Shown here: positions 1 to 64,000 of the stretch, piece after piece
Layout of the letters: every line of letters starts with the position of its first letter
Numbering within the stretch: the stretch's first letter is position 1
Assembly (NCBI GenBank): GCA_021201535.1
Contig: JAJQEU010000120.1
Coordinates: forward strand, 1 to 64,000
Source: Clostridiales bacterium
GTDB taxonomy: Bacteria; Bacillota; Clostridia; Lachnospirales; Lachnospiraceae
Reading direction: 5' to 3'
Length of the DNA: 64,000 nt
Program-made: the position numbers and the translations under genes
The notes under the pieces: generated by a model
The model's input: only the letters and a program-made list of their open reading frames with translations
What the model was told of the DNA's origin: nothing
Databases searched by the model: none

Positions 1-55
<55 letters not shown>

Positions 56-275
56 CGAAATTATGCATTTTTCTGAATGTCCTGTCAAGCATTTTTCGAT
101 ATTATTTCCGGCACGATGAAAGAGTGCACTACCGAATCCTGTCCGTTGCTGCGGCAATATTTTATAATTTAGTTTAGCATCCGTTCCGGATCTGTGATGT
201 TGCCATGGCAACATCACAATAAAAAACGGAGTCTGATCTCCAGCTCCGCTTTCTCGTCCTCACCAGGGAGAACGT

Positions 276-437
276 TTATTCTGTTTTGTCCTGTATCCGA
301 TAATATTCTTCCAGCAGTCTGTCGACCTTCCGGCTCTGTTCGATCACCTCAGGCTGATCCAGTCCATCTTTTGCAAGCTCATTCAGCCGTTCCTGTTCCT
401 GCCTGATTTTCTGTAACAACGCCTCTTTGGTTCCCAT
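276..437 (-). CDS. Spo0E-like small aspartyl-phosphate phosphatase family protein
   Basis: MGTKEALLQKIRQEQERLNELAKDGLDQPEVIEQSRKVDRLLEEYYRIQ; short helical protein with S-x-x-(V/L)-D-x-L-(I/L) signature; SD GGGAGGAG upstream of ATG at 437. Confidence 0.65.
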   Translation of the reverse strand: MGTKEALLQKIRQEQERLNELAKDGLDQPEVIEQSRKVDRLLEEYYRIQDKTE

Positions 438-506
438 AGCGTCTCCTCCCTGCCAAAGCCATGTCGGATGGAAATGTTCAGACATTCTGCCACGTCCTGC
501 CACCGG

Positions 507-821
507 CTACCTGCACCTAAAGTCCTGGCACTCTGTTTCTCTGCACTGACAGACACTGCTTCCGCCGCCAATACCGATATGAGCAGCCGTGCATTTACAG
601 TTTTCGTTGTGGATACATCTGCACGCCTCACACTCGATCTCAACGCCGGTTCCAGCGTGTCCGGTTGAATTCAGCGTATTTGTTCCTTTTTCACAAAAAC
701 TCTCGCAGCAGGTCTCTCCGGAACGGTCGGCGTCACGTCCTCCCACGGTAATATCACCTTTGCTGCACAAACAGTCCCTGTTATAGAGACAGCTCGTCAC
801 GGTACAATCTAACTGAGTCAT
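507..821 (-). CDS. DUF1540-type cysteine-rich protein
   Basis: Two Cys-rich repeats (CTVTSCLYNRDCLCSKGDITVGG / CEACRCIHNENCKCTAAHIGIGG); SD AGGAGG upstream. Confidence 0.75.
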   Translation of the reverse strand: MTQLDCTVTSCLYNRDCLCSKGDITVGGRDADRSGETCCESFCEKGTNTLNSTGHAGTGVEIECEACRCIHNENCKCTAAHIGIGGGSSVCQCRETECQDFRCR

Positions 822-905
822 GCTGTGACCTCCTTTCTTTTACATTGCCTGCTTAGTATGTACCGTTTCTTTTGTATATATTCAGGACAAAAGATCCGCC
901 ATTTG

Positions 906-1868
906 CTACACTTCAACACTATGCCGTGTGATAAAATCCAGCGCCTGTTTGTGCAGAATGTCGTTTCCGACCATCTCCACGCCCTTTTCTCCGATCTTTT
1001 CGCGCAGGTCGTCCACCGTCATCTGATAACTGCGCGCCATCGTAAACAGTTCCTGCATCAGTTCCTCCGGCGTATAGCCAAAGCTCTCCGCCTTTGCGAT
1101 CTCCGCCAGGACAGCCTGCCCCTTCAGCATGTTCAACGCGTCGTTCCTCGCATGCGCATCAAACATTTCCTGCGTCAGATTGTTATAGTCCAGATATGTC
1201 TCCAGCGTACTGCCGCTGTTGCGAAGCTGAGCGATCAGATTGTTTTTCAGAACATCCGCGCGCTCCTGCACCAGCTCATCCGGAACCTCTATCTCAGACT
1301 GCTCCACAATGTGTTCGAGGACCTCATTCTCCTTCTCCTGCAGGAACTGATCGGACTTATGGCTGCGGATCTGATCCTCCACGTAAGTCCGGAACTCTGC
1401 CACCGTCTTACAAGGCGAGATTCTGGAAACCACCTCATCGGTGAGATCCGGCACGATCGTCGCCCGAAGGCTCTTCACCGTCACTTTGAAGACAGCGTCG
1501 CGGCCCGCGTACTCCTTCGCGTGATAATTCTCCGGAAACGGAACCCGCACATCCACACAGTCGCCGGCCTTCGCCCCCACAAGCTGTTCTTCAAAACCGG
1601 GAATGAACGTATTGGAGCCGAGGACAATGGGATAGTCCGTCCCGTCCCCGCCCTCAAAAGGCTCGTCATCGATATAACCGATGAAATCAATCACAACCTG
1701 ATCGCCCATCTCAGCGCTGCCGTCCGGCTTGTCCACTGTTCTGGATGCGTAACCGCGCGCACGGTTCATCTCAGTCAGAATCTCCTGCTCCGTCACCGTC
1801 ACTTCACGCTTCTGTACCTGCACGCCTTTGTACGGCGCCAGTGTAATCTGAATTGTTTTTTCTTCCAT
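906..1868 (-). CDS. Trigger factor-like FKBP-type peptidyl-prolyl isomerase lacking the N-terminal ribosome-binding domain
   Basis: FKBP core (GDQVVIDFIGYIDDEPFEGG...FIPGFEEQLVGAKAGD) plus trigger-factor C-terminal helical region; SD GGAGG before ATG at 1868. Confidence 0.85.
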   Translation of the reverse strand: MEEKTIQITLAPYKGVQVQKREVTVTEQEILTEMNRARGYASRTVDKPDGSAEMGDQVVIDFIGYIDDEPFEGGDGTDYPIVLGSNTFIPGFEEQLVGAKAGDCVDVRVPFPENYHAKEYAGRDAVFKVTVKSLRATIVPDLTDEVVSRISPCKTVAEFRTYVEDQIRSHKSDQFLQEKENEVLEHIVEQSEIEVPDELVQERADVLKNNLIAQLRNSGSTLETYLDYNNLTQEMFDAHARNDALNMLKGQAVLAEIAKAESFGYTPEELMQELFTMARSYQMTVDDLREKIGEKGVEMVGNDILHKQALDFITRHSVEV

Positions 1869-2086
1869 AAAATCCTCCATCTATCGTATACTGGTGTTAT
1901 TTTACCCCATATAAAAAAATTATACAAGAGCATTTCTGATACACCTGCTGACATTTATTGCATGTCATTTCCCTTTATTGCGTGTCCGGGCCGAAAACGT
2001 TGTGATTTCGAGCATACGCTTATATGCAGAAATATTTTCACTTCAACGGAAACAGGACGAACTTTCCTTTGATATTATATGATAAA

Positions 2087-2117
2087 AAAGCAGCCTTCGG
2101 TTTCCCCGGGCTGCTTT
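2087..2117 (-). terminator. Rho-independent terminator-like hairpin downstream of carAB
   Basis: AAAGCAGCC...GGCTGCTTT stem followed by a T-run on the minus strand. Confidence 0.75.
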
Positions 2118-2212
2118 CATAGATGTTGGCGCGCTGCGGCAGCAGCGCATGTGAGTTTACTTTATAAATATTTTAGATTATGTTTACAGTTTCTTTCCGG
2201 GGTCAGACCCCC

Positions 2213-5200
2213 TTACACGGTCGCGATATCGATCATCTCCATCTCGTCCCGCGCCGTCTCCAGCGAGAGCGCCAGGGCATTGGCCGTATCCATGGAGGTC
2301 AGACAGTGCACGCCGGTCTCGATGGCATTCCTGCGAATCAGGAAACCGTCCCGGGACTTATCGCGGCCCTGTGTCGGCGTGTCGATTACAAGATCGATCT
2401 TATGTCCGAGTATCAGGTCAAGCACGTTCGGAGACTCCTGCGACAGCTTGTTGACGCGGAGCGCGTGTACCCCGTGCTCCTGCAGATATTTCGCGGTACT
2501 GCGGGTCGCGTAGATGCGATAGCCCAGTGCTTCAAAGCGTCTGGCCACGCCCACTGACTCCGGCTTATCCTTATCATTCACCGTGATGATCATCTGTTTA
2601 TACTTCGGCAGCTGAATGCCGGCTCCGAGGAAAGCTTTGTAAAGCGCCTCGTTGAAGCTCCTCGCGATGCCGAGACATTCGCCGGTGGATTTCATCTCCG
2701 GTCCCAGGCTGATCTCCGCGCCGCGCAGCTTCTCGAAGGAGAAGACCGGCATCTTGATCGCCACATAATCCGCCTCCGGCGCAATGTCCGCCGTATATCC
2801 CATACTTTTCAGGCTCTCGCCCAGGATCACGCGCGTCGCGAGATCGACGATGGGTATCCCTGTCACCTTGCTGATATAGGGCACGGTTCGGGAGGAACGG
2901 GGGTTCACCTCGATGACGTACACCTCCCCGTCCATCACGATAAACTGTATATTGATCAGGCCGACGACATGCAGCGCCTGCGCCAGCCGTTTCGTGTAAT
3001 CGACAATGACTTCCTTCACCCCGTCGGAGATGGTCGGAGCCGGATAGACCGAGATGCTGTCGCCCGAGTGGACGCCCGTCCGCTCGATATGCTCCATGAT
3101 ACCCGGAATCAGGATATCCGTGCCGTCGCAGACCGCGTCGACCTCGATCTCCTTTCCCATGAGGTATTTGTCGATGAGGATCGGGTGATCCTGCGCGATC
3201 TGGTTGATATTGTCAATGAACTCCACGATCTCATCGTCATTAAAGGCGATATGCATGCCCTGTCCGCCGAGCACATAGGACGGACGCACCAGAACCGGAT
3301 AACCGAGCCGGTTCGCGACCTCCTTCGCCTCCTGCGCGGTAAACACGGTACCGCCCGCCGCCCGTGGGATTCCGGTTTTCTGCAGAATCTGATCGAAAAG
3401 CTCACGATCCTCCGCCGCGTCCACATCCTCCGCCTTCGTCCCGAGGATGGGCACGCCCATCTTCATCAAATGCTCCGTCAGTTTGATCGCGGTCTGCCCG
3501 CCGAACTGAACGACCGCGCCGTCCGGATGCTCCACGCAAACCACGTTCTCCACATCCTCCGGCGTCAGCGGCTCAAAATACAGCTTGTCCGCGATATCAA
3601 AATCCGTCGAAACCGTCTCCGGGTTGTTATTGATGATAATGGTCTCATAACCCGCCTTCGCGAACGCCCAGGTACAGTGAACGGAACAGAAATCGAACTC
3701 GATGCCCTGTCCGATCCGGATGGGACCGGAGCCGAGGACCAGTATTTTTTTCCGGTCTGTCGCACCGTCCGCCTCGTTTTCCCCGTCAAAGCAGGAATAG
3801 TAATAGGGCGTCGCCGCCGCGAACTCCGCGGCGCAGGTATCCACCATCTTGAAGGATGCCGTAATGCCGTTCTCATAACGCATATTTTTGATATAAGCCT
3901 CGCTCTTCCCGGTGAGCTGTGAGATCACATTGTCCGGAAACTCAATGCGTTTTGCCTCTTTTAAAAGATCCGCCGTCAGAGGCTCGCTGATCAGACGGCG
4001 CTCCATCTCCACGATGATGGCGATCTTGTCGATAAACCATTTATCAATCTTTGTCAGGTCATGGATCAGATCGTAGGACATGCCCCGATGGCAGGCCTCC
4101 GCGATCACCCAGATCCGGCGGTCGTCCACCACTTTCAGCTTCTCCACAAGCTGATCATAGGACAGATGGCGGTATTCGTGCGTGTGAAGGCTGTCCACAT
4201 GCTGCTCCAGAGAGCGGATGGCCTTCATCAGCGCACCCTCAAAGTTCGTGCAGATGCTCATCACCTCGCCGGTCGCCTTCATCTGCGTCGTCAGCGTGCG
4301 CTTTGCCGTGATAAACTTGTCAAAGGGCAGACGCGGAATCTTCACGACACAGTAATCCAGCATCGGTTCAAAGCTGGCGTAGGTCTTCTGCGTCACCGCG
4401 TTTTTGATCTCATCCAGGGTATAACCGATGGCGATCTTCGCCGCCACCTTCGCGATCGGGTAGCCCGTCGCCTTGGAGGCCAGCGCGGAAGAACGGCTCA
4501 CACGCGGGTTTACCTCGATGACGCAGTATTCAAATGTATCCGGGTGGAGCGCGTACTGCACGTTGCATCCGCCCGTGATCTCAAGCTCCGTGATAATGTT
4601 CAGCGCGGAGCTGCGGAGCATCTGATACTCCTTATCGCCCAGCGTCTGGGACGGCGCGACAACGATGGAGTCGCCCGTATGCACGCCCACCGGGTCGATG
4701 TTCTCCATATTGCAGACGGTAATGCAGTTGCCCATGGCATCCCGCATCACCTCATACTCGATCTCCTTCCAGCCGGCGATGCAGCGCTCCACCAGCACCT
4801 CGCCGACGCGGCTTAAGCGCAGGCCGTTGGACAATATCTCGATCAGCTCCGTCTCATTGTTCGCGATGCCGCCGCCGCTGCCGCCAAGGGTAAACGCCGG
4901 CCTCAGCACCACCGGATAACCGATGGAATTGGTAAACCGGATGCCTTCCTCGATGGAATGCACCACCTCGGACGGGGCACAGGGCTCGCCGATCTTCTCC
5001 ATGGTATCCTTGAACGCCTGCCGATCCTCCGCGCGGAAGATTGTCTCCGCCGTGGCACCGATGAGACGTATCCCGTTTTCTTTTAAGAAACCCGACTCCT
5101 CCAGCTCCATGCCGAGGTTTAAGCCCGCCTGTCCGCCCAGTGTGGGGAGCACGGCGTCCGGCCGCTCGATCAGCAGGATCTTTTTCAGCACATCCACGGT

Positions 5201-5407
5201 CAGCGGCTCGATGTATACCTGATCCGCGATCTGCTTGTCCGTCATAATGGTCGCCGGGTTGGAATTCACCAGACATACCTCCACGCCCTCTTCCTTCAGG
5301 GCGCGGCAGGCCTGTGTCCCCGCATAATCAAACTCAGCCGCCTGTCCGATCACGATGGGACCGGAACCGATGACCATTACTTTTTTTATCTCCGGATTTT
5401 TAGGCAT
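2213..5407 (-). CDS. carB: Carbamoyl-phosphate synthase large subunit
   Basis: 1064-aa protein with duplicated ATP-grasp halves; immediately downstream of carA. Confidence 0.98.
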   Translation of the reverse strand: MPKNPEIKKVMVIGSGPIVIGQAAEFDYAGTQACRALKEEGVEVCLVNSNPATIMTDKQIADQVYIEPLTVDVLKKILLIERPDAVLPTLGGQAGLNLGMELEESGFLKENGIRLIGATAETIFRAEDRQAFKDTMEKIGEPCAPSEVVHSIEEGIRFTNSIGYPVVLRPAFTLGGSGGGIANNETELIEILSNGLRLSRVGEVLVERCIAGWKEIEYEVMRDAMGNCITVCNMENIDPVGVHTGDSIVVAPSQTLGDKEYQMLRSSALNIITELEITGGCNVQYALHPDTFEYCVIEVNPRVSRSSALASKATGYPIAKVAAKIAIGYTLDEIKNAVTQKTYASFEPMLDYCVVKIPRLPFDKFITAKRTLTTQMKATGEVMSICTNFEGALMKAIRSLEQHVDSLHTHEYRHLSYDQLVEKLKVVDDRRIWVIAEACHRGMSYDLIHDLTKIDKWFIDKIAIIVEMERRLISEPLTADLLKEAKRIEFPDNVISQLTGKSEAYIKNMRYENGITASFKMVDTCAAEFAAATPYYYSCFDGENEADGATDRKKILVLGSGPIRIGQGIEFDFCSVHCTWAFAKAGYETIIINNNPETVSTDFDIADKLYFEPLTPEDVENVVCVEHPDGAVVQFGGQTAIKLTEHLMKMGVPILGTKAEDVDAAEDRELFDQILQKTGIPRAAGGTVFTAQEAKEVANRLGYPVLVRPSYVLGGQGMHIAFNDDEIVEFIDNINQIAQDHPILIDKYLMGKEIEVDAVCDGTDILIPGIMEHIERTGVHSGDSISVYPAPTISDGVKEVIVDYTKRLAQALHVVGLINIQFIVMDGEVYVIEVNPRSSRTVPYISKVTGIPIVDLATRVILGESLKSMGYTADIAPEADYVAIKMPVFSFEKLRGAEISLGPEMKSTGECLGIARSFNEALYKAFLGAGIQLPKYKQMIITVNDKDKPESVGVARRFEALGYRIYATRSTAKYLQEHGVHALRVNKLSQESPNVLDLILGHKIDLVIDTPTQGRDKSRDGFLIRRNAIETGVHCLTSMDTANALALSLETARDEMEMIDIATV

Positions 5408-6476
5408 GGCGTTTTCCTCCCATCATATCTAAGAATACATCAAAGAGGTATGCGGAATCTAAAGGCCCCGGACACGCCTCCGGATGAAACTGTACCGTGT
5501 AAATATTTTTCCCGGTGTAGGCAAGACCCTCGTTCGTGCCGTCGTTGACATTCACAAAAGCCGGAACCGCCACTGCCGGATCAAGATGTTCTGTATCAAC
5601 CACATAACCGTGGTTCTGGGATGAAATATAGACCCGTCCGGTCCGCAGATCCTTCACCGGATGATTCCCGCCGCGGTGTCCGTATTTCAGCTTGTGCGTA
5701 TCTGCTCCCGCCGCGAGCGCCATGAGCTGATGTCCCAGACAGATGGCGAAAATCGGCACATCCGACTCGTAGAGTTTGCGCACTTCGTCGATGATCGTAT
5801 CGCACTCCTTCGGGTCTCCGGGGCCGTTGGAGAGCATGATGCCGTCCGGCTGCGCCGCCAGAATCTCCGCAGCCGTCGTGCGGGCGGGATAGACCGTGAC
5901 CTCACATCCCCGCTCATTCAGGGAACGCGCGATATTTCGCTTCGCGCCGACATCCAGCAGCGCCACCTTATATCCGTCTCCCGGCAGGACATATTTCTCT
6001 TTACAGGTGACTTTATCTACTACTTTCCCCGTTCTGTAACTTCGAAGACGTGGAAGAATATCATCCATATCAAAATCCTCCCGCCGGGTGATCATCCCGT
6101 TCATGGTGCCCTTCTCACGGAGAATCTTCGTCAGCGCTCTGGTATCGATCCCGGCGATCCCGGGAATATCATATTTTTTCAGAAAATCCTGAATCGTCCC
6201 CTCGCAGCGGAAATTACTCGGCATTCGGGACAATTCCCTCACAATATATCCGTCCGGCCAGGGCCGTTCCGACTCCATATCCGGTGTGATGCCGTAATTG
6301 CCGATCAGAGGGTAGGTCATAACGACCGCCTGTCCCGCGTAGGACGGGTCGGTCAGAACCTCCAGATAACCGGTCATGGAAGTGTTAAATACGATTTCAC
6401 TGATGACTTCCCGTTCCGAACCGATGCCGGTTCCCCGAAAAACGGTTCCGTCCTCCAAAATCAGAAACGCTTTCAT
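5400..6476 (-). CDS. carA: Carbamoyl-phosphate synthase small subunit
   Basis: GATase class I motif FAICLGHQLMALA, HPEACPGP; overlaps carB start. Confidence 0.98.
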   Translation of the reverse strand: MKAFLILEDGTVFRGTGIGSEREVISEIVFNTSMTGYLEVLTDPSYAGQAVVMTYPLIGNYGITPDMESERPWPDGYIVRELSRMPSNFRCEGTIQDFLKKYDIPGIAGIDTRALTKILREKGTMNGMITRREDFDMDDILPRLRSYRTGKVVDKVTCKEKYVLPGDGYKVALLDVGAKRNIARSLNERGCEVTVYPARTTAAEILAAQPDGIMLSNGPGDPKECDTIIDEVRKLYESDVPIFAICLGHQLMALAAGADTHKLKYGHRGGNHPVKDLRTGRVYISSQNHGYVVDTEHLDPAVAVPAFVNVNDGTNEGLAYTGKNIYTVQFHPEACPGPLDSAYLFDVFLDMMGGKRHA

Positions 6477-6585
6477 TCATTGTCCCCTTTCTGTTCAAAT
6501 GTTTTCAATGAAAGTCGTCCGACAGACCATCGGCCCGGCGTGCAGGCACGCCGGTCTGATGATCCGTTGACAACGCTTTCATCGC

Positions 6586-6619
6586 AAAAAAAAAGAGGAA
6601 ATAATCTCTCTTTTTTTCT
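6586..6619 (-). terminator. Terminator-like hairpin downstream of serS
   Basis: A-rich/GAGA stem AAAAAAAGAGAGATTATTTCCTCTTTTTTTT on the minus strand, ending in a T-run. Confidence 0.6.
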
Positions 6620-6642
6620 GTTTATACATCATGAATCATGTA

Positions 6643-7920
6643 TTACTCAATTTTTGATTTGCCGCCCATATACGGCTGAAGTACCGTCGGGATATTTACC
6701 GTCCCGTCCGCGTTCAGATTGTTCTCCAGAAATGCAATCAGCATACGCGGCGGAGCGACCACCGTGTTGTTCAGCGTGTGAGCAAAATACTTGCCGTCCT
6801 TCCCCTTTACGCGAATGCGCAGTCTGCGCGCCTGTGCATCGCCCAGATTGGAACAGCTTCCCACTTCAAAATATTTCTTCTGGCGCGGAGACCACGCCTC
6901 CACGTCAACAGACTTCACCTTCAGATCAGCCAGATCGCCGGAACAGCACTCCAGCGTGCGCACCGGGATATCCAGACTGCGGAAAAGATCCACGGTATTC
7001 TGCCACAGCCGGTCGAACCACATCATGGAATCCTCCGGTTTGCAGACAACGATCATCTCCTGCTTCTCGAACTGATGGATGCGGTAAACGCCGCGCTCCT
7101 CGATGCCGTGCGCGCCCTTCTCCTTGCGGAAGCAGGGCGAATAGCTGGTCAGCGTCTTCGGCAGCTCATCCTCCTCGATCATCTGGTCGATGAATTTGCC
7201 GATCATGGAATGCTCGGACGTGCCGATCAGATAGAGATCCTCGCCCTCGATCTTGTACATCATGGCGTCCATCTCATCGAAACTCATCACGCCGTCCACG
7301 ACACTGCTGCGGATCATAAACGGCGGGATACAGTAGGTAAATCCCCGGTCGATCATGAAATCGCGGGCATAAGCCGTCATCGCGGAATGCAGCCGCGCAA
7401 TATCGCCCTGCAGATAATAAAAGCCGTTCCCGGCCACTCTGCGGGCGGCGTCCAGATCAATGCCATGGAACCGATCCATGATCTCCGTGTGATACGGAAT
7501 CTCAAAATCCGGCACCACCGGATCGCCGAAACGCTCCACCTCCACGTTCTCACTGTCGTCCTTTCCGATGGGAACGGAGGGGTCGATGATATTCGGGATC
7601 GTCATCATAATGGGCCGAATCTGCTCCTGAAGGCCGCGCTCCTGCTCCTCCAGCTCGGCGAGACGGGCAGCATCCTTCGCCACCTGCTCTTTCAGCGCCA
7701 TCGCCTCATCCCGTTTGCCCTGCGCCATCAGAGCGCCGATCTGCTTTGAAATCTTATTGCGATTGGAACGCAGATCGTCCGCTTCCTTCTGGGCCGCGCG
7801 CGCCTGCGCGTCCAGCGCGATGACGTCGTCCACCAGAGGCAGCTTGCGGTCCTGGAATTTATTTTTGATGTTCTGTTTTACAACATCGGGGTTCTCTCTT
7901 AAAAATTTGATGTCTATCAT
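6643..7920 (-). CDS. serS: Serine--tRNA ligase
   Basis: Full-length class II aaRS: MIDIKFLRENPDVVKQNIKNKF; motif 3 region NNTVVAPPRMLIAFLENN. Confidence 0.98.
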   Translation of the reverse strand: MIDIKFLRENPDVVKQNIKNKFQDRKLPLVDDVIALDAQARAAQKEADDLRSNRNKISKQIGALMAQGKRDEAMALKEQVAKDAARLAELEEQERGLQEQIRPIMMTIPNIIDPSVPIGKDDSENVEVERFGDPVVPDFEIPYHTEIMDRFHGIDLDAARRVAGNGFYYLQGDIARLHSAMTAYARDFMIDRGFTYCIPPFMIRSSVVDGVMSFDEMDAMMYKIEGEDLYLIGTSEHSMIGKFIDQMIEEDELPKTLTSYSPCFRKEKGAHGIEERGVYRIHQFEKQEMIVVCKPEDSMMWFDRLWQNTVDLFRSLDIPVRTLECCSGDLADLKVKSVDVEAWSPRQKKYFEVGSCSNLGDAQARRLRIRVKGKDGKYFAHTLNNTVVAPPRMLIAFLENNLNADGTVNIPTVLQPYMGGKSKIE

Positions 7921-8164
7921 GGTCTCCCCTGTGCCGGAAGAAGCAGCGAAAATGGATTTTCACGTCAGGCACAGTCTCCCTCTCTTTCATTTTGTATCTT
8001 ATCCTAAAAGATTATACACGGATTCCCGTGCGGATTCAAGAGGAAAATATCTTCCGCGTCATACTGGTATCCCGCATGGATTTTCAAGAAGAATCACCAT
8101 GATTCAGGTGAAAACGTGTACGACGCCAATGATTGCTCCGCACTTCGTGCGCCCGAGACCGGGC

Positions 8165-9145
8165 TCAGAATCCGAAATATTCGTCCAGCCCGTCCGCGAT
8201 TCCCTGCACGATCTTATACTGATATTCATCCGTCGCCATCTTCTGATCCTCTGTCGGGTTCGTCATATAACCCATCTCGATAATGGTAGTCGGAACGGTC
8301 GCCCAGTTGATGCCGGACATGGTATCCGTCTCCCATACCTTATTCCGGGCAGCCCCTGTCTGCGCGACCATATGGTCCAGGATCGCCGTGGCCAGCGCCT
8401 TGCTCTCGCTGTACAGATACGCATTGTACGGATTGGATGACGTCTGGCAGATCGTCATCATGCCGTTCGTACTGCTGTCCTCGGAACCGTCCGCGTGAAT
8501 GCGGACAAAAGCGTCCGCATTGGCATTGTTGGCGATCGCCGCCCTCTCACTGTTGGAAATATCCACATCATTGCTCGTCCGCGTCATAATGACCTGATAG
8601 CCTCTGGACTCCAGCTCCGACTGGAGCTTCAGGGAGACCTGGAGGTTCAGCTCATATTCCGCCAGTCCGGTGCTCACACCGCTGGTGCCGCCGGTCACCT
8701 TTGCCTTTGTGGTGGATGCTCCCGGACCGATCGGCTCCTGCTCACTGTTGCCGTATCGCTGATGCCCCGGGTCGATCACGACCAGCTTTTCACTGCGCCC
8801 GCCGCTCCCGCCGTCAGAGCTGTCGGCCTCCTCCGCTATGACATCACTGCTTTCCGCATCCGCGGTCTGACTGTCAGCCTCCGCGGCCTCACTCTCATCC
8901 GCCGTTTCCTCAACCGTCCCTGTAATCTCCTCTGTATTTTCCGATCCCGTCTCTGCGACTTCTTCATCTGCGGAAGTGTCACTCTCCACCTCCGCTTCCT
9001 CCTGCTCCTCCTCCACGGATAAGAAAGAATCCGTGGAAGATACCACACCGGCCTGTTCCGTCTCAGCACTGCCGCAGCCGACCGGAAGAAATGCTGCAAA
9101 ACAGAGTATCAGAAAAAAACAGCACAATTTTTTCCGAACATTCAT
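8165..9145 (-). CDS. N-acetylmuramoyl-L-alanine amidase (Amidase_3), lipoprotein with acidic linker
   Basis: Lipobox-like [16 protein letters not shown]...[20 protein letters not shown]...[21 protein letters not shown]; Glu/Asp/Ser-rich linker. Confidence 0.93.
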
Positions 9146-9210
9146 ACATCGGTCTCCTCATTTCATCAGTTTTTCCGGATAAAGTAATCGACTTTTGTCG
9201 TTCATGAGAA

Positions 9211-9250
9211 AAAGGCTGCCTCACAGATGCACATCCATACAGCAGCCTTT
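9211..9250 (-). terminator. Terminator-like hairpin downstream of glyA
   Basis: AAAGGCTGC...GCAGCCTTT inverted repeat followed by T-run on the minus strand. Confidence 0.7.
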
Positions 9251-9259
9251 CATTTTTGA

Positions 9260-10504
9260 TTATTTCAACGGATATTTCGCCACAAGCCCGTCCACGATCT
9301 TGCGCGCCTTCTCCACACCGGCCTCACCCTCTTTGATGACCAGAGAGATTGCCTCCGCAATCAGGTCCATATCTCCCGTGTTCATGCCGCGGGATGTCAC
9401 GGACGGTGTGCCGAGACGGATGCCGCTCGTCACAAAAGGCGACTTCGGATCGTTCGGGATCGTGTTCTTGTTCGCCGTGATATGAGCCTCATCCAGAAGC
9501 TTCTCCACGGCTTTCCCCGTCAGATCAAAGGGAGTTAAATCAATCAGCATCAGATGGTTGTCCGTGCCGCCGGATACGATGCGGATACCGCGGGCCATCA
9601 GTCCCTTTGAGAGTGCCTGCGCATTGTCCACCACCCCCTGCTGATATACTTTAAAGGAATCACTCAGCGCCTCCTTAAAGCAGACTGCCTTCGCCGCGAT
9701 CACATGCATCAGGGGACCGCCCTGAATCCCTGGAAACACTGCCTTATTGAAATTGAAATTGTTTTTCTCCATGGACTCTTTTGACACCAGGATCATACCG
9801 CCCCTCGGCCCGCGCAGCGTCTTATGCGTCGTAGTCGTCACAACATCTGCGTAGTGCATGGGACTCGGATGAAGCCCTGCCGCCACCAGTCCGGCGATAT
9901 GAGCCATGTCCACCATCAGATATGCGCCGACCCTGTCCGCGATCTCACGGAAACGCGAAAAATCGATCGTCCTCGCGTAAGCGCTCGCGCCCGCGATGAT
10001 CATTTTCGGCTGACACTCCAACGCGATCCGCTCCACCTCATCATAATCGATAAAGCCTGTGTCGTCCACGCCGTAAGGGACAATATGAAAATACACACCG
10101 GAGAAATTCACCGGTGAACCGTGCGTCAGATGTCCGCCGTGATCCAGGTTCATACCCATCACCGTGTCGCCCGGCTGCAGCAGTGAAAACTGCACCGCCA
10201 TATTCGCCTGTGCGCCCGAATGAGGCTGTACATTGACATACTCCGCGTCAAAAAGCTGCTTCGCGCGCTCTCTGGCCAGCTCCTCCACCACATCCACGCA
10301 CTGGCAGCCGCCGTAGTAGCGCTTCGCCGGATATCCCTCCGCGTATTTGTTCGTCATCACGCTGCCCTGCGCCTCCATCACGGCCGGGCTCACCCAGTTC
10401 TCCGACGCAATCAGTTCAATGTGCTCATTCTGCCGATTCAGCTCCGCGTCGATGGCATCCGCCACCTCCGGGTCAACAGCCCGAATCTCATCTGTTCCGT
10501 ACAT
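9260..10504 (-). CDS. glyA: Serine hydroxymethyltransferase
   Basis: PLP lysine motif [22 protein letters not shown] before ATG at 10504. Confidence 0.97.
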
Positions 10505-10650
10505 GCTTTTTCCTCCAAAACCATTGTCTTTTCTTTTATTTTCCGTGCGGGCAGTGCCCAATCCGTATTATTATAGACAACTTTTTCACAGATTTCAATC
10601 TTTTCTTTACAGGGTTCCGATTTTTCCGATTTTCCGATTTTCTGGTATCA

Positions 10651-12006
10651 TCACATCTTCACCCGCGGACGCTTCCATCGGCCTGTCAGCGCGAAAATCC
10701 CTCCGATCCCGAGCGTTGCGCAGGGTGCGAACACATAGGACAGCGCAATCCCGTTAAATCCCATCGCCGTTTTCTGGCTCAATATCCAGGCAAGCGCATA
10801 GCGCACCACAAAGGCAGCGACCAGCGCACCGATCATCGTAATATGCGTGTACCCCGCGCCGGTCAGCAGCCCGTTGACACAGAACATCACATTTTCAATC
10901 AGAATACAGAGAATGAATATCCTCATAAACGGGATCCCGATCTCAATCACACCCGCCTCTGTCGTAAATACACCGAGCAGCTGACCCGGAAAAATCTCAC
11001 AAATGATGCATACAGCCACCGCGATCACCGTCGCCAGCAAAATGCCGTATCCGAGTCCGCGCAGAATGCGTTTGTAATCCTTCCCAGGCAGATTCTGTGC
11101 CGTCAGCGTGACGATCGCCGCCATCATCGCCTGTGCGGGCAGAACCGCAAAAGTATAGACTTTATTGGTCGCTCCCGCAGCCGCCGCGGCCTGCACGCCG
11201 TAGCTGTTGATCAGGGCACTGAGCAGCAAAAAGGAGATATTCGTCAGTACAAACTGGCACATCTGGGGAAATCCCACCTTCAGCGTCTCCGTCAGCCAGT
11301 GCCGGACAACGCGGAATTGTTTCAGCACAAACCGATAGACCGACACCTTTTTCAGCACAAACACAATCATGAGAATCATGCTCAGCGCCTGCGCCGTAAC
11401 CGTAGCCAGAGCCGCTCCCGCAGTTCCCAGAGAGAACACCGCCACAAACAGAATATCCAGCACGATGTTCACAGCCGTCGACACAATGGCGAATATCATG
11501 GGCGCCGTGGACTCTCCGATTCCCCGCAGCAGCCCGTACAGCGCATTATAGATATAGACAAAAAAGGTACCGCACATGTACACGATCAGATAACTCTTCG
11601 CGCCGTCAAACGCCTCCTCCGGCACATTGAGCGCTGTGAGCAGAGGCGTTGACAATCCGATGATGCCCGCCATAAGGACAGCGGCCATCAGCAGAGAAAA
11701 AATCAGCGTAGTATTGACAGCCTTTGAAATCTCTTTCTGCCGGCCGGCGCCGGTCAGCTGACCGACCACCACCGCCTCCGCGTTGGAGTAGGCGCTGATG
11801 ATCACAAAGACGATCATCACCACCTGTCCGCCCACATTCACCGCCGTGATGCCGGCGGAACCGAGAACTCTGCCCACGATCACCATATCCACAACATTAT
11901 AGACCGCCTGAAGCAGATTCGTACATATGATCGGCAGAGCAAACCTGTACAGTTTTCGCGCCACCGGCCCCGTTGTCAGATCTCTGACGTCTGTAACCCC
12001 ACTCAT
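10651..12006 (-). CDS. MATE family efflux transporter
   Basis: 451-aa, 12-TM hydrophobic pattern; MATE N-terminus (GPVARKLYRFALPIICTNLLQAVYNVVDMVIVGRVLG). Confidence 0.93.
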   Translation of the reverse strand: MSGVTDVRDLTTGPVARKLYRFALPIICTNLLQAVYNVVDMVIVGRVLGSAGITAVNVGGQVVMIVFVIISAYSNAEAVVVGQLTGAGRQKEISKAVNTTLIFSLLMAAVLMAGIIGLSTPLLTALNVPEEAFDGAKSYLIVYMCGTFFVYIYNALYGLLRGIGESTAPMIFAIVSTAVNIVLDILFVAVFSLGTAGAALATVTAQALSMILMIVFVLKKVSVYRFVLKQFRVVRHWLTETLKVGFPQMCQFVLTNISFLLLSALINSYGVQAAAAAGATNKVYTFAVLPAQAMMAAIVTLTAQNLPGKDYKRILRGLGYGILLATVIAVAVCIICEIFPGQLLGVFTTEAGVIEIGIPFMRIFILCILIENVMFCVNGLLTGAGYTHITMIGALVAAFVVRYALAWILSQKTAMGFNGIALSYVFAPCATLGIGGIFALTGRWKRPRVKM

Positions 12007-12111
12007 GTCACTTCCTCTTTCTGTGTATTACATACAAAAATCAGTCAATACCGCACAAATAATCATGAAATATCCTGCAAAGGTCAAAATTCCGACCATT
12101 TGCAGTCACTG

Positions 12112-13248
12112 TCAGGATTTCAGCAGCTCCGTGAATCTCGTCATCGCCTCAGAGATCTTAATCTCCTGCGGACAGACCGCCTCGCAGCTCCTGCAGCCGA
12201 CGCAGGCAGACGGCCGCTTATCCTTCGGAACACGTGCCAGCGCCATCGGTGCGATAAAACCGCCGCCTGTAAAGGCATGCTCGTTATACAGAGAAAGCAA
12301 TGACGGAATATCCAGTTCCTGCGGACAATAGGATGTACAATAACGGCAGGCAGTACACGGGAGCACATTTTTCTGAAGCATTTCCCCCGAAATCGCCATC
12401 AGACCGTCCCATTCCTCTTTTTCAAGAGGACGTTCTGTATCAAAAATTCCGATATTCTCTTTCAACTGTTCGAAATTTGACATACCCGAAAGCGTGACAA
12501 CCACTTCGGGGATCGTCTGAAGGAAACGGAATGACCAGCCCGGAATGCTTTCATCGGGGCGCATGGTCTTCAGCCTTTCAATATATTCATCCGCAAGGGA
12601 TACGAGCTTGCCGCCGCGCAGCGGTTCCATCACCCAGACCGGAATCTGATATTCCCGGAAAAGTTCAATCTTACGCTTCGCCTCCTGGAAATCATAATCC
12701 ACCCAGTTCAGTTGAATCTGCCCGAATTCCATATCCTTTCCGTATGCTTCAAGGAAACGCTTTGTCACCTCATAATCACCATGTACGGAAAAGCCGAGAT
12801 GCCGGATCCTGCCGTTTTTCTTCTGCTCCGTCAGATATGTATATACACCGTACTGTTCATCGTCCAGATAAGCGTCAATATTCATGGAACAAACATTGTG
12901 GAACAGATAAAAATCAAAATAATCTACCTGGCATTTCTCCAGCTGCTTTTCAAAAATCTCCTCCACCTTCGTCATGTTCGCAAGATCATATCCCGGAAAC
13001 TTCGATGCCAGATAAAACCCGTCTCTGGGATGCTTTTTCAGAGCTCTTCCCATTACCAGCTCTGACTGGCCTTCGTGATAGCCCCAGGCCGTATCATAAT
13101 AGTTGATGCCGTGCGCCATCGCGTAATCCACCATTTCCTGTGTGGCAGGTTCATCAATCTGTCCTTCCTTTCCGTCGATGACCGGCAGACGCATCGCGCC
13201 CAGACCCAAAGCGGAAAGCTCCATGTCCTGAAATTTTCTGTAAACCAT
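12112..13248 (-). CDS. Aldo/keto reductase with C-terminal 4Fe-4S ferredoxin-like domain
   Basis: AKR barrel (YDTAWGYHEGQSELVMGRALK) plus CTACRYCTSYCPQ and CVGCRSCEAVCPQ clusters. Confidence 0.93.
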   Translation of the reverse strand: MVYRKFQDMELSALGLGAMRLPVIDGKEGQIDEPATQEMVDYAMAHGINYYDTAWGYHEGQSELVMGRALKKHPRDGFYLASKFPGYDLANMTKVEEIFEKQLEKCQVDYFDFYLFHNVCSMNIDAYLDDEQYGVYTYLTEQKKNGRIRHLGFSVHGDYEVTKRFLEAYGKDMEFGQIQLNWVDYDFQEAKRKIELFREYQIPVWVMEPLRGGKLVSLADEYIERLKTMRPDESIPGWSFRFLQTIPEVVVTLSGMSNFEQLKENIGIFDTERPLEKEEWDGLMAISGEMLQKNVLPCTACRYCTSYCPQELDIPSLLSLYNEHAFTGGGFIAPMALARVPKDKRPSACVGCRSCEAVCPQEIKISEAMTRFTELLKS

Positions 13249-13357
13249 ACTGTACCCTCCTCTATGATTATTTGACCGGTTCACGAAATTTTTTGTAAAT
13301 CATCGTGCCATTTTCCTTCCTTCTCTTATAGCCGGCAGTCAGGAACTGACGCAGCGT

Positions 13358-13954
13358 TCATTCCAGTGCCTGACCCTGAATCGTCAGAATTCCCTCTTCA
13401 TTCAGTCCGCAGGAAACCCACGCGGCACCGTCATTGTCGCCCAGCATGCCGTCCTCATCGGCATACCAGTAATACGTGCCTGTACCGTCCTCCGTGTAAT
13501 CGCCGTACGCGGTCGTGAGCTCCTCAGCCATGGCGTCCACATCCGTCTGGCTCACCTCGTCGTCGCAGGTCCAGCAATAAGTCTCCACGATATCCACGCC
13601 CTCAAATACAACAGTTCCCACATGGTCAAACACCTCGAGCGTCACATCCGATCCGACCACAAGAAAATCGGCTCCCAGATAAAAATACTCGTCATAACTG
13701 TCCTCGAGCTCGTCTGTATTCTCAAAAATGGTCTGACCCAGGGAAAGCGTCATATAATCCACAAGCATGGCATTGGATGTGATCTGCACCTCACCGGAAT
13801 TCATCTGCTTCCGATACTGCACCACCGAGATCAGGACGATGACCGCGATCGCCGCAAAAAAAATAATCGGCGGAACCATCTGTCTGCGCACATCCTTCCG
13901 GTGCAGCTCATACATCATATAAGCAGAATTATCCTCTTCCATATTTTTATTCAT
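13358..13954 (-). CDS. Membrane-anchored protein of unknown function
   Basis: MNKNMEEDNSAYMMYELHRKDVRRQMVPPIIFFAAIAVIVLISVV: single TM then extracytoplasmic domain. Confidence 0.7.
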   Translation of the reverse strand: MNKNMEEDNSAYMMYELHRKDVRRQMVPPIIFFAAIAVIVLISVVQYRKQMNSGEVQITSNAMLVDYMTLSLGQTIFENTDELEDSYDEYFYLGADFLVVGSDVTLEVFDHVGTVVFEGVDIVETYCWTCDDEVSQTDVDAMAEELTTAYGDYTEDGTGTYYWYADEDGMLGDNDGAAWVSCGLNEEGILTIQGQALE

Positions 13955-14011
13955 CCTGTTCTTCCTCTTTTCATAAAGATAATCACCCGCTGTCCTCCCC
14001 GACGGATTCTG

Positions 14012-14127
14012 CAGACTGTCACCCGGCAAACAGAGATTCGCTGCTTTTGTTGCGGATCCACGCACGCCTTCAATCGTCAGACTGTCGCCCGGCAAACGGA
14101 CATTCGCTGCTGACGCAGCGATCCGCC
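14012..14127. repeat. Two-copy degenerate direct repeat
   Basis: CAGACTGTC(A/G)CCCGGCAAAC(A/G)GA(G/C)ATTCGCTGC... at 14012 and 14078, period 66 bp. Confidence 0.85.
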
Positions 14128-14320
14128 ATCTATGAAAATCGAATGCTCCGTGCTTCGCACAGGCGGCAGAACACGTTTCTACAAGTTTAACACGACGTGC
14201 AAAAGGAATCAAGGACAAAAAAGGAACGCCCTCTGTCAATCAAAGAGAGCATTCCCATCTGTGTCTTAAAGTTCCTTATGAGCCCCGTATGCGTCCTGCG
14301 CCTGATCCGGGCGCTCATTC

Positions 14321-14548
14321 CTAAGCAACGCCGTATTTATTCAGAATCTGTTCAAATCTGCCGTCCATACCGACATAGGTAACGGTTAATCTCCTGCACA
14401 AGCCCAGACTGAGGACCCCGAGAAAGGATTTCGCATCCACCATCGCTCTTTCACACTGCAGATTGATATCGAAATCACATGCGGAGGCAGCCTTCACAAA
14501 CTCCTGCACTTCATCCGTTGCTTTTAACTGAATCATTGTCTGTTTCAT
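14321..14548 (-). CDS. HPr family phosphocarrier-like protein
   Basis: MKQTMIQLKATDEVQEFVKAASACDFDINLQCERAMVDAKSFLGVLSLGLCRRLTVTY; HPr fold signature without the usual phospho-His motif. Confidence 0.8.
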   Translation of the reverse strand: MKQTMIQLKATDEVQEFVKAASACDFDINLQCERAMVDAKSFLGVLSLGLCRRLTVTYVGMDGRFEQILNKYGVA

Positions 14549-14759
14549 CAATAAAATCACCCTTTCTGCAACTCATCAAACAGGTCTGATATTTTCACAG
14601 GCATAGCCGTGAAAATATCGTTTGTCTTGCTGGTACCTTTCCCGCACATTAAAACACAACATTTCAGATTTGTCAAATCTTTCCTGTATACAATATGCAA
14701 TACATTATATTTTATTCCTTATTTTGGCGCACGATTCCGCCATTTTTTACAGGTCAGCC

Positions 14760-15524
14760 TCAGCCCCTGTTTTGCAGCAGGATGACCGCATATGCCATCG
14801 CCAGTTCACATACCTGCAGGAAAAACCCCTGAATATCTCCGGTGATTCCTCCGAATTTCCGCAAGGCCATCCGTCGGCAGAGCAGGCAGGTAATGACAGC
14901 CGCGGCAGCCGCCGGGATTCCTCTGCGCCAGTCCAGAAAAATCACGGCACATATACATACCGCCGCCTCAACAGCCAGACATATCCGACATTTTTTCCGG
15001 TCAGCCGCAGAAGAAAATGAGGCTGCCAGACCGCTGTCTTTCGCGCATGGAAATGTACAGATACCGAATCCGCTGAGCGCCCGGCTCAGCGCAAAACAGA
15101 TACCCAGTGTCATAACCGATGCCGGCTCCGCCTCTGACCAGATACCGGTCGCCGCCAGAAAATACCCGCAGCAGACAATGACGGCAAAAGCTCCCGCGTG
15201 AGAGTCCTTTAAAATCTCCAGCCGCCGCTCTTCTGTCTGCCAGGACCCCAGAGCGTCCGCCGTATCCAGCAGGCCATCCAGATGGATGCCGCCGGAAATG
15301 ACCACCGGAATCAGGACAAAAACAGCTGCCCGCAGCAAACTGCCGATCCCCAGTGCTTCCGCTGCCAGAGACCAGAGCCATATCACTGCACCGATCACGA
15401 CTCCCACCAGAGGGAAAAAGCAAAGAGCATAGCGCATATTCTGTTCCGTCCATCTGACCTGCGGCATCGGGATCTTAGAGTATAAAGAAAATGCCACGAT
15501 CATGTTTTCCAGCCATTTCATCAT
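14760..15524 (-). CDS. cobS: Adenosylcobinamide-GDP ribazoletransferase
   Basis: Multi-TM; FFPLVGVVIG..., GGIHLDGLLDTADALGSW. Confidence 0.95.
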   Translation of the reverse strand: MMKWLENMIVAFSLYSKIPMPQVRWTEQNMRYALCFFPLVGVVIGAVIWLWSLAAEALGIGSLLRAAVFVLIPVVISGGIHLDGLLDTADALGSWQTEERRLEILKDSHAGAFAVIVCCGYFLAATGIWSEAEPASVMTLGICFALSRALSGFGICTFPCAKDSGLAASFSSAADRKKCRICLAVEAAVCICAVIFLDWRRGIPAAAAAVITCLLCRRMALRKFGGITGDIQGFFLQVCELAMAYAVILLQNRG

Positions 15525-16129
15525 AAAACTTCCATTTTCATCCGGGATCGCAGACGGCTGACTGCAGGAGTCTGAACCAGCTGCCGCCGTTCCGTGATAT
15601 CAGGCCGATCCCTTTTTATAATGACAGGTATACCGTGCACCACCTCCGCCACCTCATCCGCAACAACTGCAATCTCCCGGTTGATCCGTGCCAGACACTG
15701 TCTGTAAAGCTCTGTCTCCGGCGTATACGTCACTCCGTCCGAAAACACCTGACTGGTCACGACAATCACATGTCCGGCCCATTCCGTCAGTCTCTTTACT
15801 CCGTTCAGAATCGCCGCGGTCGCCTGATCCGCATCCCGCCTTCCATCCGGAGAAAACATCTCATTGGCAAGTAAATTTGACAGACATTCCAGCAGAATCG
15901 TATCATATGGCGCGATCGCGGCCTGTTCCAGATGTGTATAACATTCGAGCGTATCAAAGCCCCGTCCGTCTCTCATACGGCGATGCCGGGCAATACGCAT
16001 GACGCTCTCCTCATCATGAGGCTCCATGGCTGCGATATAAAGCTTTTTCCCGGGGAAAAGCTCCGTGCAGCGCCGCTCCGCATATTCCGACTTTCCGCTG
16101 CCGCTCCCTCCGATCACCAGTATCAGCAT
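15521..16129 (-). CDS. cobU: Bifunctional adenosylcobinamide kinase / phosphate guanylyltransferase
   Basis: P-loop GGSGSGKSEYAE, RHRRMRDGRGFDTLE; overlaps cobS. Confidence 0.95.
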   Translation of the reverse strand: MLILVIGGSGSGKSEYAERRCTELFPGKKLYIAAMEPHDEESVMRIARHRRMRDGRGFDTLECYTHLEQAAIAPYDTILLECLSNLLANEMFSPDGRRDADQATAAILNGVKRLTEWAGHVIVVTSQVFSDGVTYTPETELYRQCLARINREIAVVADEVAEVVHGIPVIIKRDRPDITERRQLVQTPAVSRLRSRMKMEVL

Positions 16130-16194
16130 AGATGACTCCTCTTCATTCAGCAGTCCGGTCAGGACCGATGGCTTCACAACATGCCCTTTTCTTA

Positions 16195-16842
16195 TCAGTC
16201 CCTCGACTCAATGACAAGCAGAATCCCGCTCTTCATCTCAATGCGGGCCTCCTCATCCCGGATCTCATTGCTCACCCCGCGCGCTTTCCCGGAAGTCAGG
16301 GTAAAATTCTCCGTCTCATAAGCAAATCCGGTCAGTGTCAGCCCCTCCACCTGCGGCGTAAACGGGAGCAGCGATACATACCGGCCAAACTGCTCCTCTC
16401 TTCGAATCGTCAGCGTATCCCGTATCATCCGGATCCGGTTATGTTCATCCAGGATAACGCATGCTGCCCCCGCTTCCATCGCCGGCAGAAGCAGCTGCAG
16501 ATTCCCAAACACATGATCCAGACGACTCCCGGTAGCCCCCAGCAGAGTGATCCGGTCGGCGCCCGCACGGATCGCATGCAGGATGGCAAGCTCCGTATCC
16601 GTCTCATCCTTCCGCGCAGGAAACGTCAGAATCCGCTCCGGACATTTTTTCTGAAAAACCCGCAGCACATCCGGGTCCGCCGAGTCAAAATCTCCCAGGA
16701 TCACATCCGGCCATATGCCCGCTTCACAACAGAAATTCAAACCGGAATCCGCTGAGATCACACAGTCCCACACCCCTGTATCCACCTGTTTTTTTGCAAA
16801 AGGGAGGTCTATATGACCTCCCGTTATAATCAAAGTATTCAT
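16195..16842 (-). CDS. thiN: Thiamine diphosphokinase
   Basis: CVISADSGLNFCCEAGIWPDVILGDFDSAD...TDTELAILHAIRAGADRITLLGATGSRLDH. Confidence 0.94.
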   Translation of the reverse strand: MNTLIITGGHIDLPFAKKQVDTGVWDCVISADSGLNFCCEAGIWPDVILGDFDSADPDVLRVFQKKCPERILTFPARKDETDTELAILHAIRAGADRITLLGATGSRLDHVFGNLQLLLPAMEAGAACVILDEHNRIRMIRDTLTIRREEQFGRYVSLLPFTPQVEGLTLTGFAYETENFTLTSGKARGVSNEIRDEEARIEMKSGILLVIESRD

Positions 16843-16913
16843 GTCCGTCCTTATTCTGAAACTAATGATTCTCCGTCTTCATCATCTGAATATCCGCCGG
16901 TTTCATCAGAACA

Positions 16914-17570
16914 CTACCGTCCATCCAGAATCCGAAGAAATGATTCCACATTCTCCTCAATATCACCCCGGAACACGGCGCTGCCCGCGACAATGATGTT
17001 GGCGCCCGCATCGAGAATCTCCTGTATATTTGTGAGATTCACGCCTCCGTCGACTTCGATATCCGTCTGACATCCCGCCCGGTCGATCATCTGCCTGAGA
17101 TCATGAATCTTCTGCGTGATATAAGGGATATATGTTTGTCCGCCAAAACCGGGATTTACACCCATCAGCAGCACCATGTCCAGCTCCGGGAGCATGTACT
17201 CCAGTGTGGATAAAGGGGTGGCCGGATTCAGCGCCGCCGCTGCCAGAATGCCCTTTTCCCGAATCGCATGAATCGTGCGGTCCAGATGCCGGCACGCCTC
17301 CGCATGCACGGAGATCAGATCAGCCCCCGCTTCCGCAAAATCATTGATATAGCGAATCGGCTCATCGATCATGAGATGCACATCAAAAATACGCTCTGTG
17401 CATTTGCGGATGGAACGTATGACCGGCATCCCATAGGAAATGCTCGGGACAAAAATCCCATCCATCACATCGATATGAACATACTGTGCGCCGGCCTGGT
17501 CCAGCAGCGAAATCTGTTCGCCCAGTCTGGAAAAATCAGCCGATAAAATAGAAGGAGACAAACAATTCAT
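16914..17570 (-). CDS. rpe: Ribulose-phosphate 3-epimerase
   Basis: LSPSILSADFSRLGEQ, HIDVMDGIFVPSISYG, VNPGFGGQTYIP. Confidence 0.97.
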   Translation of the reverse strand: MNCLSPSILSADFSRLGEQISLLDQAGAQYVHIDVMDGIFVPSISYGMPVIRSIRKCTERIFDVHLMIDEPIRYINDFAEAGADLISVHAEACRHLDRTIHAIREKGILAAAALNPATPLSTLEYMLPELDMVLLMGVNPGFGGQTYIPYITQKIHDLRQMIDRAGCQTDIEVDGGVNLTNIQEILDAGANIIVAGSAVFRGDIEENVESFLRILDGR

Positions 17571-18526
17571 AACATCCTCCTGCTCTGATACTTTTTCTTA
17601 CTGCGAAGTTCACAATAAATCTGTCCGTAGTTCTCATATCTGCTCCGGCTGATCAATCCGTCCTCCACAGCGGCCCGAACCGCACAGCCCGGCTCACTTA
17701 AATGGCTGCAGCCCCGGAACCGGCAGTCTCCTTTACAGCGAAGGATCTCCTGAAAAAACTGATCCAGCGTATCAGGCTCCACCGACAGCAGGTCCTGCCT
17801 GCCGCTCTGCTGTGCCTGTGAATTACAGCAGTCCACGGAGAGAGAGCTGAAACCCGGCGTATCAAAAATAAGTGTATCCTCATCCAACGCGATCAGTTCT
17901 GAGTGACGTGTCGTATGACGGCCGCGTTCTGTTTTCCTGCTGATCTCTCCGGTCTCCATACACGCATGCGGAGCAAGACGGTTGATCAGCGTGGATTTAC
18001 CGGAACCGGACGGTCCGGCCACCGTACTCGTCCTTCCCCGCAGCTGCTCTCTGACCGCATCGACACCGTCTCCCGTCGCCGCGCTGAAAAAGAAAAGCGG
18101 ATAACCGGCTGCGCCGTATATCTCCCGCACTTCAGCGATGTCCGCCTCAGATACCAGATCGGATTTGTTCATGCAGACCACCGTCGGAAGACGCTGTTGC
18201 TCCATTACGACCAGAAAACGATCCAGAAGATTAAAATTCGGTTTCGGTGAAGCAAGCGCAAACACAACGGCCGCCTGGTCAACATTCGCAACCGCCGGAC
18301 GGATCAGAGCGTTTTTTCGCGGAAGAATATCCGTGATATTCCCGGTCATCTCCGCCTCGCTGATCACATCCATGCAGACATCGTCGCCAACCAGAGGCTT
18401 CCGGTTCTGATTCCGGAACACACCCTTTGCTTTGCACTCATAAATACCGGTTCCCATCACCCGGACGTAATAAAATCCGGCAATTCCCTTTATGATTTTC
18501 CCCTGTCTCATCTGCGGCAATATCAC
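17567..18526 (-). CDS. rsgA: Ribosome small subunit-dependent GTPase
   Basis: Circularly permuted GTPase: MNKSD, GPSGSGKSTLIN, DTPGFSS, zinc-binding Cys cluster; start may instead be ATG at 18511. Confidence 0.96.
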   Translation of the reverse strand: MILPQMRQGKIIKGIAGFYYVRVMGTGIYECKAKGVFRNQNRKPLVGDDVCMDVISEAEMTGNITDILPRKNALIRPAVANVDQAAVVFALASPKPNFNLLDRFLVVMEQQRLPTVVCMNKSDLVSEADIAEVREIYGAAGYPLFFFSAATGDGVDAVREQLRGRTSTVAGPSGSGKSTLINRLAPHACMETGEISRKTERGRHTTRHSELIALDEDTLIFDTPGFSSLSVDCCNSQAQQSGRQDLLSVEPDTLDQFFQEILRCKGDCRFRGCSHLSEPGCAVRAAVEDGLISRSRYENYGQIYCELRSKKKYQSRRML

Positions 18527-20589
18527 TATTCTTCATAAAATGTGACAGTATCCTCCTGTGTATAAGTCTGTTCGTCTCCGTTCGAATCGACGTAATGCCA
18601 TTCGATCACAATCGTTCCCTCATCCGTCCCCGTAATGCCGTTCACCGTTGCTACAAACGGGAAACTCGTCTGGTTCGTCCAGGACTGAATCAGCTCGTCG
18701 CTCTCCGCTTTATAAAGATAGATATCCGCGTAATTTGTCGTCACATTGGTCGGCGCCGTAATCCTCAGACTCGCATAATACGTCACTTCCTCCGCGCCCT
18801 TGCTGATCACCAGATCAACGGAAGTCCCCATATCCACATAGCTTCCCGAGGAAACACTCTGGCTGATCACAAGGCCCTCCGACACGGTATCACTGTACTC
18901 TTCCGTCACAGTGCCGACATTCAGTCCCGCGTCTCCGAGAGCGGTTGTCGCGTCGGCCTGCGACTGACCCATCACATTCGGAACCTTCGTTGTCTCCGTA
19001 CCCTGGCTGACATAGATCGTCACTGTATCGCCTTCCGTTGCGGTACTGCCGCTCTTCGGGCTCTGACTGATGACCTTTCCGGCCTCCACCGTACTGTCAT
19101 ACTGAAACTCGCGGACGACCTCCAGTCCTCTGTCCTGCAGCGTCGTCATGGCGGCATCTGAAGTATAGCCTACTACATTCGGCACTGTAACTGTAACTGT
19201 CTCTTCCTCCGGCTCGGCCGCTATCACCACATAGACGGTCGTTCCCTCATCCACCATCTCTCCTTCTTCCACATCCTGAGAGATGATCTGGCCGGCTTCG
19301 TATTCGTCCGTCTCTTCCTCATCCTCCTGCTCTACCAGAAGACCCAGCTCCTCCAGAGACTCCTCCGCCTCTTCCAGGGTCATGCCGAGGATGTCAATCA
19401 TCTCTACCTGGTTAATCGTCGCCTTCGTCATCTGTTCCTCATCCTGTGAGGAGCTGCTGCTGCCGAAGTTGACCAGACCGGTGAAATCCAGAATAAAATA
19501 TACCACAATCAGCGCAATAATGATAATGATCACAATGCGCAGGACATTAACGATTTTCTCCATTTTCGGATTCAGCAGGCTGTCATCATCCTCATCCTCG
19601 TCATCCTCATCCTCATATATATAGGCATATTTTTCGTCCTTCTCCTCCTCGTCATCCTCATCCTGTGTAATCGTACTGCTCTCCTGGATCTCCTTCACCT
19701 CTTCATCTGACAGGACTCTGGTTTTCTCCTGGTTATACGGAATCATGGTGACAAAATCCTCGTTGGGTGAGAGCAAAGATTTTCTCAGATCAACCAGAAG
19801 GTCTTCCATCGAATCATACCGCCGGTCAGCACTCTTCTGCGTACATTTTAAAATAATCTTTTCAAGGCTGATGGGCAGATCCTCCGCGTACTCGGCCGGA
19901 CTTACCATCTCATCCTGGAGATGCTTGATCGCCACCGCAACCGTACTGTCTCCATCAAAAGGCACCCTGCCGGTCACCATCTCATACATAACGATGCCGA
20001 GAGAGTATATATCGCTCCGGTTGCTGACGTAGCCGTTTCTCGCCTGCTCCGGCGACGCGTAATGCACAGACCCCATCACGTCAGAATGGATCGTATTCTC
20101 CGACACAGCCCGGGCAATACCGAAGTCCGTCACCTTCACCTTTCCCTCGGTAGAGATCATGATATTCTGCGGCTTGATATCCCGGTGGATGATATTCTTC
20201 GCATGTGCCGCCTGAATGCCGCGCGCGACCTGAATCGCGATACTCAGGGTCTCCTTATAATTCAGCCGTCCCTTTTTTTCAATATAAGTCTTTAACGTGA
20301 TACCGGCGACGTATTCCATAATAATGTAATAAAACCCGTCCTGGCTTCCCACGTCGTAGACATTTACAATATTCGGGTGTTCCAGACCCGCCGCGGACTG
20401 CGCCTCCGCGCGAAACTTCGTCACAAAGTTCATGTCCTCACAATATTCTGACTTTAAAACCTTGACGGCAACGCATCTGCCCAGAGTGAGGTCTTTGGCC
20501 TTATATACATCGGACATCCCGCCCGCGCCGATCTTCCCCTCCACCTCATAGCGTTCCGCTATTATTGTTCCACTGTCTATCATCTGCAT
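18526..20589 (-). CDS. prkC: PASTA-domain Ser/Thr protein kinase
   Basis: Hanks kinase (HRDIKPQNIMIS, DFGIARA), acidic linker, TM, three PASTA repeats. Confidence 0.97.
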   Translation of the reverse strand: MQMIDSGTIIAERYEVEGKIGAGGMSDVYKAKDLTLGRCVAVKVLKSEYCEDMNFVTKFRAEAQSAAGLEHPNIVNVYDVGSQDGFYYIIMEYVAGITLKTYIEKKGRLNYKETLSIAIQVARGIQAAHAKNIIHRDIKPQNIMISTEGKVKVTDFGIARAVSENTIHSDVMGSVHYASPEQARNGYVSNRSDIYSLGIVMYEMVTGRVPFDGDSTVAVAIKHLQDEMVSPAEYAEDLPISLEKIILKCTQKSADRRYDSMEDLLVDLRKSLLSPNEDFVTMIPYNQEKTRVLSDEEVKEIQESSTITQDEDDEEEKDEKYAYIYEDEDDEDEDDDSLLNPKMEKIVNVLRIVIIIIIALIVVYFILDFTGLVNFGSSSSSQDEEQMTKATINQVEMIDILGMTLEEAEESLEELGLLVEQEDEEETDEYEAGQIISQDVEEGEMVDEGTTVYVVIAAEPEEETVTVTVPNVVGYTSDAAMTTLQDRGLEVVREFQYDSTVEAGKVISQSPKSGSTATEGDTVTIYVSQGTETTKVPNVMGQSQADATTALGDAGLNVGTVTEEYSDTVSEGLVISQSVSSGSYVDMGTSVDLVISKGAEEVTYYASLRITAPTNVTTNYADIYLYKAESDELIQSWTNQTSFPFVATVNGITGTDEGTIVIEWHYVDSNGDEQTYTQEDTVTFYEE

Positions 20590-21321
20590 TTACCTCTCAC
20601 ATTCAGGATCAATTATGATCACGGTGATATTATCCCTGCCACCATTATGATTCGCAAGTTCAACCAAATCTTCTGTTTTCGTATCCAAATCTCTGTCTTC
20701 ATTCAAAATCCGCAGGATTTCCTCATCCGTAACCATATTCGTCAATCCGTCAGAACACAGCAGGATTCGTTCTCCCGGTTCCACATCCGATTCAAAAATA
20801 TCTATATCTACAAACGGAGCCACGCCGACAGCTCTTGTGATAATATTTTTATCCGGGTGAACCCTGGCGCTCTCCTCATCCATCTCCCCCATCCGTACCA
20901 TCTCCTGTACCAGAGAATGGTCTCTGGTAATCTGACGGATATGATCGCCGATCAGATAAAGTCTGCTGTCGCCGACATTGATGGTCGTCAGACGACGCCC
21001 ATTCAGTACAGCCGCGACAATCGTCGTGCCCATCCCTCTCGTCTCGGGATGTTCCTTCGCGTATTGATTCAACTCGGCATTTGCCTGCGTCACGCATGCA
21101 GTCAAAATCCCGATCGTGTCCGTCTCCTGCGCCGTACGCGCGGAAAAAGCCATGGCTTCAACCGCACAGCGCGAAGCCAGCTCGCCGGCCCGGTGTCCGC
21201 CCATCCCGTCCGCAACAATGAACAGGTTCGGCAAACTGCCCACCGGCTCCTCCGATGAAAAGAAATAATCCTGATTCATTTCCCTTCGGATACCGATATC
21301 AGTCAGAGAACATGTTTTCAT
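20590..21321 (-). CDS. prpC: PP2C-type Ser/Thr phosphatase
   Basis: DIGIRREMNQDYFFSSE, FIVADGMGGHRAGE, CSDGLTNMV; adjacent to prkC. Confidence 0.96.
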   Translation of the reverse strand: MKTCSLTDIGIRREMNQDYFFSSEEPVGSLPNLFIVADGMGGHRAGELASRCAVEAMAFSARTAQETDTIGILTACVTQANAELNQYAKEHPETRGMGTTIVAAVLNGRRLTTINVGDSRLYLIGDHIRQITRDHSLVQEMVRMGEMDEESARVHPDKNIITRAVGVAPFVDIDIFESDVEPGERILLCSDGLTNMVTDEEILRILNEDRDLDTKTEDLVELANHNGGRDNITVIIIDPECER

Positions 21322-22397
21322 CTCTGCGAGTCCTGCCTTTCCGGAAAAGCCCGCAGCATCACACCCTGTTCTGCATAACTTCTCCTCAGTTGGCCGCACG
21401 CCCCATCAATATCACGGCCCATCTCCTTTCTTATAGTAACAGTTTTCTGATATTTTTCAAGAAGATTTTTAAAAACCAGCACAGCACGGCGATCCGGCTG
21501 CCTGTAATTGCGTTCTCTGACAGGATTTACGGGAATGAGATTGACATGACAGTTTAAATCCCCGATCAGCTTTGCCAGCTCCAGCGCATCTTCTTTCGTA
21601 TCATTTTCTCCCGCGATCAGACTGTATTCAAAGGTAATCCGTCTGCCGGTCTCCTCAAAATAATATCTGCAGGCATCCATCAGTTCCTGAATATCATAAG
21701 ATTTCGCCACCGGCATCAGCCGTTCCCGATTTTCCTGTGTGGAAGCGTGCAGGGAGAGAGCCAGTGTAATCTGAAGCTTTTCCTTTGCCAGCGCACGTAT
21801 TTTCGGAGCAAGGCCGCAGGTGGAAACTGTGACATTCCGCTGGCTGATATTCAGTCCGTATTCATCTGTCAGCATCCGAAGAAAGACGAGAAGGTTTTCA
21901 TAATTATCCAGAGGCTCACCGGTCCCCATGACGACGACATGGGAGATTCGTTCTCCGATATCACTGCTGATCCGGTAAACCTGCTCCAGCATCTCTGCCG
22001 GCGCCAGATTCCGTACCAGTCCGTCCAGCGCAGACGCACAGAAACGGCAGCCCATCCGGCAGCCGACCTGAGAGGAAATGCAGACAGAATTGCCGTGTTT
22101 ATACCGCATCAGGACGCTCTCCACCATATTGCCGTCCGCAAGCTGAAACAGATATTTTCTTGTACCGTCCTGCGCAGAGACCTGGCAGGCCGCCTGCTTT
22201 AAAACGGTAAATACACAGCTTTCACGAATCCTTGTTTTCAGGCTGCCGGGAAGATTGGTCATGGCATCCGGATTCCCGGCCAGCTTCTGATGCATCCACT
22301 GATATAGCTGTGCGGCGCGGTATTTTTTCTCCCCGTTCGCGAGAATCCACTGCTCCAGCTCCTCATAAGGGAGGGATTTAATGTCTGTTTTTGTCAT
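21318..22397 (-). CDS. rlmN: 23S rRNA (adenine(2503)-C(2))-methyltransferase
   Basis: Radical SAM CxxxCxFC (GCRMGCRFCAS), VVMGTGEPLDNYENLL. Confidence 0.97.
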   Translation of the reverse strand: MTKTDIKSLPYEELEQWILANGEKKYRAAQLYQWMHQKLAGNPDAMTNLPGSLKTRIRESCVFTVLKQAACQVSAQDGTRKYLFQLADGNMVESVLMRYKHGNSVCISSQVGCRMGCRFCASALDGLVRNLAPAEMLEQVYRISSDIGERISHVVVMGTGEPLDNYENLLVFLRMLTDEYGLNISQRNVTVSTCGLAPKIRALAKEKLQITLALSLHASTQENRERLMPVAKSYDIQELMDACRYYFEETGRRITFEYSLIAGENDTKEDALELAKLIGDLNCHVNLIPVNPVRERNYRQPDRRAVLVFKNLLEKYQKTVTIRKEMGRDIDGACGQLRRSYAEQGVMLRAFPERQDSQR

Positions 22398-22504
22398 ATA
22401 TGTACTGTCTCCGTCACACATTTTGAACGCGAAAATCGATAGCTCCGCTATCTCAACCGCTATTCGCATTCCGCACTATCGTGCTGCATGCTCATAACGG
22501 TTTT

Positions 22505-22564
22505 GTCGTCTAATAGAAAAATGCTTTGACATGCGAGCATGTCACACATTTTTCTATTGACGAC
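22505..22564. repeat. Long near-perfect palindrome/hairpin overlapping the rsmB stop codon
   Basis: GTCGTC-TA-ATAGAAAAATG-CT-TTGACATGC-GA-GCATGTCA-CA-CATTTTTCTAT-TGACGAC, read directly. Confidence 0.9.
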
Positions 22565-23855
22565 TGATTTTCGCTATATAGAACCCGTCACATCCTTCAT
22601 CGGGCAGATACTGCTGCTCTGATATGAGCAGAAAGCCCGGGTGCTCACGGATAAACCATTCCGCATTCTGCCGGTTTTCCTCCTCAGTCATCGTACAGGT
22701 GCTGTACATCAGTGTGCCGCCCGGTTTCACATACCGGCATACAATGTCCAGCATCCTTCGCTGCAGTCCGGAGAGCTCCCGAATCCTGGCCTCGGTCATC
22801 CGGTATTTAATATCGGGCTTTCTGCCAATCACGCCCAGTCCGGAGCAGGGCAGATCCGCAATCACGAGATCCGCTTTCTGTTCTGACTCCGGATCCGGAA
22901 CAAGCGCGTCCCACAGCACCGCCCGCACATTCTCTGCCCGGCAGCGGATGATATTTTCTCTGATCATCTCTACTTTGTATTCGGTAAGATCCCGCGCCTC
23001 CACCAGACCGGTTCCATGCATCATCTGCGCGATATGCAGACTCTTTCCGCCGGGAGCCGCGCATACGTCCAGAACAAAATCGCCCTCCCGGGGCTGTGCA
23101 AGCTCCGCCACCATCATCGACGCGGGATCCTGCACATAAAGAATTCCCTCAGCGAACTCCGGAATCTCCTCCGGTACATCGTATCCGTCCAGATCAAGCG
23201 CATAGGGAAGACGCTCATGAAGCGTCGCCCGTATCCCCCGTGACTCCAGAGACTGCCGGATCTCCTCCGGCGATTTTCGGTTGATATCCACACGCACACA
23301 GAGATTTTTTCTGATCAGATATGATTCCAGGATTGACCGGCTGCGTTCCCATCCGTATGTCCGCAAAAAACGCGCTGCCATCCACTCCGGCACGGAATAT
23401 TTCACGGACAATGCGCGAACCGGTTCCTGTTCCGCGGAGGGATAAACGATATGATCTATCTCCCTGGAAATCGCTCTCAGCACGCCGTTTACAAAACCGC
23501 GCAATCCGGAAAACCCTCTCTTCACTGCCAGGCGAACCGCCTCATTGCACACGGCAGAGTCGGGAACCGAATCCATATATTTCAGCTGATAGACCGCGCT
23601 CCGCAGTATCGCCCGGATGACCGGCTTCATTTTACTGACTTTTGTGGAGGAACAGGAATTGATGATATAATCCAGTTCAATCATTCTCTCGATGGTTCCC
23701 TCACTGACACGCTTGATAAACGCGCGGTCACGGCGGGGCAGCCAGCGATATTTATCCAGCATGCTGCGTATGGCAATGTGGGAAAATTCACCGTCACGAT
23801 CCACCGCCAGAAGAATATCCAGCACCAGACTTCTCGGATTCGTCGCGTCTTTCAC
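22554..23855 (-). CDS. rsmB: 16S rRNA (cytosine(967)-C(5))-methyltransferase
   Basis: NusB-like N-terminus plus DVCAAPGGKSLHIAQ and DLPCSGLGVIGRKPDIKYR. Confidence 0.96.
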   Translation of the reverse strand: MKDATNPRSLVLDILLAVDRDGEFSHIAIRSMLDKYRWLPRRDRAFIKRVSEGTIERMIELDYIINSCSSTKVSKMKPVIRAILRSAVYQLKYMDSVPDSAVCNEAVRLAVKRGFSGLRGFVNGVLRAISREIDHIVYPSAEQEPVRALSVKYSVPEWMAARFLRTYGWERSRSILESYLIRKNLCVRVDINRKSPEEIRQSLESRGIRATLHERLPYALDLDGYDVPEEIPEFAEGILYVQDPASMMVAELAQPREGDFVLDVCAAPGGKSLHIAQMMHGTGLVEARDLTEYKVEMIRENIIRCRAENVRAVLWDALVPDPESEQKADLVIADLPCSGLGVIGRKPDIKYRMTEARIRELSGLQRRMLDIVCRYVKPGGTLMYSTCTMTEEENRQNAEWFIREHPGFLLISEQQYLPDEGCDGFYIAKISRQ

Positions 23856-24790
23856 AGGAATACATCCCCCTCCCGCATGGAATTTCCGCGAAGGAAAGCA
23901 TCACAGGCCATACGTTTCTTTCCCTCAAGCTGAACCTCATTCAGGACAAGGATCCCCTCCCCGGTCTGCACATGCACCGCGTTCCCTGTCACTTTCACAA
24001 CACGGCCGGGGGGAACGTCCGTATCTTCCGGCAGCACGTCGGCATCCCATATCTTCAGGGTCTTATCCTTCCATTTCGTATATGCGCTCGGCCAGGGATT
24101 CAGTCCGCGGATCAGGCATTCCAGCTGCCGGGCCGGACGGTTCCAGTCGATATGACCGAACTGCTTGCGGATCAGGCCGACCTTTGTCGCAGCCGCATGA
24201 TCCTGCGGCGTATATACCGCGCTGCCATCCTCAATCGCGGAAAGCGTCCGCACACAGAGAGACGCGCCGACTGCGCTCAGTTTTTCAAAAAGGCTGCCGC
24301 CGGTCTCCTTCGGATCCAGGACGACCTCCTCCCGCAGAATCATATCGCCGGTGTCCAGGCCCTCATCCATGCGCATGGTAGTGACACCGGAAACCCGGTC
24401 TCCGTTTATCACCGCCCACTGGATGGGGGCCGCGCCGCGGTATTTCGGCAGAAGCGAAGCATGCACATTCACACAGCCGTGCGGCGGCATCTCCAGAATC
24501 TCACCCGGCAGAATCTGTCCGAAGGCCACGACCACAATAATATCCGCCTGAAAAGTGCGCAGATAATCAATACACGCCGGTTCCCTGACACGGCGGGGCT
24601 GAAACACCTCAATGTCATGCGCCAGCGCAGCCTCCTTCACCGGAGGAAACTGCATGGCCTTTCCCCTGCCCTTCGGCTTATCCGGCTGGGTAACCGCGAG
24701 CACGATCTCATGTCCGGCCTCAATCAGCGCTTCCAGTGTCCCGACAGAAAAATCCGGCGTTCCCATAAATATAATTTTCAAAATATCCAC
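23852..24790 (-). CDS. fmt: Methionyl-tRNA formyltransferase
   Basis: IIFMGTPDFSVGTLEAL, HASLLPKYRGAAPIQWA; overlaps rsmB. Confidence 0.97.
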   Translation of the reverse strand: MDILKIIFMGTPDFSVGTLEALIEAGHEIVLAVTQPDKPKGRGKAMQFPPVKEAALAHDIEVFQPRRVREPACIDYLRTFQADIIVVVAFGQILPGEILEMPPHGCVNVHASLLPKYRGAAPIQWAVINGDRVSGVTTMRMDEGLDTGDMILREEVVLDPKETGGSLFEKLSAVGASLCVRTLSAIEDGSAVYTPQDHAAATKVGLIRKQFGHIDWNRPARQLECLIRGLNPWPSAYTKWKDKTLKIWDADVLPEDTDVPPGRVVKVTGNAVHVQTGEGILVLNEVQLEGKKRMACDAFLRGNSMREGDVFL

Positions 24791-24933
24791 CTCTCATCAA
24801 GTGCAGCAGCTGTCATCCCGGACGACATGTCATTGACAGCGGCAGCCTTCTGCTTTAATCGAAACCGCAACGTTTTCGGTCGGTCCTAAGGAACCCCGCA
24901 GCAGGTGCGTGGTCAGGGAGTGACCGGTAATCT

Positions 24934-25434
24934 TTAATCATCACCCTCCGCGGTCTCATCCTCCTCTTCGTCCTCATAGACCACGTCATGAATTTCGCCC
25001 TCGACCAGTTCCACATACATGTGTCCGTCCAGATGATCAAGCTCATGGCAGATCGCGCGGGCTAAAAGCTCCTCCGCCTCAATCTCGTATTCTTCCATAT
25101 TTTCATCAAAATACCGCGCCTTAATATGGTTCGGCCGCGTCACCTGTCCCGCCTTCCCCGGAAGACTTAAGCAGCCCTCATCGCCGGTCTGCTCCCCCTC
25201 CGTCTCCAGGAGTACCGGGTTGACCATGACGAGCGGTCCGTCGCCGATATCGATCACTACGATCCGACGGAGCACACCGACCTGCGGGGCGGCCAGTCCG
25301 ACGCCCTCCGCATGATACATCGTCTCCAGCATATCGTCGATCAGCTCCTGCATGCGCGGCGTCATGGACTTTACCTCCCTGCAGGTTTTCCTCAGAATCT
25401 CATCTCCCAGCATGCGTATTGTTCTCAGTGCCAT
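24934..25434 (-). CDS. def: Peptide deformylase
   Basis: GVGLAAPQVG, EGCLSLPG, ICHELDHLDG. Confidence 0.97.
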   Translation of the reverse strand: MALRTIRMLGDEILRKTCREVKSMTPRMQELIDDMLETMYHAEGVGLAAPQVGVLRRIVVIDIGDGPLVMVNPVLLETEGEQTGDEGCLSLPGKAGQVTRPNHIKARYFDENMEEYEIEAEELLARAICHELDHLDGHMYVELVEGEIHDVVYEDEEEDETAEGDD

Positions 25435-25526
25435 TCTCTCTCTCCTTTATTCACAACATGTATACCTCAGATTTCAGGCGCCGCAATCAACGGCAGATAT
25501 CCGCTGTGCATCCGTCGCGTGATCCG

Positions 25527-27794
25527 TCAGAATCCGTTCATCGGATTAAAATCAAACTGCACCGCTGCCTTCCGGAACGCGTCGTGATCCCTCATGAAAG
25601 CATCCAGATCATTTTTCAGACTGACCAGCCTTTCATAATCCGCGCCTTTCACATAGATCACTTTTCTGTATCTGTCATTAATTTTGGAAACTGCTGCGTC
25701 CGCGGGACCGATGATCTGTATTTTTTCAGAGTCCATTCCCGCAGGGCCGCCTTCCCTGTCCTCCCCTGTTTTTTCCAATAACCTGTATTGTAACACAAAA
25801 GCTGCCCGGCTGACTACCTTTTCCTGCTCAGAAGTGATATATATCACCATCATATTCCAGACAGGAGGATAATTCATCAGCGTGCGAAACTGTATTTCCT
25901 GTTCATAGAACTGCCTGTAATCCTGCGAAGCGGCCGCCACGACAGCGAAGTGTTCCGGCTGATAGGTCTGAATCACGACCTCTCCCTGTCTATTTCCCCG
26001 TCCCGCGCGGCCCGCCGCCTGTGTCAGAAGCTGGAAGGTGCGCTCAGACGCACGGTAATCACTGACGTGAAGGGACAGATCCGCCGCCAGCACACCGACA
26101 AGAGTTACATTCGGGAAATCATGTCCTTTGACGATCATCTGCGTTCCGATCAGAATATCCGCCTCCTGATTGGCAAAGGCGGAAAGGATTCTTTCGTATC
26201 CGTCCTTCTGCCGCGTTGTGTCCAGATCCATGCGAAGGACTCCGGCCTCCGGAAACTGCTTGCGGATATAGTTTTCGATCTTCTGTGTCCCGGCACGGAA
26301 CTCACCGATATAAGGGGACCCGCACTCCGGGCAGGTATGTATCATAGGCTGTTCATAACCGCAGTAATGACACACCAGCCGCCCGTCCCTGTGCAGATGC
26401 AGGGAAACATCACAGTGCGGACATTTAATACAAAAACCGCAGCTTCTGCATGACACAAAACCGGCCATGCCTCTGCGATTCAGAAACAGCATGATCTGCT
26501 CCTTTTTCTTCAGCCGGTCTTCCATAAGTCCGCGAAGTCTTTCGCTCAGGATGGAACGGTTTCCCTTTCTCAATTCTGCCCTCAGATCCTCCGTATATAC
26601 CTTCGGCAGGCTGCGGCCGCTGACTCTCTGATCCATCTCATAAAGCCGATATTCGCCGGATTTTGCTTTCGCGTAGCTCTCCACAGACGGAGTGGCCGAG
26701 CCGAGCACAACGGTCGCGCCGCCAAGATCCGCCCGCGCGATCGCCGTCTCCCGCGCGTGATAGCAGGGCACGTTCTCACTCTTGTAGGACGCTTCATGCT
26801 CCTCATCAATGATGATAAATCCCAGGTTGGAAAACGGCGTAAACAACGCGGACCTCGGACCGATCATCACATCCAGTTCCCCGTTTTTCGCCCGTTCATA
26901 CTGGTCAAAGCGCTCCCCCGCGGACATTCTCGAATGAAGAATGGAAACACGGTCTCCGAAATGATTGTAAAACCGCACCACGGTCTGGAATGTCAGGGCA
27001 ATCTCCGGGATCAGCACAATCGCCTGTTTTCCCTCCCGCACGACTGCCTCGATCAGTTCCATGTAAACCTCTGTCTTCCCGCTCCCCGTCACGCCGTGAA
27101 TCAGACAGGTTCTGCGGTCGCCGGCCCGCCGGTGCGACAGGATATCATCAGCGATCTGCCGCTGCACGGAATTGAGCTGTACAGTTTTTCCCTGTTTTTT
27201 CATCTGATCCAGCGGATTGCGCCAGGCCCGGATATGCTCCACCCGGATATACTGTTTCTCCTCCATGGCACGGATGACGGCCGCCGTTACATTCAGCTTC
27301 GCGGTCACCGTCCCGTAAGGAAGCGGAGACTGATCGATCAGAGCCGCCAGCAGACGTGCCCTGGCTGTCTGATGCTTTCTCTCACATTCGGCCAGCTGAT
27401 TCTCAGCCTGTTCTTCGTTCATGGCAAGATGTACCAGACGCTCCTCTTTTTTCTCTGTCTTTTTCTTCACCGGAAGAACCGTCTTCAGCGCCTGGTTCAT
27501 GGTGCCGCCGAAATGCTCCCGCATCCATGCCGCCAGCACAACCAGCTGTGCTTCGATCGGAATGCCATCTGTCACGACCGACGCGATTTCCTTGGTGCGC
27601 GCCGTGTCAAACTCCGGCGTGTCCGTCACCTCGACCACGTAACCGCGCGTCATGCGGTCGCCCCGGCCGAAAGGGACATACACGAGGACGCCCGGATAAA
27701 TTTTGCTTTGAAGAGAATCCGGAATTCGGTACTGAAATGTCTTATCTAATTTGAAGATGGAAATATCTATGATTATATTGGCAAATTTTTTCAT
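25527..27794 (-). CDS. priA: Primosomal protein N' (replication restart helicase)
   Basis: GVTGSGKTEVYMELI, DEEHE, zinc-binding Cys motifs, GRAGRG. Confidence 0.97.
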   Translation of the reverse strand: MKKFANIIIDISIFKLDKTFQYRIPDSLQSKIYPGVLVYVPFGRGDRMTRGYVVEVTDTPEFDTARTKEIASVVTDGIPIEAQLVVLAAWMREHFGGTMNQALKTVLPVKKKTEKKEERLVHLAMNEEQAENQLAECERKHQTARARLLAALIDQSPLPYGTVTAKLNVTAAVIRAMEEKQYIRVEHIRAWRNPLDQMKKQGKTVQLNSVQRQIADDILSHRRAGDRRTCLIHGVTGSGKTEVYMELIEAVVREGKQAIVLIPEIALTFQTVVRFYNHFGDRVSILHSRMSAGERFDQYERAKNGELDVMIGPRSALFTPFSNLGFIIIDEEHEASYKSENVPCYHARETAIARADLGGATVVLGSATPSVESYAKAKSGEYRLYEMDQRVSGRSLPKVYTEDLRAELRKGNRSILSERLRGLMEDRLKKKEQIMLFLNRRGMAGFVSCRSCGFCIKCPHCDVSLHLHRDGRLVCHYCGYEQPMIHTCPECGSPYIGEFRAGTQKIENYIRKQFPEAGVLRMDLDTTRQKDGYERILSAFANQEADILIGTQMIVKGHDFPNVTLVGVLAADLSLHVSDYRASERTFQLLTQAAGRAGRGNRQGEVVIQTYQPEHFAVVAAASQDYRQFYEQEIQFRTLMNYPPVWNMMVIYITSEQEKVVSRAAFVLQYRLLEKTGEDREGGPAGMDSEKIQIIGPADAAVSKINDRYRKVIYVKGADYERLVSLKNDLDAFMRDHDAFRKAAVQFDFNPMNGF

Positions 27795-27818
27795 GTTTAT
27801 TTATCATTGCTCATGCTA

Positions 27819-27853
27819 AGGAACTGTTCAAAAATAACTTTTAAACAGTTCCT
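27819..27853 (-). terminator. Hairpin AGGAACTGTT...AACAGTTCCT after the greA-family gene; core shared with a second site at 38494
   Basis: 10-bp perfect inverted repeat read from the sequence. Confidence 0.55.
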
Positions 27854-28355
27854 AATATCTTCTCAACCCGATCGTTCCGTCGTCCTCCGTATTCTCGATG
27901 GAACGAATCGTCACGTAATATCCCGCCTGTTCACTGACCTTTACGTAGACCCTCTCCCCGGCCTTATGCCCGAGGACTGCCTTCCCGAGAGGAGACTCGT
28001 TGGAAATCCACCGCTTCATGGAATTGGCGCGGACTGTGGTGACAATGGTATATTCTTCCTCCTCGTCCTCCTCCTCAAACCAGAGAACGACCTTATTGTT
28101 CATTCCCGCCTCGTCTGTCTTCGATTCGTCGGAGATGACCACAGCGGTTTTGATCATCCGCTCCAGATACCGGATACGCTTTTCATTCTCATTCTTGAAC
28201 TGCTTTGCCGCCTTATACTCAAAATTTTCACTGAGGTCTCCCTGGGCGCGGGCTTCCTTTACCGCGTCAAGCGCCTCTTTGCGGACGATGAGCTTCCGGT
28301 GCTCGATTTCCTCCTCCATGCGCTCAATGTCCTTCTGTGTCACTTTGTCGTACAT
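27852..28355 (-). CDS. GreA/GreB family elongation factor-like protein
   Basis: Coiled-coil N-terminus (EARAQGDLSENFEYKAAKQ) and GreA C-terminal domain (ISNESPLGKAVLGHKAGERV). Confidence 0.9.
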   Translation of the reverse strand: MYDKVTQKDIERMEEEIEHRKLIVRKEALDAVKEARAQGDLSENFEYKAAKQFKNENEKRIRYLERMIKTAVVISDESKTDEAGMNNKVVLWFEEEDEEEEYTIVTTVRANSMKRWISNESPLGKAVLGHKAGERVYVKVSEQAGYYVTIRSIENTEDDGTIGLRRY

Positions 28356-28401
28356 ATATATCCTCTTTCCATTCATTCCGTCACATCATCCGCCCTTCGG
28401 G

Positions 28402-29811
28402 TCACACCGGATATGCTCCATGTTCCGTGTCCGCCAGCTCCGGGTCCACGCCGGTCTGCTGTGCCGCGCGGAACTTAAAGAAATCCATTGCCTGTACGGG
28501 GAACAGGGCATAGGAGAGTACATCCTCATCCTGCTGCTTCCACGCTTTCATCTCGTCCTCCAGCTTTTCAAGCTGGGGCTCGATGAGATCGGCGGGTCTG
28601 CAGGTGATCGCCTGATCCTGCTCCGATCCGAGAACCTTCTCCACGACCTCCGGATCAAACGGCTTCACCGTCTGACCGTACCGGCCGAGCAGGATCCCCC
28701 GGGTTTCCTTCGTCGCCACCTTATATCTCTCGCCCATGAGCACATTCAAAACAGCCTGCGTCCCCACGATCTGGCTGGAAGGCGTCACCAGAGGCGGCTC
28801 GCCGAGATCTCTGCGAACACGGGGAATCTCCTGTAAAACTTCTTCGAACTTATCCTCGGCGTTCTGCTCCTTTAACTGGGAAACCATGTTTGAAAGCATG
28901 CCGCCCGGTACCTGATAGCGCAGTGTATTGATATCCACGCCCAGAACCCTGGTGCTCAAAAGCCCGCTTGCCAGCGCCTCCTCGCGGATCGGCGTAAAAT
29001 ACTCACAGATCTTTGCGAGAAGCTCCTGATCCAGTCCGGTATCGTAAGGCGTCCCCCGGAATGTCTCAACCATCACCTCAGTGGCCGGCTGGGATGTGCC
29101 CAGAGCCATCGGTGAGATGGCCGTATCGATCACATCACAGCCTGCCTCCACGGCCTTCATGCAGCTCATGGAGGCGACGCCGCTCGTGTAATGCGTGTGA
29201 AGCTCAATGGGAAGGCTGACATTCTCTTTCAGAGCACCGACCAGCCGTTCAGCCTCGTAGGGAACCAGCAGTCCGGCCATATCCTTGATGCAGATGGAAT
29301 CCGCTCCCATATCTTCAATGCGCTTCGCTACATCGACCCAGTAATCCGGCGTATATGCGTCGCCCAGCGTATAAGACAGCGCAATCTGCGAATGCCCCTT
29401 TTCCCGCCGGCACGCGTCCACCGCCGTCTTTAAGTTTCTCAGGTCATTCAGGCAGTCAAAAATCCGGATAATGTCAATCCCGTTCGCTATGGATTTCTGC
29501 ACAAAATACTCTACGACGTCATCAGCATAGTGATTATAGCCCAGAATATTCTGGCCGCGGAACAGCATCTGCAGTTTTGTATTTTTAAATCCATCCCTGA
29601 ATTTCCGGAGACGTTCCCACGGATCCTCTTTCAGGAAGCGCAGGGAGGCGTCGAATGTAGCCCCGCCCCAACATTCCACCGCATGATAGCCGACCCGGTC
29701 CATCTGATCAATGATCGGCAGCATCTGCTCCGTCGTCATCCGGGTCGCCATCAGGGACTGGTGCGCGTCCCGCAGCACTGTCTCCGTTATCTTTAAAGGT
29801 CTTTTCTCCAT
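28402..29811 (-). CDS. OadA / pyruvate carboxylase carboxyltransferase-domain protein (5S-like)
   Basis: ITETVLRDAHQSLMATRM, RIFDCLNDLRNL, ELHTHYTSG; no attached biotinyl domain. Confidence 0.94.
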   Translation of the reverse strand: MEKRPLKITETVLRDAHQSLMATRMTTEQMLPIIDQMDRVGYHAVECWGGATFDASLRFLKEDPWERLRKFRDGFKNTKLQMLFRGQNILGYNHYADDVVEYFVQKSIANGIDIIRIFDCLNDLRNLKTAVDACRREKGHSQIALSYTLGDAYTPDYWVDVAKRIEDMGADSICIKDMAGLLVPYEAERLVGALKENVSLPIELHTHYTSGVASMSCMKAVEAGCDVIDTAISPMALGTSQPATEVMVETFRGTPYDTGLDQELLAKICEYFTPIREEALASGLLSTRVLGVDINTLRYQVPGGMLSNMVSQLKEQNAEDKFEEVLQEIPRVRRDLGEPPLVTPSSQIVGTQAVLNVLMGERYKVATKETRGILLGRYGQTVKPFDPEVVEKVLGSEQDQAITCRPADLIEPQLEKLEDEMKAWKQQDEDVLSYALFPVQAMDFFKFRAAQQTGVDPELADTEHGAYPV

Positions 29812-29864
29812 ACCCTTTTCCTTTCTTTTGAAACAGCTGTCCGTGCAGCGATTTTAAATGGACT

Positions 29865-29905
29865 TTTCCTCGTAATTGTGAAGGTACTGAACAGTTACGA
29901 GGAAA
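29865..29905. repeat. Small palindromic dispersed repeat, copy 1 (others at 51066 and 56646)
   Basis: TTTCCTCGTAAtTGT-N-ACAgTTACGAGGAAA; minus strand CGTAACTGTTCAGTACCTTCACAATTACG matches the two other copies. Confidence 0.8.
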
Positions 29906-30433
29906 CTAATTCATCGTAGCCAGGACTTCTCCGGCAGCGACAGACTGCCCCTTTTCTATATGGATACTCGCCAGCGTCCCGTCCTGCGGAGCCACGACCG
30001 GTGTCTCCATCTTCATGATCTCCAGAATGACAACCGGATCCCCCTTTGACACAGACATGCCGACGGTTGCCGCTATGTCGACAACCTTTCCGGCTGCGCC
30101 GGCCGTGATGGCAACCGCGCCGACCTCTGCCGCCAATGCTGTCGATGCCGGTTGGTCGGTTGGCGACGGGACAGCCCCTCCTGCCGCCATAGTCCCGCCG
30201 ACAGCCGATGAGCCGGCTCCCCCGACGACTGCCGCAGTCCTTCCGGCCGCTGATGACGGTCTTCCTTCTGCCGCCGACACCGGCATACCTCCCGAAACCG
30301 GTGACGATGTCATTCCCGGAACAGATGCCGGCATTCGCCCCGAAACGGCCGCTGAAGCAGGCGCCATACCTGTCGTCTCCTCCACCGTGACATCATATAC
30401 ATTCCCGTTTACCGTAATCGTATAACTCTTCAT
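29906..30433 (-). CDS. Biotin/lipoyl carrier protein (BCCP, 1.3S-like) with Ala/Ser/Gly/Pro-rich linker
   Basis: EIMKMET biotinylation motif near the C-terminus. Confidence 0.93.
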   Translation of the reverse strand: MKSYTITVNGNVYDVTVEETTGMAPASAAVSGRMPASVPGMTSSPVSGGMPVSAAEGRPSSAAGRTAAVVGGAGSSAVGGTMAAGGAVPSPTDQPASTALAAEVGAVAITAGAAGKVVDIAATVGMSVSKGDPVVILEIMKMETPVVAPQDGTLASIHIEKGQSVAAGEVLATMN

Positions 30434-30472
30434 ATCCGCAATCCTCCTGTCTGACAGAATTCCCTTTATTAT

Positions 30473-30778
30473 CTATGTGCGCTTTCGAATCGTCCTCACC
30501 ACAAACCCATCCGGGGGTATCTGCTCACTCGCCGCTATGGCCGCTGCGATCACCGCAACCAGCTCCGTATCATCCGGCTGCGCTGCCGCAGATACCGGTG
30601 CACCGGACAGATCCGGCTCTTTTTCCGCAAAAGATCCTGTCGACCGGTCCGCGTCCGGCGCCTTCGGTGAGTCTGATTCCGATGCCGCCGCCTCATCCGT
30701 CGAAGCATCACTTTTCGGTTTTTGAAACAGCGGAGCCCCGGAAAACCAGACATTCCCTGTTTTTATAAATTTTTTCAT
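30473..30778 (-). CDS. OadG-like C-terminal domain protein without an N-terminal transmembrane helix
   Basis: DDTELVAVIAAAIAASEQIPPDGFVVRTIRKR; N-terminus polar, no hydrophobic stretch. Confidence 0.65.
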   Translation of the reverse strand: MKKFIKTGNVWFSGAPLFQKPKSDASTDEAAASESDSPKAPDADRSTGSFAEKEPDLSGAPVSAAAQPDDTELVAVIAAAIAASEQIPPDGFVVRTIRKRT

Positions 30779-30873
30779 TTTATCATCACCATTTCCTGCC
30801 TCATGCTTTTTTTAACATAAGAAACTGTTCCGTCGTCCGGTTTTCCGGTTATGATCTGATCATGTATCTGTAT

Positions 30874-32244
30874 TTACAGCATGGAAAATGCCATGATCAG
30901 ATGTTTTCTGGTGTCCTTCGGCTCGATGACGCTGTCAATGAGACCGTGTGCCGCCGCCGACCGGACAGAATTCTGCCTGGCCTCATAAGCAGCCGCCTGC
31001 GCATCCCGCTCCGGATTCCCCGAAAACAGAATATTCGCCGCTTTCTCAGCCTCCATCATGCCGACCTTCACCGAATCCCAGGCCAGTGTCAGACAGGAAC
31101 CGTTTTTTTGCGGTTTCGTGTTCATCGCCACATAAGCGCTGCCGTAGGTATCGCCGACGATCAGATTTACTCTCGCTCCGGAAAGCTCCGCCAGCGCCCG
31201 CATCATCCGTGTCAGAGCTGCCGGCAGACTCCGCTCCGTCTCCTCCTGCGCGGCAAAACCGTCCGCCGCGGCAACCGTGAGAACCGGCACAGACATTTTG
31301 GAACAGAAGGAAAGAAACTCCGCCGCCTTCCCGCAGCCGCCCGCCGTCAATCCTTTCGGAAGCTCCTGTTCGATATTTCCCTGCCCGTCGAAGACAGCCT
31401 GAGCATTGCCGACCACACCGGTCAGTATACCGTTGAGTCTCAGAAAACCCGTCACCATTTCCGGACAGTAATCCGGACGTATCTCAAAAAATTCACGGAA
31501 ATCACCGCATTCGCGCAGCATTGCCCTGGTATTCACATGTTCCGTGCCCGTTCCGAACGGGATATGGCGATTCAGTTCCTCCATATCACAGCTTCCGTAC
31601 TCCGAATCCTCAAAAAGCGAGACCAGTAAGCGGATCCTCCCGATCACCTCATCCTCCGTCTCCAGAACCTCCGCCTGACCGGAAACCGTATTCTGGTACA
31701 CGGCGGACGAAAACTCACGCGCCATCACGGCGTTATCCCGGATGGTGTGGGGCGCGTTCACAAACATATCCGCCGAGGCCGACATAAATGTAAAATCACT
31801 CAGTGCGGGAATCAGCGTCATGCCGCCGGCACAGACACCGAACACGCCGCTGACCGTCAGCAGTCTGCCGAAGCATTCCATCTGTTTCGCAAGGACTCTG
31901 CCGAATCCGTCCAGCGCGTCCACCGACTCCTCCAGGCGGAAACCGCCGCAGTCAAGCAGGCCGATCACCGGCGCTCTGCTCCGCATCGCCTTATCATATA
32001 AATCCGCAATCTTTTTCGCGTGCATCTCGCCCATCGTTCCGTTCAGCACATCCCGATTCTGGCTGTAGACAAACACAGGTATCCCCTCAATCTGTCCGTA
32101 ACCCGTGATGACGCCGTCCGACGGTTCCGACGGATGCTTCAGGGAAAAATCTGTGCTGCGCGCGGATACAGAAGCACCCAGCTCGATAAAACTGCCTTCA
32201 TCCAACAGCTTTTCCAGACGCTCCATCGCTTTACTTTCTGCCAT
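30874..32244 (-). CDS. Divergent carboxyl transferase (12S/MmdA/AccD-like)
   Basis: GGFRLEESVDALDGFG, GVCAGGMTLIPALSDFTFM; SD GGAGG before ATG at 32244. Confidence 0.85.
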   Translation of the reverse strand: MAESKAMERLEKLLDEGSFIELGASVSARSTDFSLKHPSEPSDGVITGYGQIEGIPVFVYSQNRDVLNGTMGEMHAKKIADLYDKAMRSRAPVIGLLDCGGFRLEESVDALDGFGRVLAKQMECFGRLLTVSGVFGVCAGGMTLIPALSDFTFMSASADMFVNAPHTIRDNAVMAREFSSAVYQNTVSGQAEVLETEDEVIGRIRLLVSLFEDSEYGSCDMEELNRHIPFGTGTEHVNTRAMLRECGDFREFFEIRPDYCPEMVTGFLRLNGILTGVVGNAQAVFDGQGNIEQELPKGLTAGGCGKAAEFLSFCSKMSVPVLTVAAADGFAAQEETERSLPAALTRMMRALAELSGARVNLIVGDTYGSAYVAMNTKPQKNGSCLTLAWDSVKVGMMEAEKAANILFSGNPERDAQAAAYEARQNSVRSAAAHGLIDSVIEPKDTRKHLIMAFSML

Positions 32245-32321
32245 GCCATATGCCTCCTTAAAAAAAGGACAATTCAACCTGCGCTGACACTGTCCTCTCT
32301 GTCTCATGTAAGATGGTTGTG

Positions 32322-32846
32322 TTATTTTCCGGGATATATGATCACCGAATCCACATCATAACTCTGCAGGCGTTCCCTGCCCTTCAGGCCGGCCAGTTCC
32401 ATCAGAAAAAGAACCTTGACAACCTCTCCGCCGAGCGCTTCCACCAGCCGGATGCTGGCCTCAATCGTGCCTCCGGTCGCCATCAGGTCATCCACAACCA
32501 CGACCTTCTGTCCCGGGCGAATGGCATCCCTGTGGATCTCGACCTCGGCTGTGCCGTACTCCAGCTCATATTCCTGTGAGAGCGTCTCACAGGGAAGCTT
32601 GCCCTTCTTGCGGACCAGAACAAAACCCTTTCCGAAATCCTTCGCGATCGGCGCGCCGAACACAAAACCGCGCGATTCCGCCCCGACAACCACATCAAAA
32701 TCAACACCGTCCAGAAACGCCTCCATCCCATTGATCGCCAGTGCAAACCCATCCGGATCCTGAATGACCGACGTAATATCGCGGAATATAATCCCGGGTT
32801 CCGGAAAATCCGGAATACTTCTCACATAATCCTCTACTTTTTTCAT
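32322..32846 (-). CDS. apt: Adenine phosphoribosyltransferase
   Basis: IPDFPEPGIIFRDITSVIQD, VVVVDDLMATGGTIEA. Confidence 0.97.
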   Translation of the reverse strand: MKKVEDYVRSIPDFPEPGIIFRDITSVIQDPDGFALAINGMEAFLDGVDFDVVVGAESRGFVFGAPIAKDFGKGFVLVRKKGKLPCETLSQEYELEYGTAEVEIHRDAIRPGQKVVVVDDLMATGGTIEASIRLVEALGGEVVKVLFLMELAGLKGRERLQSYDVDSVIIYPGK

Positions 32847-32956
32847 GATGCTTCTCCTCATATCTGGCAAAATACACAATCTCTGCTTCTGACGAGTATA
32901 TCATGAAACTCATGCTCCTGCAAACAAAATCGAATCCCGTTTTTAACGTGATCGCC

Positions 32957-34156
32957 TCACTCAAAAAAATCATTCCCTTCCGAGCGAATTTCTTCTGTCA
33001 AAAGCGTTCCGTCATCGTCAAAAGATGCCCCGCCGAGCGACTCTGAATATTCATTCACCAGATCAATGATATTCTGTTTCGTATCCCCGGACGCCACTGT
33101 CGGCTGATAATCATTATAACTGCCGGTCGAACTCAGACGGCAGGGGATGATAGAAGCGTCTGTCACATCTGTCTGTACCTCACCGTCTATAATCGTAAAT
33201 GTCTGCTGAAAGATCATAGTATTCTTGTCCGACGGATTTTTATTTCCGCCGAAGCAGAAATTCCCCAGACTGTAGCAGATGATCTTTCCCTCATATACCT
33301 CAACGCCCTGCAACACATGCGGATGATTGCCGATGATAAGATCCGCGCCCGCGTCGATCAGACTGTGCGCCGTCGTCTGCTGATACTCATTCGGGTAATA
33401 CTCCTGTTCGATGCCCCAGTGGCAGCAGGCGATCACCAGTTCCGCGCCCTCATCCCGCAGAGCCTGAATCTCTTCCTTCATCGTATCCAGCTTTTCCTGC
33501 GACTGTGACAGAAGGCTTGCCGAGACAATGCCGACCTTCACGCCGTCCTCCGTGACAAACATTCCCTCCTGCCCGGAATAAGCATAGGTAATCCCGGCGT
33601 CTGAAAGAACCTGCTTCGTCTCCTGAAACCCCTCCTCACCATAGTCATAGGTATGGTTGTTTCCCATCGAGCAGGCCTCCACCGAGCTGCCGGTCAGAAT
33701 ACCCACATACTCCGGAGAGCCCTTCAGGTTAAACGTCTTCTCCACCCGCTCGGTCGCGTCGGACAGGACACATTCCAGATTCACGATCGTCAGGTCGTCC
33801 TCCTCAAAAATGTCCCGGACACCGTCAAAAAAGTAATCTTCACCATAAGAATCATAGTAAGCGTTAAAAGAGCCGTCATAGCTCTGTGTCTGCGTCACAC
33901 CCAGCGTGCAGTCCCCCGTCGCTGTGATCGTTACCGTCTTTGTCACCGTATCCGGTATAACTCCGGTGATCTCAGTCGTCTCCGAACCAACGTTATCCGT
34001 GTCTGTCTCCTGCGCATCCTCATCCTGCCGGGCAGGCAGCTCTTCACCGGAAACCGCGGAGTCATCCGCATCCGTCCCCTGACTCCCACAGCCGGATACC
34101 AGCAGCATTCCGACTGTGCATAACGCCAGCACACACATCATCGCTCTCTTTCTCAT
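32957..34156 (-). CDS. CapA/PGA-synthesis-like metallophosphatase lipoprotein
   Basis: ITATGDCTLG, SMGNNHTYDYGEEGF, IGNHPHVLQGVEVYEGKIICYSLGNFCFGG; lipobox LLVSGCGS. Confidence 0.9.
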   Translation of the reverse strand: MRKRAMMCVLALCTVGMLLVSGCGSQGTDADDSAVSGEELPARQDEDAQETDTDNVGSETTEITGVIPDTVTKTVTITATGDCTLGVTQTQSYDGSFNAYYDSYGEDYFFDGVRDIFEEDDLTIVNLECVLSDATERVEKTFNLKGSPEYVGILTGSSVEACSMGNNHTYDYGEEGFQETKQVLSDAGITYAYSGQEGMFVTEDGVKVGIVSASLLSQSQEKLDTMKEEIQALRDEGAELVIACCHWGIEQEYYPNEYQQTTAHSLIDAGADLIIGNHPHVLQGVEVYEGKIICYSLGNFCFGGNKNPSDKNTMIFQQTFTIIDGEVQTDVTDASIIPCRLSSTGSYNDYQPTVASGDTKQNIIDLVNEYSESLGGASFDDDGTLLTEEIRSEGNDFFE

Positions 34157-34227
34157 ATGTAATTCCCCCATTTCTGTGGCTCTTATCGCGGAATATGGAC
34201 GGATTTCCTGTATTGAAGAAAAATGTC

Positions 34228-35775
34228 TTACTTTTTCTCTAAAACAAAAAGATACGCCCCGCTTTTTTCAAGAATACAGAATTCCGCAAGCAGCCGGAAC
34301 CTGCCCGAAAGCCGCAGATGTTTTTTCACCAGACTCATCTCGCGCGAGTAGCAGAACACGCGCCCCCGTTCCGCCAGAAGCCCGGCCGATTTTTCAAAAA
34401 AACGCCGGTACAGCTCGTCCGTCTGTCCCCTTTCCCCGGACACATCCGGCATATCCGTGAGAATCTCATCAAACGGATATTCGTGCGTAAAATCAAAGAA
34501 ATCCCGGTTGATGTAATTCACAGGCATGCCGGTCAGTCTCGTATTCGCGCGCGCCTTCTGTATCGCCTCACCGTAGGTATCGATTCCGTAAGCGCTGCGG
34601 ACCGATCCGGCGAACCGGCGCTCCAGCAGGAGTGTACCCACGCCGCAGAAAGGATCCAGCACCTGCGCGTATTCTTTCAGATACGGCTTTGCCAGAGCAA
34701 GGATGCCCGCTGCCGTCTGCGGTCTCATACTCGAAGCCACATAAAACTTCCGATAACTGAATCTGTGATCCGGCAGAGTAAAAAGAATCAGGAACGGCTT
34801 CACGCCTCCCTCCCGGTTCACGATCAGCCGAATCTCCGCCTCATAGTGAGAGACAGAATTGACAAGCCTTCCGTCAAACGCCCGCTCGACGGCCGCCGCG
34901 GTTTTTTTTGCGAAATCACTCCTCTCCTCCTTCGGTATCGATCCTGACAGCCCGACACGGAAAAAGAAAGGAGGCTCGCCTTTATGATTCTCCGTAAGAA
35001 CCGCGAGCAGATCGGATTTCTTCAGCTCTCCGGCAAGCAGCTCCGGCCGCATGGGAAAATACTCCCGTTCCCGGACGAATGCATGGTTGTTATCTGACTT
35101 GTCCGGCAAATCCGTCCTCGTCGAAAGATTCCTTCCGCCGTTCAGGACAAACAGCATCTCCTGCCAGAGACGGCTGGTCTGAACAATGCTCATATCGCTG
35201 ACCGTCGTACGCATCCCGCTCTTTAACGCCGTCTTCTGAAAAGGAAGATCCGCCGCCAGCGCCTCACGAAAAGCGGGGAGCGTCGTCAGTATCACATCGT
35301 TCGGCCTGTGGTAACCGGAAAAAACATGTTTTTTCAGTCCCTCTTTTTTGAAGATCAGCTCCTGCAGGGCTGCCATCTCAGCCTGAATATGCTTTTTTTC
35401 ATTCTCCGGCGCGTCATAAGCGCGCAGCGCCTCCAGCCGCCGGTGAAATGCGTCCATATAGGACTCGCAGTCCAGCCCGGCCAGAGCCAGAATGTAATCC
35501 GCACGGACAAAAAGTGTCTCCTCCGCCTCCCAGGCGTCCATCAGAACATCCACCGCGCCCTGAACCTGCAGAACGCCTAGAACAGCCGCCGCGTTTTTCC
35601 TCACCTTCGGATCGTCATCCGCCAGACATTTCATGATCCTGTCATAATTTTCCCCGGAGATTTCCCGGAACTGATTCTGTTTTTCCGTTTCTCTCAGCTG
35701 CTTTTTGAGTTCTATCAGATTCGCCCGCAAATTCTGCCCGACGCAGATCTGTTCATATAGTTCCTTCAGCGCCAT
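34228..35775 (-). CDS. HEAT-like/RNA-methyltransferase fusion (TrmN/RlmL-like Rossmann MTase)
   Basis: N-terminal DDDPKVRKNAAAVLGVLQVQGAVDVLMDA repeat; C-terminal VLDPFCGVGTLLLERRFAG and EILTDMPD. Confidence 0.8.
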   Translation of the reverse strand: MALKELYEQICVGQNLRANLIELKKQLRETEKQNQFREISGENYDRIMKCLADDDPKVRKNAAAVLGVLQVQGAVDVLMDAWEAEETLFVRADYILALAGLDCESYMDAFHRRLEALRAYDAPENEKKHIQAEMAALQELIFKKEGLKKHVFSGYHRPNDVILTTLPAFREALAADLPFQKTALKSGMRTTVSDMSIVQTSRLWQEMLFVLNGGRNLSTRTDLPDKSDNNHAFVREREYFPMRPELLAGELKKSDLLAVLTENHKGEPPFFFRVGLSGSIPKEERSDFAKKTAAAVERAFDGRLVNSVSHYEAEIRLIVNREGGVKPFLILFTLPDHRFSYRKFYVASSMRPQTAAGILALAKPYLKEYAQVLDPFCGVGTLLLERRFAGSVRSAYGIDTYGEAIQKARANTRLTGMPVNYINRDFFDFTHEYPFDEILTDMPDVSGERGQTDELYRRFFEKSAGLLAERGRVFCYSREMSLVKKHLRLSGRFRLLAEFCILEKSGAYLFVLEKK

Positions 35776-35883
35776 ACTGTTTTTCTCCCGATTCACCATG
35801 CAGCGATATTTCTTTATATCTCATTTCCGACTTACAGTACTGCTCACTGTCTCTTATGCATCATCTTATATCTCATCCCGGAT

Positions 35884-36417
35884 TCACAGCGCCGTACCCT
35901 TCTTCGGAACAAAAAACCGCGTCATATCCGCCTTCTCCAGCGTCAGCAGCCGTACCTTTTTTTCGATACCGCCCGCATATCCCGTCAGACTGCCATCCGC
36001 ACCAACCACACGGTGGCAGGGAACAATGATGGATATCGGGTTATGTCCGACCGCGCCGCCGACCGCCTGAGCGGACATCCGCTGCCGGTTCCGCTGCGCC
36101 GCGATTTTCTTCGCGATCTCACCGTAGGTCATGGTCTGTCCATAGGGAATGGATTGCAGTATCTTCCAGACCGCCATCTGAAAATCCGTTCCCTGTAAAT
36201 GAACTGGCACGGCAAAGTCCGGTTCTTTCCCGGAGAAATAGACCGTGAGCCAGCACTTTGCCTGTTTCAGATAAGCGGTTTCTTTTTCTTCTTTTTTCTC
36301 ATCCGAATGACCCGGAAAATATTTCTGTCCCTCAAACCATAGTCCTGTCAGGCCGACCTCATCCGCCGCCAGAAGGATTCTGCCCATCGGAGAATCAAAA
36401 TAACTCACATACTGCAT
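35884..36417 (-). CDS. ogt: Methylated-DNA--protein-cysteine S-methyltransferase
   Basis: IPYGQTMTYGEIAKKIA, PISIIVPCHRVVGADGSLTGYAGG. Confidence 0.96.
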   Translation of the reverse strand: MQYVSYFDSPMGRILLAADEVGLTGLWFEGQKYFPGHSDEKKEEKETAYLKQAKCWLTVYFSGKEPDFAVPVHLQGTDFQMAVWKILQSIPYGQTMTYGEIAKKIAAQRNRQRMSAQAVGGAVGHNPISIIVPCHRVVGADGSLTGYAGGIEKKVRLLTLEKADMTRFFVPKKGTAL

Positions 36418-36438
36418 CGCACACCTCCCCTATATCTT

Positions 36439-37122
36439 TCACATAGACGCCAGATACGCGTCCACATCCGCCAGAAACTGTTCCCACGCGTCCGGATTCT
36501 CCACATAATAAACCGGACACAGCTTCCCGGTAATATCATAGTGGCGCATCACATCATCCGACGTCAGCCCGAACTTCGCGCAGAGCCAGGCCGTCAGATG
36601 GACGACTGAATCATAGGTCGCCTGATTGAAGGAGCCGTCCTCATTCTCATAACAGCACTCGATCGACAGCGTATCACTGTTTCTTTCATTCGAAGCATAG
36701 GCGATCTCCGCCGTCGGAATACACTGTACAATCTCCCCCTCCAGACCCACGATAAAGTGCGCGCTCGCCTTCGTCGCGCGAGAATCCTTCAATCCCTCAA
36801 AATAATCGCGATTGGCCTCGGCCGAGGTACCCGGATTCGCTGTGTAATGAATTACGATCCCATTGACCTCCTCCAGCGCGATCCCCGGTCGGGAATATTC
36901 GTTGATCGTCAGCAGATCCACCTCATAATCCGGTGTATGCGCCTCAATGCTTTCCTCCGATATCTCCGTCACCGTCCGGACGGACGCCGACGTCCTGTGC
37001 CTCGTCACCGCCACGATCAGAAGCAAAATCATGATCAGGCAGAGAACCCCGACCAGCACATGCTTCATGTCATATAAAATCTGTCCGGCTCCCGCTCCCC
37101 TTTTTCTTTTGTGATAAGACAT
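36439..37122 (-). CDS. Membrane-anchored N-acetylmuramoyl-L-alanine amidase (Amidase_2/PGRP)
   Basis: N-terminal TM; GIVIHYTANPGTSAEANRDYFEG, ASAHFIVGLEGEIVQCIPTAEIAYA. Confidence 0.92.
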   Translation of the reverse strand: MSYHKRKRGAGAGQILYDMKHVLVGVLCLIMILLLIVAVTRHRTSASVRTVTEISEESIEAHTPDYEVDLLTINEYSRPGIALEEVNGIVIHYTANPGTSAEANRDYFEGLKDSRATKASAHFIVGLEGEIVQCIPTAEIAYASNERNSDTLSIECCYENEDGSFNQATYDSVVHLTAWLCAKFGLTSDDVMRHYDITGKLCPVYYVENPDAWEQFLADVDAYLASM

Positions 37123-37123
37123 A

Positions 37124-37155
37124 ATTACCTCCCGCGCGTCTCATCCATCCGGTAA
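37124..37155. repeat. 32-bp direct repeat, left copy
   Basis: ATTACCTCCCGCGCGTCTCATCCATCCGGTAA, identical to 37807..37838. Confidence 0.98.
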
Positions 37156-37209
37156 CTTAATGTAAACTAATGATGGTTCATATCCGGTAACTTAATGTAA
37201 ACTAATGAT
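37147..37209. repeat. Tandem 28-bp direct repeat (two copies, 35-bp period)
   Basis: ATCCGGTAACTTAATGTAAACTAATGAT at 37147 and 37182. Confidence 0.97.
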
Positions 37210-37259
37210 TGACAACACATCATTATGAGCGTATAATCTGATAAAAGGAACGGGTTTTC

Positions 37260-37802
37260 CTACTGAGTAAGGTCTATGGACCGGAAAAGCTTGCTCGTTT
37301 CTTTTTTTATGTTCATAATATCATATAAATACAATTTTCCATCTTTATCATGCCGTATGAGCATCGCCGCATGAAACACATTGTACCTCTCAACGTCTCC
37401 CGATTCTCCATAAACAGGCAAGGCAATTCGCGATTCATAACGATACCAGCCAAATCGGGCATTTGCGCTATGTTTATCTTTCCGATTTTCTTCATATCGT
37501 TTTCCTGATGCAATTTTTATGATTTCCGGCAAACCCTGTACAGCATTTGCTTTTGCTTTCGCATTTGCACCCTTAAGAATACGAGTGTAATTCGAATGAG
37601 CATATTCGTCAGGAAGGTCAGCACCTACATATACGATTTCATTTGTTGCAGCAATTGCATAAAATTCTCCCACATACTGTTTCAGATAATTTTCCACATC
37701 GTTCCAGTTCACATTACGTTTGCCTTTAAAAATTATATCATTTATAAGGACAATCTGATTTCCATCCGTATCTTCTATGATATCGACATTTGTATTCATC
37801 AA
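37260..37802 (-). CDS. Phage polyvalent-protein-like protein, possibly a PBECR/BECR-fold nuclease-related domain
   Basis: ARFGWYRYESRIALPVYGESGDVERYNVFHAAMLIRHDKDGKLYLYDIMNIKKETS resembles domains at the ends of large phage/ICE polyvalent proteins; AT-rich; SD GGGAGGT supplied by the 32-bp repeat. Confidence 0.5.
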   Translation of the reverse strand: MMNTNVDIIEDTDGNQIVLINDIIFKGKRNVNWNDVENYLKQYVGEFYAIAATNEIVYVGADLPDEYAHSNYTRILKGANAKAKANAVQGLPEIIKIASGKRYEENRKDKHSANARFGWYRYESRIALPVYGESGDVERYNVFHAAMLIRHDKDGKLYLYDIMNIKKETSKLFRSIDLTQ

Positions 37803-37806
37803 AAAG

Positions 37807-37838
37807 ATTACCTCCCGCGCGTCTCATCCATCCGGTAA
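37807..37838. repeat. 32-bp direct repeat, right copy (3' end of cbiC)
   Basis: Identical to 37124..37155. Confidence 0.98.
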
Positions 37839-38458
37839 AGAATCGCGTTACAGATCGCGGCCGCCACATTGCTGCCGCCCTTCCTGCCGCAGGCGACAAT
37901 GTAAGGCACATCCGTTTTTAGTATCAGTTCTTTGGCATACTCGACATTCACAAATCCGACCGGCACGCCGATGACCAGCTTCGGGCAGATCCTGCCCTCC
38001 TGTATCAGCTCATACAGGCGGATCAGCGCCGTCGGCGCGTTCCCGACCGCAAAAATCAGCGGCACATTCAGTCCCGCAGCCTTGTCCATGCAGGCAGCGG
38101 AGCGGGTCGTTTGATTTTTCTTCGCAGACTCCGCCACATCCTCATCTGAAATAAAATTATAGACCCTGCTGCCATATTTTTCCAGTGTATTTTTATTAAT
38201 TCCGGACATGACCATGCGGGTGTCTGTCACAATGCATGCGCCGTCCCGGATCGCCTGCATGGCATGACCGACCGCGTCCGGAGAAAACGTCAACGTTTCC
38301 GCGTACTCAAAATCGGCCGTCGTGTGTATGACCCGTTTGATCACCGGCTCCAGTTCCGGGTTAAGACGGATACCGCGCCGGACAAGCTCCTCTGAGATGA
38401 TTTCAAAACTCCTTTTTTCTATTTCCATGGGAAGTACATGTTCATATTTTATTTTCAT
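37808..38458 (-). CDS. cbiC: Precorrin-8X / cobalt-precorrin-8 methylmutase
   Basis: RVIHTTADFEYAETLTFSPDAVG, IVTDTRMVMSGINK, GVPVGFVNVEYAKELI. Confidence 0.95.
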   Translation of the reverse strand: MKIKYEHVLPMEIEKRSFEIISEELVRRGIRLNPELEPVIKRVIHTTADFEYAETLTFSPDAVGHAMQAIRDGACIVTDTRMVMSGINKNTLEKYGSRVYNFISDEDVAESAKKNQTTRSAACMDKAAGLNVPLIFAVGNAPTALIRLYELIQEGRICPKLVIGVPVGFVNVEYAKELILKTDVPYIVACGRKGGSNVAAAICNAILYRMDETRGR

Positions 38459-38637
38459 CGTTTTCTATGCTCCACTGTGCCGACATATAATTTCTAAGGA
38501 ACTGTTCAGAAATAACTTTGCGCATTATCCGGCACAATCTGTAAAGTTATTCTGTAACATTTTCTAAACACACATGCGTTTCTGTCGCCGTGCGCCAATC
38601 TCCATAAAAGCTGATGACTACGCTCTGTTAGCTCCTG

Positions 38638-39804
38638 TCATCTCGATGAAATCAAAACAAAAAGAAAAGGAAACAGCCGCAACAGCACAAAAACTATCAC
38701 CCCGGACACACTTGTCACATACAGAAGCCGGTTCGCCCGCCGGATATCCTCCGCTTCCACCGGGCGCAGATCGTCTCCAATCGTCGGCTTCTCATGCTTT
38801 TCTCCGAAATACCAGGCGTCGCCGGCCAGCTGCACGCCAAGCGCGCCCGCCATCACTGCTTCCGTCTGGGCGGAGTTCGGGCTGGCATGATTGCGCCGGT
38901 CGCGTTTCCAGACTCTGCGCGCATTCTTTCCGTTCCAATAAAACTCTCTTTTTTCTTCCCGTTTTAATTCATCCGCTCCGGGAACAGATTCTGCGGCACA
39001 TCGCATATTCGGAGAAATCAGTTCCTTTGAAGGGTGCCGCACACCCAAAACAGCCGCCAGCCTCGCGCAGCCCGCCAGAAAAAATGCCGCACCGATCATC
39101 AGAAGCGCCGAGATACGGGCGGGCAAAAAGTTCAGCGCATCATCCAGCCGTGCCGCCGCCGTGCCGAAATTCCGGTATCGATCATTCTTATATCCCACCA
39201 TAGAGTCCATCGTGTTAGCCGCCTTATAGAAATATCCCAGTACAGGTCCGCCGATCACCGCAAAAAACAGCGGAGCAATCACTCCGTCTGACGCGTTCTC
39301 CGCCACTGTCTCCACGGCGGCCTTTACAACACCGGATTCATCGAGCCGGTCCGTGTCCCTGCCGACGATCATGGATACCGCACGCCGACCGGCCTCCGGA
39401 TCATCCTCCTTCAAAGCTGTGTATACCTTCATGCTCTCCACCTTCAGAGACTTTGTCGCAAAGAGCGTATAGCACATCCAGGACTGGATCACCAGGCCGG
39501 CGATCCAATGCACGCAGTAACCAATCCAGAGAACCGCAGACGAAACTGCCGCGGTACAAAAAAGAACCGACAAAACCAGAAGCAGCCCCGCCGCAAATTC
39601 CGGCGCCGGCCGTTTTCCGCTGCGCGACCCGCGTGCAAGTCCCTTTCGCAGCGCCTTTTCAAAAGCAGTGATCATGCGTCCGATCAGTCGAACCGGATGC
39701 GGCAGCCGCTGCGGGTCGCCGAATATCAGATCCGCCAGATAACCGATTGCCAGAGCCGGGAGAAAAAACTGTATATACAGATTTAAAAAATTATGTATTG
39801 TCAC
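38638..39804 (-). CDS. cbiB: Adenosylcobinamide-phosphate synthase
   Basis: YLADLIFGDPQRLPHPVRLIGRMI, AENASDGVIAPLFFAVIGGPVLGYFYKAANTMDSMVGY. Confidence 0.95.
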   Translation of the reverse strand: MTIHNFLNLYIQFFLPALAIGYLADLIFGDPQRLPHPVRLIGRMITAFEKALRKGLARGSRSGKRPAPEFAAGLLLVLSVLFCTAAVSSAVLWIGYCVHWIAGLVIQSWMCYTLFATKSLKVESMKVYTALKEDDPEAGRRAVSMIVGRDTDRLDESGVVKAAVETVAENASDGVIAPLFFAVIGGPVLGYFYKAANTMDSMVGYKNDRYRNFGTAAARLDDALNFLPARISALLMIGAAFFLAGCARLAAVLGVRHPSKELISPNMRCAAESVPGADELKREEKREFYWNGKNARRVWKRDRRNHASPNSAQTEAVMAGALGVQLAGDAWYFGEKHEKPTIGDDLRPVEAEDIRRANRLLYVTSVSGVIVFVLLRLFPFLFVLISSR

Positions 39805-39891
39805 TTCATTCGTCTCTCACAAAATAATTCAGCCTGTTAAAACAAATTTCTTCCTCTGAAATATAAACTCCGTACCATCAGGCATATGGAA

Positions 39892-40998
39892 TTATAACAA
39901 TAGTTTTAAAATTTTTTGTTCATTTGATCTTGTAAAATCGCTCAGTCGCCAGGAACGAATTCTCTTCTTCACAATCACCGGCACGAGAAAACCATTATAT
40001 GACAGCTTCGAACAGCGATTAATAATCGTCTTGTTTGTCACCCCGATCATTTTACTAACCGCAATCGGAGTAAATTCATACAAATGTTTTTGAATCAGAA
40101 ACTTCAAAAGTTCTTTCTCTTTTGTATTTAAATAAGAAACGCTCTCTGCCAGGCCATTCTTTTCAGATGACCTGGAAATCTCACATACTTTACCGGAATA
40201 TAATTCCACCATTTTTAAAAAATAAAGTATCCAGATTTCCGGGTTGGGAGGGTTATCTCTTCCTGAATAATATAAAGCCGGAAGCCCCATCTGCAGCGAT
40301 GCATAATATTCTTCCGGATCGTATGCAAAATACTCCTCAAGAGAACCGATACCATGAAATCCATATCCGTAACAATCAAGAAGATATCCGGATAATAATC
40401 TTGCCGTTCTCCCGTTCCCGTCTTCAAACGGATGAATGGTCACAAGCTGATAATGAACGACTGCCGCAATAATCAACGGATGGTCATCGGTATTGTTTAC
40501 ATACTCAACCAGTTCATCTAATAATTCCGGAATATCTGTATATTCCGGAGGAATATACTCCGGAAGTCCGCTTGCAGAGTCATAAACGGCAAATACAACA
40601 CCGGGAGGCATCGCCTGTCTCAATCCAATCTTTTCTTTTGAAGCACCCATTTCCACCAACGCCTGAACTTCGAGAACCAACTCTTTCGAAAACTTTACTT
40701 TTTGGTTTTTCTTATCTTCCAACAGATTAAGCGCCAGAAAATAATTACGAACTTCCTGTTCCGGCTTCAGAAAATGCCTGTGCGGATCGCTTTCTATTGC
40801 ATCGCTTACCTGTTGCTCCGTGAGCGGATTTCCTTCTATCTTATTAGATGCATAAGAACTTTTCTTTTTTGAATTTTTTCTCAATCTGTTTCTTGTAACA
40901 GAAGGTAATTGCAACGTGTTCAGGAAAAAACGATTTTCATCAATTGCCGATATTTTAATCAGCATCTCATTTGTAAGAATAACTTTAATCAATATCAT
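39892..40998 (-). CDS. Fic domain protein (putative AMPylase), probable class II self-inhibited, C-terminal wHTH-like region
   Basis: HPFEDGNGRTARLL core motif; SNKIEG matches the (S/T)xxxE(G/N) inhibitory motif upstream; SD GGGAGG before ATG at 40998. Confidence 0.93.
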   Translation of the reverse strand: MILIKVILTNEMLIKISAIDENRFFLNTLQLPSVTRNRLRKNSKKKSSYASNKIEGNPLTEQQVSDAIESDPHRHFLKPEQEVRNYFLALNLLEDKKNQKVKFSKELVLEVQALVEMGASKEKIGLRQAMPPGVVFAVYDSASGLPEYIPPEYTDIPELLDELVEYVNNTDDHPLIIAAVVHYQLVTIHPFEDGNGRTARLLSGYLLDCYGYGFHGIGSLEEYFAYDPEEYYASLQMGLPALYYSGRDNPPNPEIWILYFLKMVELYSGKVCEISRSSEKNGLAESVSYLNTKEKELLKFLIQKHLYEFTPIAVSKMIGVTNKTIINRCSKLSYNGFLVPVIVKKRIRSWRLSDFTRSNEQKILKLLL

Positions 40999-41165
40999 CG
41001 CCTCCCGACTACTGATAAATTCGCTGAAGTTTTCTTTATTATTATAATTGAAAAGCAGATGGAATTCCATTATTATTTCACTATTTTTACACTATTTTTC
41101 TCATCTGCACATCCTTGCACAATAAATATTAAGTAATTTCCTTACGCGCCCCTGTGCATAAAAAA

Positions 41166-41200
41166 GGATGAAATTCCCCTTTCCCCGAGGAATTCCATCC
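41166..41200 (-). terminator. Terminator hairpin downstream of nifU-like gene
   Basis: GGATGaAATTCC...GGAATTcCATCC followed by T-run on the minus strand. Confidence 0.8.
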
Positions 41201-41233
41201 CGTCTGTCTGTCTCATCGGTTTCAGTACGGCTG

Positions 41234-41665
41234 TTAAAGCTGACAGCTCTCGCAATCCGGCTTCTCCCGGAATAATGTCGGATCATACGCGATCCCGTTT
41301 TTATCATAGTAGTCCTTCACCGCAGCCTTCACGGCCTCCTCCGCCAGAACGGAACAGTGGATCTTGTGCGTCGGAAGCCCGTCCAGCGCCTCAACCACGG
41401 CGCGGTTGGAAAGCTCCAGCGCCTCGCTGACTTTCTTTCCCTTGATCATCTCCGTCGCCATCGAGCTGGTCGCGATCGCGGATCCGCAGCCAAAGGTATT
41501 AAATTTACAGTCCGTGATAACCTGATTCTCATCGATCTTCAGATACATTTTCATGATGTCGCCGCATTTTGCGTTGCCCACCTCGCCGACGCCGTCGGCG
41601 TCGTCCATCTTTCCGACATTCCGCGGATTCTGAAAATGATCCATGACCTTCTCACTATATAACAT
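41234..41665 (-). CDS. nifU: Fe-S cluster scaffold protein NifU/IscU-like
   Basis: YSEKVMDHFQNPRNVGKMDDADGVGEVGNAKCGDIMKMYLKI, FGCGSAIATSSMATEMIKGK. Confidence 0.95.
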   Translation of the reverse strand: MLYSEKVMDHFQNPRNVGKMDDADGVGEVGNAKCGDIMKMYLKIDENQVITDCKFNTFGCGSAIATSSMATEMIKGKKVSEALELSNRAVVEALDGLPTHKIHCSVLAEEAVKAAVKDYYDKNGIAYDPTLFREKPDCESCQL

Positions 41666-42842
41666 GCTTTGTCTCTCCTTTCTCCAGGCTCTCCCACACC
41701 GGGGACATATTTCTGAGATACTCGATCACTCCCGGCAACTCCTTTACCACATACTCAACCTCTTCCATCGTGTTGTACTCCGAAAGAGTCAGCCTCAGGG
41801 ATCCGTGAGCGATCTCATGCGGCAATCCGATCGCCAGAAGCACATGGGACGGATCCAGAGATCCGGATGTGCAGGCAGAACCGGAGGAAGCCTCAATCCC
41901 CTTCATATCCAGCAACAGGAGCAATGACTCGCCCTCGACGCCCTCAAAACAGAAATTTACATTGCCCGGAAGCCGTTTTGTCGGGTGTCCGTTCAGCTTC
42001 GAATGCGGAATCTGAGAGAGTCCCTCGATCAGGCGGTCGCGCATCGCCGAAACCTTCACCTCATTCTCCTCCCTGTGTGAAAGTATGTCCTTTAAGGCTG
42101 CTGCCATGCCGATGATTGCGGGGATGTTTTCCGTGCCGGCGCGCTTTCCTCTCTCCTGGGCGCCGCCCTCAATGAGGTTCGAAAGGACGATCCCCTTCCT
42201 CGCATAGAGACATCCCACCCCTTTCGGGCCGTGGAACTTGTGCGCGGACAGGGAAAGCATGTCGATATTCTGCTCTTTTACATTAATAGCGAGATGGCCG
42301 ACAGCCTGTACCGCGTCCGTGTGGAAGAAAACATTCTTTTCCTTACAGATGGCGCCGATCTCAGCGATGGGCTGAATGCTGCCGATCTCATTGTTCGCAT
42401 ACATCACGGTCACCAGACAGGTGTCCGGCCGGATCGCCGCCTCAAGCTCATTGAGACAGACCATACCCTCCTCGTGAACATCCAGATAAGTGACCTCGTA
42501 TCCCTCCTTTTCCAGCTTCTGCAGCGTGTGAAGCACTGCGTGATGCTCAAAAGCGGTGGAAACAATATGCTTTTTGTTTTTCCTCGCGCCCCATTTCGCG
42601 GCGGAGATAATCGCCTGGTTGTCCGCCTCGCTGCCGCCGGAAGTGAAAATAATTTCTCTGGGCTGTGCGCCCAGGCAGTCGGCGATATCAGACCGTGCCT
42701 GCTCCAGCTTTTCCTTCGCCAGCTGGCCGACGGTATGGAGGCTGGAAGCGTTCGCGTATGTCTCCTGCAGAGCAGGTATCATCGCGTCCAACGCCGCCCG
42801 GCTCATCGCGGTCGTCGCCGCGTTGTCAAAATATACATTCAT
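41655..42842 (-). CDS. nifS: Cysteine desulfurase
   Basis: MNVYFDNAATTAMS, SAHKFHGPKGVGCLY, SSGSACTSGSLDPSHVL. Confidence 0.96.
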   Translation of the reverse strand: MNVYFDNAATTAMSRAALDAMIPALQETYANASSLHTVGQLAKEKLEQARSDIADCLGAQPREIIFTSGGSEADNQAIISAAKWGARKNKKHIVSTAFEHHAVLHTLQKLEKEGYEVTYLDVHEEGMVCLNELEAAIRPDTCLVTVMYANNEIGSIQPIAEIGAICKEKNVFFHTDAVQAVGHLAINVKEQNIDMLSLSAHKFHGPKGVGCLYARKGIVLSNLIEGGAQERGKRAGTENIPAIIGMAAALKDILSHREENEVKVSAMRDRLIEGLSQIPHSKLNGHPTKRLPGNVNFCFEGVEGESLLLLLDMKGIEASSGSACTSGSLDPSHVLLAIGLPHEIAHGSLRLTLSEYNTMEEVEYVVKELPGVIEYLRNMSPVWESLEKGETKHVI

Positions 42843-43015
42843 ATTGTGATCTCCTTCTTAATTAAATCATATTTTTTCTATATGATTTCAAACCAGGTGT
42901 TACTATATCATTCTATTTCCTGTATGTCAATAGGATTTAAGGAAATTAAACTCCTGTATTTTTTTAGGATTTAATCTTTCCATATTTCAGGATCTGTCGC
43001 AAAATAACATGAGTA

Positions 43016-43103
43016 CAACTTTTTCAAGCGACTTTTTATGATTTTTGCAACTTTTTCAAGGGACTTTTTATGAAATACAAAACTTTTTCAAGGAAATTTT
43101 TTG
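43016..43103. repeat. Three-copy degenerate direct repeat, about 32-bp period, upstream of nifS
   Basis: CAACTTTTTCAAGCGACTTTTTATGA / CAACTTTTTCAAGGGACTTTTTATGA / AAAACTTTTTCAAGGAAATTTTTTG. Confidence 0.9.
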
Positions 43104-43118
43104 TCTTACAGCACACGG

Positions 43119-43154
43119 AATTCCCCGCAGCCGATCCGGCAGCCGCGGGGAATT
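43119..43154 (-). terminator. GC-rich hairpin downstream of phoR
   Basis: AATTCCCCGC...GCGGGGAATT perfect 10-bp stem. Confidence 0.5.
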
Positions 43155-43186
43155 TATATACTGTCATATACTGTCCTGAATAGTTA

Positions 43187-44650
43187 CTAAAATTTTACTG
43201 TGATCTCAGTTCCTCTCCCGATCTCGCTCTCAAGAAAAATATCCGCGTCATGCAGTTCCACGATGTGCTTCACGATCGCCAGCCCCAGGCCGGTACCGCC
43301 GGTCTCCTTGGAACGGCTCTTATCCACGCGGAAGAACCGCTCAAACACCCGTTCCTGCATATCCTTCGGGATGCCGATTCCCGTATCCGAAACTGTCAGC
43401 ACCGGATGGTCATTTTCTTTGTACACACGCACTTCCACCCGGCCGCCCTCGTTGTTGTAGCGGATCGCGTTCTGACAAAGATTGTCGATGAGCTCCGTGA
43501 TCATGGATTTGCAGCCGCGCATCATGCAGGGTTCGCCCTGCAGGGTCAGGCTGATATTCCGGCGCTCAGCGTTCAGTTTCAGCAGTTCCATCATCCCCTG
43601 GGCCGTCTCATAGAGATCCATCGGTTCAAACAGAAAACGCTCGTCCTCTCCGCTGTCAAGCTCCGAAAGCCGGATGATATCGTTGATCAGTGTCAGAAGG
43701 CGGTCAGCATTCTGGCGAATCTGTTCCGCAAAACGGGTCTCCTGCTCCTCATCCACCATATGGTTCTCGATCAGCTCCGCGTAGCCGGAGATCGCGGTCA
43801 GCGGCGTCTTCAGCTCATGGGAAACATTCGCGGTAAAATCCTGGCGGCTCCGCGCCGCCGAGAGGATATTTTCATGCTGCTGACGGATCGTATTGACAAA
43901 GGGAACCAGCTCTTTATACACCGGCGCACGGGCAGCGTCCCCGATATTTTCCGCCATCTGATCGATCGGCGCCAGAAGCTTCCGGGTCAGCAGATGGGAA
44001 ACCAGAATGCAGCAAACGATAATGATCGCCACAACCAGAATGATCACCGGAAAAACTGTCATAAAAACACTGAAAATACTGCGCACATCTGCCGCCAGAC
44101 GGAGTACCGACCCGTCGTCCAGCAGAACCGCGTAGTATACCGTGGTCATATTCATCGTGTCAGAGTTTCGAACGCTCTCTCCCTCTCCCGTCGCCATCGC
44201 ATCCGCAATCTCCGGCCGGTCAGAATGATTTTCCAGCTCGGCGGCATCCGCGTCATTGTCATACAGCACTTCGCCTTCCGGGGAAACCCAGGTAATGCGA
44301 AGCGACTTGTCTTCACCGAAAACAGCTTCCAGTTCCGCCAGGCCGCCGCTGTTGTCCGCGTCCGCATTTGCTTCTGAGTCTGCATCTGCATCTGTATCTG
44401 CATTTGCATCTGCGCCGTCATTATCCTGTCCGTCATTCGCGCTGGCAGTTTCTGCATCGTCTGAACCGCCGGTTTCTGTATTTTCCTGCACAAAAAGTCC
44501 GGTCGCCTTCAGGATTCCCGCATTCACGCGCAGGTCATTTTTAACCTGTTTCTGAAACAACCCGTAAAAAACAAAGGTCACGCAGATCATGGTGGCAATC
44601 ACGGCCACGACAGAGATGGCAATCAATCGAAAATTGATTTTTTTCTTCAT
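43187..44650 (-). CDS. phoR: Sensor histidine kinase, PhoR-type
   Basis: FTANVSHELKTPLTAISGYAELIE, DTGIGIPKDMQERVFERFFRVDKSRS; Ala/Asp/Asn low-complexity sensor insert; paired with the response regulator. Confidence 0.88.
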   Translation of the reverse strand: MKKKINFRLIAISVVAVIATMICVTFVFYGLFQKQVKNDLRVNAGILKATGLFVQENTETGGSDDAETASANDGQDNDGADANADTDADADSEANADADNSGGLAELEAVFGEDKSLRITWVSPEGEVLYDNDADAAELENHSDRPEIADAMATGEGESVRNSDTMNMTTVYYAVLLDDGSVLRLAADVRSIFSVFMTVFPVIILVVAIIIVCCILVSHLLTRKLLAPIDQMAENIGDAARAPVYKELVPFVNTIRQQHENILSAARSRQDFTANVSHELKTPLTAISGYAELIENHMVDEEQETRFAEQIRQNADRLLTLINDIIRLSELDSGEDERFLFEPMDLYETAQGMMELLKLNAERRNISLTLQGEPCMMRGCKSMITELIDNLCQNAIRYNNEGGRVEVRVYKENDHPVLTVSDTGIGIPKDMQERVFERFFRVDKSRSKETGGTGLGLAIVKHIVELHDADIFLESEIGRGTEITVKF

Positions 44651-44728
44651 GCGTAATCCGCCTCCTTTACGATTGTTCGCACAATCAACCTCAACATCCA
44701 TGCGCAATCCGCCTGCTTTGCAGGCTTC

Positions 44729-45397
44729 TTAGTCTATCACATATCCCACATTCCGCACGGTCCGGATCCTGCTGCCGGCGTCGCCGAGCTTCTGTCGGAG
44801 CGTCTTGATGTGCATATCTACGGTCCGGGACTCTCCCTCGAACTCGGTTCCCCAGACCTGCCGCATAATCGACTCTCTGGAGAGCACGACGCTCGGATTT
44901 GTCATGAGATACCGCAGCAGCTCATATTCCTTAAAGGTAAGCTCCAGCTGCCGGTCATCCACAAACACAAGATGTCGGTCATGATCGATCACGATATTGC
45001 CGAGCCGGAGCACCTTCGGCTCTCTGGACTCCGTACGCCGCAGCAATACCTTCACGCGGGTGATCAGCTCCATGATGGAAAACGGTTTTTTGATATAATC
45101 ATCTGCGCCGTCGTCCAGCCCGCGGATCATATCCATTTCCGTCGCCTTGGCCGTCACCATGATGACAGGCAGACGCTTCGTCGCCGGATTTGACCGTAAC
45201 TTTTTTAGTATATCATATCCGTTTTCATCCGGCAGCATAATATCCAGAAGCACCAGATCCGGTATGATCTCCTCCAGTTTTTTATAAAAATCCTTCGCTT
45301 TCTCAAACGCACAGACCATATAATTGCTGTTTTTCAAAGCAATCGCCTCAATCTCACGGATACTGCTGTCGTCTTCTACTATATAGATCAATGCCAT
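44729..45397 (-). CDS. phoP: OmpR/PhoB-family response regulator
   Basis: IYIVEDDSSIREIEAIALK, PDLVLLDIMLPDENGYDILK, C-terminal winged helix. Confidence 0.88.
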   Translation of the reverse strand: MALIYIVEDDSSIREIEAIALKNSNYMVCAFEKAKDFYKKLEEIIPDLVLLDIMLPDENGYDILKKLRSNPATKRLPVIMVTAKATEMDMIRGLDDGADDYIKKPFSIMELITRVKVLLRRTESREPKVLRLGNIVIDHDRHLVFVDDRQLELTFKEYELLRYLMTNPSVVLSRESIMRQVWGTEFEGESRTVDMHIKTLRQKLGDAGSRIRTVRNVGYVID

Positions 45398-45435
45398 TTT
45401 ACACCCACCCTTATCTTTATTACCAATGACGGTTT

Positions 45436-47376
45436 TCAATCATTTTCCGAAATTTTTCTTTTGGTTTTCTTCTTTTTTGACTTCTCTTTCTTTGATTTTT
45501 CAGAAGTTCGGTCTTTTTTCTTCGAAGTTTTTCCTGACGACCCGCTTTTCTTTTTCCCCGAAGCATCCTCTACCCCGTTTTCCGGCAATTCTGCCGGGAC
45601 ATCCAGTTTCATTTTCTCCGGCAGTACATATTTTTCACGGATCCTGCGGTAATCCTCACGGAACTCAAGCCGTTCCTCCTCCGGCACCTTATACGCCGGC
45701 TCCGGCACATCCCCGCTGTACACCCGGACCATACAGGCTCCGATGTAGGAACAGTGATCCAGAACATGCTCAAAGGCTGTGATCACATCCTCCAGAATCA
45801 ATCCGGCCTCCATGGAACACCTTCCGGCGCGCAGCCGGTCGACATGCCGCTGCCGCAGCTCCACGCTCATCTCATCGATGGCCTCCTCAAATGCCTCGAT
45901 CTGCTTCGCCATCGTCAGGTCATTTTTCCGAAAAGCATGCGTTGTATGGCCGACTACATCCTGCACGGCTCTGCAGTATACCATCAGTTCATCCATACCG
46001 CTGTCCGTGATTTCTATGCCTTCCCGATACATATCCGCCGCCAGACAACCGATGGAAGCCGCATGATCCGCCATCCGTTCAAAATCACGGATACACTGCA
46101 GCATGACGGATACCTCCCGGCTGTCCGTCAGAGAAAGCCTTCGGCTGCTCACCTTCATCAGATAATCGCTCAGCGCTTCTTCATAATGATCCGCCTCCTG
46201 TTTCAGCTGACGGATCTGAGTCTCCCGCTCCTCTGAATAATCATTCAGAAGTTCGACCGCGCATGACAGAGATTCTCCGATTCGTTCTGACATCTTCACC
46301 GTCGTGTCCATGCAGATTTTCACTGCAAAACCGGGTTTTTCCAGAAACCTGTCATCCAGAACAGCCAGCGTGTCCGGTTTCATGTCGACCGATTCTGCCC
46401 GGTCCGGAATCGTCCAGGTCGCCAGCTTTACGAGAAAATTGCCGAACGGGAACCAGGCGATGCAGCAGGCAATATTGAACAGGCTGTGAACCACAGCGAT
46501 TCCCGCCGCGTTCGCCGCATCGCCCAAAAACGCGAACCTGACAAATGCATTGACCAGATAAAAGACCGCCATAAACACGACCGTTCCGATCAGATTGAAA
46601 TAAAAGTGGATCATGGCCGCCCGCTTTGCGTTCTTTCCCGCTCCGACCGCGGAGATCAGCGCCGTTACACAGGTTCCGATATTCTGCCCCATGATGATCG
46701 GAATCGCCGCGCTGTATGGGATCGCCCCCGTCGCGCAGAGCGCCTGCAGAATACCGATTGATGCGGAAGAACTCTGAACCACAGCCGTCAGCACCGCTCC
46801 GGCCAGCACGCCGAGCAGCGGATTTGAAAACATCGTCAGGATGGAGAGGAACCGTTCGTTATCCGCCAACGGCTCCACCGCACCGCTCATCGTCTCCATC
46901 CCGAACATCAGCACCGCAAAACCGAGCAGAATCGCACCGACATCCTTTTTCGTCTGCTTTCCTTTTGCCGACATGTAAAGCACGATGCCGATCACAGCCA
47001 GAATGGGAGAAAAAGAGGACGGTTTCAGCATGGTGAGAAAAAAGCCGCCGCCCTCGATTCCGGTCAGGGACAGAATCCATGAGGTCACCGTCGTGCCGAT
47101 ATTAGCTCCCATGATCACGCCCACGGCCTGCGTCAGCTTCATAATGCCGGAATTCACAAAACCGATGACCATGACCGTCGTCGCCGACGAACTCTGGATC
47201 ACCGCCGTCACCACCGTGCCCAGAAGCACGCCCTTCAGGCGGTTGGACGTCAACCGCTCCAGAATACTGTCCAGCCTGCCGCCGGACACGCGGACCAGAC
47301 CGTCTCCCATCGTATTCATTCCAAACAGAAACATAGCAAGTCCGCCAAGCAATGTCAACACTGAAAAAATATTCAT
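45436..47376 (-). CDS. Na/Pi cotransporter family protein (NptA/YjbB-like) with PhoU-like domain and Lys/Ser-rich tail
   Basis: Duplicated GVLLGTVVTAVIQSSSATTVMVIGFVNSG / GVLAGAVLTAVVQSSSASIGILQ motifs; C-terminal KKKSGSSGKTSKKKDRTSEKSKKEKSKKKKTKRK. Confidence 0.93.
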   Translation of the reverse strand: MNIFSVLTLLGGLAMFLFGMNTMGDGLVRVSGGRLDSILERLTSNRLKGVLLGTVVTAVIQSSSATTVMVIGFVNSGIMKLTQAVGVIMGANIGTTVTSWILSLTGIEGGGFFLTMLKPSSFSPILAVIGIVLYMSAKGKQTKKDVGAILLGFAVLMFGMETMSGAVEPLADNERFLSILTMFSNPLLGVLAGAVLTAVVQSSSASIGILQALCATGAIPYSAAIPIIMGQNIGTCVTALISAVGAGKNAKRAAMIHFYFNLIGTVVFMAVFYLVNAFVRFAFLGDAANAAGIAVVHSLFNIACCIAWFPFGNFLVKLATWTIPDRAESVDMKPDTLAVLDDRFLEKPGFAVKICMDTTVKMSERIGESLSCAVELLNDYSEERETQIRQLKQEADHYEEALSDYLMKVSSRRLSLTDSREVSVMLQCIRDFERMADHAASIGCLAADMYREGIEITDSGMDELMVYCRAVQDVVGHTTHAFRKNDLTMAKQIEAFEEAIDEMSVELRQRHVDRLRAGRCSMEAGLILEDVITAFEHVLDHCSYIGACMVRVYSGDVPEPAYKVPEEERLEFREDYRRIREKYVLPEKMKLDVPAELPENGVEDASGKKKSGSSGKTSKKKDRTSEKSKKEKSKKKKTKRKISEND

Positions 47377-47503
47377 TCGAACTCCTTTTCCGCCGCTCAC
47401 CGGGCGGAGATTTTACACAGGAGCGGCTGTACATTTTACAGCCGCTTACAATCTTTACATTCTTTACTTTGTTTTAAAAACTTTTTACATTGTAAAGTAT
47501 CTA

Positions 47504-47543
47504 TGTAAAATCCAAAGAGTTCTGTATGTAAAATATATGTAAA
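47504..47543. promoter_or_regulatory. Candidate Pho-box-like TGTAAA array upstream of the Na/Pi transporter-phoP-phoR
   Basis: TGTAAA at 47504, 47527 and 47538 (steps 23 and 11); further TTTACA motifs 47412-47489. Confidence 0.5.
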
Positions 47544-47547
47544 ATTT

Positions 47548-48189
47548 TTATCTGCGCTCGCCGCTGATCGTATAGATCACCCACTTGGAGATATTCTCGG
47601 CGTGATCACCGATCCGCTCAAAATATTTCGCGACGAGAAGCAAATCGGCCGCGACCTCCGTATAGGCGGATTTTTCCTGAATCAGCTTCGTCAGAGTCTG
47701 TTTGGATTCTACAAAAAGCGCGTCCATGATATCATCCTGTTTCGATACTTCCTCCGCCTGTCTGATATCCCGGTTCACAAAAGCCTGGACGGCATCCACC
47801 ACCATGACCATGCTCTCCGCCGCCATCTTTTTGATGACCTCCATCTCCGGCAGCTCCCGCGCGTCCGCCAGATAGATGGATATCTCCGAGATGTCCGCCG
47901 CGTTATCGCCGATCCGCTCCATGTCCGCAACCATCCGGAGCGCGGAGGAGACAAGCCTCAGATCCGAGGCTACCGGCTGTTGCTTCATCAACAGCTTCAT
48001 ACACAGACCTTCGATGTCACGCATCTGATGGTCGATCTCATCATCATACTCCACGTTGCTCTTCGCCTTTTCCACATCGTGATGCACAATTGACTCGATC
48101 GCAAACTCTATCGCCTGCTCGATCATATGTCCCATCGTGATCAGGCCGCCGTTCAGCTCATTTAACTGCTTGTCAAAATGATTTCTCAT
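47548..48189 (-). CDS. phoU: Phosphate signaling complex protein PhoU
   Basis: MRNHFDKQLNELNGGLITMGHMIEQAIEFA; MERIGDNAADISEISIYL. Confidence 0.95.
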   Translation of the reverse strand: MRNHFDKQLNELNGGLITMGHMIEQAIEFAIESIVHHDVEKAKSNVEYDDEIDHQMRDIEGLCMKLLMKQQPVASDLRLVSSALRMVADMERIGDNAADISEISIYLADARELPEMEVIKKMAAESMVMVVDAVQAFVNRDIRQAEEVSKQDDIMDALFVESKQTLTKLIQEKSAYTEVAADLLLVAKYFERIGDHAENISKWVIYTISGERR

Positions 48190-48218
48190 TCTTCTTATTT
48201 CCTTTCTGTCCCCCTGTA

Positions 48219-48974
48219 TCATCCGAACCTTCCCGTGATGTAGTCTTCGGTTCTCTTATCCGTCGGCATGGAGAAAATCTGGTCGGTCTGTCCGTACTCC
48301 ACCAGGTCTCCCAGAAGAAAGAAGGCCGTCTGGTCGGACACGCGGACTGCCTGCTGCATATTATGCGTCACCATCACGATCGTATAATTCTTTTTCAGTT
48401 CCATGGCGAGATCTTCGATCTTAGACGTTGAGATCGGATCCAGCGCCGAGGTGGACTCATCCATCAGCAGCACCTCCGGCTCCACCGCCAGAGCGCGTGC
48501 GATACAGATCCTCTGCTGCTGCCCGCCGGACACTGCCAGGGCGCTCTTCTTTAATTTGTCCTTTACTTCATCCCAGATCGCCGCGTCCCGCAGAGACTTT
48601 TCCACGATCTCATCCAGCTTTCCCTTTACGTGAACGCCGTGGGTACGCGGGCCGAACGCCACATTGTCATAGATGCTCATGGGGAAGGGATTCGCCTTCT
48701 GAAATACCATGCCGACTCTCTTGCGCAGCAGATTGACGTCCGTATTTTTTGAATAAATATCCTCCCCGTCCAGCGAGATCAGGCCGTCGATCTTACATCC
48801 CTCGATCAGATCGTTCATTCGGTTTAAGGATTTTAAAAGCGTCGATTTCCCGCAGCCGGAGGGTCCGATAAAAGCGGTGATCTGTTTTTCCTGAATTTCC
48901 AGATTGATATTTTTTAACGCGTGAAAATCACTGTAATGGAGATTCATGTTTTCTACTGTCATTTTTATATTCAC
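48219..48974 (-). CDS. pstB: Phosphate ABC transporter ATP-binding protein
   Basis: Walker [21 protein letters not shown], signature [15 protein letters not shown]. Confidence 0.97.
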
Positions 48975-49018
48975 TGTTTTTTCCTCTATCTATCATATGA
49001 TTTAAGCGACAAAGGGGT

Positions 49019-49092
49019 ATGATACTACGGTCCCCAAGGTCAGAAATACGGATGAGAGCATCCGATTTCTGACCCTTTGTCCCTTGTATCAT
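49019..49092. other. Large intercistronic hairpin between pstA and pstB
   Basis: ATGATAC...GTATCAT outer stem enclosing GGTCAGAAAT-a-CGGATG-agag-CATCCG-ATTTCTGACC. Confidence 0.85.
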
Positions 49093-49160
49093 CATGTCTC
49101 ATGCCACTCTTCTTAAACACACAGCTCATTACATACGAACCGCGAACCGTATGCCACTGT

Positions 49161-50099
49161 TCACTCCTTCTTCATCTGGTTCGCGATCCGTGCCGAGAGC
49201 ACATTGATCACCAGAACCATGACCAGCAGCACAACCGCCGTAGCGAAAGCCTGATCTGTGTGAAGTCCCTCCTGGGAAAGTACATACATATGTACCGAAA
49301 GCGTCCGGCCTGAGGAGAACAGATTTTTCGGAAGCTCTGCTACCGTTCCGGCCGTGTAGATCAACGCCGCCGTCTCGCCCGCGATACGGCCGGTCGCCAG
49401 AATGACGCCGGAGAGAATGCCGGGGACAGCGCTCGGGAGAACAATACGGAACACCGTGCGGAGCTTTCCTGCCCCCAGGCCAAAGCTTCCCTCGCGGTAG
49501 CTGTGGGGAACCGCCATCAACGCTTCCTCCGTGGTTCGAAGGACCGTGGGAAGTACCATGATCGCCACTGTCAGAATTCCCGCGAGCAGGGAATACGACA
49601 TATTAAAAAAGCTGACAAAGAACAGCATGCCGAACAGGCCGTACACGATGGAGGGAATACCGGTCAGCGTCTCAGCCATCATCCGGATGATTTTGACCAG
49701 CTTGTTGCCCTTCTTCGCGTACTCCACCAGGTAAATGGCGGAAAACACGCCGATCGGCACCGCGATTGCCAGCGCCACGCCGATCATGATCAGTGTATTA
49801 ATAATGGATGGCAGCATGGATACATTATCCGTCGTATATTTCAGGGAAAAGAGGGAGGGCGTAAGATTCGGAATGCCCTTCACCAGTATGTAAATGATCA
49901 GGAACCCAAGCATGAAGATGGTAAACGCCGCCGCCGCAAAGACAAGGGTTTTCAAAACCTTTGAGCCAGCATAAAACCGTTTTGTTTTCATGACAACGCC
50001 TCTGCCCCATCTCTTCCGGCGGACCGCATTCACGACGCCGTTCCCGTTTGTTTCTTTCGTTTTCATAAGACTGTCCGTATCGGATTTTTTCGTTTTCAT
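49161..50099 (-). CDS. pstA: Phosphate ABC transporter permease PstA with about 36-aa N-terminal extension
   Basis: Permease motifs; overlaps pstC stop (ATGA); SD AAGGAG upstream of 50099; MKTK occurs three times in the extension. Confidence 0.94.
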   Translation of the reverse strand: MKTKKSDTDSLMKTKETNGNGVVNAVRRKRWGRGVVMKTKRFYAGSKVLKTLVFAAAAFTIFMLGFLIIYILVKGIPNLTPSLFSLKYTTDNVSMLPSIINTLIMIGVALAIAVPIGVFSAIYLVEYAKKGNKLVKIIRMMAETLTGIPSIVYGLFGMLFFVSFFNMSYSLLAGILTVAIMVLPTVLRTTEEALMAVPHSYREGSFGLGAGKLRTVFRIVLPSAVPGILSGVILATGRIAGETAALIYTAGTVAELPKNLFSSGRTLSVHMYVLSQEGLHTDQAFATAVVLLVMVLVINVLSARIANQMKKE

Positions 50100-50953
50100 G
50101 ATGCCGCCTGCTCTCCTTTCCCTTTGATAATGTTAAATACCAGATTAATGATAAGAATGAAGACAAACAGCACCACGCCTGTTGCAATCAGGGAAGACCG
50201 GTGTAAGCCCGTGGAATAACCCATCTCCAGAACCACGTTCGTAGTCAGCGTCCGCACGCCGTCCAGGATGCCGCCCGGGATACGCGCCTGATTTCCGGCC
50301 ACCATGACCACCGCCATCGTCTCGCCGATCGCACGGCCGATACCGAGTACGACGCCCGCCAGAATACCGGACTTCGCCGCCGGGATCACACAGCGAAAAA
50401 TACTTGCCTCATTCGTTGCACCCAGTGCAAGCGCCCCTTCATAATAAGCAGTGTCAACCGCTCGGATGGAGGTTTCTGTCACGCTGATGATCGTCGGCAG
50501 AATCATAATTCCCAGAAGGAAGGAAGCTGTCAGGATGCTCATGCCGTTCCCGCCAAACATATTGCGGACAAACGGTACCAGCACCATCAGTCCGAAAAAA
50601 CCGTAGACAACAGACGGGATGCCCGCCAGCAGATCCGTCGCCGGCTTGATAATCTTGTAAATCTGCTTCGGGCAGAAGCGGGCGAGAAATACCGCCGCGA
50701 AGATTCCGACCGGCACGCCCAGCGCGATCGCTCCGCCCGTGATGTACAGGCTGCCGATGATCATCGGAAAAATGCCGTATTTTCCGTTGCCCGGTTTCCA
50801 TGTCGTGCCGCCCAGAAATTTAAACAGGCCGATCTCCCCCATGGCGGGAATGCCGTTAATGAAGAGAAACACGCAGATACAGGCCACACACAGAATGGAG
50901 ATGCACGCAACGATCAGGAATATAATCTCAAAAAATTTTTCTTTCTGTTTCAT
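50096..50953 (-). CDS. pstC: Phosphate ABC transporter permease PstC
   Basis: FLGGTTWKPGNGKYGIFPMIIGSLYITGGAI; multi-TM. Confidence 0.96.
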   Translation of the reverse strand: MKQKEKFFEIIFLIVACISILCVACICVFLFINGIPAMGEIGLFKFLGGTTWKPGNGKYGIFPMIIGSLYITGGAIALGVPVGIFAAVFLARFCPKQIYKIIKPATDLLAGIPSVVYGFFGLMVLVPFVRNMFGGNGMSILTASFLLGIMILPTIISVTETSIRAVDTAYYEGALALGATNEASIFRCVIPAAKSGILAGVVLGIGRAIGETMAVVMVAGNQARIPGGILDGVRTLTTNVVLEMGYSTGLHRSSLIATGVVLFVFILIINLVFNIIKGKGEQAAS

Positions 50954-50978
50954 ACGAACCTCAACTCTTATTTGTAAA

Positions 50979-51011
50979 ACGGCAGATACGTAAGTCCAAT
51001 ATATCTGCCGT
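50979..51011. other. Hairpin between pstS and pstC (possible attenuator)
   Basis: ACGGCAGATA...TATCTGCCGT 10-bp perfect inverted repeat. Confidence 0.7.
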
Positions 51012-51065
51012 CCTACAACTGTACTATGCCATGTATAGAGGATACAAAACCAATCAATTGTATTA

Positions 51066-51100
51066 TTTCGTAAATGTTCAGCACCTTCACAGTTACAATA
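51066..51100. repeat. Small palindromic dispersed repeat, copy 2
   Basis: TTTCGTAAATGTTCAGCACCTTCACAGTTACAATA; matches 29865 and 56646 copies. Confidence 0.75.
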
Positions 51101-51198
51101 TTTCTTTTTTTGCAACACCGCGGAGATTACCGTGCTGTTTTTTCAGACCCATGTCGTAATCCCTGCCGCGGGAACATACACGAAATCCAAACTCGGTC

Positions 51199-52158
51199 TT
51201 ACTCCACCTCGCTCCATGTGGTGATCTCGCCCATAAAGATCTGCTGTACCATCTCAGAAGAAAGGTTGTCGATCGGATTGTCATTGTTTACGATAACCGC
51301 GATACCGTCCATGGCAATGGTCGTAGCGGTTACGCCGGTCTCCTCTTCCTTCAGGTCACGGGAGGCCATACCGATATCGCAGGTACCCTCGATCGCGTTT
51401 GTGATGCCTGTGGTGGAATCACTGGTCTGAATCTCAATGGTCGCGTTCGGGTTAATCTCCTCATAAGCCTCTTTTAATTTCTCCATAACCGGAGATACGC
51501 TGGAAGAACCGGCAACGGAAATGCTTCCGGATGCTCCGCTGGTCTCAAAAGCCTCACCCTCTGTGATCTCGATATAACCATTCTCGGAGATCACAGCCTG
51601 GCCGTCCGCGCTCATGATGTAATCAATGAAATCCTGTGCAACTTCACTCAGGTCATCCTGTGTTACGATATTGAACGGACGAGCTACCGCGTAGGAACCG
51701 TCAGACACATTCTCAGTCGTTGCGTCCACGCCGTCGATCTGTACCGCCTTTACGGTGTCGTTTAACGACCCCAGGGAACAGTAACCGATCGCATATGTAT
51801 CACCGGCTACGGTCGACATCATGACCTCTGTGTTGTTTGTGATAGTGGCATCCACAGTGGTCATATCCTCTTTCTCGCCATCCTCGTTCTTCTGCTCGAT
51901 CTCGAACAGTTCAATGAACGCGCCTCTGGTACCGGAACCATCCTCGCGGGATAATACGGAAATTGCGGAAGAAGTGTCAAAATCAGATGCGTCTGCGCTC
52001 TGTGCAGCATCCTCTGTCTCCTCCGCGTCAGTATCCGCTGCGGAAGTCGCGGCTTCCTCTGTCGTGTCGGAGGAAGAGCTGCTTCCGCAACCGGATAAAA
52101 TCATGCCTGCAACTGCCGCAGAGCAAAGTGTCAATGCCAAAGCTTTTCTGAATTTCAT
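51199..52158 (-). CDS. pstS: Phosphate ABC transporter substrate-binding lipoprotein
   Basis: Lipobox GMILSGCGSS; SISVAGSSSVSPVMEKLKEAYEEINPNATIEIQTSDSTTGITNAIEGTCDIGMASR. Confidence 0.96.
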   Translation of the reverse strand: MKFRKALALTLCSAAVAGMILSGCGSSSSSDTTEEAATSAADTDAEETEDAAQSADASDFDTSSAISVLSREDGSGTRGAFIELFEIEQKNEDGEKEDMTTVDATITNNTEVMMSTVAGDTYAIGYCSLGSLNDTVKAVQIDGVDATTENVSDGSYAVARPFNIVTQDDLSEVAQDFIDYIMSADGQAVISENGYIEITEGEAFETSGASGSISVAGSSSVSPVMEKLKEAYEEINPNATIEIQTSDSTTGITNAIEGTCDIGMASRDLKEEETGVTATTIAMDGIAVIVNNDNPIDNLSSEMVQQIFMGEITTWSEVE

Positions 52159-52253
52159 AATTTGTCTCCTTTTTTCTTTTTCTGAAAGAAAGCTGTTTTT
52201 TTATTGTTTTTTAATACGCTTTCCTCGCTACAAATGGGATATTAGCAGGCATT

Positions 52254-52314
52254 TGTAAAATACAAAATCACGCGGGAGTAAATTATTTGTAAGTGTTTAG
52301 GGAAGATTTGTAAA
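52254..52314. promoter_or_regulatory. Candidate Pho-box-like TGTAAA array upstream of pstS
   Basis: TGTAAA 52254, AGTAAA 52277, TGTAAG 52288, TGTAAA 52309 (steps 23, 11, 21). Confidence 0.55.
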
Positions 52315-52409
52315 TTAATTTTACATAATCTCCTGGGAATCCGAATTTTTCAGATACAGGCAGATACTTTCCATATGACGGCTGATTCTGTTAAATAACT
52401 TTTATTGAC

Positions 52410-52441
52410 GACAAAACGGAGACTTCAGTCTCCGTTTTGTC
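52410..52441. terminator. Perfect 15-bp hairpin between the 67-aa ORF and pstS
   Basis: GACAAAACGGAGACT/AGTCTCCGTTTTGTC. Confidence 0.65.
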
Positions 52442-52448
52442 ACATATA

Positions 52449-52589
52449 TTATTCTTTTTCCTTTTTTCCTTTCGGCTTATACTGTTCCTCGCCTGTCTCT
52501 ATAAACAGCATAAAATCATTTATTTTTTTTTCATCCCATCCGTCAGCTCTCAAGCCTAAAATGATTCTGGCAACTTCTGTCATGTTCAT
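52449..52589 (-). CDS. Small uncharacterized protein
   Basis: MNMTEVARIILGLRADGWDEKKINDFMLFIETGEEQYKPKGKKEKE; isolated ORF; GAAGGAAGGTATAAT precedes ATG. Confidence 0.65.
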   Translation of the reverse strand: MNMTEVARIILGLRADGWDEKKINDFMLFIETGEEQYKPKGKKEKE

Positions 52590-52736
52590 ATTATACCTTC
52601 CTTTCTTCTCAGATAATATAATATTATCACACATTATAAGCACATCCAACATTTTTTCTGATATTTTCTGGCTTTTGATACTGTTTTGTTAGATCGGGCG
52701 CAATGGCAACTGTTTTGGTCGTGAACAGCAGTTGAT

Positions 52737-55700
52737 TTAATCCCGGAAAAACGCCACGCCGGACTCAAAAATCCGCATGTCCTGCTCTCCATAGATATTG
52801 ACCGCGACGCCGTCGCCCCGGCGCTCGGAATGCGCCATTTTCCCGAGGATCCGTCCATCCGGGCTCGTGATGCCCTCGATCGACAGATAGGAGCCGTTGA
52901 CATTCCACTCCTCGTCCATCGTCGGGATGCCGACCTCATTGACATACTGCGTCGCCACCTGCCCGTTCGCAATGAGCTGCTGCAGCCACTCGTCGTTCGC
53001 GACAAACCGTCCCTCTCCGTGGGATGCCGGATTCGTGTAAATCTTCCCGAGCTCCGCCTGCGCAAGCCACGGGGATTTGTCAGAGACCACCTTCGTATAA
53101 ACCATTTTCGAAATATGTCGGCCAATGGTATTGTAGGTCAGAGTCGGAGAGTCGGCATTCCCGTCCTGAATGCGCCCGTAGGGAACCAGCCCCAGCTTGA
53201 TCAGTGCCTGAAAACCATTGCAGATACCGAGGCAAAGGCCGTCCCGCTCATTCAGCAGCTTCTCAACAGCCTCCTTTATCTTCGCGTTGCGGAACGCAGT
53301 CGCAAAGAACTTCGCAGACCCCTCCGGCTCATCACCCGCGGAAAATCCGCCGGGGAACATGATGATCTGCGCCTGTTCAATCGCCTTCTCAAAGATATCC
53401 ACGGAATCCCGGATATCCTCCGCCGTCAGGTTCTTGAAGACCTTCGTCACCACGATCGCTCCCGCCCGTTCAAACGCTTTCGCGGAATCATATTCGCAGT
53501 TCGTCCCCGGGAATACCGGGATAAATACCGTCGGCTTCGCCACTTTATTTTTACAGATATAAATCTCCTTCGCGTCATAGAGCCTGAGCGGCAGCTCCGC
53601 AGTATCCTGATTCGCCCTCGTCGGGAATACCTTTTCGAGCGTGCCGTTCCAGACAGAAAGTGCCTCTTCCATGGGAATCTGCACCCCGGAATCCTTCATC
53701 CCGAAATCCTGTGCATCGGCATCCTGCAACTCAGAACCCCGTATCCCGGAACTCTGCGCCGTACCGTACTTAAAGACCGGTTCCCCGAGGACAGAGCCCG
53801 CGATGCTCACGTTCGCGCGAAGACCTGCCGCTTCCATCGCCGCTTTCACCGCGTCCGTGTCCTCCGGCGCCGCTTCAGCCACCAGACTCCCGAATCCCGG
53901 CGCGAACGCCTCCTCCGGCTTCATGCAGCCGCGAATGGAGACTCCCAGCTTATTGCCGAACGCCATCCGGCTGATCGCCGCGATGAGTCCGTGGGCATCA
54001 AGCGCATAGACGGCCGTCAGCTTCTTCTCCTGTATCAGCGAATGTACCACGTCGTACATCCGCATCAGCTGATCATAATCCGGCAGTCCGTAAACATCCC
54101 GGTTCGCAGTGAACAGCATCAGCTTATCGCCTGCCTTTTTCAGTTCCGGTGTTACGATCTCCTGCGTCTGCGCCACATCTACCGCGAAAGAAACGAGTGT
54201 CGGCGGCACATCGATATCGTTAAATGTCCCCGACATGGAATCCTTTCCCCCGATGGACGGCAGCCCGAAGCCCATCTGTGCACTGTACGCACCGAGGAGC
54301 GCTGAAAACGGTTGGCTCCATCTGGACGGTTCCTCACTCATCCTGCGGAAATATTCCTGAAAACTGAACCGGATCTTTTTATAATCGCCTCCCGCCGCCA
54401 CAATCTTCGCGACAGACTCCACCACAGCATAGACAGCCCCGTGGTAGGGGCTCCAGCTCGACAGATACGGGTCAAAACCATAGCTCATCAGTGTCACGGC
54501 ATCACACTTCCCGCTCATCACCGGCACCTTCGCCGCCATCGCCTGCGTCTCCGTCAGCTGGTAGCGTCCGCCGTAGGGCATGAACACGCTGCCCGCGCCG
54601 ATGGAACCGTCAAACATCTCGACCAGACCCTTCTGCGAACAAACATTCAGATCCCGCAGGGTATCCAGCCACGCCGCATGTATATCTCCTTTTTGTATAT
54701 CCTCCGCAACCTCTTCGATCGCGATCCGGTCAAGATAACAGTCCTCCTTCGCCGGGATATCCACCGCAACGCAGGTTTCCTGATGCGCTCCGTTCGTATC
54801 CAGGAACGCACGGGACAGGTTCACGATCTCCTTTCCTCTCCAGACAAGCACCAGACGGGGATCCTCCGTCACCACCGCAACCGGTACTGCCTCCAGATTC
54901 TCTTCTCTCGCATAGGCAAGGAACTGATCCACATTCTCCGGCGCAATTACCACAGCCATGCGCTCCTGAGACTCGGAAATCGCCAGCTCGGTCCCGTCCA
55001 GACCTGCGTACTTTTTCGGAACCTTATCAAGATCCACCCGCAGTCCGTCCGCCAGTTCGCCGATGGCAACCGACACGCCGCCGGCGCCGAAATCATTGCA
55101 TTTTTTTATCAGATAAGAAACCTCCTCGCGGCGGAACAGCCTCTGGATCTTTCTCTCCGTCGGCGGATTGCCCTTCTGCACCTCCGCGCCGCAGGTATCG
55201 ATGGAGGCCGTCGTATGCGCCTTGGATGAGCCCGTCGCCCCGCCGCAGCCGTCGCGTCCGGTCCGACCGCCGAGCAGAATAATGATATCTCCCGGATCCG
55301 AAGTCAGTCTCTGCACCGCGCGGCGGGGAGCAGCCCCCAGAACAGCGCCGATCTCCATACGCTTCGCCACATAGTCCGGATGATAGATTTCCTTTACCAG
55401 ACCCGTAGCCAACCCGATCTGGTTACCGTAAGAACTGTAACCGCCCGCCGCCGAGCGCACGATCTTCTTCTGCGGCAGCTTGCCCGGCAGCGTATCCCGG
55501 ACAGAACCCGTCGGATCCGCCGCGCCGGTCACACGCATCGCCTGATACACATAGGTACGCCCGGAGAGCGGATCGCGGATCGCGCCGCCGAGACAGGTCG
55601 CCGCGCCGCCGAACGGCTCAATCTCCGTCGGATGGTTGTGCGTCTCATTCTTGAAATTGATCAGCCACTCCTCCTCTTTCCCATCCACGGTCAGCGGAAC

Positions 55701-56618
55701 CACGATAGAGCAGGCGTTGATCTCATCCGACTCCTCCTGATCCGCCAGCTTTCCTTCTTTTTTCAGCTTTTTCATCGCCATCAGAGCCAGATCCATCAGG
55801 CAGGGAAACTTGTCCGGACGATCCGTATACATCTCCGAAAAATCTGCCTGATACTGTTCGTAGGTCTTTCGGATCGGCTCCAGATAATAGCCGTCGCCGA
55901 AGCTGACTTCCTTCAGCTCCGTAGAAAACGTCGTATGCCTGCAGTGATCGGACCAGTAGGTATCCAGCACGCGGATCTCCGTCATCGTCGGATCGCGGTA
56001 TTCCTCCCCCGCATAATATTTCTGAATATGAAGAAAATCCTGAAACGTCATGGCCAGTCCGAGAGAATCATAGAGTCCCCGCAGATCTGACTCCGCCATG
56101 GCGGAAAATCCGTCAAAAACGATCACGTCTTCCGGATCTGCAAAATTCTGTGCCAGTGTCTCCGGTTTCGTCAGACCGGTCTCTCTGGAATCAACCGGAT
56201 TGATGCAGTGATGTCTGATCGCCGCCAGCTGTTCATCTGTAATATCACCCTCGATCACATAAGTCGTCGCCGTACGAATCAGGGGATTCTCCTCCTCGTT
56301 TAACAGCTTCACGCACTGTTCAGCAGAATCCGCACGCTGGTCAAACTGCCCCGGCAGATACTCCACACTGAAAATTTTTGCGCCGGCCGCGTCAAACTCC
56401 TCCTCATAGACATCATCCACCGGCGGTTCTGAGAACACACTGACTACCGCCTTACGGTACGTATCGTCTGAGACATTCTCCACATCATAGCGCACCAGCT
56501 CGCGCACTCCTGTAACACCGGAAATACCGAGATAACTCCGGATCTCAGACTCCAGTTCCCGTGCCTTCACGGCATAATCACGCTTCTTCTCCACATATAC
56601 TCTGCGTACCCTGCTCAT
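52737..56618 (-). CDS. purL: Phosphoribosylformylglycinamidine synthase (fused)
   Basis: 1293 aa with synthetase and C-terminal GATase (FIPVFPGTNCEYDSAKAFERAGA, GLCLGICNGFQALIKLG). Confidence 0.97.
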   Translation of the reverse strand: MSRVRRVYVEKKRDYAVKARELESEIRSYLGISGVTGVRELVRYDVENVSDDTYRKAVVSVFSEPPVDDVYEEEFDAAGAKIFSVEYLPGQFDQRADSAEQCVKLLNEEENPLIRTATTYVIEGDITDEQLAAIRHHCINPVDSRETGLTKPETLAQNFADPEDVIVFDGFSAMAESDLRGLYDSLGLAMTFQDFLHIQKYYAGEEYRDPTMTEIRVLDTYWSDHCRHTTFSTELKEVSFGDGYYLEPIRKTYEQYQADFSEMYTDRPDKFPCLMDLALMAMKKLKKEGKLADQEESDEINACSIVVPLTVDGKEEEWLINFKNETHNHPTEIEPFGGAATCLGGAIRDPLSGRTYVYQAMRVTGAADPTGSVRDTLPGKLPQKKIVRSAAGGYSSYGNQIGLATGLVKEIYHPDYVAKRMEIGAVLGAAPRRAVQRLTSDPGDIIILLGGRTGRDGCGGATGSSKAHTTASIDTCGAEVQKGNPPTERKIQRLFRREEVSYLIKKCNDFGAGGVSVAIGELADGLRVDLDKVPKKYAGLDGTELAISESQERMAVVIAPENVDQFLAYAREENLEAVPVAVVTEDPRLVLVWRGKEIVNLSRAFLDTNGAHQETCVAVDIPAKEDCYLDRIAIEEVAEDIQKGDIHAAWLDTLRDLNVCSQKGLVEMFDGSIGAGSVFMPYGGRYQLTETQAMAAKVPVMSGKCDAVTLMSYGFDPYLSSWSPYHGAVYAVVESVAKIVAAGGDYKKIRFSFQEYFRRMSEEPSRWSQPFSALLGAYSAQMGFGLPSIGGKDSMSGTFNDIDVPPTLVSFAVDVAQTQEIVTPELKKAGDKLMLFTANRDVYGLPDYDQLMRMYDVVHSLIQEKKLTAVYALDAHGLIAAISRMAFGNKLGVSIRGCMKPEEAFAPGFGSLVAEAAPEDTDAVKAAMEAAGLRANVSIAGSVLGEPVFKYGTAQSSGIRGSELQDADAQDFGMKDSGVQIPMEEALSVWNGTLEKVFPTRANQDTAELPLRLYDAKEIYICKNKVAKPTVFIPVFPGTNCEYDSAKAFERAGAIVVTKVFKNLTAEDIRDSVDIFEKAIEQAQIIMFPGGFSAGDEPEGSAKFFATAFRNAKIKEAVEKLLNERDGLCLGICNGFQALIKLGLVPYGRIQDGNADSPTLTYNTIGRHISKMVYTKVVSDKSPWLAQAELGKIYTNPASHGEGRFVANDEWLQQLIANGQVATQYVNEVGIPTMDEEWNVNGSYLSIEGITSPDGRILGKMAHSERRGDGVAVNIYGEQDMRIFESGVAFFRD

Positions 56619-56645
56619 GGCTGTTCCTCCGTTATATAAAATCTC

Positions 56646-56677
56646 TTTCGTAACTGTTCAGTACCCTCACAGTTACG
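56646..56677. repeat. Small palindromic dispersed repeat, copy 3
   Basis: TTTCGTAACTGTTCAGTACCCTCACAGTTACG. Confidence 0.8.
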
Positions 56678-56736
56678 CTCTTTCCATATCACTTCTGAAA
56701 AACGCTTTCTCCCGCATTTTATCCGTCCCGTGCTTT

Positions 56737-57018
56737 CTATTCCTCCGGAACTCCATGCGACGCAAGAAGCTTTTTCAAACGTTCTATTTCCTGCTGCGAT
56801 TCCCGCTTTATTTTTTCCGCTTCCTGCTTTGCGTCTTCCGCTTCCTGTTTTGCGTCTTCCGCTTCCCGCTTTACTTTTTCCTCCTGTCTTGCTTTGTCAG
56901 ACAGGAGAATCTTCTTTTCGCCTGTCTGCATTCTGTTTTGTAAAATAGTAACTGGCGAAAAGCCGGATCTCAGACATCCCGCACCGAGAACCGGTGAACG
57001 GAACGCAGAACACATCAT
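56737..57018 (-). CDS. Short coiled-coil protein, possibly a remnant of a longer gene
   Basis: KVKREAEDAKQEAEDAKQEAEKIKRESQQEIERLKKLL; in-frame 21-nt repeat; start uncertain. Confidence 0.35.
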   Translation of the reverse strand: MMCSAFRSPVLGAGCLRSGFSPVTILQNRMQTGEKKILLSDKARQEEKVKREAEDAKQEAEDAKQEAEKIKRESQQEIERLKKLLASHGVPEE

Positions 57019-57120
57019 GAAATTTTAGAATCAAAAATGTGTTTTGAACACATTTAATATATCACAGCCACAGGTTGTTGTCGAGTATGAATTTTAAATA
57101 TAAAACCCATCTTTGATTCA

Positions 57121-57172
57121 AAATAATCAGAAAAGGAACCGCCCAAAATGAACGATTCCCTTCTGATTATTA
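57121..57172 (-). terminator. Terminator-like hairpin downstream of the LRR protein
   Basis: AATAATCAGAA...TTCTGATTATT stem, then TTATTTTG on the minus strand. Confidence 0.7.
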
Positions 57173-57193
57173 CTATAATTCAGATTCCCCGGA

Positions 57194-59791
57194 TCAGGCA
57201 TCCTCTGACGTGGATTCCTCCGATGTGGATTCCTCTGACGCGGATTCCTCCGTACTGCTCCATTTTCCCGCAAACACTTCGTCATCCGTCCTGCCGAATG
57301 TTGTGGTGTAAAAATAGTTCACTGTGCTGTCACTGATATATTCCTGGAAATAATACGCGTTGTCACGGCGTCTGCAGAGTGTATCCAGTCCGTCGCCGTT
57401 CCAGTCGCCGACCAGAATCTCATCGTCGTCCGCATAGCCGTATACAAACACATCATCCGCCGTCGTGCTCTGAAGCGTTGCATCGTTGGTCAGATAGAAG
57501 GTCCTGCCGCGCTGCGCACAGATCGTATCGATGCCGTCTCCATCCCAGTCGCCGACCAGCATGACGTCGGTCGCTCTGCCGTAATCCAGCACAATATCCG
57601 CAATCGTTGACTCAAAGGCGGAATCATTCGAAAAGTAATAGCGGTTTCCGTCCCTTCGTACACAGATCGTATCGATACCGTCCCCGTCCCAGTCGCCGAC
57701 CAGAACCTCATCATCCGCTCTTCCGTAATCCAGCACGATATCCGCCACTGTGGACTGGAAGGCAGGATCATTGGAAAAGAAAAACCGGTTTCCGCGGCGC
57801 ACACAGATCGTATCAATGCCATCCCCGTCCCAGTCGCCGATCAGGACTTCGTCGTCCGCTCTTCCGTAATCAAGAGAATTGGTCGTTGTGGATTCTGTCA
57901 GCACATCCTGGAAAAAGAAGGTATTCCCTCGGCGCACCGCCAGCGTATCGGGCGCGATCTCATCCGGCTCAGTTCCCGGAAGATAGTAGGCTACCCAGGT
58001 AATTTCACCGCTTGTGTATAAAGTATTAAAGCTGGTATAGCTGGAAAATTCACTCATCGCATCCTCTGTCCAGGTCTCATTGCCGGCAGGATAATATGCG
58101 GTGAGCACGCAGTCCTCAAAAATCCGGGATTCCACGTCGGGCGCGTCGCCGGTAAAATATACCTCCGTCAGCCCGCTGCACTGTCCGAACGACTCATTGC
58201 CCATACTTGCGAGCGTAGAGGGAAACGTGAGTACAGACAGACCGGAGCAGTAGTAAAACGCTTCGTCATCAATCGACTCCAGTCCCTCCGGGAAATTTAT
58301 CTCAGCGAGCGCGCTGCAGTCATAAAACGCATATTCGCCGATAGCTGTCACAGTCCCGAGGATCTCAACCACGGTCAGGCTGCTGCAGGCGTAAAATGTA
58401 TAATCCGGAATCTCCGTTACGCCGGAAGGAATATCGATACTTTCCAGACTGCTGCAATTATAAAACGCATACTCGCCGATTGCGGCAATACCATCCGGAA
58501 GCTCAATACCGCTCAGGCTGCTGCAGTTATAAAATGTATTTACTCCGATTTCCGTCACACCGGAAGGAATATTCGTTTCCTCCAGAGCCGTGCACCCTGC
58601 GAACGCGTAGGAACCGATATCGGTCACACTGTCCGGCAGCTCGATTCGGAGCAGGCTGTCACAATTATAAAAAGCATAATCGGAAACAGTTGTCACGTTT
58701 TCCGCTACGGTCCATTCCGTACCGGTTTTTGCCTCCGGATATTTTTCAAGAATGATATCATCCCCGGAAACACTGTAAAGAACCCCGGACTCAGAAAAAT
58801 ACAGCGTATTTGCCGTATCTACGGTAATACTCTCAAGATTCGTGCACCCCACAAACGCCGTGGATCCGATGGATGTCACATTCGCGGGAATGCGGATCTC
58901 TGTCAGACCCGTACATCCGTAGAACACATTGTCCCCGATACTCTCCACGCCCTCCGGCAGATCAATCTCTGTCAGACTGCTGCATTTATAAAACGCGTTA
59001 TCACCGATACTGGTCAGACCCTCCGGAAGCGTCACGTCGGACAGGCTGCTGCACATATAAAATGCGCTGTCCTCTATACTGGTCACCGTGTCCGGAATCG
59101 TGACACAGGTCAGGCTGGTACAGCTGGAAAACATGGCTTTGCCCAATTCAGTCAAACCGCTCTGAATATCCACATCAACCAGACTGGTACAGCAGTAAAA
59201 TACGCCGATACCCATACTGGAAACACTGGCGGGAATCACCACGCTTTCCAGTTTGCTGCAGCTCATAAACGCATAAATGCCGATGGATGTCACTCCTTCC
59301 GGAATCGTGACGCTGGTCAGCTTGCTGCATTTGTAAAACGTGCTGTTTCCTATGTCCGTCAAACTGTCCGCGAGTGTCAGGGAAATCAATGCCGTACTGT
59401 TATAAAACGCATAGTCTCCTATCCCTGTAACTCCGTCTTCAATCACGATACTTTTGATTTTTTTCCGGCTCGAATACCACGGCGCATGGGTGGTGGATGA
59501 ATAATCCTCCATCGCGCCGCTTCCGCTGATCGTCAGAACACCGTCGCTGTACAGCGTCCAGGTCAGATTTTCTCCGCATTCTCCGCTGGATGAAACACTG
59601 GCCACAGATCCATTTTCAGAAGCATCCGTCTCATCCGATCCGGATGCATCATCCGCATCTGACTCTTCATCCGCAGACGTTTCATCCGCAGTCACAGTAT
59701 CTGCATTGTCATCTGTCGCCGCCCATCCGGTCGAAGTCATCGTGAAACACATGGCAGCCGCCAGCAGGACCGCCAAACATCTTTTTTTCAT
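57194..59791 (-). CDS. Secreted BspA-like leucine-rich-repeat (LRR_5) protein with C-terminal five-repeat GDWDGDG module
   Basis: Signal peptide MKKRCLAVLLAAAMCFTMTSTGWA; about 20 LRRs (IGDYAFYNCSSLxxIxLPxGVTxI); repeated DEVLVGDWDGDGIDTICVRRGNRFFFSND. Confidence 0.93.
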   Translation of the reverse strand: MKKRCLAVLLAAAMCFTMTSTGWAATDDNADTVTADETSADEESDADDASGSDETDASENGSVASVSSSGECGENLTWTLYSDGVLTISGSGAMEDYSSTTHAPWYSSRKKIKSIVIEDGVTGIGDYAFYNSTALISLTLADSLTDIGNSTFYKCSKLTSVTIPEGVTSIGIYAFMSCSKLESVVIPASVSSMGIGVFYCCTSLVDVDIQSGLTELGKAMFSSCTSLTCVTIPDTVTSIEDSAFYMCSSLSDVTLPEGLTSIGDNAFYKCSSLTEIDLPEGVESIGDNVFYGCTGLTEIRIPANVTSIGSTAFVGCTNLESITVDTANTLYFSESGVLYSVSGDDIILEKYPEAKTGTEWTVAENVTTVSDYAFYNCDSLLRIELPDSVTDIGSYAFAGCTALEETNIPSGVTEIGVNTFYNCSSLSGIELPDGIAAIGEYAFYNCSSLESIDIPSGVTEIPDYTFYACSSLTVVEILGTVTAIGEYAFYDCSALAEINFPEGLESIDDEAFYYCSGLSVLTFPSTLASMGNESFGQCSGLTEVYFTGDAPDVESRIFEDCVLTAYYPAGNETWTEDAMSEFSSYTSFNTLYTSGEITWVAYYLPGTEPDEIAPDTLAVRRGNTFFFQDVLTESTTTNSLDYGRADDEVLIGDWDGDGIDTICVRRGNRFFFSNDPAFQSTVADIVLDYGRADDEVLVGDWDGDGIDTICVRRDGNRYYFSNDSAFESTIADIVLDYGRATDVMLVGDWDGDGIDTICAQRGRTFYLTNDATLQSTTADDVFVYGYADDDEILVGDWNGDGLDTLCRRRDNAYYFQEYISDSTVNYFYTTTFGRTDDEVFAGKWSSTEESASEESTSEESTSEDA

Positions 59792-59846
59792 ACAGTCACT
59801 CCTCCTGTCTCTTATTTTCATGATTTCTACCATCCATCCGGCAGGA

Positions 59847-61589
59847 TCAGTCTCCTGCCAGAATCGTGTCAATCTCCGCGGAAGTCAGGTCATATCCATA
59901 GAATGTGGAATAAAAATCGGATATGTAACTGCGCACATCGCTCTCCGAGATCGAACCCCTGATCCTCCATGCCGCCCACACGGCCTCCAGAACGCTCTCA
60001 CAGGTGCCGCCCGTCCAGCTGCGGAAACCGGACGGATTCACAACCACCTCGTAATCAGAAGAAATCTGTGTCCGTACCATATTTCCATTCTGATCCAGGA
60101 ATGCGTCCGAATTGAACGTGCCATCGCCATTGTTAATATGAGAATAAACCGTCCACTGTCCGTAGGTTTCCGCTTTCGAAGCCTCAATGGAACTCTTAAC
60201 ATAGGAATTCGCCGCAATAACCAACGGGAAATTGCTCAGACCCAGGCTGTAATCTACCGTGTCGGTATCCTCGTCTCCCAGATCGACCGTATAGCTGCCC
60301 TGGAGATAATAATAACTCTTCGCCTCCTGTGTATATCCCTTTGATCCGGTCACCGTCCATGAACCGTAAGAATATCGAATCGGCGTCGTGTAATAAAGCG
60401 TCGCAAACAAACCGTACTCCTTGCTGGCCGTATTTGTCACGCTCGCATAGGAGAGCAGCGAAGTAATCACCTGCGTGGTCTGACATCTCCAGTTTTCTAT
60501 CACAGCGCATCCGGTACCGGACATGATCGTAAAATCGGTGGCAGTCAGAGAATAGGTGCAGTCCGCATCCCAGTCGCTCACATACAGCGTATACATGGGA
60601 TCCGAACCCGAAACCGCATTCTGCACATTGCTGATCGCTGTGTCCACCCAGGAAACATACGCGGATGCCAGTGCGGGCGCGTTACTGCCTCCCTCCGCCG
60701 AACGATCTCCCAGAATCGTTCCGAGCGTTGTCATCACCGTCTCAATATTGGAAAGGCTGGTCAGCTCCGGAACAACCTGATAATCAATACCCGCCGCCTT
60801 TAAGGCGGACACGTCGGAATCACTCAGGCAGGTGTCTCCGCTTGTCTCGATGACAATATCCGGCATGATCGCAATGAGCTGTGCCAGGCCGTCGCTGTCA
60901 AGTCCGGCGGAACCGTCGCCGCTCCACACAGCCGTGGCACCGGACAAGTCAGAAAACGCGCTGTTGGATGAGGCCAGCGCCAGCGTCTCCTCATCCGTCG
61001 CCAGCAAACAGCTGCCCGAACCCAGCATTGACACCATGACGGCGAGCTCTCCGACCGCAGCCACCGTACCGCTCTGCTCGAGCGTGACCTGGTTTCCGTA
61101 TTCATCCACGACCTGCTTATCCGTGTCTACATTCCCGGCGACCGCCTCCTCGCCTCCGTCTCCGGTCTGATTATCCACGCCAGACTCAGAGGTCTCCGAT
61201 CCGGCCGTTGTAGATTCGGTCGAGGTTGTCTCAGAAGAATCTGTCGTAGTCCCGGAATCGGTTGCCGCGCCGAGACTCTCTCCCGACTCATCATACTGTA
61301 ATATATATCCGCTTCCCTCTTCCGCATCCTCCGAAACCACGCCGACCTCCTCCGGATCAGACTGCCGTTCCGAATCATCTTCCGTGGTGAGATCCGGGAG
61401 AACATCGCTCTCATCCTCATTTTCCGGATGATTCTCCGCGATCTCAAACGGCGGATCCAGATCAATAAATCCTTCATCCACGGCCTTGTAGATCAGCTGT
61501 TCCAGCGTATCGCTGTAACGGCATCCCGTAAGCGAAAAAAGCATACAGAAAACCAGCGCCACAGCTAAAATTCTTTTCCAGACCTTCAT
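59847..61589 (-). CDS. Lipoprotein with periplasmic-binding-protein-like (BtuF/helical-backbone receptor-like) domain
   Basis: Lipobox LFSLTGCRY; DEYGNQVTLEQSGTVAAVGELAVMVSMLGSGSCLLATDEETL...IMPDIVIETSGDTCLSDSDVSALKAAGIDYQVVPELTSLSNIETVMTTLGTILG. Confidence 0.7.
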   Translation of the reverse strand: MKVWKRILAVALVFCMLFSLTGCRYSDTLEQLIYKAVDEGFIDLDPPFEIAENHPENEDESDVLPDLTTEDDSERQSDPEEVGVVSEDAEEGSGYILQYDESGESLGAATDSGTTTDSSETTSTESTTAGSETSESGVDNQTGDGGEEAVAGNVDTDKQVVDEYGNQVTLEQSGTVAAVGELAVMVSMLGSGSCLLATDEETLALASSNSAFSDLSGATAVWSGDGSAGLDSDGLAQLIAIMPDIVIETSGDTCLSDSDVSALKAAGIDYQVVPELTSLSNIETVMTTLGTILGDRSAEGGSNAPALASAYVSWVDTAISNVQNAVSGSDPMYTLYVSDWDADCTYSLTATDFTIMSGTGCAVIENWRCQTTQVITSLLSYASVTNTASKEYGLFATLYYTTPIRYSYGSWTVTGSKGYTQEAKSYYYLQGSYTVDLGDEDTDTVDYSLGLSNFPLVIAANSYVKSSIEASKAETYGQWTVYSHINNGDGTFNSDAFLDQNGNMVRTQISSDYEVVVNPSGFRSWTGGTCESVLEAVWAAWRIRGSISESDVRSYISDFYSTFYGYDLTSAEIDTILAGD

Positions 61590-61763
61590 AAATGCATCTC
61601 CTCCTGTCGTCTGTTTTCTGTCTGATCACAGCACGCCCACCGGCTGTGAAGGGTTTCTCATTGCTTCGCTATGGTCAGAGTACCGATCTGTCATTTCCCG
61701 CCAGATGCCCGGGCAAATCGATCCTCTCAACATAACAAAGATTGCCTGCTTCGTATGCTTTTT

Positions 61764-61795
61764 ATGCCGGAACCGCGGTAAGGCGGTTCCGGCAT
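61764..61795. other. Perfect 13-bp hairpin between the two secreted-protein genes
   Basis: ATGCCGGAACCGC-ggtaag-GCGGTTCCGGCAT. Confidence 0.85.
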
Positions 61796-61903
61796 ACGAC
61801 TGCTGCGCAGTCATCAGCATCAGTGAAAATCATCCGATATCCAGTCATCCGGGTGTGAAGTTACCCCCATCTGCCTGTCTGTCAGTAAGACTTTCAAAGT
61901 CGT

Positions 61904-64000
61904 TTACTTCCAGTCAATGACGAATACATCATTGTTGCTGGTCGCCTGCGTCATCCGAATGGAAGTCGCCAGTGTCGTATCCTCAATGCCGCTCTGGAAG
62001 AAGATATTGGTGCCGCGACGAAGCGCCAGCTCATCAGAACCGTTGCCGTCCCAGTCGCCGACCAGAGCCTCATCGGTATCTTTGCCGAGGTCAGTCACAG
62101 TGACATCCGCTGTCGTAGAAGTGAATGACGCGTCATTCGAGAAGAAGTATGTGGTGCCGTCGCGGCGCGCGCAGATGGTCACAGAGCCGTCGCCGTCCCA
62201 GTCGCCGACCAGAATCTCATCGGATGCTCTGCCGTAATCCAGCACGACCGCGGCCTTCGTGGATGTGAGATCGTTCGAGAAGTAGTAGGTATTTCCGCGG
62301 CGTACGCAGAGCGTATCCTTGCCGTCGTTATCCCAGTCGCCTACGATTACCTCATCGGTGGTCCTGCCGTAATCCAGCTTCACATCCTCTGTCGTGGCGC
62401 TAAATGTGGTGTCATTCGAGAAGTAGTAAGTATTTCCGCGGCGTACGCAGAAGGTCTCCACGCCGTCGCCGTCCCAGTCGCCGACCAGAACCTCATCGTC
62501 CACTCTGCCGTAATCCACAGATGTGCTGTAGGTGTCATCTCCCAGTGCGTCATAGAGATAGAAGGTGTTTCCGCTGCGAATCGCCAGCGTGTCGCCGGTA
62601 TATGTCTCAGCAGTCGCCTTCTCCAGTGAGTTTGCTGCCTCTGTCAGAGCTGCAAGAGCTTCATCGATGGTTTCCTGCGTTGCTTTGCCGGACAGAACAT
62701 CCTGTACAGCTGCGTAAGCATCCTCAAGGGCTGCCCAGCTCTCAGCTGTATAGTCGCTCTCATCCAGAAGGTCGATCAGAAGAGCCGCATACTCAGCAGC
62801 TGTCTCAAGAGACGCGGTATCACCGTTCATCGTCAGATCCGCGATTGCGTCAATGATTGCCTGTGCCATCGCATCCACATCATCCTGCTCGGAAATCAGC
62901 TTGGTATAGTCAACCGCAGCAATCGCTGCCTCCACCTCACTGAGATCCATGAAATCATCCTCATTCAGAGCTTCCGCTGCAGCAATGGCTTCCTCTACCG
63001 CCGAGTAATCAGCGCCATAGGTCGCATATGTACCTTCCACATCCGTATCCGGAACCCACACATGCTCTACCATGTGATCCGCATAGTTCTGCAGGGTTTC
63101 CTGAAGGTTTGCGCCGTAGCCGTAATCTCCGCTGTTGTAGTACGCGATGATCTCTGTATAATTGGTCGTGTTGGAAGCATATCCGCCGTGGCCCGCATCC
63201 TCGGAATCATCCGTCTCGGCATCCAGAGCGATCAGTTCTGTCAGGTCAAGATATTTCTCCACGCCGTTCACGGTCATGGTAATGTACTCATGAGTCTCAT
63301 CCTCCGGCTTCGTCTCCGTTGCATACTCGGTCAGAAGCAGATAAGCAGTCTCGTTGCTGCTGTATGCAGGTGTCAGGAGATTGCCGTTTGCCTCAGCCTC
63401 GCCGGACAGCGCATACTCGATACCTACCTGAATCGCCGCAATGATGGCATCCTTGTCATAGACATAGTTCTCCTGATCCGGAACCTGATCATAGGTCTCA
63501 TCAACCGCATCCCAGTTGGTTCCGATATAGTAGAACGCCACGTCCTCTACAGACTCATCCTTTACATGCGCGCACTCGTCAAACATGAACATAACCATGG
63601 CCACCGGATTGATCGCCTCATTCACCTCAGCCAGCTCATCCATGTAAGCATAGGTCTGAACGTAAGGCATGAACATCGGAGTCGTCGGCGCATAATTGTA
63701 ACCATTGTTGCCGATCGTAACGCCGCTCGAGCTCTCATCCATAACCAGCGGCATTTCATCTGCCGAATAACCGAGATCCGCAAGCTCTGCAAGTACAGCC
63801 GCCTTGTCGGTGGAAACAACTCCTTCCGTACTTGTAGCGTTATTTCCGCCCGATCCATAGCTGTATCCGCTCGCACCGAGGACAATGATATCCACGTCAC
63901 ACTCTTCCATCAGAGATTCAAACGTATAGGTTCCCTCGATGTAATTAAAATTCTGAACCTCTGCATAGCAGTCCGCGCGAACATTACCCACATCCGTCGG
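61904..64000 (-). CDS. Large secreted protein, 5'-truncated by the window edge: N-terminal binding-like region, FIVAR-like repeats, C-terminal five-repeat GDWDGDG module
   Basis: Frame is open to the window end; LLDESDYTAESWAALEDAYAAVQDVLSGKATQETIDEALAALTEAANSL (FIVAR-like); DEVLVGDWDGDGVETFCVRRGNTYYFSND repeats. Confidence 0.85.
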   Translation of the reverse strand, partial: PTDVGNVRADCYAEVQNFNYIEGTYTFESLMEECDVDIIVLGASGYSYGSGGNNATSTEGVVSTDKAAVLAELADLGYSADEMPLVMDESSSGVTIGNNGYNYAPTTPMFMPYVQTYAYMDELAEVNEAINPVAMVMFMFDECAHVKDESVEDVAFYYIGTNWDAVDETYDQVPDQENYVYDKDAIIAAIQVGIEYALSGEAEANGNLLTPAYSSNETAYLLLTEYATETKPEDETHEYITMTVNGVEKYLDLTELIALDAETDDSEDAGHGGYASNTTNYTEIIAYYNSGDYGYGANLQETLQNYADHMVEHVWVPDTDVEGTYATYGADYSAVEEAIAAAEALNEDDFMDLSEVEAAIAAVDYTKLISEQDDVDAMAQAIIDAIADLTMNGDTASLETAAEYAALLIDLLDESDYTAESWAALEDAYAAVQDVLSGKATQETIDEALAALTEAANSLEKATAETYTGDTLAIRSGNTFYLYDALGDDTYSTSVDYGRVDDEVLVGDWDGDGVETFCVRRGNTYYFSNDTTFSATTEDVKLDYGRTTDEVIVGDWDNDGKDTLCVRRGNTYYFSNDLTSTKAAVVLDYGRASDEILVGDWDGDGSVTICARRDGTTYFFSNDASFTSTTADVTVTDLGKDTDEALVGDWDGNGSDELALRRGTNIFFQSGIEDTTLATSIRMTQATSNNDVFVIDWK

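Follow-up and report, generated by a model that had tools for sequence, protein, structure and literature searches.

The most valuable finding in the DNA analyzed here, a 64,000-nucleotide stretch of a Lachnospiraceae genome (the window), is a new antisense-RNA gene pair composed of a gene for a 179-aa protein and, on the opposite strand, a gene for a small structured RNA that overlaps its 3′ end. From sequence comparison, the RNA-protein pair looks like an undescribed toxin-antitoxin-like module that is common in gut and rumen Lachnospiraceae. In the window genome (G000) the pair lies within an AT-rich insert, bracketed by direct repeats, between cbiC and an amidase gene, with the following features (positions in the window):

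36439–37122, minus strand: N-acetylmuramoyl-L-alanine amidase gene (Amidase_2, PF01510), the downstream neighbor
37124–37155, minus strand: direct repeat, downstream copy; a non-coding copy of the cbiC terminus that has GGGAGG at 37128–37133 upstream of the amidase ATG at 37122
37147–37174, no strand assigned: 28-bp tandem repeat, copy 1, overlapping the left end of the 32-bp repeat
37182–37209, no strand assigned: 28-bp tandem repeat, copy 2, abutting the antisense promoter
37209–37237, plus strand: antisense promoter, TTGACA-17-TATAAT, 12/12 matches to the sigma-70 consensus; conserved at nearly all homologues
37238–37308, plus strand: antisense small RNA of ~65 nt, given as the stretch matched by model R1, with transcription expected to start near 37244
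37260–37799, minus strand: inserted ORF for an LPD3-like protein (putative toxin), 179 aa from the ATG at 37799; AlphaFold2 pLDDT 89, pTM 0.85
37807–37838, minus strand: direct repeat, the copy that lies upstream on the coding strand; it is the genuine cbiC 3′ end (..YRMDETRGR-stop), with GGGAGG at 37811–37816 serving the inserted ORF; the single copy at the G010 empty site
37808–38458, minus strand: cbiC, precorrin-8X methylmutase (PF02570, E 4.6e-76), the host gene, upstream of the insert on the coding strand

The 32-mer ATTACCTCCCGCGCGTCTCATCCATCCGGTAA forms an exact direct repeat with an offset of 683 between its copies (37124–37155 and 37807–37838), and no further match with three or fewer mismatches occurs in the 64-kb window, where the chance expectation is 0. 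The window contains four exact direct repeats of at least 26 bp whose copies are no more than 3 kb apart, this one included. The remaining three are a CTGT microsatellite in its first nucleotides (1–54), the tandem repeat within the insert, and a repeat in the repetitive stretch near 62 kb (a 29-bp exact direct repeat at 62186–62214, offset 276, in a seemingly repetitive coding region). The insert has a GC content of 36.4%, against 53–54% in the two neighboring genes and 52.4% across the window, and equally AT-rich 651-bp stretches make up only 0.3% of the window. The initial annotation had described the exact 32-bp duplication (37124 and 37807, offset 683), had taken the right copy for the cbiC end and the left copy for a sequence preceding the amidase gene, each with a Shine-Dalgarno (SD) sequence, and had called the interior AT-rich relative to its flanks. 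The repeat search, the GGGAGG motif found in both copies on the minus strand, and the GC values bear out each of these points. The 28-bp tandem repeat, the antisense promoter, and the antisense RNA gene, the last being the main content of the insert, had been overlooked. A transposase, a recombinase, and conserved terminal inverted repeats were all looked for in the insert and none was found. Two genes upstream of cbiC, a Fic/DOC family gene (PF02661; 39892–41070) is also AT-richer and possibly represents a further insert in the cobalamin region.

The antisense RNA gene has the parts of a complete transcription unit. Its promoter at 37209–37237 is the sole exact instance of TTGACA-17-TATAAT on either strand of the window, and it is followed by a terminator stem (arms 37246–37254 and 37294–37302), an inner hairpin (arms 37271–37274 and 37279–37282), and a U tract to 37308. 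The RNA overlaps the stop and the last ~15 codons of the ORF, with the terminator written in those codons, and its position makes it perfectly complementary to the 3′ part of the sense mRNA. Nearly all of the ~110 homologues examined carry the RNA gene downstream of the protein gene. Among 128 copies scored, the promoter matches at least 9 of the 12 consensus positions in 125, the spacing is 17 bp in 120, and TTGACA is present in 98; the scan was a simple consensus match, and a best-site search over ~150 positions finds some site by chance, but the recurrence of TTGACA in 98 copies and its fixed place before a conserved hairpin are, as a sequence pattern, not expected by chance.

Across 77 aligned RNAs, the terminator stem and inner hairpin covary, with 94.4% of cells paired compared to 47–61% when the alignment is slid, and with 92 double-change cells compared to 30 after shuffling, though the shuffles leave relatedness uncorrected. 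The mean fold energy is −18.5 kcal/mol for the antisense strand and −9.3 kcal/mol for the sense strand, and the antisense value is the lower in 76 of the 77; the fold is strand-specific because many of its pairs are G-U, which turn into A-C on the mRNA. Normalized synonymous codon entropy is 0.79 up to position 160 and 0.12 at columns 164–169 (p = 6e-5, for six columns only). Because synonymous choice is nearly frozen in exactly the columns that coincide with the RNA terminator, both strands appear to make use of these codons. A search of Rfam returned no family at the gathering score and one chance match, on other sequence. The comparative evidence shows the RNA gene to be a conserved, covarying, strand-specific, and dual-coding element, and on sequence evidence the pair has the type I feature of a cis antisense RNA with its own promoter opposite a protein gene.

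The protein is less readily placed. The ATG at 37799 is a likelier start than the TTG at 37802 given in the mechanical ORF list, and the resulting 179-aa protein is predicted by AlphaFold2 to be a compact globular alpha/beta fold. LPD3 (PF18798), reported from the polyvalent proteins of phages and plasmids as a domain without known function (PMC5512222), is matched weakly by 10 of 48 homologues (best E 0.003, all below the Pfam gathering cut-off), and the Pfam search gave no match to LPD3 for the window protein. The predicted fold matches LPD3-annotated and large polyvalent phage proteins in BFVD (TM to query 0.5–0.71, E to 6e-9). The protein is best filed as remotely LPD3-like and not as an LPD3 member. 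Comparison to PDB structures gave no good match, only NTF2-like folds with TM <0.4, and so no catalytic activity is assigned; a BECR nuclease fold, suspected from the order of a helix and four strands, was rejected on the same result. The PDB sequence search returned no relatives, and PADLOC and NCBIfam returned nothing beyond weak matches and the helix-turn-helix (HTH) domains of fused homologues. Several homologues have such a domain at the N-terminus and others are preceded by a small HTH gene. The fused forms suggest regulation, which need not take the form of a toxin-antitoxin system.

Among 20 congeneric genomes, 16 of which have a cbiC match, both occupied and empty forms of the junction are present. 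The cbiC end in G010 (..gatgagacgcgcgggaggTAATTATGTCT..) consists of one repeat copy with the amidase start directly after it, and the junction in G006 is of the same empty type apart from small differences. G016 has an insert with the same 683 offset, a 26-bp exact repeat, and a protein 84% identical to that of the window, while the insert in G011 is internally deleted, leaving approximately the first 24 codons, the last 30 codons, and the antisense unit, with the second repeat copy decayed. The internal borders of the insert and the short leader before the ATG can be aligned across G000, G016, and G011; the 28-bp tandem repeat is specific to G000 among these three. Based on the rpoB tree, (((G010,G000),G016),G011),G006, with support of 99–100% on the relevant inner nodes, G010 is the sister of the window genome. 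Because an empty site is sister to an occupied one, the pattern is probably the product of a single old insertion in the ancestor of G000, G010, G016, and G011 and a precise loss in G010, and not of recent movement. Neither the protein nor the RNA of the module was found in G010, and its clean junction would result from deletion between the repeats. The repeat pair is identical in G000 and in G016 (26–32 bp) despite ~20% divergence around it, possibly through gene conversion between the copies or selection on the ribosome site.

It should be noted that the single-repeat junction anticipated by the initial annotation, with the cbiC stop coupled to the amidase start, is present in G010 and near-identical in G006. 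Empty sites thus exist, and the ORF at 37260 is not a vertically conserved neighbor of cbiC, the two matters on which that reading had been said to depend. The proposed mobile cassette with a target duplication stands as far as the insert and the duplication are concerned, but recent mobility at this site is not supported, given the shared borders and the tree.

The module extends well beyond this junction. In a survey of 397 Lachnospiraceae genomes, using a profile of ten homologues for the protein and a covariance model for the RNA, the protein was found in 107 (~27%) and the RNA in 117. Named relatives belong to the Lachnospiraceae and related Clostridia (Butyrivibrio, Pseudobutyrivibrio, Blautia, Hungatella, and Eubacterium), and cultured carriers include Butyrivibrio hungatei, Hungatella hathewayi, and Blautia caecimuris. 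Homologues are rare in viral contigs (5) and phage records (1), and the plasmid search matched none, counts on which plasmid or phage cargo was rejected as an explanation. When 106 listed RNA copies were compared with the protein matches, 57 had a full-length gene, 22 had a C-terminal fragment only, and 27 had no detected protein. Among the protein pieces, 46 were C-terminal-only and 13 N-terminal-only, an excess that is partly a detection effect because the terminal codons are the best conserved. At the RNA copies with no detected protein a short remnant of the gene end remains, stopping a few codons past the RNA, and because these remnants retain an intact promoter and terminator, the comparison suggests that the RNA is retained by itself after gene loss. 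The window genome itself has a second, N-terminally truncated copy (contig C8, 20394–20646; loci L169, L015, and L048) in which the antisense RNA unit is intact (75 bits) and the rest of the protein gene is missing.

Of the full-length copies with enough flanking sequence, 92 of 116 have a co-directional gene directly upstream, and the recurrent hosts are cbiC, an rlmD-like gene (tRNA/rRNA U5-methyltransferase domain), a hemZ-like gene (named from sequence), and a recQ-like DEAD-helicase gene. At one locus (L201; G355 contig C129), an in-frame fusion joins the C-terminal part of the protein to the end of an rlmD-like rRNA/tRNA uracil-5-methyltransferase, and the antisense RNA is retained. When 105 copies were scanned for repeats on their flanks, lengths of 122, 97, 37, 33, 32, and 26 bp were found at several sites, compared to no more than 12 bp in shifted controls, although some of the longer matches (L157 and L114) enclose additional sequence besides the module and may have no connection with it. 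The ends of the insert differ from copy to copy, with no conserved termini. A classical transposon or MITE was rejected based on the lack of conserved terminal inverted repeats and the variable length of the duplication (26–122 bp). LINE-like retrotransposition, hinted at by 5′-truncated copies and variable duplications, was also rejected; 15 truncated or RNA-only copies have no flanking repeat above background and, as no repeats flank them, look like deletion remnants. Four copies with near-identical junctions (L043, L044, L045, and L047) are each immediately preceded by a gene for a serine recombinase with Resolvase, Recombinase, and zinc ribbon domains and followed by an Amidase_3 reading frame, an arrangement that resembles an amidase gene into which a serine-recombinase element has integrated. 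A serine recombinase as the general mover was rejected, as the cbiC insert and most other copies are without one. At three loci (L086:4001–5280, L087, and L098) one module is followed in tandem by a different one, and the repeat that brackets this second module takes in the RNA promoter region of the first.

The account that we favor, and hold to be somewhat probable, is that the insert constitutes a selfish or regulatory module of two parts, residing in the cbiC transcript and working like a 3′-overlap type I toxin-antitoxin pair. It would have entered the cbiC/amidase junction once, in the common ancestor, and the duplicated 32 bp would leave cbiC complete and supply an SD sequence to the inserted gene and to the amidase gene each. 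No sense-strand promoter was found in the insert by a consensus scan, and thus the protein gene is probably expressed as part of the cbi transcript, with the module mRNA arising by read-through. The RNA would start at the strong sigma-70 promoter just past the stop of the gene, end at the intrinsic terminator inside the last codons, and pair with the mRNA for the protein at its 3′ end, marking this mRNA for degradation and holding the protein level low. Recombination between the repeats could excise the module precisely, as probably happened in G010. Transcription, mRNA pairing, toxicity, and loss by repeat recombination are steps that we infer. Toxicity of the protein, proposed because the architecture resembles type I pairs and because the RNA is retained alone, is the weakest link of the model, and a soluble protein of 179 aa is large for a type I toxin and departs from the usual, though not universal, small hydrophobic character of such toxins. 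The pair is best filed, as far as its sequence allows, as type I-like rather than as a proven toxin-antitoxin system.

Other readings of the same evidence differ in what they ask of the protein and the RNA. The gene pair may be real and the protein harmless to its host, acting as an anti-invader or anti-restriction factor or as the partner of a DNA-binding regulator, with the RNA keeping its level low. Such a role would fit the fold matches to polyvalent phage proteins of the kind that contain LPD3 domains and are delivered on invasion (PMC5512222), and the HTH fusions or neighboring HTH genes in dozens of copies. However, the RNA often persists where the protein gene has been lost, which is more easily explained by protection against something harmful, and we consider a harmless protein unlikely. 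It is improbable that the structured RNA binds and neutralizes the protein directly, in a type III-like manner, with the antisense overlap a by-product of compact coding. The covarying fold and its conserved loops do exceed what pairing with a perfectly complementary target would need, yet structured stems are usual in antisense RNAs too. The known antitoxin RNAs of type III systems are encoded upstream, in the same orientation, and as tandem repeats, and no such arrangement was seen here.

A conserved stem followed by a U tract is also the shape of a terminator, and the hairpin might be that alone, serving the convergent side or both directions without a functional small RNA. A bare terminator needs no promoter, whereas here a near-consensus promoter precedes the hairpin at a nearly fixed distance in almost every copy, making a complete transcription unit, and the inner hairpin covaries as well; a terminator-only role is very improbable. 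An active mobile cassette that entered cbiC independently in G000, G016, and G011 is quite improbable. The exact duplication of 26–32 bp in G000 and G016, despite the ~20% divergence nearby, and the many unrelated loci occupied in other genera would be expected of such an element, but the internal borders and leader align in all three genomes, the repeat has decayed in G011, the rpoB tree fits a single insertion with one loss, and gene conversion can keep repeats identical.

A type I-like pair would have its closest parallels in txpA/RatA and yonT/SR6 of Bacillus subtilis, in which an antisense RNA from its own promoter converges on the 3′ end of the mRNA, an arrangement that is predicted here from sequence. 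The overlap of RatA with txpA is ~75 nt, SR6 has a length of ~100 nt, and both RNAs promote mRNA decay via RNase III (PMC4147584, PMC5848175). Both systems are also on mobile DNA, and yonT is on a polycistronic mRNA. They differ in that the toxins are peptides of 58–59 aa, compared to a 179-aa globular domain of predicted compact fold, and in that the RNA terminator described here is inside the coding region. A non-hydrophobic protein (there a toxin, here a putative one) combined with an antisense RNA is shared with SymE/SymR and RalR/RalA, and SymE has 113 aa (PMC4147584). However, SymR covers the start codon and ribosome site, whereas the RNA here covers the 3′ end, and no sequence relation to either system was seen. 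Where LPD3 is a module of 1000-residue phage proteins, the present protein is chromosomal, stand-alone or HTH-fused, and accompanied by an antisense RNA. Direct repeats of variable length (26–122 bp here) recall IS1549 and IS1634, whose target duplications of 8–514 bp were reported without a model for them (PMC2266710), though the present case differs in that neither a transposase nor conserved terminal inverted repeats could be found. A literature search for antisense RNAs paired with toxins in Lachnospiraceae found nothing relevant.

A broader proposal, which is held only tentatively, is that these proteins form an undescribed Lachnospiraceae toxin family in which the RNA antitoxin is encoded within the C-terminal codons of the toxin and is widely retained alone against incoming copies, and that the module spreads by insertion with variable-length target duplications at the 3′ ends of housekeeping genes. 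The analysis adds a gene for a small structured antisense RNA that Rfam lacks; paired with the uncharacterized protein, it is present in more than a quarter of the genomes sampled from a family dominant in gut and rumen. Should the pair be a toxin-antitoxin system, it would represent a rare large globular toxin under the control of a 3′-overlapping antisense RNA and a clear case of codons shared between two coding strands, it would offer a tractable test of whether orphan antitoxins are kept as protection, and the LPD3-like fold would gain a function to test.

Follow-up and report, generated by a model that had tools for sequence, protein, structure and literature searches.

A gene for a candidate toxin, overlapped at its 3′ end by a predicted small structured RNA on the opposite strand, is present in a 64,000-nt stretch of Lachnospiraceae DNA (contig JAJQEU010000120.1, positions 1 to 64,000; hereafter the window). 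The locus is likely to be a pair of the toxin-antitoxin kind, in which the antidote is an RNA encoded antisense to the gene, and solitary copies of the RNA are likely to give immunity. The features of the locus are listed in Table 1.

Table 1. Features of the locus, in coordinates of the window.
Feature	Position	Strand	Remark
Candidate toxin gene, 179 aa, free-standing LPD3-like domain	37260..37799, stop included	minus	ATG at 37799
Predicted sigma-70 promoter of the antisense RNA	37209..37237	plus	TTGACA 37209-37214, 17-nt spacer, TATAAT 37232-37237
Predicted antisense small RNA, about 66 nt	37243..37308	plus	start inferred from the promoter
Covariance model match to the RNA	37239-37308	plus	75.6 bits
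Stem P1	37244-37254 with 37294-37304	plus	with U-tract 37302-37308, intrinsic terminator
Stem P2	37263-37264 with 37288-37289	plus	compensatory changes across the family
Stem P3	37271-37273 with 37280-37282	plus	compensatory changes across the family
32-bp direct repeat, downstream copy	37124..37155		includes the ribosome-binding site of the amidase gene
32-bp direct repeat, upstream copy	37807..37838		3′ end of the cbiC-like gene; ribosome-binding site for the inserted gene
Two 28-bp tandem copies	37147-37174 and 37182-37209		at the insert's outer end, immediately preceding the RNA promoter

The gene and the relatives of its protein

The ORF at 37260-37802 on the minus strand is a genuine gene. 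Hundreds of Lachnospiraceae genomes encode free-standing members of its protein family (~175 aa); the protein is under purifying selection, with a dN of about 0.09-0.25 versus a dS >1 (NG86); and AlphaFold2 yields a confident model (mean pLDDT 89.7, pTM 0.85), in which a helix is combined with a four-stranded sheet. The relatives, the dN/dS values and the model together exclude a chance ORF. An in-frame TTG at 37802 lies one codon before the ATG, and a start there would give 180 aa. The letters of the C-terminal stretch quoted in the initial annotation are correct, but that stretch does not end the protein, as KLFRSIDLTQ follows it before the stop. Conserved residues of the protein include K83, H110, Y119 and R124. 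Some relatives carry an N-terminal fusion to an XRE-type helix-turn-helix segment (L009, L013, L015, L026, L033, L034 and L036).

The product had been described in that annotation as a stand-alone domain resembling those of polyvalent proteins, and several searches now bear this out. In a BFVD fold search, phage polyvalent proteins were matched at E 3.5e-9 to 1e-5 and TMq 0.5-0.71, one of them being annotated as LPD3. Weak matches to Pfam LPD3 (PF18798) were obtained for 8 of the 38 family members (best E 7e-5), short of the curated Pfam cut-off; the window protein itself had no LPD3 match, and a PF18798 search of the window's genome and genus matched nothing. By hhalign, the family matches, at a probability of 96.8, the tail of an ORF of polyvalent type and 1516 aa that comes from a different bacterial family within the class; the genome holding this ORF has no match to the RNA. 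These results support the protein as a distant relative of the LPD3-like domain in giant phage or conjugative polyvalent proteins. The likeness lies in the fold and in remote sequence similarity; LPD3 (PF18798) sits in large polyvalent proteins, whereas the present family is free-standing and, in this analysis, seen only in Lachnospiraceae. LPD3 has been described without a function, beside PBECR domains in Helicobacter polyvalent proteins (PMC5512222).

The accompanying guess at a BECR/PBECR fold found no support in the sequence and PDB fold searches. No PBECR family was matched in Pfam by the 38 members, and the best 50 PDB fold matches included no BECR structure, with barnase, RelE, EndoU and colicin E5/D all absent from them. 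The helix plus four-stranded topology of the model is compatible with a BECR fold. No match to a ToxN/CptN/TenpN endoribonuclease was found in Pfam or among the best 50 PDB fold matches. The best PDB matches were mostly of the NTF2-like/ketosteroid isomerase sort, but at a TMq of about 0.26, and this similarity was rejected; the matches of the window protein to CooT, Alph_Pro_TM, PD-Lambda-3 and PHROG entries, at E about 0.01-0.1 or worse, were likewise set aside.

The predicted antisense RNA

When the 3′ flanks of the relatives were compared, a promoter was found that points into the gene's 3′ end. Its −35 element, TTGAC, is nearly invariant over 141 loci, of which 129 have a spacer of 17, and the −10 element reads TAnnnT; at least 10 of 12 promoter matches are seen in 121 of these loci versus 30 of 705 shuffles. 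A few bases past the −10 element comes AAGAAAYGGGUUUU, then a two-part hairpin and then the terminator CUCGUUUCUUUUUUU; the complement of this terminator stem and U-tract encodes the residues IKKET of the protein. Judging by this conserved sequence and structure, the RNA is predicted to be transcribed from a promoter of its own and to end in an intrinsic terminator of its own. The initial annotation had seen no antitoxin nearby; this appears to be contradicted by the conserved RNA gene that overlaps the 3′ end of the ORF on the opposite strand.

With 87 sequences as input, RNAalifold recovered the same structure unaided. Paired cells amount to 94.3% in these sequences versus 51-64% in slid controls, a comparison that ignores their relatedness. 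All five pairs of P2 and P3 have changed on both sides (e.g. CG in 66, UA in 20 and 1 broken). Read on the antisense strand, there are 200 GU cells versus 22 AC cells, and hence the antisense strand is the structured one. An RNA on the sense strand is ruled out by the same asymmetry, and that strand scores no more than 28 bits with the covariance model. The E-values of this model are rough, and it was built partly from loci that were later counted; the solitary loci, including the array L234 (see below), lie outside its sequences. The unpaired UUUU and GUA of the RNA are conserved both inside and outside coding sequence. Some of the RNA's conservation is coding conservation, since part of the RNA overlaps codons. 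A search of Rfam with ten loci, at E up to 1, gave no match at the RNA.

Insertion, distribution and solitary copies

The gene stands alone, with a cbiC-like gene (37808-38458) on one side, an amidase gene (36439-37122) on the other and one copy of a perfect 32-bp direct repeat at either end, in agreement with its earlier description as a free single-gene unit. Since the repeat holds a ribosome-binding site, the inserted gene and the amidase gene each retain one. The same cbiC-amidase site is empty in L158, with a single copy of the repeat sequence, and holds an intact gene in L160; in L159, most of the coding sequence is gone, and the 3′ end, promoter and hairpin are kept. Perfect flanking direct repeats were found at about nine loci (the window, L138, L042, L049, L012, L134, L029, L122 and L113). 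They vary by locus in sequence and length, with exact matches of 17-53 bases, and are best read as marks left when the unit was inserted. At the repeat-flanked loci, neither a recombinase nor a fixed core behind the insertion was identified; site-specific recombination at a fixed core is ruled out, as the repeats are unlike in sequence and length between loci. The 28-bp tandem sequence and the 32-bp repeat have ATCCGGTAA in common. Further along the window, a Fic-domain-like ORF (39892-41070; HPFEDGNGRTAR motif, by eye) has a cobalamin gene and a NifU-like gene as its neighbours. Near one copy elsewhere, at 393-477 of L024, there is a group II intron end (Rfam RF00029).

The flanking repeats and the empty site in relatives would suit another reading, in which the hairpin is no RNA gene but serves a small non-autonomous mobile element as a recombination or terminal signal, and the direct repeats record its insertion. 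However, the repeats are found outside the hairpin and vary from locus to locus, while the conserved promoter spacing, the strand-specific GU pairs and the U-tract are those of an RNA and not of a DNA hairpin; this reading is therefore very improbable.

The distribution of gene and RNA was determined in 200 Lachnospiraceae genomes, one per species. Relatives of the gene are present in 47 and the RNA, by covariance model, in 60. Each of the 45 full-length genes carries the RNA. Conversely, the 87 strong RNAs comprise 44 with a full gene, 17 with a 3′ gene fragment and 26 without a gene, the last spread over 22 genomes; in 13 genomes, the RNA occurs and the gene has left no trace. Among gene remnants, 18 keep the 3′ end, all of them with the RNA, versus 3 that do not. 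A separate search by protein similarity gave 87 gene-bearing loci, in which the covariance model matches the other strand at the gene's 3′ end. When 341 genomes of the class were surveyed, RNA and free-standing gene were seen only in Lachnospiraceae, and a GTDB-wide scan placed gene relatives at 472 sites, the best 80 of which are mostly Lachnospiraceae by title. Upstream of the gene, a small ORF with a coiled coil and a resolvase-type helix-turn-helix occurs in 16-17 of 79 loci (e.g. L081 and L003 4634-4990).

The solitary RNAs have a median identity of 0.88 to the nearest gene-bearing RNA, so that conservation of the RNA is much the same with and without the gene. The sequence 60-120 nt beyond them has an identity of 0.49, compared with 0.48 for shuffled sequence and 0.72 for the gene-bearing control. 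As far as sequence comparison can tell, the solitary loci have kept the promoter and hairpin, and the former coding sequence alongside is decayed to background. At 4922-5116 of L234, three RNA subtypes stand in tandem behind one promoter-like region, with a U-tract after the last only; hence the inner hairpins are not there as terminators. The units best match RNAs of different gene-bearing or solitary lineages, the third at 94-96%. A hairpin that is a terminator and nothing else is ruled out by the promoter, the solitary copies and this array. A second RNA in the genome of the window gene itself is accompanied by no more than a 3′ fragment of the gene (L025, G000:C8:20395-20613). At some loci, a second copy of the RNA, often of another subtype, lies just past the first (L079 4492-4667, L091 4483-4851, L093 4483-4648 and L108 4483-5081).

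These copies also bear on whether the RNA is a cis-acting regulator only, that is, an antisense transcript and terminator limiting a non-toxic phage-derived gene, with the solitary copies as decaying leftovers. An antisense RNA with a hairpin that possibly terminates both transcripts would be enough for such a role, and LPD domains have been proposed to facilitate invasion (PMC5512222). However, the solitary RNAs keep promoter and hairpin beside coding sequence at background, the hairpins of the three-RNA array, without internal U-tracts, are not there as terminators, and remnants with the 3′ end exceed the others 18 to 3. We consider a purely cis-acting role unlikely.

Alternatively, the solitary RNAs could silence the LPD3-like gene of an incoming element as a form of superinfection immunity, the protein serving mobile elements against host or competitor and not as an addiction toxin. 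In keeping with this, gene copies occur in a few viral contigs, serine recombinases adjoin the gene in 9 of 79 loci, the array L234 adjoins XRE and ImmA-like genes, and the polyvalent relatives have been proposed to act early in infection (PMC5512222). No gene relative was matched in a tblastn search of plasmids. Many gene copies, however, are alone in ordinary chromosomal surroundings, such as cobalamin genes (in the window) or miaB, which is a better fit to self-maintenance, and we regard this alternative as more doubtful still than a cis-only regulator.

Proposed mechanism and comparison with known systems

A partner that never occurs without the other, when the other often occurs without it, is the usual signature of a toxin and its antitoxin. 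The asymmetry with which gene and RNA are retained thus suggests that the protein is a toxin. This asymmetry is tempered, since no full-length gene can lack the RNA's 3′ half; past the stop codon, however, are the promoter and a large part of the 5′ half, which could have been lost. Conservation of the RNA by itself would also fit a regulator of a non-toxic gene.

In the favoured reading of a toxin-antitoxin-like pair, the free-standing LPD3-like protein is probably toxic to the cell, and its antidote would be the small structured RNA encoded antisense within and just past the 3′ end of the gene. The RNA probably works in trans as well as in cis, since it is kept as solitary copies, and once as a three-member array, after the protein gene has been lost. 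Most likely, solitary RNAs would shield the host or a mobile element from newly arriving copies of the gene, though they could have been recruited to other targets. The idea of chromosomal antitoxins that counter incoming toxins (anti-addiction) is accepted (PMC12548467).

As to how the RNA may neutralise the toxin, direct binding to the protein, as in type III systems, is slightly favoured because the unpaired UUUU and GUA are conserved whether coding or not; pairing with the 3′ end of the toxin mRNA, as in type I systems, is suggested by the overlap of RNA and gene and is nearly as likely. In the most far-reaching form of the proposal, a structured RNA antidote binds and inhibits an LPD3-like toxin and has been spread and stacked as solitary, multi-specific immunity RNAs across Lachnospiraceae, which would constitute a new class of RNA-protein toxin-antitoxin system. 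This we put forward tentatively, as a possibility that falls somewhat short of an even chance.

Among type I systems, TxpA/RatA and BsrG/SR4 of B. subtilis have a convergent overlapping antisense RNA. The present locus shares with type I systems such as C. difficile CD2517.1-RCd8 a convergent RNA overlapping the protein gene, an occurrence in Firmicutes and links to prophages (PMC6563280); here, the antisense gene overlapping the candidate toxin gene is that of a predicted RNA with a conserved promoter. Type I toxins are usually, if not universally, hydrophobic and <60 aa (PMC6563280), whereas the protein here has 179 aa and a globular model (pLDDT 89.7). Also unlike type I, the RNA is one conserved structured family with many subtypes, conserved unpaired bases and solitary or arrayed copies. 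With type III systems (ToxIN, CptIN and TenpIN), whose proteins are similar in size to the one described here, the locus has in common a structured RNA as proposed antidote and the occurrence of arrays. In type III, the RNA forms a repeat array that precedes the toxin in one operon, with a terminator between the two, one promoter and pseudoknots (PMC5086642); the RNA here, in contrast, is antisense, convergent at the 3′ end of the gene, usually single-copy and equipped with its own promoter. The locus thus resembles type I in layout and type III in its structured RNA, and a defining or usual feature of each type is missing.

In the open literature, most subscription journals aside, we found no account of this RNA or of a free-standing LPD3 toxin, and the RNA family is new to Rfam. 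For a polyvalent-protein domain without an assigned function, the locus suggests a role, namely toxicity under the control of an RNA. The system is common in a dominant gut family, with the RNA in 60 and the gene in 47 of the 200 sampled genomes. If the proposal is true, antidote RNAs, solitary or arrayed, would amount to a simple form of immunity that needs no protein and is invisible to gene annotation.
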